38,230 bases of DNA, taken from positions 1-38,230 of the forward strand of contig MICN01000063.1 of NCBI GenBank assembly GCA_001829875.1. Reading direction: 5' to 3'. The notes beneath the pieces are model-generated. The model was not told the DNA's origin, ran no database searches, and saw only the letters and a program-made list of their open reading frames with translations. This stretch comes from Syntrophus sp. GWC2_56_31 (lineage in GTDB: Bacteria; Desulfobacterota; Syntrophia; Syntrophales; UBA5619). Shown piece by piece: positions 1 through 38,230 of the stretch (positions are counted from its first letter, which is position 1; every line of letters starts with the position of its first letter). A program made the position numbers and the translations under genes.

Positions 1-2
1 AA

Positions 3-2051
3 TTCAATGCGGAGAAGATCACCAATGCCATTGCCAGGGCAGGGGCGGCGACCGGTGATTTCGATACCGCCGTTTCAAAAAAACTCACCATACGGGTTCT
101 GAATCTGGCGGAAAAGGTCTTTGACAGCCGGATCATCACCGTCGAAGAGATCCAGGACATCGTCGAAGAGGTACTCCTCGCTTCGCCTTATCGGAAAACA
201 GCAAAAGCCTATATTATCTACCGTGATCAGCACGCCCGCCTTAGAGAGATCACCAACAGGATGGAGGTGGATCTTGTTGATCACTATTTAAAAAAGACGG
301 ATTGGAAGATAAATGAAAACAGTAATATGGATTATTCTCTCCAAGGGTTGAACAATTATATTTCTTCAGAGGTCAGCAAGGTCTACTGGCTGAACGAAAT
401 CTATTCCCCCGAAATTCGCAGGGCGCATACGGAAGGGGATTTTCACATCCACGACCTGAGCCTGCTTTCGGTGTACTGCGTCGGGTGGGATCTCTTTGAT
501 CTTCTTATGGAGGGATTCAGGGGTGTTTCCGGAAAAGTGGAAAGCAAACCGGCCAAGCATCTCCGCAGCGCCCTGGGGCAGGTGGTCAATTTTTTCTATA
601 CTCTCCAGGGAGAGGCAGCAGGAGCGCAAGCCTTTTCAAACTTTGACACCCTGCTCGCCCCTTTCATCCGTTATGATAAACTGACCTATCCGGAGATCCG
701 GCAGGCGCTGCAGGAATTTATCTTCAACATCAACGTCCCCACAAGGGTCGGTTTTCAGACGCCTTTTACCAACGTTACGCTCGATATCAAAGTCCCAAGC
801 TATTACACCGACCGGAATGTCATCGTCGGGGGAAAACCGCAGAAGGAGACATATGGGGATTTTCAGGAGGAGATGAACCTCTTCAATAAGGCATTCCTCG
901 AGGTCATGGCAGAAGGAGACGCCAGGGGGCGCGTCTTTACCTTCCCCATCCCCACCTACAGCATCACGAAAAATTTCAGCTGGGATGATCCGAAACTCGA
1001 AGGATTGTGGGAAATGACGGCAAAATACGGGGTCCCCTATTTTTCCAATTTCATCAATTCGGACATGAATCCGGAAGACGCCAGAAGCATGTGCTGTCGC
1101 TTGCGGATCGACAACCGGGAACTCGAGAAGAGGGGCGGAGGGCTCTTTGGTTCCAACCCTCTGACCGGATCCATCGGCGTCATCACGATAAATATGCCCA
1201 GAATCGGTTACCTTGCCGATACGGAAGGGGCTTTTTTTGAACGCCTCGCAAGGCTGATGATGACGGCAAAAGAGAGTCTCGAGATCAAGAGAAAAGTTCT
1301 CGAGAAATTCACCGACGGGAACCTCTATCCGTATACGCGCTACTACCTGCGCAGCGTCAAGGAGAGATTCAACGAATACTGGAAGAATCATTTTTCCACG
1401 ATCGGCCTGGTGGGGATGAACGAGGCCTGTCTCAACCTCTTGGGAAGGAACATTGCCACACCGGAAGGACAGAATTTTGCCAAGACAGTCCTTGGCTTCA
1501 TGCGCGACCGTTTGATCCTGTTCCAGACGGAAACGGGAAACAACTACAATCTCGAATCCACACCGGCAGAAGGGACCTCCTACCGCCTGGCACGGAGCGA
1601 CAAGAGGAAATACCCGGATATTGTCTGTGCCAATGAGGAAAACTACCTGAAGAGTAAGGCCGAACCATTCTATACAAACTCCACTCAGCTTCCCGTCAAT
1701 TTTACCGACGACGTCTTTGAAGCCCTCGATCTGCAGGATGATATCCAGACCAAATATACGGGCGGAACGGTTTTCCATACCTATGCGGGAGAGCGGATTT
1801 CTGATCCGGGGGCGGTTAAGAGCCTTGTCAGAAAGATATGCGAAAATTATCACCTGCCTTATCTCACCTTTACCCCGACCTTCAGCATCTGTCCGTCGCA
1901 CGGGTATCTGAACGGCGAAAGCGAAACCTGTCCGGCCTGTCATGAGCGCTGCGAGGTCTACTCGCGGGTGGTAGGTTATCTCCGACCGGTCAAGCAATGG
2001 AATAACGGTAAGAAGGAAGAATTCAAACTGCGAAGGGTATACCGCTTCTGA
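3..2051 (+). CDS. nrdD: Anaerobic ribonucleoside-triphosphate reductase (5' end truncated by window)
   Basis: Open frame runs in from the window edge (FNAEKITNAIARAG... resembles an ATP-cone); C-terminal CPSHGYLNG...CPACHERC Zn motif and RVVGYLRPV glycyl-radical motif. Confidence 0.95.
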   Translation, partial: FNAEKITNAIARAGAATGDFDTAVSKKLTIRVLNLAEKVFDSRIITVEEIQDIVEEVLLASPYRKTAKAYIIYRDQHARLREITNRMEVDLVDHYLKKTDWKINENSNMDYSLQGLNNYISSEVSKVYWLNEIYSPEIRRAHTEGDFHIHDLSLLSVYCVGWDLFDLLMEGFRGVSGKVESKPAKHLRSALGQVVNFFYTLQGEAAGAQAFSNFDTLLAPFIRYDKLTYPEIRQALQEFIFNINVPTRVGFQTPFTNVTLDIKVPSYYTDRNVIVGGKPQKETYGDFQEEMNLFNKAFLEVMAEGDARGRVFTFPIPTYSITKNFSWDDPKLEGLWEMTAKYGVPYFSNFINSDMNPEDARSMCCRLRIDNRELEKRGGGLFGSNPLTGSIGVITINMPRIGYLADTEGAFFERLARLMMTAKESLEIKRKVLEKFTDGNLYPYTRYYLRSVKERFNEYWKNHFSTIGLVGMNEACLNLLGRNIATPEGQNFAKTVLGFMRDRLILFQTETGNNYNLESTPAEGTSYRLARSDKRKYPDIVCANEENYLKSKAEPFYTNSTQLPVNFTDDVFEALDLQDDIQTKYTGGTVFHTYAGERISDPGAVKSLVRKICENYHLPYLTFTPTFSICPSHGYLNGESETCPACHERCEVYSRVVGYLRPVKQWNNGKKEEFKLRRVYRF

Positions 2052-2053
2052 AA

Positions 2054-2743
2054 ATGAAAATCGGAGGACTGCAGCAGGTTTCTCTTATCGACTATCCCGG
2101 AAAGATCGGCGCTGTCATTTTTACCCGGGGATGCAACTTCCGCTGCCCTTATTGTCATAATCCGGAACTGGTCGATCCGGATCGATACGGACCGATCATA
2201 CCGGAAGAAAGCGTTCTTTCATTTCTGGATAAACGCAGGGGAAAGCTGGAGGCCGTGACTGTGACCGGCGGAGAACCGACGCTCCAGCCGGACCTGGAAA
2301 AGTTTTTTGAGGAGTTGAAAAAAAGAGGGTATCTTACCAAACTGGACACCAACGGGTCGAAACCCGACATTCTCGAAAAAATGATCAGCAAGCGACTCGT
2401 CGACTATCTGGCCATGGATATAAAAGCGCCGCTGGAAAAATACCGGCAGATTGCTTCGGTGGAAGTCGATACGGCAAAGATCAAAAAAAGCATTGCACTC
2501 ATTATGGCGTCAGGGATCAAATATGAGTTCAGAACCACAGTAGCCCGGTCGCAACTTGGTCTTCAGGATTTGGTATCCGTTGCCAAATTAATCAAGCGAG
2601 CCCGCCTGTATGTGCTGCAGCCGTGTATCCCTATAAAGACGCTGGCCCGCCCCGTGCTTTCCGAGATACCCTACACGCCGGAAGAATTTTCCATCATTCG
2701 GGCAACCCTGGAAAAAGTATGCCCCCATGTGATCGTTCGTTGA
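2054..2743 (+). CDS. nrdG: Anaerobic RNR activating protein, radical SAM
   Basis: TRGCNFRCPYCHNPEL radical SAM CxxxCxxC; starts 2 nt after nrdD stop. Confidence 0.93.
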   Translation: MKIGGLQQVSLIDYPGKIGAVIFTRGCNFRCPYCHNPELVDPDRYGPIIPEESVLSFLDKRRGKLEAVTVTGGEPTLQPDLEKFFEELKKRGYLTKLDTNGSKPDILEKMISKRLVDYLAMDIKAPLEKYRQIASVEVDTAKIKKSIALIMASGIKYEFRTTVARSQLGLQDLVSVAKLIKRARLYVLQPCIPIKTLARPVLSEIPYTPEEFSIIRATLEKVCPHVIVR

Positions 2744-2865
2744 CGGCTTTGTAAAAAGGCCGGATGCTGCGTTACGCTTCATCCTTCGTCATTGCGGCGT
2801 ACGCCAAAGTACGCCTCACTCCTCAGGATTCGCGCGCCTTGCCTGCGGCCTTTTTACGAAGCCGT
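2742..2865. repeat. Palindromic extragenic/MITE-like element between convergent genes
   Basis: ACGGCTTTGTAAAAAGGCCG (2742-2761) vs reverse complement of 2846-2865 (ACGGCTTCGTAAAAAGGCCG), 19/20 identical; inner perfect IR GGCGTAC-GCCAAA-GTACGCC (2796-2815). Confidence 0.8.
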
Positions 2866-2876
2866 TATTTTTTGAT

Positions 2877-4289
2877 TCAGCGTTTCAGCGATTCGATCTC
2901 CTTGGTGATCTTCTGTGCTCGGGCCGCATCCGGCGGTACATACTTCATGGCTGCCTTAAAATGAAAAAGAGCGCTGTCCGTCTTTCCTTTTTTCTTGAAA
3001 TAGAGACCAAAATAGTAATGCGAATCTCCGAGCTGATTCACTTTGCCGTAAGCCATGGCCAGATTGTAAAAAGTCTCTTCGTCGTCCAAATGCTTTTCTT
3101 CGAGTTTCCTATAAAAACCGAGCGCGTTAGGTAAATCGCCCAGGGCCTCATACGTTCTTCCCAGGTAAAGGAAGGTGTCGGAGTCGTTCTGATTGATGCC
3201 GAGTGCACGGTTAAGTAAGGCGGCGGCGGCGGTTAACTGTCCGAGTTTATAGGAGGCAATTCCCATATCACGGAGAATGTCCGGATCATTGGGGGCCAAA
3301 CGCAAGGCTTTTCGAAACGTGTCGAGAGAATCATGGACCATTCCCATCCTGTCCTGCGTAACGGCCAGGCCATAGAGAGCGTCGATATCCCCGGGTTTGT
3401 CGTTAAGAATCGCTTTAAAATGTTGAAGGTTGTCTGAATCATTCGTCTTTTTATCGAGGAGCAGGATCGTCTGCACCCGCTTGAGATTTCCCAGGATGCT
3501 GTCTGCGCCTTTGCGGGTGTAGGTGGTCTGCAGCAGGGCGTCGATATAACGGGTTCTTTCGTCGGTTCCGGGGTGGGTAAGAAAGTAGGAGGGGATGGAA
3601 CTGGAATAGAATTCATAGCGTCTCATGATCTTGAGGAAATCGTATACGGCGCCGCCGCTGTATCCGGCTTCGACGAGATAAGATATACCCATTCTGTCGG
3701 CTGCTTCCTCATGCTCCCGGCTGTATTTGAGTGATAACGTCGTAGCCGTCGCGATACTAAAGCTGGTAATCGCCGCAGCGGCATCTCCGCTGCCGCCGAG
3801 AAAGGCCCCGGCCAGAATGGCCGCCAGTGCCGAAAGGCTTATCACCTTTGATTTGTCGATGATCTCGGAGATGTGCCGGCCGTTGACATGAGCAATTTCA
3901 TGGGCAAGAACCCCGGCCAATTGGGCTTCATTCTCAACCAGGTTGATCAACCCCTGATTCACATAGACATAGCCGCCGGGTGTGGCGAAGGCGTTGATGG
4001 CCGAGCTCCGAATGATCGAGAATTTAAATACAAAAGGGGCTTTGTCGCTGTGGATAAGTATCCGTTCGCCAAGAAGGGCGAGGTATGCGTTGGCCCGTTC
4101 ATTTTTCGAGAGGGCGTTTAGCTTATCGAGTTTTTCGTGGAATTCCTCCCCCAATTTTTTTTCTTCGGTGAGTGAAAGCGATGCCCGGGCCGACCCCTGT
4201 ATCGAATCCAGTGTCCCAAAAAGGAGAAAAACTACAAGAAATAGCGAAATCCTTATATGCCGATGATAGAAATGCACTGTTATTCTCAT
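2877..4289 (-). CDS. M48 family metalloprotease with TPR repeats, exported (BepA/YfgC-like)
   Basis: LAHEIAHVNGRH zinc-protease motif; TPR-like C-terminal half; hydrophobic N-terminus after MRITVHFYHRHIRISLFLVVFLLF. ORF extends to 4388; start uncertain (4289 or 4304). Confidence 0.88.
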   Translation of the reverse strand: MRITVHFYHRHIRISLFLVVFLLFGTLDSIQGSARASLSLTEEKKLGEEFHEKLDKLNALSKNERANAYLALLGERILIHSDKAPFVFKFSIIRSSAINAFATPGGYVYVNQGLINLVENEAQLAGVLAHEIAHVNGRHISEIIDKSKVISLSALAAILAGAFLGGSGDAAAAITSFSIATATTLSLKYSREHEEAADRMGISYLVEAGYSGGAVYDFLKIMRRYEFYSSSIPSYFLTHPGTDERTRYIDALLQTTYTRKGADSILGNLKRVQTILLLDKKTNDSDNLQHFKAILNDKPGDIDALYGLAVTQDRMGMVHDSLDTFRKALRLAPNDPDILRDMGIASYKLGQLTAAAALLNRALGINQNDSDTFLYLGRTYEALGDLPNALGFYRKLEEKHLDDEETFYNLAMAYGKVNQLGDSHYYFGLYFKKKGKTDSALFHFKAAMKYVPPDAARAQKITKEIESLKR

Positions 4290-4485
4290 CCCATGTTCCA
4301 TCATGTTTCCGGCAACCGTGCCTCGCCGCCAATGGTTTTCTGCCATTCTATACCTTTTGCTCGCGATGAGCAAGAAGGATTGAAGCAACCAGCCCTCGAT
4401 CAGCGTATTGTGGTAAATGGTTCCGTATGGTATAGAATCGCGCCGCGATGGGGGTATGGACTTGAAAAGAGAGTTGCTTTACTAA

Positions 4486-4890
4486 ATGGAGAAATCATAT
4501 TTACGGCATCTGATTATCTACGGGGCGCCTGTCCTTGCGTATGCCGGGCTGATATTTCTGCTCTCTTCGGTCTCTACATTTCCGTATGTGATGCCTTCCT
4601 TCTTCGGCTTCGATAAACTGGCCCATTTCAGCGTATACTATTTCTTCGGATGTCTGATCTGCCGATGGTTTCTAGCAGAGAAGAATCCCTTTGCAAATCG
4701 TCACTTTTTTGCTTTGACCATTGTGATCGGAACCTGCTACGGGATCAGCGATGAATGGCATCAATCGTTCGTCCCCGGACGTGATGCATCACTGTGGGAT
4801 GTTATATTCGATGCACTGGGGGTCGTCATGGCCGCCGTCACCTATCCTTCGATAACAAAAAGGATACCTTTTTGGATGATATTTCTATAA
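4486..4890 (+). CDS. VanZ-like family membrane protein
   Basis: FDKLAHFSVYYFFG ... YGISDEWHQSFVPGRDASLWDVIFDALG, typical VanZ-like pattern. Confidence 0.85.
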   Translation: MEKSYLRHLIIYGAPVLAYAGLIFLLSSVSTFPYVMPSFFGFDKLAHFSVYYFFGCLICRWFLAEKNPFANRHFFALTIVIGTCYGISDEWHQSFVPGRDASLWDVIFDALGVVMAAVTYPSITKRIPFWMIFL

Positions 4891-4909
4891 TATATTGAAG
4901 AGAGAGCTG

Positions 4910-5602
4910 ATGAGAGAAAAACCTATTATCACCATTGATGGTCCGGCCGGCGCCGGAAAAAGTACGATCGGCAGACTGCTTGCGGATTGGCTTTCTTTCC
5001 TCTATCTTGATACGGGCGCCCTTTATCGGGCCGTGGCCTATTATCTGACCCGCAAGGGATTCACGGGCGAGGAGAAAGAACTCACAGGGCTCTGTCGTCG
5101 CATGCATGTGAAGCTAAAGAACCAGGAGGGTGATCTTCATGTTTTGGTGGATAGTGAGGATGTGACGATGAAGATCAGGACCGAGCGGATCGGGCTTTTG
5201 GCGTCCAAGATATCCGCCATTCCGCTGGTTCGTGCACTCCTTCTTTCCGTGCAGCGCGATATCGCCATGGACGGCGGCGTGGTGGCGGAAGGCAGGGATA
5301 TGGGGACCGTTGTCTTTCCCGATGCAGAGGTCAAATTTTTCCTCGATGCATCGGTAAAAGAGCGAGCGGGCAGACGATATCACGAACTGTTAGAGAAAGG
5401 AGACGGCGTCGCTCTTCGGGATGTCGAAAGCGATTTACTCCTGAGAGACCGTCAGGACAGTGAACGACCTATTGCACCTCTCGTAGTGCCTCCGGATGCC
5501 ATCAGAATCGATTCTACGGACAAAACTATATCAGAAGTGGTTGATATCATGAAAGGCGCCATAAACCAGTGCTGGAATCGGCCAAAATTGCTTGATATTT
5601 AA
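4910..5602 (+). CDS. cmk: Cytidylate kinase
   Basis: ITIDGPAGAGKSTIGRLLA P-loop; VAEGRDMGTVVFPDAEVKFFLDAS; ATG at 4910 preferred over TTG at 4895. Confidence 0.95.
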   Translation: MREKPIITIDGPAGAGKSTIGRLLADWLSFLYLDTGALYRAVAYYLTRKGFTGEEKELTGLCRRMHVKLKNQEGDLHVLVDSEDVTMKIRTERIGLLASKISAIPLVRALLLSVQRDIAMDGGVVAEGRDMGTVVFPDAEVKFFLDASVKERAGRRYHELLEKGDGVALRDVESDLLLRDRQDSERPIAPLVVPPDAIRIDSTDKTISEVVDIMKGAINQCWNRPKLLDI

Positions 5603-5654
5603 AAATCAGTGTGTTACGTTGCGATATGTATAAAACATAAAACTTTCAGGGGGT

Positions 5655-7439
5655 ATGGGTTTAATGGTTAACGATGATAACTTAATCTCAGATCAGGATG
5701 CAGGCGGGAAAGTCGAAGAACCGATTGGAGAACCACTTTCCGATCCTCTGACACAGGGGAAGGAAGAGAGCGAAGGATTTAAGGAGCTTTACGAACAGAG
5801 CCTGCAGTCCGTTCAAATGGGCGGCGTTTTATCCGGCAAGGTGGTGCAGATCAATGCGGATTCGATCATGGTTGATGTCGGGTGGAAAACGGAAGGATAT
5901 ATCCCTGCAAGAGAATTACGGGATGAACAAGGTAATATCTCGATTCGAGTCGGCGATGAGATTGAGGTTCTCGTGGATCGACGGGATCAGGATGGAAACC
6001 TCGTTCTATCGAGGGATAAAGCTGCCAAGATCAAGATCTGGGATGATGTGAAATCGGCATGTGAGAAAAATTCCCCCATCACGGGAATAGTGGTTGAAAG
6101 GGTGAAAGGGGGGTTGTCTGTGGATATCGGCATTCCTGCTTTTCTTCCCGGTTCTCAGGTGGATATTCGTCCGGTGCGGGACCTGGATCGCTATGTCGGT
6201 CAGTCATTCCAGTTCAACGTCTTGAAGTACGACCGAAAGAGAAATAATGTCGTCCTGTCGAGACGATCTATTCTGGAGAAGGAACACGAGGCCGAAAAAC
6301 ACGATACGCTGCAGAATATCGAAGAAGGAAAGATCGTAGAAGGCATTATCAAGAACATAACGGATTACGGTTTGTTCATTGACCTGGGCGGCATCGATGG
6401 TCTGCTTCATGTAACGGACATCTCCTGGGGAAGGATTACGCGTCCCTCCGATCATTTTTCCAAAGGGGAAAAGATTCGAGTACAGGTACTCGCATTTGAT
6501 CGGGAGAAGGAACGGGTGGCGCTGGGCCTTAAACAACTCACGCCGAACCCCTGGGAGACAATCAAAGACAAATATCCGATCAACTCTATAGTCGAAGGAA
6601 GGGTGGTCAATCTGACCGATTATGGTGTTTTTGTGGAGATAGAACCAGGCGTAGAAGGCTTAATCCATGTCTCCGAGATGTTCTGGACAAGGGAAATCAG
6701 ACATCCTTCAAAAATACTGTCCGTAGGCCAGAGGATCGGCGTCATGATTCTCGATATCAATATAGAAACCAAAAGAATTTCCCTAGGCTTGAAACAGACC
6801 ACGCCTAACCCCTGGGAGACCTTGAAAGAGAAGTATCCGGAGGGAAGCGTCATCAAGGGGATCATTCGCAACATTACGAATTTTGGTATCTTTGTAGGAG
6901 TGGAAGAGGGGATCGATGGTCTGATCCACATGTCGGACATTTCCTGGAAACAGCGGGTGAAGAATCCTTCCGAGATATTCAAGAAAGGACAAGAAATCGA
7001 GGCGATGGTACTCAACATCGATGTCGAGCATGAAAAGTTTTCTCTGGGACTCAAACAGATCGAAAAGAATCCCTGGGAGGAACTGAACGCCAAGTACCCG
7101 CCAGGGACTCCCGTCACTGGAAAGGTAACGAACATCACCGACTTCGGAATTTTCGTCGAATTGGAAGAGGGGATCGAAGGTCTTGTCCATATCTCGGAGT
7201 TGAGTTCAAAACGAGTGAAGACCTCTTCCGAGTTATTTTCTGTCGGCGATATGGTTTCCGCCATTATAAAGAACGTGGATCCGAAAAGCCGGAAGATACG
7301 CCTGAGCATCAAGGATTTTGAAGCGGGCGCCGATGGGCACGCGGCCCACCAATATATCAATAACAGGGAAAATGTCGGCTCCAGTCTGAGTAAAGCCCTG
7401 GCGGATGTCAAGGTCAAGATTCTCGATACGGAAGAGTAG
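5655..7439 (+). CDS. rpsA: 30S ribosomal protein S1
   Basis: Repeated S1 domains (GIIKNITDYGLFIDLGGIDGLLHVTDISW etc.); follows cmk. Confidence 0.95.
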   Translation: MGLMVNDDNLISDQDAGGKVEEPIGEPLSDPLTQGKEESEGFKELYEQSLQSVQMGGVLSGKVVQINADSIMVDVGWKTEGYIPARELRDEQGNISIRVGDEIEVLVDRRDQDGNLVLSRDKAAKIKIWDDVKSACEKNSPITGIVVERVKGGLSVDIGIPAFLPGSQVDIRPVRDLDRYVGQSFQFNVLKYDRKRNNVVLSRRSILEKEHEAEKHDTLQNIEEGKIVEGIIKNITDYGLFIDLGGIDGLLHVTDISWGRITRPSDHFSKGEKIRVQVLAFDREKERVALGLKQLTPNPWETIKDKYPINSIVEGRVVNLTDYGVFVEIEPGVEGLIHVSEMFWTREIRHPSKILSVGQRIGVMILDINIETKRISLGLKQTTPNPWETLKEKYPEGSVIKGIIRNITNFGIFVGVEEGIDGLIHMSDISWKQRVKNPSEIFKKGQEIEAMVLNIDVEHEKFSLGLKQIEKNPWEELNAKYPPGTPVTGKVTNITDFGIFVELEEGIEGLVHISELSSKRVKTSSELFSVGDMVSAIIKNVDPKSRKIRLSIKDFEAGADGHAAHQYINNRENVGSSLSKALADVKVKILDTEE

Positions 7440-7457
7440 GCTGCCTAAGATCGCTTT

Positions 7458-8345
7458 ATGAGAAGACACCCCGTTATTTTAGGGTTCTGCATCTTGCTTT
7501 TTATCGGGGTCGTCTTTTTTGCCCTGGTTTTCGCTTTGGGTCTGCTCAAAGGAGACGGCAGGTCGCTTCATCTCCGCGCGAAAGTCGGTGTGGTCCGGAT
7601 TGAAGGGATCCTCATCGATAGCTTCGATATCATCGATCAGATAGACGAATTTGCGGATGATGACGGTATCAGGGCTGTGGTTCTGAGAATCAATTCACCG
7701 GGCGGCGGTGTCGCGGCATCCCAGGAGATCTATCAATCTGTCCGTGAACTCAGGAAAAGGAAAAAAGTCGTTGCCTCTATGGGGGCCGTCGCAGCGTCGG
7801 GTGGATATCTGATTGCCACCGCCGCAGACAGGATTGTGGCCAATCCCGGAACCATTACCGGCAGTATTTCGGCGGTGATGCAATTTGCAGACATTCAGGA
7901 GCTTATGAGGAAAGTCGGGGTCCGATCTTCCGTTGTCAAAAGCGGTAAATTCAAAGATATCGGCTCTCCCGTGCGGGAAATGACCGTCGAAGAAAAGCAG
8001 CTGATACAGGGTATTGTTGATGATATCTATGACCAGTTCACACAGACTATATCTGAAAATCGTAAAATCCCTCTGGGGGCAATCCTGAATCTCGCCGATG
8101 GTCGGATCTTTTCCGGTAGACAGGCCCTCACTGTAAAGTTAGTGGACGAACTGGGGGGGCTTCAGGATGCCGTTTTTCTTGCCGGTCGATTAGCGGGTAT
8201 GGAAGGGAAACCCGCTATTGTTTACGCGGCGAAGAAAAAAACCAGCCTCTGGAAATATCTGATGGAGAGCGCGGTATCTGCCTTATCGGGTAAAATCCAC
8301 GACAGCATTGCAGAGTCGCGAGGTGCGCAGTATCTCCTCCAATAG
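7458..8345 (+). CDS. sppA: Signal peptide peptidase SppA
   Basis: N-terminal TM; VVLRINSPGGGVAASQEIYQ; GAVAASGGYLIATAADRIVANPGTITGSI. Confidence 0.93.
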   Translation: MRRHPVILGFCILLFIGVVFFALVFALGLLKGDGRSLHLRAKVGVVRIEGILIDSFDIIDQIDEFADDDGIRAVVLRINSPGGGVAASQEIYQSVRELRKRKKVVASMGAVAASGGYLIATAADRIVANPGTITGSISAVMQFADIQELMRKVGVRSSVVKSGKFKDIGSPVREMTVEEKQLIQGIVDDIYDQFTQTISENRKIPLGAILNLADGRIFSGRQALTVKLVDELGGLQDAVFLAGRLAGMEGKPAIVYAAKKKTSLWKYLMESAVSALSGKIHDSIAESRGAQYLLQ

Positions 8346-8359
8346 CAGAGGAACATTTT

Positions 8360-8644
8360 TCAAATCATATCCCATTCGTTGTCGGGGGAGGCAAAATCGC
8401 GGAGCTGATCCCGCCTTTTTTTATGCTGCAATTTCTTTAGTGCCTTCGCTTCGATTTGTCTTATTCTTTCGCGAGTTACGCCCATCATTTCACCCACTTC
8501 TTCAAGGGTAAATGGACCAAAATTACAGGCGACCCAGGTACAATTGAAAAAGGATTCGTTTTTCAGGCGCCACTCACAGGTGGTATCTTGACAGATTTCA
8601 GTAATGAAAACGCCTCTCTTTTTACATTTATACAGAGTATTCAA
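8360..8644 (-). CDS. Small orphan sigma-70 region-4-like HTH protein with a five-Cys N-terminal module
   Basis: [28 protein letters not shown] is sigma-70 region 4.2-like; no region 2. TTG start at 8644 preceded by AAGGAG; the track's start at 8707 coincides with a TTGACA -35 box. Confidence 0.75.
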
Positions 8645-8678
8645 AGTCCCCGTCTCCTTTTTCGTTTCATCTCCTATT

Positions 8679-8707
8679 AAGATAAGAATACCCCTTTCGT
8701 TTGTCAA
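8679..8707 (-). promoter_or_regulatory. Sigma-70-type promoter for the sigma-4-like gene
   Basis: Minus strand TTGACA (8707-8702), 17-nt spacer, TATCTT (8684-8679). Confidence 0.65.
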
Positions 8708-8773
8708 TGATAAAGTAGTTTTTGTTCACACCGCTATAGCCGATTATGAAGGAATGCCACTCCTTAAAGAAAT

Positions 8774-10357
8774 CTAAAAACCGACGGCCTGACCGTCTTT
8801 CCGCGGGTCCGATGCGGCGCAGTAACCGTCCTGCAGGCGGTAGATGAGCTGAGCGCCACCGAAGACGGACGTCGGTGTCTCGGGCGCCAGGATATGACCC
8901 CTCCTTTGGAGTTCCTCCCGGATGGAAGGACTGAAAGCCTTCTCCAGCGCTAGAAGTGAGTCCTCGGTGATATACCATCGGGGGGCATCCGCAGCGCACT
9001 GAGGATTCTGATGACCCGCAATGATGCGAACCATCATCTGCACGTGCCCCTGGGCCTGCATATGGGCGCCCATGACGCCGAAACCCATCAGAGGGGCTCC
9101 TTCTTTCATCACAAATCCCGGAATAATCGTGTGATAAGGGCGCTTACCCCCGGCGACACAATTCGGATGCCCTTTTTCCAGGGTGAACCCGCGGCCGCGA
9201 TTCTGGAGGCTGATCCCGGTACCGGGAATGACAATCCCTGAACCAAACCCCTGGTAGTTGGACTGGATGTAAGAGACCATCATCCCCCCCTGATCGGCAG
9301 CCGTCAGATAGACAGTCCCGCCATCGGGGGGCGTTGCAGGAGCTGGAAACTGTGCACGGTCCATTTGGATGCTGCGAGCCCTCTCCTCCAGAAATGATCG
9401 ATCGAGAAGCGATGTGGGTTGCGCCTTCATCCAGCCCGGGTCGGCGATCTGCTGCCGCGCAAGGGAAAAGGCCATTTTCATCGCCTCGATCTGGAGGTGA
9501 ATGCCATCCGCAGAATCAACGGGATATTGGGCGATGGCGAGATGCTCCAGGATGCCCAGGGCGATCAGAACGTGGAGACCCTGGCAGTTGGGGGGGAGTT
9601 CGTGCAGCGTGACGCCCTGCCATTCCTGCGAGAGGGGTTTCACCCACTCCGAGCGGTGTTCGGCAAGATCATTTAGGGTTATGGCGCCGCCCGTTTTTGC
9701 TGCGTATGAGGTGATTTTCTCGGCGAGCTGACCCCGGTAAAAGGACTCACCGAAAGTCTCTGCGATTCCCTTCAGGGTGTCCGCCATTGCCTGAAACCGG
9801 AAAGCTTCACCCGCAAGCGGGGCGCGGCCGCCGGGAAGAAAGGCCGTGGCAAAATCGGGGTAGTCGACGTACAGTTCTGGTGCGGCGGACCATTTTACCG
9901 CGGTGATCGGGGAAACGAGAAAGCCGTCGGCGGCGTAACGGATGGCCGGTTCAAAAAGATCGACAAAAGGGAGTTTGCCGAATCTGCGGGAGAGCGAGAT
10001 CCAGACATCCACAGCGCCGGGCACCGTTACCGTATCCCAGCCGAGTTCGGGCATACGGGCTCTGCCGGAGAAGCGGGAGGGGTTCCATGCACCCGGCGAG
10101 CGCCCGGAACCGTTCAGACCGTACAGCTCCTTTCCGTCCCAGATGATGGCAAAGGCATCGCTGCCGATACCGTTGCTCGTCGGTTCGACAACGGTCAGGG
10201 TGATCGCGGTCGCAATGGCAGCATCGACGGCATTACCGCCGCGTGCCAACATCTGCAGGCCTGCCTGGGCGGCGAGGGGCTGTGATGTCGCCACCACATT
10301 CCGTGCAAAAATCGGCATCCTTTGCGACGGATAGGGAAAGGTCCAGCTAAGGGACAT
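8774..10357 (-). CDS. ggt: Gamma-glutamyltransferase family protein, no evident signal peptide
   Basis: GGNAVDAAIATAITLTVVEPTSNGIGSDAFAIIWDG; ELPPNCQGLHVLIALGILE; GGTVYLTAADQGG. Confidence 0.9.
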   Translation of the reverse strand: MSLSWTFPYPSQRMPIFARNVVATSQPLAAQAGLQMLARGGNAVDAAIATAITLTVVEPTSNGIGSDAFAIIWDGKELYGLNGSGRSPGAWNPSRFSGRARMPELGWDTVTVPGAVDVWISLSRRFGKLPFVDLFEPAIRYAADGFLVSPITAVKWSAAPELYVDYPDFATAFLPGGRAPLAGEAFRFQAMADTLKGIAETFGESFYRGQLAEKITSYAAKTGGAITLNDLAEHRSEWVKPLSQEWQGVTLHELPPNCQGLHVLIALGILEHLAIAQYPVDSADGIHLQIEAMKMAFSLARQQIADPGWMKAQPTSLLDRSFLEERARSIQMDRAQFPAPATPPDGGTVYLTAADQGGMMVSYIQSNYQGFGSGIVIPGTGISLQNRGRGFTLEKGHPNCVAGGKRPYHTIIPGFVMKEGAPLMGFGVMGAHMQAQGHVQMMVRIIAGHQNPQCAADAPRWYITEDSLLALEKAFSPSIREELQRRGHILAPETPTSVFGGAQLIYRLQDGYCAASDPRKDGQAVGF

Positions 10358-10382
10358 CGTTTATCTCCTCATGCAAAATGTA

Positions 10383-10721
10383 TTATAAGAGATCGAATTT
10401 ATCCGGAGGTCTCCGTTCCGGCACATAGACGGCCGGTATTTTTCCTTCGTTCCGGGCGGCGGAGACGTAAAGATTGCAGTAACAGCTGCCGTACTCGCGT
10501 ACGTCTGCTTCCCTGTATGCGCAGGGACAGATGATATCCCGATCCTGATCCCGGTCTCCGGCTGCGAGCCGGCAGGGACAGCACATGTACCCGTATCGCT
10601 TTCGGTTGGCCAGAAGTCCGGCCAGGATATCGTATACTTTCTCCCGATCCAGGCTGAAGGCGTATCCTTTCGGCTCCTGGATCCGTTTCAGCGTTTCGTA
10701 AAGCGCTTCGGGCGTCGTCAT
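10383..10721 (-). CDS. Ferredoxin:thioredoxin reductase catalytic-subunit-like protein
   Basis: CPC-x14-CPC-x12-CYC cysteine motif; start MTTPEALYE at 10721 overlaps the glutaredoxin stop (ATGA). Confidence 0.82.
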   Translation of the reverse strand: MTTPEALYETLKRIQEPKGYAFSLDREKVYDILAGLLANRKRYGYMCCPCRLAAGDRDQDRDIICPCAYREADVREYGSCYCNLYVSAARNEGKIPAVYVPERRPPDKFDLL

Positions 10722-10969
10722 ATCCCCAGTGCCTCGCGGATGGCAGGCTCGTTGAATCCGACGATGACCTTCTCTCCGATCAGAATAGTGGGGAAGCTGC
10801 ATGAAGGGTTGTGTTTTTTTACCTCCTCAATCGTGTCTTTCCTTTCGTCGCCGCTAAGGAGGTCTACGTCTTTGCATGTGTAGGCCACACCATGATCGGC
10901 CAGGAACTTCTTGGCTGCCTTGCAGTGACCGCAGGTACTCAGTGTGTAGATCTTTATCGGTTCACTCAT
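10718..10969 (-). CDS. Glutaredoxin family protein
   Basis: IYTLSTCGHCKAAKKFL, SFPTILIGEKVIVGFNE (TRX fold, CGHC active site). Confidence 0.9.
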   Translation of the reverse strand: MSEPIKIYTLSTCGHCKAAKKFLADHGVAYTCKDVDLLSGDERKDTIEEVKKHNPSCSFPTILIGEKVIVGFNEPAIREALGI

Positions 10970-11090
10970 ATCGGATCCTCCTGTCGGTTGAAGTGTCTTT
11001 ATGGATTGTTATCACTAAAAAGAAAAGGGGGTTTTGTCAAGAAAGAGTTTCATTGACAGAATGATGGAGGAGAGCAAGCAATTTATTCTT

Positions 11091-11120
11091 GACAACTTCC
11101 ACCTTCCCATCGTATGCGAA
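11091..11120 (+). promoter_or_regulatory. Possible sigma-70 promoter upstream of the aminotransferase gene
   Basis: TTGACA (11091-11096), 18-nt spacer, TATGCG (11115-11120). Confidence 0.4.
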
Positions 11121-11178
11121 ATCCGCCTTTGGTCGAAGATATCCAGGGATGTCATATTTTAAAAAATGAGGTCATACT

Positions 11179-12306
11179 ATGTCTCTTGCAATCAATGATC
11201 TGAATGTACCGCATCGGCTCCTTCTCGGCCCGGGTCCCAGCGCCGTTCATCCCCGCGTGCTTCGCACGATGAGCACTGCGCTTATCGGTTATCTTGACCC
11301 GGAATGGCTCACCCTGATGGATGAAGAACAGGCTCTTCTGAGGAGCGTTTTTCAAACCAAAAATAATCTGACTTTCCCTATTTCCGGGACAGGTAGTGCG
11401 GGTATGGAAACCGCCTTCTGCAATTTTGTAGAACCTGGGGATACGGTCGTCATCGGATGCAACGGCTATTTCAGTGAAAGAATGTGCGAAATGGCGCGGC
11501 TCTATGGCGCCAATGTGAAACGTATCGAAAAGCCCTGGGGCGGCGTTTTCACAAAAGAAGAGATCGAGACTGCGCTTATCGATAACAAACCGGTCAAGAT
11601 CCTCGCCCTGGTTCACGCGGAAACATCCACCGGCGCCCTTCAGCCGCTGCAGGGCATAGGGGATATTGTCCACCGGCACGGCGCCCTTTTCCTAATCGAT
11701 TGCGTCACTTCCCTCAGCGGCGTCCCTCTGAATATCGACGGCTGGGGCATTGATATCGCATTTAGCGCCTCGCAGAAGTGCCTGGGCTGCCCTCCCGGTC
11801 TCTCTCCTTTCACCGCCGGCGATCGTGCCTGCGAGGTTCTCCACCGTCGAAAAACCAGGGTACCCAACTGGTATCTCGACCTGACAATGATCGAGAAGTA
11901 CTGGAGCAATGAACGGGTATACCATCACACGCCTTCCACAACCCTTCATTACGGATTCCGCGAGGGGCTCCGGCTCGTTTTGGAGGAAGGGTTGGAAGAC
12001 CGCTGGTTCCGCCATCAGGCCATCGCCGAGTATCTGTGGGAAAAGATGGAGAACCTCGGACTGAAACTCTTCGTTCAGCGAGAGCGCCGCTTGCCGTCTC
12101 TAAGCACGGTCTGCGTACCCGATGGCGTTGATGACGCGACCGTTCGTGCGCGGTTGCGAGAGGCTTATAACATCGACATCGCAGGAGGCTTCGGCCCTCT
12201 TAAGGGAAAAATCTGGCGGGTGGGGCTGATGGGTTTCTCCAGCCGGAGGGAAAATGTGACCCTCCTTTCCGAGGCGCTCAGAGAAATTCTCCATGGAAAG
12301 AACTGA
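11179..12306 (+). CDS. Class V aminotransferase (alanine/serine-glyoxylate aminotransferase family)
   Basis: LLLGPGPSAVHPRVL; HAETSTGALQPLQGIGDIVHRHGALFLIDCVTSLSGVPL; SASQKCLGCPPGLS (PLP-Lys region). Confidence 0.92.
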   Translation: MSLAINDLNVPHRLLLGPGPSAVHPRVLRTMSTALIGYLDPEWLTLMDEEQALLRSVFQTKNNLTFPISGTGSAGMETAFCNFVEPGDTVVIGCNGYFSERMCEMARLYGANVKRIEKPWGGVFTKEEIETALIDNKPVKILALVHAETSTGALQPLQGIGDIVHRHGALFLIDCVTSLSGVPLNIDGWGIDIAFSASQKCLGCPPGLSPFTAGDRACEVLHRRKTRVPNWYLDLTMIEKYWSNERVYHHTPSTTLHYGFREGLRLVLEEGLEDRWFRHQAIAEYLWEKMENLGLKLFVQRERRLPSLSTVCVPDGVDDATVRARLREAYNIDIAGGFGPLKGKIWRVGLMGFSSRRENVTLLSEALREILHGKN

Positions 12307-12387
12307 AAGGACAATTTTCCCAACCGGAGAATAGTCTCATTTCTAAGCAGCTCTAAGCGGTTGCCTGCAAAAAATCGAAATAATCTC

Positions 12388-12416
12388 TTGACAATCGTTA
12401 CATAATTATATATTCT
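12388..12416 (+). promoter_or_regulatory. Sigma-70-type promoter of the EF-G gene
   Basis: TTGACA (12388-12393), 17-nt spacer, TATTCT (12411-12416). Confidence 0.7.
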
Positions 12417-12544
12417 AACAGGTAGAAAGCGATGGTGTCATCAACAGTGGATCCCCCATCTGGTGTGACTTGCCCAAATGAGGGATTTTTTATTAAGTAC
12501 AAGTGAAGTGACCGTGCGTTCATTTCCAGCATGAAGGAAAAAGT

Positions 12545-14638
12545 ATGACGAACAAGCTTGAAAATGTCAGAAACATAGGAATCAGCGCCCACATCGACTC
12601 GGGGAAAACCACACTAACCGAGCGGATACTCTTTTATACCAAGCGCATTCACGCCATCCACGACGTCAAGGGAAAAGACGGCGTCGGCGCCACGATGGAT
12701 TCCATGGAGTTAGAGAGGGAGCGCGGCATCACCATCGCTTCGGCAGCCACATTCTGCGAATGGCAGGAACATGAAATCAACATCATCGACACCCCCGGGC
12801 ATGTGGATTTTACCATCGAAGTCGAACGGTCCCTCCGGGTGCTGGACGGCGCCGTTCTTGTCCTCTGTTCTGTCGGCGGTGTCCAGTCGCAATCCATTAC
12901 CGTCGATCTGCAGATGAAACGCTATAAGGTCCCCTGCATCGCATTCATCAACAAATGCGATCGGAACGGCGCCGATCCCTACCGTGTGATCGGTCAGCTT
13001 CGCACCAAATTGGGTCACAACGCCGTCGCCCTGCAGATCCCGATCGGGCTGGAAACAGACTTCAACGGTGTAATCGATCTTCTGACCATGAAGGCAGTCT
13101 ATTTCGATGGAGACAATGGCGAGCGTGTCCGGATCGAGGATATTCCGCCGGATTTGCTGGCAGAGGCTCGCAAGAAACGCGAAGAGATGATCGAAGCCGC
13201 AACGATGTTTTCCGACGAATTGATGGAGATCGTCCTGGCGGAGAAGGCGATTCCGGATTCCCTGATCATCGAGGCGATTCGCCGAGGTACCCTGGAGAGG
13301 AAGCTGACACCCGTTTTGGTCGGATCGGCATATAAGAACAAGGGCGTCCAGCCGCTTTTGGATGCGGTGACCCGCTATCTTCCCTGTCCTTCGGATGTTG
13401 AAAACACCGCGCTTGACATCGATAACAACGAGGCCAGAATTGTCCTTGAGGCCGATCCCTCAAAACCGATCGCGGCCCTTGCCTTTAAACTGGAAGACGG
13501 TCATTACGGTCAACTCACTTATGTGCGAGTGTATCAGGGAACATTGGCTAAAGGATCTGTGATCGTCAACTCCAGAACCGGAAAAAAAGTGAAGGTGGGA
13601 CGCGTGGTCCGCATGCATGCCGATCAGATGGAGGATATCGAGGCGATATCCTCCGGTTATATAGGGGCGCTGTTTGGAATCGAGTGCGCCTCAGGCGACA
13701 CCTTTGTTTCCCCTGGTAGAAATCTGACCATGACCTCGATGTTCGTCCCGGAACCGGTCATCTCGCTCGCCATCTTCCCCAAGGACAACAAGTCGCAGAT
13801 CAACATGTCCAAAGCCCTGAACCGTTTCACGAAGGAGGACCCCACGTTCCGCACCCATGTGGATGATGAGACAAGTGAAACGATCATAGAGGGGATGGGT
13901 GAGCTCCATCTGGAAATCTATGTCGAACGGATGAAACGCGAATACAGCGCAGAAGTGGAGACGGGGAAGCCACGGGTAGCCTATCGAGAAACAATCACGC
14001 AGAAGGCGGAATTCAACTATACCCATAAGAAACAAACCGGAGGGTCCGGTCAATACGGGCGCGTGGCCGGCTATATGGAACCGATCACAGAAGAACCGGA
14101 GGACTTCCTGTTCATTAACGAGGTCAGAGGGGGATCCATTCCCACCCAATTTATCGCCGCCTGTGAAAAGGGCTTCCGGCAGAGCATTGTCAAGGGTCCT
14201 AAAATGGAGTTTCCGGTGACCGGGGTAAAGGTCGTCATCAACGACGGCGCTTCGCATGCCGTGGATTCCTCCGATATGGCTTTTCAGGCTGCCGCACGAG
14301 GGGCATTTCGTGAGGGATACGCCAAGGCCAAGCCGGTGGTCCATGAACCGATCATGAAGGTGGTAGTAGAGTCTCCGACCGAATTTCAGGGGTCGGTGAT
14401 GGGACTTCTCAATCAGCGACGGGGGATGATCGTCGGGGCACAGGATGAAGGAGCGATGACCGTCGTCGAAGCACAAGTTCCCCTGGGCGAGATGTTCGGT
14501 TTTTCAACGGTATTGAGATCCGCCACCCAGGGAAAGGCCCAGTACACCATGGAATTTGCCCTTTACAGGCAGGTGCCGCAGTCGATCGCGGAGCAGATTG
14601 CGGAAGAGGTGGCGTTGAGGAAAAGAAGCGCAGCATGA
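12545..14638 (+). CDS. fusA: Translation elongation factor G, spd/mitochondrial EFG1-like
   Basis: [89 protein letters not shown]; all EF-G domains present. Confidence 0.94.
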
Positions 14639-14712
14639 GCTCCGGGGCATCCGTCCTTGTCATTCCCTGGCCTGCCGGGCGGACAATCAAACTCAAAGAC
14701 AGGAATATCGAT

Positions 14713-15414
14713 ATGATAAAACAAGAATTGATTCTTCGTAATCCGCTTGGGTATCTGGGTTTTGAAACGGAAGACATCCTCCCCGCCGGAAAATTCGGCG
14801 CCGTTCTTGCCCATGCGGGTGTCGGAAAAACGGCACTTCTGGTCCAACTCGCCCTGAACAGTATGCTCAGGAGCAGGAACGTTCTCCATGTCAGCCTGCA
14901 AGACCCGGTAAACAAAGTCACCCTCTGGTATGGGGAACTCTTCAATCATCTCGCAAGTCAATTTGAAGGGGCACAGATCAACAAACTCTGGGATGCCATT
15001 TTGCCCCATCGGTTCATCATGACTTTCCGTGTAGAGAGCTTCACTGTTCCAAAGCTCGAAGAAAGGCTTAACGACATCACCGAGCAGGGTATATTCAAAC
15101 CGGAGATGATCATCGTCGACGGGTTTCACTTTGATTCTCCCATGCGGCCCGCCTTGGTCGCCCTGAAGACACTTGCAGGGAAGAACGGAATGCATGTCTG
15201 GTTTACCGTCCATACACACAGTAATGAAAAACCGGGCCTGGACGGACTTCCCCCATCATTTCTGCCGCTGGCCGACCTGTTTGATCTCATTTTGGAGCTG
15301 CAGACCGAACATGCGAATGTCCATATCAAACTGATCAGGGGTCTTTCTTCCGCCTCTCCTACGGCCAATTTGCTTCTCGATCCGTCGACCATGCTGATCA
15401 AAAATCCTTCATAA
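14713..15414 (+). CDS. P-loop ATPase (RecA/KaiC-like), function unknown
   Basis: Walker A AHAGVGKTALLVQLA, Walker B-like MIIVDGFHF. Start uncertain: 14713 (AGGA at 8-nt spacing) or 14635 (ATGA overlap with EF-G). Confidence 0.75.
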   Translation: MIKQELILRNPLGYLGFETEDILPAGKFGAVLAHAGVGKTALLVQLALNSMLRSRNVLHVSLQDPVNKVTLWYGELFNHLASQFEGAQINKLWDAILPHRFIMTFRVESFTVPKLEERLNDITEQGIFKPEMIIVDGFHFDSPMRPALVALKTLAGKNGMHVWFTVHTHSNEKPGLDGLPPSFLPLADLFDLILELQTEHANVHIKLIRGLSSASPTANLLLDPSTMLIKNPS

Positions 15415-16782
15415 TCTATCGCGCTGAAGATCAAGATCCGGTTTTCGACACATGAGTTTCAGCGTCTGGACCATCTCATAGGTGAGAGAGTCGTTCCGGC
15501 AGGGAAGAAGGGTATTGTTCTGGAATAGAAGCTCCTCCGTGATAGGGTAGGGCGAGGCATCCATGGCCTCCTTCCAGAGCCCGGTTCCCGGAACAGGGGA
15601 ATATTCGGCAATGATCGGACGCGCCCCGCAGGATAGAACAAAAAGGATACTTTCCTTCACCTCTTCGGCCGATTGTCCTGGCAGACCGCAAAGAAGATAC
15701 ACTCCAATTTCATCACCGCGGTAACCGGCGCGTTTCAGGCAAACAACAGCTTCTATCAATTCCCGATTATCGACCTTGCCGCCGGTTGATCTCTGGCGCA
15801 GGTCATCGGACGTCTCAAACCCGAAACGGATCGTCTTGAAACCCGCCTTAAACATGAGATTGCTGAGCTCAGGGGTGATATCCCGCAGATGAAGCCCGTT
15901 GGGACAATGAAATCGAGTCGGCAGGTTCCTTCGAATCAACTCCTTTAAAAGCGGAATTGCCATGCCGGGAGGATCAATGAGAAGGGCATCGTCATAGAAT
16001 GAAAAATGTCTGATCCCCAGACGCGAGTGCCAGTGTTCTATTTCATCGGCTACCCGGATGGGATCTCGTCTCCGAAATTGGTTGTTGATCAGGTGAGAGG
16101 CACAATAGCTGCACCGGTATGGACAGCCTCGAGAGGCCATGATTGGAACCTGATCGGGATGACGGATAAGATCGAAAGCAGGGTAGGGGTGCGAATCCAG
16201 ATTATTATGGTCCGGGAGAAAACGCATGTCCTGATGAAAAAGATTTTTCATTAAAGCGGGTATCGTAAGTTCAGCGGGTCCGGGCAAAACATATTCCGCT
16301 CCAGATTTTGAAGCGTGTTCCGGACAGAGCGTGACATAATTCCCACCCAGAACAACAGGTACACCGGGAAATGCCTGATGGACAAGACGAACCGTTGCAA
16401 AAACAGCCGGATACCAATATGTCATCATCGATGTCATCATCACGATATCCGGGACGGGTATCGACTTCAATGATCTCAAAAAATGATACGGTGTCATCCC
16501 GTAGGAGTAAAAATGTCTTCGAACATCTTTTAAGCAATCGGGTTTTTGGATGAGATGTCGAAGATATGTCCCTTCACCGGTTGGTTTCCTTTTTGGCTTC
16601 AAGTTCTCTTGCCCATTGTGGAAATCAACCGGATAAGGATCCAGGCAATCGATAAAAAACAGATCGGCGCCGTTCATTCTCAGAAGAGAAGCCAAATAGA
16701 GAAGGCCAATCGGTTTATTCCAGAAGTCATAGGCGGAAAAATCATATATCCAGGGATTGATAAGAAGGACTTTGCTCATCAT
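15409..16782 (-). CDS. B12-binding-domain radical SAM protein
   Basis: GCPYRCSYCASHLINN (CxxxCxxC); N-terminal PIGLLYLASLLRMNGADLFFIDCLD and VVLGGNYVTLCPEH, B12-binding-like. Confidence 0.9.
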   Translation of the reverse strand: MMSKVLLINPWIYDFSAYDFWNKPIGLLYLASLLRMNGADLFFIDCLDPYPVDFHNGQENLKPKRKPTGEGTYLRHLIQKPDCLKDVRRHFYSYGMTPYHFLRSLKSIPVPDIVMMTSMMTYWYPAVFATVRLVHQAFPGVPVVLGGNYVTLCPEHASKSGAEYVLPGPAELTIPALMKNLFHQDMRFLPDHNNLDSHPYPAFDLIRHPDQVPIMASRGCPYRCSYCASHLINNQFRRRDPIRVADEIEHWHSRLGIRHFSFYDDALLIDPPGMAIPLLKELIRRNLPTRFHCPNGLHLRDITPELSNLMFKAGFKTIRFGFETSDDLRQRSTGGKVDNRELIEAVVCLKRAGYRGDEIGVYLLCGLPGQSAEEVKESILFVLSCGARPIIAEYSPVPGTGLWKEAMDASPYPITEELLFQNNTLLPCRNDSLTYEMVQTLKLMCRKPDLDLQRDRL

Positions 16783-16950
16783 ACATGATCAATAGCACAT
16801 ATTCACCGGCCTGACAATCATCACGGCAACTCCAGTCATAAACATTATGTAATACATTATATTGTACTGTATATCATTATGTTTTATAGATTATATTTAA
16901 TAATGTATAAGTTATTCCAACAAACATGTATTAGACAGTATAAGCCACTC

Positions 16951-16979
16951 TTGACAATTGTATTTATACAGTATATACA
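16951..16979 (+). promoter_or_regulatory. Sigma-70-type promoter of the HTH-cyclase gene
   Basis: TTGACA (16951-16956), 17-nt spacer, TATACA (16974-16979). Confidence 0.7.
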
Positions 16980-17040
16980 AAACAGAGTGCCGTCAATACG
17001 CGGGAGGACATCCGGACAGTCTCTGCAAGGGGGGGATAAA

Positions 17041-18150
17041 ATGGGGGAAAAAGGGGAAAAGCAGATCAGCAGTGTTGAAATTATAAATAAATCAGGTGTA
17101 TCGCGTGCAACACTCAACAATTACATCAAAATGGGAATTCTTCCGCACCCCCTCGTGAAAAGACCGGAGGATAGTACGATCAGCAAGGCAAAACAGATAG
17201 GATATTTCCCTCATTCGGTCCTGGACACATTAGACAGAGTCAGTCAATATAAGAAAGAGGGACGCCGGATGTTGGAGATATCCCGGCTTTTGGCAGAGAC
17301 AGCAATCGGCCCATCCGAAGGCGTTCAATATAACGAACCGCCCAATGATACAGGGATGACGTTTTTTCAGAAGCCAGTATCTGATTATGGAAATGAGAGC
17401 GAAGAATTATTTCCTTTCTATGAAACACACGCCGGAGTTGTCGCTTCAGACCCGGTAACAAAGAGAGATATCAGAGTACAGCTCAAACAAGGTTCTCTAA
17501 ACCTTTTTCATTTTTCGGTTCTTGTCGCGGAGATACAAAACACAACAAAAATGTGCGCAGAGCTGCCCCCGGATGAGTATATCGGCCTGATGAGGCAAAT
17601 CTGGAAATTGATGACCCTTTTGTTCAAGAAATACTTTGGCGTTTATGGGAGACACCCCGGTAATGGAATCGTATTTTATTTTCTCAAAGATCGCGGTTCG
17701 TCTTATCTCATGGATGCCGTCGTCTGTGCGCTCGAATTGAGAGAAACAATAAAAATGATGAATCAGAAAAGGAAAACGAACAAAGAATACTTTGACGAGC
17801 TTTATTTGAACATTGGAATCAGCGAAGGCCTTGAGTTTATAGGATCAATCCCTGCTGCGCCGGCGATAGAATACATATCTTTGGGTGATGCTTTCAATAC
17901 GGCCCGCCGACTGTCCGATTTGGCTCACTCGGGATCCGTTTGGACGACAAAAAATCTTTTGAATCTTTTGGACGAAAAGAATAGAAGAAAAATTCGTTAC
18001 GGCATCTACCGAAGAGAACAGAATCGAGATGTCCTGATCGAAAATATTTTTTCAAGGGTGATGGATCTGGTCCCGCAGGACGATCCCAAATTCAGTAACT
18101 ATATGGATATCTGGACCTTGCCTGTGACGGAGATCCAAAATCTCCGCTGA
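17041..18150 (+). CDS. MerR-like HTH protein fused to a nucleotide-cyclase-homology domain
   Basis: N-term ISSVEIINKSGVSRATLNNYIKMGILPHPLV (HTH and wing); C-term FSVLVAEIQNTTKM...GNGIVFYF...YISLGDAFNTARRLSDLAHSGSVWTT (class III cyclase fold). ATG 17041 lies downstream of the promoter; the track start at 16879 is upstream of it. Confidence 0.75.
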   Translation: MGEKGEKQISSVEIINKSGVSRATLNNYIKMGILPHPLVKRPEDSTISKAKQIGYFPHSVLDTLDRVSQYKKEGRRMLEISRLLAETAIGPSEGVQYNEPPNDTGMTFFQKPVSDYGNESEELFPFYETHAGVVASDPVTKRDIRVQLKQGSLNLFHFSVLVAEIQNTTKMCAELPPDEYIGLMRQIWKLMTLLFKKYFGVYGRHPGNGIVFYFLKDRGSSYLMDAVVCALELRETIKMMNQKRKTNKEYFDELYLNIGISEGLEFIGSIPAAPAIEYISLGDAFNTARRLSDLAHSGSVWTTKNLLNLLDEKNRRKIRYGIYRREQNRDVLIENIFSRVMDLVPQDDPKFSNYMDIWTLPVTEIQNLR

Positions 18151-18217
18151 ACCTTTTCATTTTTCCCGATTGTTTTAGAACGGGTAAGAGAATAGTGCTT
18201 GAAGCAAAAGGTGTTTA

Positions 18218-18745
18218 TTGCTAACATGCTTCCTTATAATGACTCACTCGAATGACCATAATGAGATTTTGATCGATAGGGAAGGCATCTGGTATTTCTG
18301 CGGTGCTGAAATGAAACGGATAGATATCGTTCAACATTTCTACAAATATCTGAAAAGAGATCTCGATGGTCATTATTCGATTGAGATAGAAGATGACCGC
18401 TGTAGCGTTCGGGTTGAAGATACACCCTATGTCATCAGGAGTATTGTCGTTGGTTTTTCCCCCAACTCCGGTCAGCCCACCATTGATTTATCGCTTAATG
18501 ATGGTAGCAATGAGAGGCTGAGCCTTGACGCCCCCCTCCGGATCGGTGAAGATAATGTATTGTATTGCATGGTGAAAAATGGCGAATACGAGGCGCGATT
18601 TTCCAGGCCCGCCTATTATCAGTTTTGTGAACATATCGATTATGATTCTCGGAATGGCGAATACCGACTTGTTCTGGACCACATTCCATACCCTTTGGTG
18701 TTGACGAAGGGATGCAAACGGCAAGACTCGCCCGATGTGCGGTGA
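18218..18745 (+). CDS. DUF1285-like protein
   Basis: ILIDREGIWYFCGAEMKRIDIVQHFYKYLKRDLDGHYSIEIED...VRVEDTPYV resembles DUF1285. TTG start with AAGG at 6-nt spacing; alternative ATG 18239 lacks an SD. Confidence 0.65.
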   Translation: MLTCFLIMTHSNDHNEILIDREGIWYFCGAEMKRIDIVQHFYKYLKRDLDGHYSIEIEDDRCSVRVEDTPYVIRSIVVGFSPNSGQPTIDLSLNDGSNERLSLDAPLRIGEDNVLYCMVKNGEYEARFSRPAYYQFCEHIDYDSRNGEYRLVLDHIPYPLVLTKGCKRQDSPDVR

Positions 18746-18765
18746 GCTTCCCAAACCTACCTTAA

Positions 18766-20241
<1,476 letters not shown>

Positions 20242-20252
20242 GGACATCTTCG

Positions 20253-23200
20253 ATGGCACACTCTGATTTTGTTCATCTTCACCTTCACACCCAGTACAGT
20301 CTCCTCGATGGCACGATCCGTCTCGACGACCTTTTTCGGAAAGCAAAAGAATATCAGATGCCCGCTGTTGCGATGACCGATCATGGCAATCTCTATGGAG
20401 CGATCGATTTCTATAAACATGCTTATAAGTACGGGATCAAACCGATCATCGGCTGCGAACTGTACGTCGCGCCGAAAAGCCGTTTTGACAAGACGGGCCA
20501 TGGAAGCTCTGAGACGGCAAATCATATCGTCGTCCTTGCCAGGAACATGCAGGGATATAAGAACCTCATGCGATTGTCGACCGCCGGTTTTCTGGACGGA
20601 TTTTACTATCGGCCCCGGATCGACAAGGAGATGCTGACCGAGTACAGCGAGGGACTGATCGGTATGAGCGCCTGTCTCCATGGGGAAATCGCGGCACATC
20701 TGCTCAGGGGAAATTCCGAAGAAGCGCTTGCTGCCGCTAAACAATACCGGGAAATCTTTGGCGAGGGGAATTTCTTCATCGAAATTATGGAGAATGGCCT
20801 TTCGGAGCAGAAGACGGTCAATCGTGGATTGATCGAACTCGCGAAGAACCATGGATTCCCGCTGGTGGCAACCAACGACTGTCATTATCTTAATCAAAGC
20901 GATGAAGAGGCCCACGAGGTTCTGCTCTGTATACAAACAGGCAAAACGATGGATGACAAAGAGCGGATGAAGTTCGGAAGCGATCAGTTCTATTTCCGGT
21001 CGCCCGGGGAAATGAAGAGCCTGTTTTCTTATTGCCCCGAAGCCGTAGAAAACACTATCAATATCGCCGAAAAATGTAATCTTTCCTTTACATTCGGAAG
21101 CTTTTACCTTCCTCATTTTGAGGTCGATCCCGATGAAACACTCGATGAAAGACTAAAAAGGATCGCAAAAGAAGGCCTCTCGATTATATTACAAAGAATG
21201 ACCACTGGTCAAAATGATACCCTCCGGGAGCAATACGAAACAAGGCTTCAGCACGAACTGGAAATCATCCGTTCGATGGGGTTTGCAAGCTATTTCCTCA
21301 TCGTTTCTGATTTCATCAATTATGCCAGGGAGAAGAACATACCGGTGGGTCCGGGGAGAGGTTCTGCCGCGGGGAGCCTGGTGGCCTATGCCATTGGGAT
21401 TACCGGTATCGATCCCATACGATACAATCTTTTTTTTGAACGATTTCTCAATCCGGATCGTATCTCCATGCCCGATATCGACACCGACTTCTGTCCGGAG
21501 GGGAGAGAGGAAATCATCCGCTATGTCATGGAAAAATATGGGAGCGATAAGGTATCCCAGATCATCACATTCGGCAAGATGCAGGCGCGGGCGGTTATAC
21601 GCGATGTCGGTCGTGCGCTGAATATTTCATACGGCGAAGTGGATCGTATCGCAAAATTGATTCCCAATGTACTTAACATACGACTCGACGACGCCATTAA
21701 AAAAGAAAACAGACTTCAGGAAGAGGCGAAAAACAGCCCCCGGATCAAGAAACTGCTCGACCTTTCTCGGGCGCTGGAAGGCCTTAACCGCCACTCATCC
21801 ACCCATGCCGCGGGGGTTGTTATTTCTGATCTTCCTCTGGTAGAGCGGGTTCCCTTATGCAAAAGTCCAAAGGATGATGTCGTCACACAGTTCTCGATGA
21901 ACGACATCTCCGATGTAGGACTGACCAAGTTCGATTTTCTTGGCCTCAAAACGTTGACCGTGATCAAGAATGCCCTCAAATTCATCCTTGATGGCCGGGG
22001 GAAAGCAGTGGATATCGACAACCTTCCCCTCGATGACAGGTTGACCTATCAGTTGCTCATGCGGGGCGATACCGACGGAGTATTCCAGCTGGAAAGTTCG
22101 GGCATGAAGGATATCTTGGTGCGAATGAAACCGGATTGCATCGAGGATATCATCGCCCTCATTGCGCTTTATCGCCCCGGACCGATGGATAATATTCCCG
22201 AATTCATTGCAAGAAAACAGGGAAAAACCAAGGTGGTCTACGAAGTCCCCGAATTAGAAGCAATCCTGAAGGAAACATACGGGGTCATCGTCTATCAGGA
22301 GCAGGTGATGCAGATCGCCGTCGCTATAGGCGGTTATTCACTGTCGGAAGCCGATACGCTTCGCAAGGTCATGAGCAAGAAAAAAAGCGAGGAGATGGAA
22401 CATAAGGAGAAACCCAAATTTCTTGAGGGGGCGCAAAAAAAGAAGATCCCCCAATCCAAGGCGACAAAAATATGGGAGCAGATGGAAACCTTCGGTAAAT
22501 ACGGTTTTAACAAGTCGCACAGCACCGCTTATGCGATCATTTCATACCAGACCGCCTATCTGAAAGCCCATTATCCGGTCGAGTTTATGGCGGCGCTTTT
22601 GACCAGCGAAAAGGATAACCGGGACAAGATTATCAGCCACATCAGCAGCTGCAAGGAGATGGGGGTTAATGTCCTGCCGCCGGATATCAATGAGTCTCAG
22701 AGCGATTTCAGCGTGGCGGGAGAGAATATCCGTTTTGGACTGGCCGCCGTTAAAAATGTCGGTGTTGGCGCAATCGAATCGATCATCATTTCCCGTGAGA
22801 AAGACGGGCGCTTTCATTCCATTGTAGATTTTTGTGAACGCGTGGATCCGAGGAAGGTGAACAAACGTGTGATTGAGAGCCTGATCAAGTGCGGGACATT
22901 CGATTCGACAGGAAACAAAAGACGGCAGTTGATGGCCTGTTACGAAGATCTCATGGACAAAGTCCAGCGGCGAGCGCGTGATCGTTCGAGTGGTCAGGCC
23001 AATTTTCTCGAAGAATTTGAAACAAATGGCAGCAATACGTCACCGGGGTCCATGGATTTTGCACTCCCCGATATGCCCGAATGGGATCATAAGGAGTTGT
23101 TAGTCAATGAAAAGGAGACCATCGGCTTTTACATTACCGGTCATCCGCTCTCACGTTTTACCGACCTTCTGGGGGCGATCGTCAATACCGATTCTTCGAG

Positions 23201-23717
23201 CCTTTCCAGGAATCCTGATCGCGAAGCGGTGGCATTGGCGGGCATTGTCAGTAATGTCCGCGAGGTGACGACAAGACGTAAAGAGACGATGGCTTACGTG
23301 ACATTTGAAGATCTGAAAGGTTCGTCTGTCATCATTTTCTTTCCCGACGTATACAGGGGTGTGTATGAATTGCTCCACGGTGAGGAACCGCTGCTGATCA
23401 AGGGAACGATTGATATCGCAGAAGACGGCGCAAAGGTGATCGCTGCGGAAGTGACGCTTTTGGTATCTGCCGTCGAGAAATCACATCATGCAGTTTATTT
23501 TACAATCGATGTGGAAAAATCATCTGCAAGGGACATTGCCGTTCTGGGACAGCAATTGAAAAATTACCCGGGAAAGTACGAGGGGTTCATTAAACTTATT
23601 GATAAGAAATCAGAAACGGTGATCTATCTTGGGGAGGATATCAAATTTGATTTCTCGTTGCCGATGCGAAAGGAAGCCGAACGGATACTGGGAACGGGAG
23701 CGTCACAATTTGGATGA
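20253..23717 (+). CDS. dnaE: DNA polymerase III alpha subunit
   Basis: FVHLHLHTQYSLLDG PHP domain; VGPGRGSAAGSLVAYAIGIT; MPDIDTDFCPEGREE. Confidence 0.97.
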   Translation: MAHSDFVHLHLHTQYSLLDGTIRLDDLFRKAKEYQMPAVAMTDHGNLYGAIDFYKHAYKYGIKPIIGCELYVAPKSRFDKTGHGSSETANHIVVLARNMQGYKNLMRLSTAGFLDGFYYRPRIDKEMLTEYSEGLIGMSACLHGEIAAHLLRGNSEEALAAAKQYREIFGEGNFFIEIMENGLSEQKTVNRGLIELAKNHGFPLVATNDCHYLNQSDEEAHEVLLCIQTGKTMDDKERMKFGSDQFYFRSPGEMKSLFSYCPEAVENTINIAEKCNLSFTFGSFYLPHFEVDPDETLDERLKRIAKEGLSIILQRMTTGQNDTLREQYETRLQHELEIIRSMGFASYFLIVSDFINYAREKNIPVGPGRGSAAGSLVAYAIGITGIDPIRYNLFFERFLNPDRISMPDIDTDFCPEGREEIIRYVMEKYGSDKVSQIITFGKMQARAVIRDVGRALNISYGEVDRIAKLIPNVLNIRLDDAIKKENRLQEEAKNSPRIKKLLDLSRALEGLNRHSSTHAAGVVISDLPLVERVPLCKSPKDDVVTQFSMNDISDVGLTKFDFLGLKTLTVIKNALKFILDGRGKAVDIDNLPLDDRLTYQLLMRGDTDGVFQLESSGMKDILVRMKPDCIEDIIALIALYRPGPMDNIPEFIARKQGKTKVVYEVPELEAILKETYGVIVYQEQVMQIAVAIGGYSLSEADTLRKVMSKKKSEEMEHKEKPKFLEGAQKKKIPQSKATKIWEQMETFGKYGFNKSHSTAYAIISYQTAYLKAHYPVEFMAALLTSEKDNRDKIISHISSCKEMGVNVLPPDINESQSDFSVAGENIRFGLAAVKNVGVGAIESIIISREKDGRFHSIVDFCERVDPRKVNKRVIESLIKCGTFDSTGNKRRQLMACYEDLMDKVQRRARDRSSGQANFLEEFETNGSNTSPGSMDFALPDMPEWDHKELLVNEKETIGFYITGHPLSRFTDLLGAIVNTDSSSLSRNPDREAVALAGIVSNVREVTTRRKETMAYVTFEDLKGSSVIIFFPDVYRGVYELLHGEEPLLIKGTIDIAEDGAKVIAAEVTLLVSAVEKSHHAVYFTIDVEKSSARDIAVLGQQLKNYPGKYEGFIKLIDKKSETVIYLGEDIKFDFSLPMRKEAERILGTGASQFG

Positions 23718-23788
23718 ACACCAATCAGAGTTATTAGTTTACATAACATATCTTATCGGACATATCATTGGCGGCGAACTTCTCTTCG

Positions 23789-24715
23789 TCAGAGCCCTTC
23801 CTCTGCGAGCTTTTTAATCAACTCGAGCTGCTTGTCGGTGATTTTACGGGGAACCCCCACAGCGATTTTGACATACTGGTCGCCCTTTGTCGAGCCGGCG
23901 CCTCTCAGTGCCGGAGCGCCATAGCCTTTCATCCGGATTTTTGTCCCGTTTTGGGCGCCGGCGGGAATCTTTATTCTTTTTATCGTTCCATCAATCGTGG
24001 GTACATCGATGCTCGTTCCCATAACCGCCTGGGTGAATGTGATGGATCGCTCGATATGGATGTCGTTTCCGTCTCTGGCAAATATCGGATGGGAAACCAC
24101 ATTGATGTTCAAATAGAGATCGCCCGGCGGACCGTCCTGCATACCGGGATCCCCCTTCCCCGAGAGCCTCAGTTTCTTCCCCGTACTGATCCCCGGGGGG
24201 ATCTTCACATTAATCTCATCCACTTTCTGGTCCCGCTGCAGCGCCAATTTTTTATCGGCGCCGAAAACGGACTCCTCCAGGGTAATATTGAGGTTGTACT
24301 GCAAGTCTGAGCCCTTCTGGGGCGCCCTGTAATAGTCCTGGCGTCCCTGTCCGAAGAGATCGGCAAAAGGATCATTACCCCTGAAAGAATAGTTACCCCG
24401 CCGACCGGCGCCCGGCCCGCCTCCAAAACCCAAGTCCCGAAGAATGGAATTGATGTCAAAATCGCGGAAGATATCCTCGCGAGAGAACCTTTGGCTGAAC
24501 TGATCAGAGCCGAAACTATCGTATTGCTTTCGTTTTTCTTGATCGCTGAGAACTGCGTACGCCTCGCTGATCTTCTTGAATTTTTCCTCAGCCGTGGGAT
24601 TGTTGGGATTCTTATCGGGGTGATACTTCAGGGCAAGCTTGCGGTAGGCCTTTTTGATCTCCTCCGGATCCGCTGTTTTCTGGACTCCCAGAATCTGATA
24701 ATAATCATCTGCCAT
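23789..24715 (-). CDS. DnaJ/CbpA-type J-domain protein without zinc finger
   Basis: [34 protein letters not shown]-like region; no CXXCXGXG repeats. Confidence 0.9.
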
Positions 24716-25404
24716 TATAACACCGAAATCTTTCTCTTGAGAAAGAGAGTCATCAGCGGATCGGTGATCTTGCCAAGGGCTTTCTGGTAGAATTCAACGG
24801 CCTTCTGGGGGCTGTTCATCGCCTCGTGGACCCTGGCGATACTTATGTAGTTGAGTGCCTCAAATGATGACGCCGTAGTTGTTTTCATAGCCATTTCAAG
24901 TGATTCAATAGCTTCTTTAAAGTTTTTCTTTGCTTCATGGCATGCACCGAGCGCATGATAGGCCAGTGTGACAAGGTCGCTGTCGGCAGGCGATTCACTC
25001 AGAAAATCCTTGTAGGCAAGGATCGCGGCATCGAACTCATGGCGGCTGAAATAGTGATTGCCGAGCCGGTAACGAGCCAGGACGGCGGCACGACTTCGCG
25101 GATATTGAACGATGAGATCCTTGTACTCTTTGATGGCTGCCTGATCAGCGTCAGGCGATTCGGCCTTTTGCGATTCGGCCTTCTGCGCGGTTTCAAAGAT
25201 TTTCGAATAGATCTTCCCGGCGCTTTTTTCGTAATTAATCCTGTAGAGAGTCCAGCCGCCGATCATCGCCAGTACGAAGAGAAAAATCCCCGCCCCGGCG
25301 TAGATCCTGCTCTTGTGCCTTTCCATAAAAGCCCGGGCGCTCAAAAAGATGAGTTGCAGCTTATCCGGCTCGTCGAGTTGCTTTTTATCAATCTTTTTTC
25401 CCAT
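24715..25404 (-). CDS. Membrane-anchored tetratricopeptide-like protein (YfgM-like)
   Basis: MGKKIDKKQ...[25 protein letters not shown] segment plus TPR-like repeats. ORF extends to 25605, but a start at 25404 leaves only a 17-nt overlap with apgM. Confidence 0.75.
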
Positions 25405-26653
25405 AGGCCTGCCTTTTCTCCTTATAGCGGGTGTCGCTTCCAACAAAGGTTCTCCAGTTTCTGATAAAGGTTTCCATGAAGCGATATCCCGGAGAAATGA
25501 GATTGCCCGACAGCGCGGCGGTCTCCTCTCCGAAATTCGTCCCCCGGCCCTGATTTTCGCCCGGCAGCGAAGAGAGAACGGCAAAAGGGCTGGGATCGGC
25601 AACATGTGTTTTTAGGCTCAGCGGGGTTGGATGATCGCTCAGGACAGCGATCCGGAACGGACCCAGATTCCCTATGCCTTGCAAGACGGTTCCGACCACC
25701 TGCGCATCAAAATCTTCGATGGCCTTGACTTTTCCCTCTACGTTGCCTTCATGACCCATCTCGTCCGGCGCCTCGACATGGATAAAAACCAGATCAAGCT
25801 CTTTGAGTACAGCAAGCGCTTTTTCAGCTTTGCCGCGGTAATTGGTGTCTATGTAGCCTGTGGCCCCCTCGACCGGAAGTACCTCCAGGCCGGCATACAC
25901 TCCGATACCGTTGAGGAGATCAACCGCCGAGATGATACCACCCCGAATCCGAAACCGTTCCATCATTTTGCGGATCCGTGGCGCCCTGCCCTGCCCCCAA
26001 AGCCAGATGGAGGTCGCCGGCCTCAGCCCGCGTTCCGTTCTTTCCCTGTTGACCGGATGGTCCGCGAGGAATTCACGGGAGAGCCGCATGAGGCGGTTGA
26101 TCGCTTCGGCGCCCCGTCCGCGCGGAAGATAGGCGCCGATGGCCTTGTCTGTAATATCATGCGGCGGCGTCGCAACAAGCTCGGATTCGCCTCCTTTCCA
26201 AACAAGCAGATGACGATAGCCGACGCCCGGATGAAAAGAAAACGTTTCTGAGCCGATCGCAATCTCGAGATCGGCGATGATCGCTTTTGCCTCCAATGAG
26301 GAGATATGTCCCGCGGTGAAATCCTCCATGACCGGATCAATACCGTCTCTGAGCGTCACGAGGTTACAGCGGAACGCGATATCTTCCGGAGAAAGCGCGA
26401 CCCCCATATTCGCAGCCTCCAAGGGGCCGCGTCCGGTGTAACAATCCTTTGGGTTGTAGCCGAGGACCGACAGATTGGCCACATCGCTTCCCGGAGGAAG
26501 CCCCGGAGGAATCGTATCGATCAGCCCCAGGGTTCCTTCAGCGGCCATCCTGTCCATGTGGGGGGTACTGGCGTATTCCAGGGCGGTCTTCCCCCCGAGA
26601 ACATCGATGGGGTAATCGGACATCCCGTCGCCAAGCAAGATCAGATGCTTCAT
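25388..26653 (-). CDS. ApgM-type cofactor-independent phosphoglycerate mutase family (possible homoserine kinase)
   Basis: HLILLGDGMSDYPIDVLGGKTALEYASTPHMDRMAAEGTLGLIDTIPPGLPPGSDVANLSVLGY; overlaps the hom stop by 4 nt. Confidence 0.9.
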   Translation of the reverse strand: MKHLILLGDGMSDYPIDVLGGKTALEYASTPHMDRMAAEGTLGLIDTIPPGLPPGSDVANLSVLGYNPKDCYTGRGPLEAANMGVALSPEDIAFRCNLVTLRDGIDPVMEDFTAGHISSLEAKAIIADLEIAIGSETFSFHPGVGYRHLLVWKGGESELVATPPHDITDKAIGAYLPRGRGAEAINRLMRLSREFLADHPVNRERTERGLRPATSIWLWGQGRAPRIRKMMERFRIRGGIISAVDLLNGIGVYAGLEVLPVEGATGYIDTNYRGKAEKALAVLKELDLVFIHVEAPDEMGHEGNVEGKVKAIEDFDAQVVGTVLQGIGNLGPFRIAVLSDHPTPLSLKTHVADPSPFAVLSSLPGENQGRGTNFGEETAALSGNLISPGYRFMETFIRNWRTFVGSDTRYKEKRQAYGKKD

Positions 26654-27969
26654 TTGAGGTTATCGTCCTCGATTCTGATCAGCATCGTTTTATCCATGAC
26701 CATATCAAGCCGATCGATCTCTTCGATTGCCCTGCGGACATCGAGTTCCCGCGCCTTGTATGTGGTCATCACCACGGGTACGGGACCTCCTTGTTTCCTC
26801 CCCTTCTGGATGACAGTAGCGATACTGATGTCGTTTGCACCGAGGATTCCGGAGATCCGGGAAAGAACCCCGGGGCGGTCGACTGCCGAGAAACGGAAAT
26901 AATAGTTGGTTCTGATCTGATCGAATGGCAACAACCGGATCGCTTCGAGCGACTCTTCGTCGCGCACGCGCGGGGGGATTCGTCCGGCGATTCCTTTCAG
27001 GATATCTCTTGATATATCAACAATATCGCTCAGGACGGCGCTCGCCGTCGGCATCATCCCCGACCCCTGTCCATAGAGAAATACCGAATCGGCTGCATCG
27101 CCGATGATATGAAAGGCATTAAAGTTACTGTTGACATTGGCGAGGAGATGCTCGAAAGGGATCATCGTCGGGTGAAGACGCGCCTCGATCGAGTTGTCTC
27201 GATTGATCGCTATGGCAAGGAGTTTGATACGGTAACCGAGTTCCCGCGCGAATTCGATGTCCTGTTCGCTGATCGCGGCGATTCCCTCGCGGTAAAACTC
27301 ATCCAGACGGACCTTTTTCCCGTATGACAGCGAGAGAAGGATCGCCAGCTTATGGGCCGCATCTATTCCTTCGACGTCGTAAGTGGGATCGGCCTCGGCG
27401 AAACCGAGCTGCTGCGCCTCCCTGAGAACATCAGCGAAGGGCTTTCCCTCATCCGTCATCTTGCTGAGAATGAAATTGGACGTTCCATTCATGATGGCAT
27501 AAATCGAGCGAATCCTGTTGGCAACCAGGCTTTCTTTTATTGTTTTTATAACCGGGATGGTTCCGCCAACGCTGGCCTCAAAACCGATGTTGACCCCTTT
27601 ACTTAGGGCCTGCTGAAAAATCTCGTCCCCGTGGGTGGCAAGCAGGGCTTTGTTTGCCGTAACCACATGTTTTTTCCGGCGCATGGCATCAAGGATGAAT
27701 GTTCGCGCCGGTTCGTAACCGCCCATGAGTTCAACGACGATATCGATCTCCGGATCATTGAGTATGTCGCCGGCATCTTTTGTCAGCAACGTGCGATCCA
27801 CTTCAATGCCTCTATCTTTTTCAATATCGATATCGGCAATCCTTTTCAGATGGATCTCCGCGCCAACCCGTTCGGAGATGATTTCTCCATTTTCTCTGAG
27901 AAGTCTGATGACCCCCGTCCCGATGGTGCCGAAGCCGATCAATCCTACAGCTACCTTCTTCATAGTCAA
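26650..27969 (-). CDS. hom: Homoserine dehydrogenase with C-terminal ACT-like domain
   Basis: VGLIGFGTIGTGVIRLL; VTANKALLATHGDEIFQQA; GTSNFILSKM; C-term YYFRFSAVDRPGVLSRISGILGANDISIATVIQ. Confidence 0.95.
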   Translation of the reverse strand: MTMKKVAVGLIGFGTIGTGVIRLLRENGEIISERVGAEIHLKRIADIDIEKDRGIEVDRTLLTKDAGDILNDPEIDIVVELMGGYEPARTFILDAMRRKKHVVTANKALLATHGDEIFQQALSKGVNIGFEASVGGTIPVIKTIKESLVANRIRSIYAIMNGTSNFILSKMTDEGKPFADVLREAQQLGFAEADPTYDVEGIDAAHKLAILLSLSYGKKVRLDEFYREGIAAISEQDIEFARELGYRIKLLAIAINRDNSIEARLHPTMIPFEHLLANVNSNFNAFHIIGDAADSVFLYGQGSGMMPTASAVLSDIVDISRDILKGIAGRIPPRVRDEESLEAIRLLPFDQIRTNYYFRFSAVDRPGVLSRISGILGANDISIATVIQKGRKQGGPVPVVMTTYKARELDVRRAIEEIDRLDMVMDKTMLIRIEDDNLK

Positions 27970-27992
27970 CCAACCCTAAGGATGAAGTTGTA

Positions 27993-28022
27993 TATTTACA
28001 TCAAGTGGTCATTATTTGTCAA
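27993..28022 (-). promoter_or_regulatory. Sigma-70-type promoter upstream of hom
   Basis: Minus strand TTGACA (28022-28017), 18-nt spacer, TAAATA (27998-27993). Confidence 0.5.
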
Positions 28023-28035
28023 AAGAATTCAATCG

Positions 28036-30489
28036 TCATCCGGTCCCGGCAAGATCGAGCCTGCCTCCCCATCGTTGCAGCATTGCTTCTCGAAGCGGGA
28101 GATGCTCGGGTCTTTCAAGTCCCGGGTCATTTTCTACAAGGGCAAAGGCGTCGGTCTTGGCATCGTTCAAGAGTCGCCCATCTCGGATGATGTTGGCAAC
28201 CCGGAAATCAGGCAGCCCTGCCTGCCGCGTTCCCATGAATTCTCCGGGTCCGCGGATAGCAAGGTCCTCTTCGGCGATCCGGAAACCGTCATTGGTTTCT
28301 TCCATGATGCGCAGGCGCCTGCGTGCATCGTCTGACCTGCTATGATGCGCAAGAAGGATACAGAAGGAAGGGATATCGCTGCGTCCTACCCTGCCCCTTA
28401 ACTGATGCAGCTGTGAAAGGCCAAAACGCTCCGCGTGCTCGATGACCATCAGCGACGCCTCCGGAATATCGATACCGACTTCGATGACTGTCGTCGATAC
28501 CAGTATTTGCATACGCTTCCCGATGAATTCCGCCATGACCCGATCCTTCTCGGCCCCTTTCATACGTCCGTGAATAAGCCCGATTTGGCACTCCGGAAAG
28601 ATATCCTTCCGCAGATGTTCCGCCATGCGTTTGGCATCCTTGAGGTCAAGATTTTCCGACTCTTCAACAAGCGGATACACAATAAAGACCTGATTGCCCT
28701 TTTGCACTTCCCGGCGGACAATATCGTAGACCCTATTCCGCTGGGTCTCGAAAAACACCTTCGTCCGGATCTCCTTTTTGCCCGGCGGCAGCTCATCGAT
28801 AACCGAGACATCGAGATCTCCGTATACCGTCATTGCTAAAGTTCTGGGGATTGGGGTTGCAGTCGTGACAAGAACATCCGGAACGACACCCTTCTTTCGC
28901 AGCGTTGCTCGCTGAATGACGCCAAAGCGATGCTGTTCATCGATGACTGCAAGACCGAGGTTTCTAAAGGCCACTCCTTCCTGGATCAGGGCATGGGTGC
29001 CGATGGCGATATCGATCTCTCCGTTCAGCAGGCCCTCCTGGAACTCTTTCTTCTCGACAACTTTCAGAGAGCCGGTCAGTAGTTCAATTCTCAAGCCAAG
29101 CAATTCCGACCAGCCCTGCAAATTCCGGTAATGCTGTTCCGCCAAGATTTCTGTGGGAGCCATCATCGCGGCCTGGTATCCGTTTTCACAAGCGATGATC
29201 ATCGCCGCCATGGAAACGACCGTCTTTCCGGAACCTACATCCCCCTGTAACAGGCGGTTCATGTGCCTGATCGAGGTCATATCCCGCTCTATTTCCGCAA
29301 TGACCCTGTTTTGCGCCGCGGTCAGAGTGAAAGGGAGCGCTCCATAGAATCTCGTCAGCATCTCCCCTCCCGGCCGGAAAACGATCCCCGTCTCCAGGAC
29401 GTCGCCCCTTTTTCTTAAGGCCATGGCAAGTTGAAAATAAAAGAATTCATGATAGATCAGCGTTCTATGGGCATCAGAGCGGGCTTCCTGATAGGCTTCA
29501 ACTTCCTGATCGGAGTCAGGAAAATGGACCTGACGGATTGCCTCTCCGATCTCCTGAAGCCGGTGTTTTCGGCAAATCCCCTCCGGGATGGTATTCTTCA
29601 GTCCCCGGGCGTAATCCCTCACCACCAGCCATATGATCCGGCGAAGGGTTTTTTGGTGCAACCCTTCCGTCTCCGAATACACGGGAACGATCCTTTTGAA
29701 ATGGAGGAGATGATCTTCTTTATCCTCGAGAATTTCAAAATCGGGGTGAATCATCTCCTTTTCAAACGGGAATCCCCTGACCTCTCCTGTGAGAATGACC
29801 CGCTTCCCCGGCTGGAAAGCCCCCCTCAGGTAAGCCTCACGCCCCTTGAACCATTTGGCTTTTAGGGTGCCATGTCCGTCGTCTATCGTCGTTTCGAAGA
29901 TCTTTCTTCTACCGAAAAAACGGATATTTGAATGAATGATCCTTCCCGATACGGTTTGTTTGATACCGGGAAGGGTCTCACTGATCCGGCAAACCGTACG
30001 GCGGTCTTCATAGCGTCGCGGGAGGAAATAAAGCAGGTCTTCAATGGTCGCAAGGTTCTTTCTTGCCAGAAGCGATGCCGTTCGAGGACCCACACCACGG
30101 AGAGAATCGAGCGGTTGTGAAATGAGTGAGCTCCCCTTCGCTTCTTGCTGCGTTGGAATCGACATTCCTTCCCCCGACTTTACCCGGAAATTTTTCGTTA
30201 TTGCTTTGAGATCGGAAACATGACGAGCGGCCTCGACAAGTCGGACTTTTTTTTCTTGCGGCTTCAGGCTGTCATAGTCGGCGAACAACTCCAGCAGTGA
30301 GTGTGAAAGTCTGTCTATTTCATCTTTGAGAGGCTTGGATTTGTCGGCGAGATCTTTTCTTAGGCGTCGTAGGAGCGATATCATTACGGCCCCGAGGTTC
30401 TTTATCAGAAGCAGGCGTTTATACGAGTCCCCGGAAGCAAATAATAGAGGCGCTTCCAATTTCTCCACTATTTTTTCCAAGGATTCCAT
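28036..30489 (-). CDS. recG: ATP-dependent DNA helicase RecG with N-terminal extension
   Basis: LRGVGPRTASLLARKNLATIEDLLYFLPRRYEDRR; LLQGDVGSGKTVVSMAAM; VIDEQHRFGVIQR; LRGRVGRSDIPSFCIL. Confidence 0.95.
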   Translation of the reverse strand: MESLEKIVEKLEAPLLFASGDSYKRLLLIKNLGAVMISLLRRLRKDLADKSKPLKDEIDRLSHSLLELFADYDSLKPQEKKVRLVEAARHVSDLKAITKNFRVKSGEGMSIPTQQEAKGSSLISQPLDSLRGVGPRTASLLARKNLATIEDLLYFLPRRYEDRRTVCRISETLPGIKQTVSGRIIHSNIRFFGRRKIFETTIDDGHGTLKAKWFKGREAYLRGAFQPGKRVILTGEVRGFPFEKEMIHPDFEILEDKEDHLLHFKRIVPVYSETEGLHQKTLRRIIWLVVRDYARGLKNTIPEGICRKHRLQEIGEAIRQVHFPDSDQEVEAYQEARSDAHRTLIYHEFFYFQLAMALRKRGDVLETGIVFRPGGEMLTRFYGALPFTLTAAQNRVIAEIERDMTSIRHMNRLLQGDVGSGKTVVSMAAMIIACENGYQAAMMAPTEILAEQHYRNLQGWSELLGLRIELLTGSLKVVEKKEFQEGLLNGEIDIAIGTHALIQEGVAFRNLGLAVIDEQHRFGVIQRATLRKKGVVPDVLVTTATPIPRTLAMTVYGDLDVSVIDELPPGKKEIRTKVFFETQRNRVYDIVRREVQKGNQVFIVYPLVEESENLDLKDAKRMAEHLRKDIFPECQIGLIHGRMKGAEKDRVMAEFIGKRMQILVSTTVIEVGIDIPEASLMVIEHAERFGLSQLHQLRGRVGRSDIPSFCILLAHHSRSDDARRRLRIMEETNDGFRIAEEDLAIRGPGEFMGTRQAGLPDFRVANIIRDGRLLNDAKTDAFALVENDPGLERPEHLPLREAMLQRWGGRLDLAGTG

Positions 30490-30655
30490 CGCCGGTCACA
30501 CCCCGTTGAAAATAAATCTTATTACGATATCGAGTAGGAAGTCGTTGATATTGGCAGATATTTCTTTGTTTGGCAAGGAATGAATTGACTTGGAAGCGTA
30601 TTTCGGTTAAAAGGTATCTCAAAAAAGCGACGGGTAACGGGTGACGGGAGCGGTG

Positions 30656-31699
30656 ATGCAAGAGAAAATAACCTATAAAAATGCGGGTGTTGATATCGAC
30701 CGGGCAAACTCTTTTGTCGAAAAGATCAAACCGCTTGTCAAGGCTGCGTCCCGTCGGGAAGCGATGAACGGCATCGGCGGTTTCGGCGGGCTATTTCATC
30801 TGGATATCAGCAAGATAAAGGATCCGATTCTTGTTTCCTCAACCGACGGTGTCGGGACCAAGCTGAAGATCGCTCAAGCGATGGACAAGCACGATACGGT
30901 GGGGATTGACCTTGTGGCCATGTCGGTCAACGATGTCATTGTACAGGGGGCGGAGCCGCTTTTCTTTTTGGATTATATCGCGACTGGTCAGTTACTCGTT
31001 GATACAGGTGTTCAAATTGTTGAAGGCATCGTTAGAGGATGTCAGGAGGCGGGTTGCGCCCTGATCGGCGGAGAGACGGCGGAGATGCCGGGTTTTTACC
31101 CGGACGGCGAATATGACCTGGCCGGATTCTGTGTCGGGGTAGTCGAGGCGGATAAACTCATCGATGGTTCCGAGATTCGTGTCGGGGATCGAATCATCGG
31201 CATTGCATCATCAGGGTTGCACAGTAACGGCTTTTCCTTAGCCAGACGCGTTTTATTTGAGGAGCGAAAGCTCGATCCCAACAAAGCGATCGAAGGCTTT
31301 CAACAACCCCTAGGCATAGAACTTCTCACACCAACGAGAATTTATGTAAAACCTATCCTGAACCTCATCAAAAACTTTACCATTCGGGGAATCGTTCATA
31401 TCACCGGCGGTGGTTTTCTGGACAATATCCCCAGGATTGTACCCGATTCCTGCCGGGCGGTCATCCGGAAGGAGAGTTGGCGGGTTCCGCCTATTTTCGA
31501 CCTCATCGCAAATATGGGGAACATCGATGCGACGGAGATGCTCCGGGTGTTCAACATGGGTATCGGCATGATGCTCGTCGTACCTGAAAAAGAACATGCA
31601 GAGATCTTGGATAGACTCGAAAAACTGGGTGAAGAAGCATATTCTTTAGGGATCATTGAAAAAAGGGAAAACGATCAGCCGACGGTGCTGTGTGTCTGA
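30656..31699 (+). CDS. purM: Phosphoribosylformylglycinamidine cyclo-ligase
   Basis: VSSTDGVGTKLKIAQAMDKHDTVGIDLVAMSVNDVIVQGAEPLFFLDYIATG; SD-like GGGAG before ATG 30656. Confidence 0.95.
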   Translation: MQEKITYKNAGVDIDRANSFVEKIKPLVKAASRREAMNGIGGFGGLFHLDISKIKDPILVSSTDGVGTKLKIAQAMDKHDTVGIDLVAMSVNDVIVQGAEPLFFLDYIATGQLLVDTGVQIVEGIVRGCQEAGCALIGGETAEMPGFYPDGEYDLAGFCVGVVEADKLIDGSEIRVGDRIIGIASSGLHSNGFSLARRVLFEERKLDPNKAIEGFQQPLGIELLTPTRIYVKPILNLIKNFTIRGIVHITGGGFLDNIPRIVPDSCRAVIRKESWRVPPIFDLIANMGNIDATEMLRVFNMGIGMMLVVPEKEHAEILDRLEKLGEEAYSLGIIEKRENDQPTVLCV

Positions 31700-31714
31700 A
31701 AAGGAATGCATATC

Positions 31715-32380
31715 ATGTCAAGAAAGGTTGGTATCGGTGTCCTTGTTTCCGGAAGCGGCTCCAACCTGCAGTCCATTATAGATCATATCGAGTCCGGAAC
31801 CTTGGATGCGGAAATCAGGGTGGTGCTCAGCAACAACCCTGAAGCCTATGCCCTCGAAAGATGCAGAAAGCATCACATATCCTCGGTTGTCCTCGACCAT
31901 CGTCAATTCGATTGCCGCGAGAGCTATGACCGCAGGGCAGTAGCGATTCTTGTATCCTCGGGTGTTGAATTGGTAGTGATGGCCGGTTTTATGCGGATAC
32001 TCTCACCTGAATTCTTCCGAGCCTTTCCCAGCCGGATCATCAATATCCACCCTGCCCTGCTGCCCGCATTTCCCGGAATGCATGTGCAGCAGAAAGCAGT
32101 AGAATACGGGGTGAAGTTCGCAGGATGTACCGTCCATTTTGCCGATGAGGGGATTGATACCGGACCGATCATCATTCAGTCGGTGGTCCCGGTGTATGAG
32201 GATGATACCCCGGAGTCCCTCTCCACACGTATTTTGAAGGAGGAACATCGGATTTATCCTCAAGCCATTCAATATTATGCGGAGGGGAGACTCGTGATCG
32301 AGGGCCGCAGAGTCCTCATCGGAAACGGTCGCCGGTTCACGGAACAAGCGCTGCATAATCCTCCGCTGACGAGGTTTTGA
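31715..32380 (+). CDS. purN: Phosphoribosylglycinamide formyltransferase
   Basis: IGVLVSGSGSNLQSIIDHIESG; GFMRILSPEFFRAFPSRIINIHPALLPAFPG; AAGGA SD before ATG 31715. Confidence 0.95.
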   Translation: MSRKVGIGVLVSGSGSNLQSIIDHIESGTLDAEIRVVLSNNPEAYALERCRKHHISSVVLDHRQFDCRESYDRRAVAILVSSGVELVVMAGFMRILSPEFFRAFPSRIINIHPALLPAFPGMHVQQKAVEYGVKFAGCTVHFADEGIDTGPIIIQSVVPVYEDDTPESLSTRILKEEHRIYPQAIQYYAEGRLVIEGRRVLIGNGRRFTEQALHNPPLTRF

Positions 32381-32453
32381 ACCCCGAGTGAAGATGGCTT
32401 TTATCACAGGATCAAAGATCTCATTCTGATCGCACCCCTTTTCGGTAAACCGT

Positions 32454-33911
32454 ATGTACGATACGATCATCATAGGCCGGGATTTGAGTTCGTTGATAGC
32501 CGCACTGGCGTCATCCCGGCATGGTCTGAAAACGGTTTTGATCACCGAAGGGGATCATGAAGCGGAGCATCGCGACGCCGGATATGCTTTCCCAATCGAT
32601 CCGACGCCCCTTTCTGGTTTTGGCGAAGATCAAACGGTTCTGCATCTTCTCAAGGAATTACAACTGGAACCGGATGATGTTCCCAGACACGTTCTCATGA
32701 ACCCGGCCATTCAGGTCATGCTTCCAAATCATCGGATCGATCTTTTTCATAACCTTGAGCAGCTGATTGGCGATATGATTAGGGAATTTCCCAAGCATGA
32801 ACGGGAGATCAGGCGCTTCTATCATACCGTCGACAAAGCCGGTGCGCTTGTTGGGCGCTGGATCGGTAAAAGTCGTGCCGGTCAATGGCATGATAACGGG
32901 AAAATATTTCATAGAGTGCTGCGCCTTACTGCAATTATTGCAGGTTGGTTTTCCCTGATCATCCGTGGAACGGGTGATGTCGAGACGTTCAGGAGGGTGA
33001 TTGAGGCTCAACTCACCATTCTGTCCCATTTGCATACCAATGGCGCCCCTTTCCCCCTGACTGCAGTTTACCTGCTTTCTCTGCCCCAAAGAGGCGTATA
33101 CTATCCTCTTGGCGGTAGAAGCGCCTGGGTGAACTGGCTGCGCAAGAGATTCAGTGATGCCGGGGGAGTTCTTATGGATAATTGCTCGGTTATGCGGATC
33201 GATACAAAACCGGACATCAATGTCGATCTGGTACATGCGGGAGCATCGGCTACCCTCCGCGGTAAGCGGCTTATTGTCAGCGCCCAGTGGGAGAAATTGA
33301 AACCCCTGCTGTTTCAACAAAAGATCTTCAGGCGGCTGGTACATAAGTTAAACTCTCTGTGCCCCATCGTCTATCCCTTTTGCCTCCACTTGGGTGTTCG
33401 TTCAGGAGGTCTTCCAGAGCAATTGGCGCCTTATGCGGTTTGGGTCCGGGATGAAACAAAACCGTTGACCGATCAGAACCTCGTATATATCCAAACGAGT
33501 CGCTCGGATGAAAAAGAGCGAGCGCCCGAAGGCAGGCGAGCGCTCTGTGCCACGGTTTTCCTAAAGAATTCCCCCATGATGCTCACCGATCAGGAATTGA
33601 GCGGTGTCGCCAAGGCTATTATTGACTCGCTGGAGGGATTACTCCCTTTTCTGCGGGAAAGTATCGATTATGTCAATATCGAAAAATCTATCTTGTTGGC
33701 GCGACGCTCTCAGGAGATAATCAACCGGAAATATCGTACCCGAAAAGGGGTAATGATCGGGATCGATACCCTCTCGCCAATCACCCCCCTGCCCAATGTC
33801 TTCCTGACCGGCGGGATTTTACGGGCCGGTCTTGGCTTCGAGGGGGAGATCCTTGCCGGGATGGACGCCGCCTTTTTGGCTGGAAGGGGGATAAAAAACC
33901 ATGGATTATAA
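32454..33911 (+). CDS. FAD/NAD(P)-type oxidoreductase, phytoene-dehydrogenase-like, function unknown
   Basis: N-term DTIIIGRDLSSLIAALASSRHGLKTVLITEGD; C-term FLTGGILRAGLGFEGEILAGMDAAFLAG. Confidence 0.7.
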   Translation: MYDTIIIGRDLSSLIAALASSRHGLKTVLITEGDHEAEHRDAGYAFPIDPTPLSGFGEDQTVLHLLKELQLEPDDVPRHVLMNPAIQVMLPNHRIDLFHNLEQLIGDMIREFPKHEREIRRFYHTVDKAGALVGRWIGKSRAGQWHDNGKIFHRVLRLTAIIAGWFSLIIRGTGDVETFRRVIEAQLTILSHLHTNGAPFPLTAVYLLSLPQRGVYYPLGGRSAWVNWLRKRFSDAGGVLMDNCSVMRIDTKPDINVDLVHAGASATLRGKRLIVSAQWEKLKPLLFQQKIFRRLVHKLNSLCPIVYPFCLHLGVRSGGLPEQLAPYAVWVRDETKPLTDQNLVYIQTSRSDEKERAPEGRRALCATVFLKNSPMMLTDQELSGVAKAIIDSLEGLLPFLRESIDYVNIEKSILLARRSQEIINRKYRTRKGVMIGIDTLSPITPLPNVFLTGGILRAGLGFEGEILAGMDAAFLAGRGIKNHGL

Positions 33912-35214
33912 AATGCATTATGATTTCACCATTCAGTCTCTGGGGAAGTGCACCATCCCTTCCCCCGTCAGCGTGAGTTACTTCACATCGAATAAAAAGC
34001 GGATCCTCTTCAGTATTTACCTCCACCAGTACAACAAGTTCAAGTCATCGGAGGGGGATCCCCTCTCTGTCGAAGTTGCGGGACCCCGCGAGAAGATCTT
34101 TTTCGATCCCTCCAAGACCAAAGCGGCCATTGTAACCTGTGGTGGACTCTGTCCAGGCATAAACGATGTGATCCGGTCGCTGGTCATGGAATTGTATCAT
34201 CGGTATGAGGTCAAGAATATCGCGGGGATACGATACGGTTTTCAGGGGATGATCCCCAAATACGGCCACACACTCATGGAGCTGACGCCCGAGGTCGTGA
34301 AGGATGTCCATACCCTAGGCGGCAGCATTCTTGCCTCGTCGCGCGGCCGACAGGATGTGGCGGCAATAACGGACGCCCTCCAGCGAATGAATATGAATCT
34401 CCTTTTCTGTATCGGCGGGGACGGGACAATGAGGGCCGTGGAGTGTATCACCGAAGAGATCACCCGACGGGGGCAGAGCATCGGCGTCATCGGCATCCCG
34501 AAGACTATCGACAATGACCTGAATCTTATCCAGAAGACCTTTGGATTTGACACGGCCATCTCCGAGTCGGTAAAGGCTATCCAGTGCGCCCATGTCGAGG
34601 CCAAGGGGGCGCCCAACGGCATTGGCCTCGTGAAGATCATGGGTCGGCAATCGGGGCATATCGCTGCCGGCGCCGCCCTCGCGCAAAGCGATATCAACAT
34701 CGTCCTGATCCCGGAAGTGCCTTTTGACCTCGAAGGAGAAAACGGTTTATTAAAGGCGGTCGAAAAACAGTTAAAATCCCGCTCGCATTGTGTGATTCTC
34801 GTTGCCGAGGGGGCCGGACAGGAACACATGAGGAAGGAGGGCCAACCTCAGGAAACGGATGCCTCGGGCAACCCTCGCCTGCTCGATATCGGCGCCTTCC
34901 TGAAAGCGACAATAGAGGATTATTTTGAAAAGAAAGGGATCGAGGTGAACCTCAAATACATCGACCCGAGCTATACGATCCGCAGTGTACCGGCCAATGC
35001 CAGTGACAGCATGTATTGTGGAGCACTGGGCCAGTATGCGGTCCATGCCGGTATGGCCGGCAAGACAGGCATGCTTGTCGGACTGATGAAGGATGAATAT
35101 GTCCACATTCCCTTGAAAATGGTGACTTCCGGTACCAAGGTGGATACCGGCGGGAATGTCTGGATGAGGGTCCTCGAAACCACAGGGCAGCCCCCGGTAA
35201 TGAAGAACTTATAA
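33901..35214 (+). CDS. 6-phosphofructokinase, long form (predicted ATP-dependent)
   Basis: VTCGGLCPGINDVIRSLV; IGGDGTMRAVE; GIPKTIDNDLNLIQKTFGFDTA; MGRQSGHIAAGAAL. Start 33901 or 33913. Confidence 0.93.
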   Translation: MDYKMHYDFTIQSLGKCTIPSPVSVSYFTSNKKRILFSIYLHQYNKFKSSEGDPLSVEVAGPREKIFFDPSKTKAAIVTCGGLCPGINDVIRSLVMELYHRYEVKNIAGIRYGFQGMIPKYGHTLMELTPEVVKDVHTLGGSILASSRGRQDVAAITDALQRMNMNLLFCIGGDGTMRAVECITEEITRRGQSIGVIGIPKTIDNDLNLIQKTFGFDTAISESVKAIQCAHVEAKGAPNGIGLVKIMGRQSGHIAAGAALAQSDINIVLIPEVPFDLEGENGLLKAVEKQLKSRSHCVILVAEGAGQEHMRKEGQPQETDASGNPRLLDIGAFLKATIEDYFEKKGIEVNLKYIDPSYTIRSVPANASDSMYCGALGQYAVHAGMAGKTGMLVGLMKDEYVHIPLKMVTSGTKVDTGGNVWMRVLETTGQPPVMKNL

Positions 35215-35280
35215 AAATGCTTGCATTCTGGGGCGATTTGGTTTAGTAACCGGCAGCATTTCAGAGAGGAGCTTGCGGGT

Positions 35281-35478
35281 ATGTCAAGAATTTGTGAGGT
35301 CTGTGGGAAAAAACCGGTTATGGGTCATAAAGTCAGCCATGCCAACAATAAGAGCGTAAAGGTCTGGTATCCTAATCTTCAGAAGATCCGATGCATCGAT
35401 AGCAAGACAGGGGCAGCGAAACGTGTGAAGGCTTGTACCCGCTGCATCCGTTCGGGCTTTATCAAGAAGTCAGCATAA
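35281..35478 (+). CDS. rpmB: 50S ribosomal protein L28, four-Cys form
   Basis: [38 protein letters not shown]...[13 protein letters not shown] 35281 rather than the upstream ORF start. Confidence 0.95.
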
Positions 35479-35499
35479 AGAAGAACCTGCTGTTTTATC

Positions 35500-35922
35500 T
35501 CACTTCGGTGAAGGGGCGGCTATGGTCATCATTTTGAGATCAATGAGCCTAATCTGAAACGTGCCGTATCTTGTCCGGCCATAGGCCTTATGTGATTTGT
35601 TCAGGATAAGTTCGATCGATTCCCCTGCCCGCAATTTCACGATACCGGCCAACCGGTCTGCATTCACACGAAATAACACCTGCTCAATGTTGTCAAAGGA
35701 AATGGTGTAACTGCCTTCCCCCCGCCTCCCTTCCAGGTAAACCGCTCCTTCAATGCTCACTTCCTTGCATTGCGCGGTGACATCCATCTGATCCAGGAAG
35801 GTTGCATCATATTGCTTGACCGGTACGGGGATTTTTTCCGGAGAGGACGGCCCCTGCAGGGAGCCCATTCCCGCCAGGAATGGAATGGTCACAAGGATAA
35901 TCATTGAAATGAATCGTTTCAT
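35500..35922 (-). CDS. Small predicted secreted protein of unknown function
   Basis: Signal-peptide-like MKRFISMIILVTIPFLAGMGSLQG; long unique ORF convergent with rpmB. Confidence 0.6.
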   Translation of the reverse strand: MKRFISMIILVTIPFLAGMGSLQGPSSPEKIPVPVKQYDATFLDQMDVTAQCKEVSIEGAVYLEGRRGEGSYTISFDNIEQVLFRVNADRLAGIVKLRAGESIELILNKSHKAYGRTRYGTFQIRLIDLKMMTIAAPSPK

Positions 35923-35988
35923 GTGTCCCTCCGCTATATAATTACCATTACCATTTCAATAGGGAAATATCAAAAAGAAAATCTTTCC

Positions 35989-36016
35989 TTGACATCAAGG
36001 TCTGCCTTGATATGAT
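35989..36016 (+). promoter_or_regulatory. Sigma-70 promoter of recJ containing a perfect dyad in the spacer
   Basis: TTGACA (35989-35994), 16-nt spacer, TATGAT (36011-36016); ATCAAGG-TCTG-CCTTGAT at 35994-36011. Confidence 0.75.
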
Positions 36017-36077
36017 CTCGGGCATCTTACAGGCCTGGAACCGGCCGGGCAGGAGGGAATGCAAACTGGAAAAAGCG

Positions 36078-37814
36078 ATGGCGGCGGGAAAGCTGCCCAT
36101 GACCCGCTGGCGTTTGCAGGAGGGCAACGATACGATTCAGGAGCTTTTTGTCCGAGAGCTGAAGCTCAGCCCTATCCTATCCCGGATCCTTGTGAGCCGC
36201 GATATCACAAATACGGATGAGGCCCATCGGTATCTCTCCCCATCACTGAACGACCTCCACAACCCCTTTCTGATGCAAGATATGAGAAAGGCGGTCGACC
36301 GTCTCATTCGCGCCATTCAACGGGAGGAAAGGGTGGTTATTTACGGCGACTACGACGCCGACGGCATCACTTCGGTCGTCAGCCTTTTCCGGTTTCTTAG
36401 GGAGATTCATGAAAACGTCACCTATTACATCCCCGACCGAATCAGCGAGGGTTATGGGCTAAACCGGCCGGCGGTGGAACGCCTGCGATCCGAAGGGACC
36501 GCTCTGATAGTGACCGTGGATTGCGGCATATCCGATCACGAACCGATCGCCTGCGCTCGACGGCTCGGTATGGACACCATCATCCTTGATCATCACGAGC
36601 TGTCCGACACCCTTCCTGAGGCAGTCGCGGCAGTCAATCCGCATCGAAAGGATTGCTCTTTTCCCTTCAAACATCTCGCCGCTGTGGGTATCGTTTTCAA
36701 CTTTTTGATCGCCCTTCGCGGTGTCCTCAGGCAGGAAGGATTCTGGAAAAATAATGGCTATCCCAATCTGAAGGAATACCTGGATCTGGTTGCTTTGGGA
36801 ACGATCGGCGATATCGCGCCTCTTTTGGATGAAAACCGTACATTTGTCAAGATAGGGCTGGATTTGATGACCGAGGACCGGCGGATCGGCATCAGCGCAC
36901 TGAAACTCGTTTCAGGTATAGAAAATCGAGTGATAGATTCCGGCAAGGCATCATACTGCCTGATTCCCAGAATCAATGCCGCAGGAAGGGTCGCCTTGGC
37001 AAAAGATGCCGTGGAGCTCCTTTTGGCGAATAATCACGAACAGGCCGATGAACTTGCCAGAAAGCTCGACGGATTTAATCGGAAGCGTCAGGTGATGGAG
37101 AAAGAGATTTTCACCGAGATTCTCGAGCAGATTGGTCATCGGTTCGAGACGGGAGAAATCGGACCGCTCGTTTTTTCCTCATCCAAATGGCACCCCGGCG
37201 TCATAGGCATCGTCGCATCGAGAATGGTCGATCGCTTCGGCCGGCCGGCCATATTGATCAGCCTCAAGGACGGCGTCGGCAAGGGATCGGGACGGAGTAT
37301 CGCCGGTTTCAATATATATCAGGGACTCAAGCGCTGTGAATCGCTTCTGCTCTCCTACGGTGGTCATCGATACGCAGCGGGTATTTCCATTCGCGAAGAG
37401 GATATAGAAAAATTTTCAGCAGCGTTCAGCGCGGTGGTATACGAAAACCGCTCGGAAATGGATTTCACAGCCTTTACGACGATCGATGCCCAGTGCGCTC
37501 TTCCGGAGATCAACCATGAACTCCTCGCGCAGTTCGATCGGCTGGCCCCTTTCGGCAGTCGAAATCCCGAACCCATCCTTTGCGTCCGCGGCGTGAGCGT
37601 TGCTTCACCTTCGATTGTCGGAAACAACCATCTTAAGATGCGTGTCAGCTCGGATGGAGTATCCCGGGACTCAATATGGTTCGGAAATGGACGATTCCTT
37701 CCGGCGCTCTCCGTGGGGATTCTTGATATCGTCTTCACTCCGCAGATCAATTCCTGGAATGGCTCGTCCGATATCCAGCTTAAGATGAGAGATGCGGCGG
37801 TTCGGACGCAATGA
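36078..37814 (+). CDS. recJ: Single-stranded-DNA-specific exonuclease RecJ
   Basis: VVIYGDYDADGITSVVSLFRFL; IILDHHELSDTLPEAVAAVNPHR; SSKWHPGVIGIVASRMVDRFGRPAILI. The track's ATG at 36012 is inside the -10 box; 36078 or 36099 more likely. Confidence 0.92.
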   Translation: MAAGKLPMTRWRLQEGNDTIQELFVRELKLSPILSRILVSRDITNTDEAHRYLSPSLNDLHNPFLMQDMRKAVDRLIRAIQREERVVIYGDYDADGITSVVSLFRFLREIHENVTYYIPDRISEGYGLNRPAVERLRSEGTALIVTVDCGISDHEPIACARRLGMDTIILDHHELSDTLPEAVAAVNPHRKDCSFPFKHLAAVGIVFNFLIALRGVLRQEGFWKNNGYPNLKEYLDLVALGTIGDIAPLLDENRTFVKIGLDLMTEDRRIGISALKLVSGIENRVIDSGKASYCLIPRINAAGRVALAKDAVELLLANNHEQADELARKLDGFNRKRQVMEKEIFTEILEQIGHRFETGEIGPLVFSSSKWHPGVIGIVASRMVDRFGRPAILISLKDGVGKGSGRSIAGFNIYQGLKRCESLLLSYGGHRYAAGISIREEDIEKFSAAFSAVVYENRSEMDFTAFTTIDAQCALPEINHELLAQFDRLAPFGSRNPEPILCVRGVSVASPSIVGNNHLKMRVSSDGVSRDSIWFGNGRFLPALSVGILDIVFTPQINSWNGSSDIQLKMRDAAVRTQ

Positions 37815-38006
37815 GAGAGCCTTGAAAATCATGCTCCCTCCGCACGCCGGACATTTTTCGACCCTGCACCTCCTCGCTTCGCTGCAAAGACGAAACTCGC
37901 GCTGACGCGCTCAAACAGTCGTCTTTGCGGGCGCTACGCTGCGGGGGCAGGGGACCCCGAAAAATCTCCAATGCGTGCTTCCGGGATCATGATTTTCAAG
38001 GCTCTC
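37815..38006. repeat. Long palindromic element with perfect 19-bp terminal inverted repeats
   Basis: GAGAGCCTTGAAAATCATG (37815-37833) is the exact reverse complement of 37988-38006; inner GCAAAGACGA (37884-37893) / TCGTCTTTGC (37919-37928). Confidence 0.85.
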
Positions 38007-38028
38007 GTACGAAGTCGTCATGGGTGAA

Positions 38029-38230
38029 TCAGCGTAGAATGAGGGCAAAGGATTTGACGCGCGATACGGGGTGATAGGACTGTTTTGCTTCCGCAAGATT
38101 GGGAAGATTCATGTCGCTTTCCTTGTTGATATATCGATATCCCGCAAAGAGCCTTTTTGCGCATTCGTTGTCTAGAAACTGATAGAGGCCTTTTATACCG
38201 GCGAAGGCTTTTTCAAAATTGAGCGTTCCC
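38029..38230 (-). CDS. C-terminus of a DUF2156 / phosphatidylglycerol lysyltransferase-domain-like protein (truncated by window)
   Basis: My translation of the minus strand: ...YRYINKESDMNLPNLAEAKQSYHPVSRVKSFALILR*; pattern resembles the DUF2156 C-terminus. Confidence 0.6.
   Translation of the reverse strand, partial: GTLNFEKAFAGIKGLYQFLDNECAKRLFAGYRYINKESDMNLPNLAEAKQSYHPVSRVKSFALILR

Follow-up and report, generated by a model that had tools for sequence, protein, structure and literature searches.

A PAS-less MerR-type Regulator with a Substituted Class III Cyclase Domain and a Putative Autoregulatory Operator in Syntrophus sp. GWC2_56_31

The Regulator Gene and its Surroundings

The window, i.e., the whole stretch of 38,230 nucleotides analysed here (Syntrophus sp. 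GWC2_56_31, assembly GCA_001829875.1, contig MICN01000063.1, positions 1 to 38,230), contains an open reading frame at 17041-18150 of the plus strand that encodes a 369-aa regulator. A divergently oriented radical SAM gene shares its intergenic region, and the genes DUF1285, guaB and dnaE start 88 bp past its stop codon, with no terminator predicted on that strand. In many related loci, dtd (D-aminoacyl-tRNA deacylase) separates the regulator from DUF1285 or guaB; the window has no dtd at this place (18150-18239). Further upstream, an AAA_25 (RecA-like) ATPase gene (14635-15414) starts at the extreme end of an EF-G-like gene (12545-14638). A scan of the whole window with Rfam returned no family at gathering score, and no NCBIfam family matched.

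The open frame of the regulator extends 5' beyond position 17041. The start at 17041 is nevertheless supported, since the 5' extension holds the operators described below and relatives start nearby. The coding region is organized as follows:

17041..18150, plus strand: short (PAS-less) HTH-cyclase regulator (open reading frame, Pfam, relatives, AlphaFold2 model)
17062..17304, plus strand: MerR-like winged HTH, residues ~8-88, with recognition stretch SRATLNNYIKMGILP (relatives and model)
17308..17463, plus strand: low-confidence linker, residues 90-141, where the ~200-aa PAS-like domain of relatives sits (relatives and models)
17464..18147, plus strand: class III cyclase-fold domain and family-specific C-terminal segment, residues 142-369 (Pfam, structure alignment, AlphaFold2, Foldseek)
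17530..17532, plus strand: codon 164, GAG, encoding Glu in place of the first metal Asp (3r5g and family alignment, codon read)
17662..17664, plus strand: codon 208, AAT, encoding Asn in place of the second metal Asp (3r5g and family alignment, codon read)

A MerR-type Winged HTH and a Class III Fold Deprived of its Metal-binding Aspartates

The protein was modelled with AlphaFold2 from an alignment of 41 relatives, with a pLDDT of 82 overall and above 85 across most of residues 150-369. The HTH (residues 8-88) and the cyclase fold (142-369) are confidently modelled and the linker (90-141) is of low confidence. Assignment of the N-terminal domain as a MerR-type winged HTH rests on relatives and on the model: the HTH of relatives passes the MerR_1 cut-off of Pfam (E down to 2.8e-7), and the modelled domain displays the helix-helix-wing-helix-helix order. 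The window HTH itself, which is somewhat diverged, matches Pfam MerR weakly and below the cut-off (E 0.077, residues 16-37). Its recognition stretch SRATLNNYIKMGILP, almost invariant across the family, is unchanged. The long coiled-coil dimerisation helix that follows the HTH of MerR-type proteins is absent from the model, in which residues 90-141 form no helix.

Pfam Guanylate_cyc matches residues 159-314 (31.4 bits against a cut-off of 21.9), and the domain aligns with solved class III cyclases such as CyaB of Pseudomonas aeruginosa (3r5g, E 1.2e-5). Comparison of the modelled domain with 3r5g using Foldseek gave an E-value of 1.3e-11 and a TM-score of 0.83 by target length. An earlier note on this DNA had proposed a MerR-like HTH fused to a cyclase-homology domain with Glu and Asn at the metal sites, and named structure prediction and superposition as its check; the class III fold predicted here and the 3r5g alignment bear out the fusion and the substitutions. 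In the 3r5g alignment, E164 falls on the first metal Asp (SDIRGFT of CyaB against AEIQNTT) and N208 on the second (VGD of CyaB against PGN), two columns occupied by D in all 75 metal-intact relatives. The transition-state residues Asn286 and Arg290 are kept. The purine-specifying pair is absent, with R204 and I279 at positions where relatives mostly carry K and T or V.

Substitution of either metal Asp usually abolishes the activity of class III cyclases. On alignment grounds, the window protein is thus a predicted class III fold lacking both metal Asp, whose cyclase activity has presumably been lost or nearly so. The earlier view of a catalytically weak or dead cyclase within a one-component DNA-binding regulator is in line with the 3r5g alignment, the family columns and the Foldseek comparison. 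Activity through an unusual E/N metal site instead of D/D seems very unlikely. Glu is able to ligate metal, and could still do so at the first site, and the transition-state Asn and Arg are retained; however, Asn is a poor metal ligand at the second site, the metal-intact members carry D at both columns without exception, and the purine Lys and Thr are altered as well.

The combination of lost metal Asp with conserved Asn286 and Arg290 is reminiscent of the C2-like halves of mammalian cyclases, in which metals are lost and Asn and Arg kept. The window protein could accordingly be pictured as the non-catalytic half of a heterodimer, providing Asn and Arg to a partner cyclase that provides the metal Asp. 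Such an arrangement is exceedingly improbable: a single family member was found in the window genome (78% complete), the three other cyclase domains of this genome sit in much larger proteins, and the purine residues expected of a C2-like half are altered.

A Family of HTH-PAS-Cyclase Proteins

Relatives were collected from surrounding genomes and one species-level genome collection (80 of 289 related loci kept). The resulting HTH-PAS-cyclase family spans Desulfobacterota and Betaproteobacteria, and a plasmid search returned only generic cyclase-domain matches. Most members are longer than the window protein (about 490-590 aa) and carry a domain of roughly 200 aa between the HTH and the cyclase. 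In the structure model of a long relative, this insert adopts a PAS-like strand and helix order, and the insert of one long relative matches MLTR_LBD (PF17765, E 3.6e-4), which makes a PAS-type domain likely, although not certain. The catalytic relatives carry an extra PAS-like domain ahead of the cyclase, and this PAS-like domain is missing from the window protein and 13 other members. The window protein otherwise fits the family, with SRATLNNYI in its HTH, the family C-terminal segment after the cyclase and the common synteny.

In the taxonomic order of the window organism, many long and short members occupy one place, flanked by a divergent B12-binding radical SAM gene and, downstream, by dtd, DUF1285, guaB and dnaE. 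These long and short members are orthologues and not separate paralogues. Presence of the gene is patchy (26 of the 155 genomes of this order). One syntenic orthologue is cut to an HTH and a cyclase stub of 163 aa (genome G024, loci L019/L043; L019:1495-1983) and retains the operator. In five desulfobacterial loci (L066, L067, L088, L108, and L110), a gene coding for a PAS-HD-GYP-like protein (357-372 aa) lies directly downstream of a long HTH-PAS-cyclase gene; in L110, an operator-like site is found between the two genes.

No description of a MerR-type HTH-PAS-cyclase family was found in the open-access literature, to which the search was confined, and the family is apparently undescribed.

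A Palindromic Operator around the Promoter of the Regulator Gene

The first sign of a regulatory site was the word TAGACAG, over-represented in the upstream regions of the family (59 of 82, 1.7 expected). It belongs to a 13-bp palindrome with consensus TTAKACWGTMTAA. When one mismatch is allowed, the 25.6 kb of upstream DNA contain 106 sites and the remaining 869 kb from the same loci only 15, a ~240-fold enrichment. The spacing between sites peaks at 32-35 bp, and their preferred offsets relative to TTGACA are -19 to -22 and +12/+13. Pairs of operators ~33 bp apart therefore often bracket the -35 box, one member lying in the spacer up to the -10 box. The window follows this arrangement (the palindromic sites have no assigned strand):

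16862..16874: weaker operator-like site TTGTACTGTATAT, two mismatches, nearer to the divergent gene (consensus match)
16898..16910: weaker operator-like site TAATAATGTATAA, two mismatches, 33 bp upstream of the exact site (consensus match)
16931..16943: operator palindrome TTAGACAGTATAA, exact match to the consensus, just upstream of the -35 box (consensus match)
16951..16956, plus strand: -35 box TTGACA, between the two operators (offset analysis and sequence read)
16964..16976: operator palindrome TTATACAGTATAT, one mismatch, 33 bp from the exact site, within the spacer and extending into the candidate -10 box (consensus match)
16974..16979, plus strand: candidate -10 box TATACA after a 17-bp spacer, sharing bases with the second operator (by eye, not tool-predicted)

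The -10 box is poorly defined across the family. A generic promoter scan did not flag the window promoter because it requires T at the last base of the -10 box.

A census of exact sites was conducted in the 155 genomes of the window's order, i.e., 26 bearing the gene and 129 devoid of it. Gene-bearing genomes harbor 24 exact TTAKACWGTMTAA sites, distributed over 17 of the 26, of which 22 lie within ~250 bp upstream of the gene, two inside it and none elsewhere; the exact pattern is absent from the other nine. Among the gene-less genomes, nine carry a stray exact site. Of the members from the window's order that lack metal Asp or consist of the HTH only, 13 were tested and every one retains an operator with at most one mismatch, against an expectation of ~0.4% for each from shuffled regions. 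The two intragenic palindromes, in two related genes (L047 of G003 and L049/L171 of G154), lie within the HTH coding region, ~200 bp into the gene and in similar codons, and probably reflect a coincidence of the protein code, or else an intragenic site. Some betaproteobacterial members have no site near the consensus. No relevant paper on the operator string was found in the open-access literature.

The co-occurrence of gene and operator suggests that the HTH of the window protein binds TTAKACWGTMTAA, and the position of the sites around the -35 box suggests repression as the outcome, although binding could lead to activation at some promoters. The earlier proposal of a regulator acting on its own promoter gains support from the enrichment of the operator and from its restriction to the regulator's own gene.

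Loss of the PAS Domain and Decay of the Cyclase

Within a set of 89 proteins, both metal Asp are kept in 73 of the 75 PAS-containing members, and at least one is lost in 12 of the 14 PAS-less ones (12/2 and 2/73; Fisher p 3e-11, uncorrected for relatedness). Parsimony infers ~8 changes of the PAS state and ~4 of the metal state. Independent pairs on well-supported branches (n = 5) comprise ~3 in the expected direction and none in the opposite one, too few for significance. A strict rule by which PAS loss causes metal loss is weakened by two long, PAS-containing members that are degenerate at the metal Asp (L167 of G129 and L168 of G146) and by two short ones with D/D intact (L087 and L097). 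Given these four exceptions, there is no strict coupling between loss of the PAS domain and loss of catalysis.

The window protein belongs to a well-supported clade of seven proteins, of which four are long and intact and two others are, like it, short and damaged. Its branch length is 0.92, compared with about 0.1-0.2 for its long clade mates. Pairwise identity among these long forms reaches 78-91% in the cyclase core and 60-72% in the HTH, and falls to 50-57% and 54-58%, respectively, when the window protein is compared with them. Constraint has thus been relaxed mainly on the cyclase. The nucleotide pocket likewise erodes in short members: of the 12 PAS-less proteins in which a metal Asp is gone, four retain the transition-state Asn, seven the Arg and five the purine Lys.

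This erosion bears on a conserved role as nucleotide sensor, as advanced in the earlier note, in which the cyclase-fold domain would bind ATP, GTP or a cyclic nucleotide without turnover and thereby switch DNA binding. The predicted fold of the domain is intact, the window protein retains Asn286 and Arg290, and a like proposal has been made for Mclx2 and Mclx3 of Mycobacterium tuberculosis (PMC4452763). Nonetheless, the pocket decays in the other short members, positions K204 and T279 are altered in the window protein itself, and the syntenic relative reduced to an HTH and a cyclase stub still has its operator. A conserved sensor role is not borne out by these data, and we regard a sensor function of the window protein as unlikely.

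Alternatively, the whole gene could be on its way to loss, without present function. The long branch, the patchy distribution in the order and the existence of a truncated, HTH-only form are all compatible with this scenario. However, the 369-codon frame remains intact at ~50% identity to relatives, its recognition stretch has not changed, an exact operator is present at the proper spacing, and there is a candidate Shine-Dalgarno stretch, which renders decay of the entire gene rather improbable.

Neighboring Genes and Extent of the Regulon

In the window genome, the operator is restricted to the regulator gene: beyond it, two sites with one mismatch were found against six reversed-control matches, and none is convincing. 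In 13 further genomes, the extra sites inspected fall in or beside unrelated genes, save one before an adjacent PAS-HD-GYP-like gene. No wider regulon is therefore claimed.

The proximity of guaB had suggested a link to GTP synthesis. This link is not supported: the operator does not recur at other places in the genome, guaB is not a neighbor of the betaproteobacterial members or of most others in the family, and relatives devoid of the regulator gene still carry dtd-DUF1285-guaB. Feedback on nucleotide synthesis through guaB was hence rejected as a general explanation, and the closeness of guaB is a matter of local synteny; the betaproteobacterial members have different neighbor genes. Nevertheless, considering the intergenic region shared with the radical SAM gene and the 88-bp gap without predicted terminator that precedes DUF1285-guaB-dnaE, these neighbors could be co-regulated with the regulator in the window's order.

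Relation to Known Regulators and Cyclases

Several known systems resemble the window protein in part. Among class III cyclases, which include photoactivated cyclases, CyaB and Cya2, its fold is nearest to P. aeruginosa CyaB and to Cya2. PAS-linked class III cyclases recall the long relatives, in which the PAS-like domain directly precedes the cyclase, but differ from the window protein, which has an N-terminal HTH, no PAS domain and no metal Asp. The ligand-binding PAS domain of MmyB-like regulators (MLTR_LBD) is comparable to the insert of the long relatives in element order and, for one of them, in sequence, and is absent from the window protein; MmyB-like regulators, moreover, carry an HTH of another type.

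With the MerR family, including LitR and CarH, the window protein shares an N-terminal winged HTH of MerR topology, a C-terminal input domain and a promoter operator. Its C-terminal part, unlike that of LitR/CarH, is a cyclase fold, and the operator of its family, TTAKACWGTMTAA, occurs in pairs 33 bp apart, not as TGTACA-N12-TGTACA. MerR activators work on a stretched spacer of 19-20 bp; in the window, the spacer would be 17 bp if the candidate -10 box, a box poorly defined across the family, is the one in use. The LitR-type PmlR2 acts as a repressor with sites over the -35 box and downstream of the start (PMC9758184).

The Mclx proteins of M. tuberculosis (Rv0386, Rv1358 and Rv2488c) combine a cyclase homology domain with a LuxR HTH. 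A transition-state Asn is missing from both Mclx2 and Mclx3, and Mclx2 is in addition devoid of a metal residue; these proteins have been proposed to act as regulators that respond to ATP or cAMP (PMC4452763). They resemble the window protein in uniting a class III cyclase domain and an HTH in one chain, with catalytic residues missing in two of the three, and differ from it by the opposite domain order, the LuxR-type HTH, the AAA/NB-ARC domain in between, the absence of PAS and the lineage.

Concluding Remarks

The window protein is best described as a predicted one-component regulator whose input domain is a presumed pseudo-enzyme. We consider it probable that it acts as an autorepressor derived from HTH-PAS-cyclase ancestors, now devoid of the PAS domain and of either metal Asp, with a cyclase that is inactive or nearly so. 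According to this model, the MerR-like winged HTH, presumably as a dimer, would bind TTAKACWGTMTAA, and occupancy of the two copies that flank the -35 box, one of them over the candidate -10 box, would block RNA polymerase. In the ancestors, the same HTH would have been joined to a sensor of PAS type and to a class III cyclase capable of catalysis, so that autorepression in the long forms would control the amount of a PAS-regulated cyclase. The window form would be what remains of this circuit, its cyclase-fold domain having at most a role in dimerisation or in the response to a ligand.

More tentatively, the family may consist of bifunctional cyclase-regulators, each of which has essentially no target besides its own gene and reaches it through a private operator, conserved across Desulfobacterota and Betaproteobacteria. 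Sensor and enzyme would have been shed repeatedly, giving self-repressors in which the pseudo-cyclase would constitute a new ligand-responsive regulator domain.

Fusions of class III cyclases to DNA-binding domains are rare, and the targets of few of them are known. Here, comparative genomics supplies a concrete predicted operator, essentially confined to the regulator's own gene. Moreover, natural "enzyme-on" and "enzyme-off" orthologues at one chromosomal place make a possible coupling of cyclase and DNA binding directly testable. The predicted DNA switch outlives the enzyme, as most family members keep the predicted operator even after decay of their cyclase.
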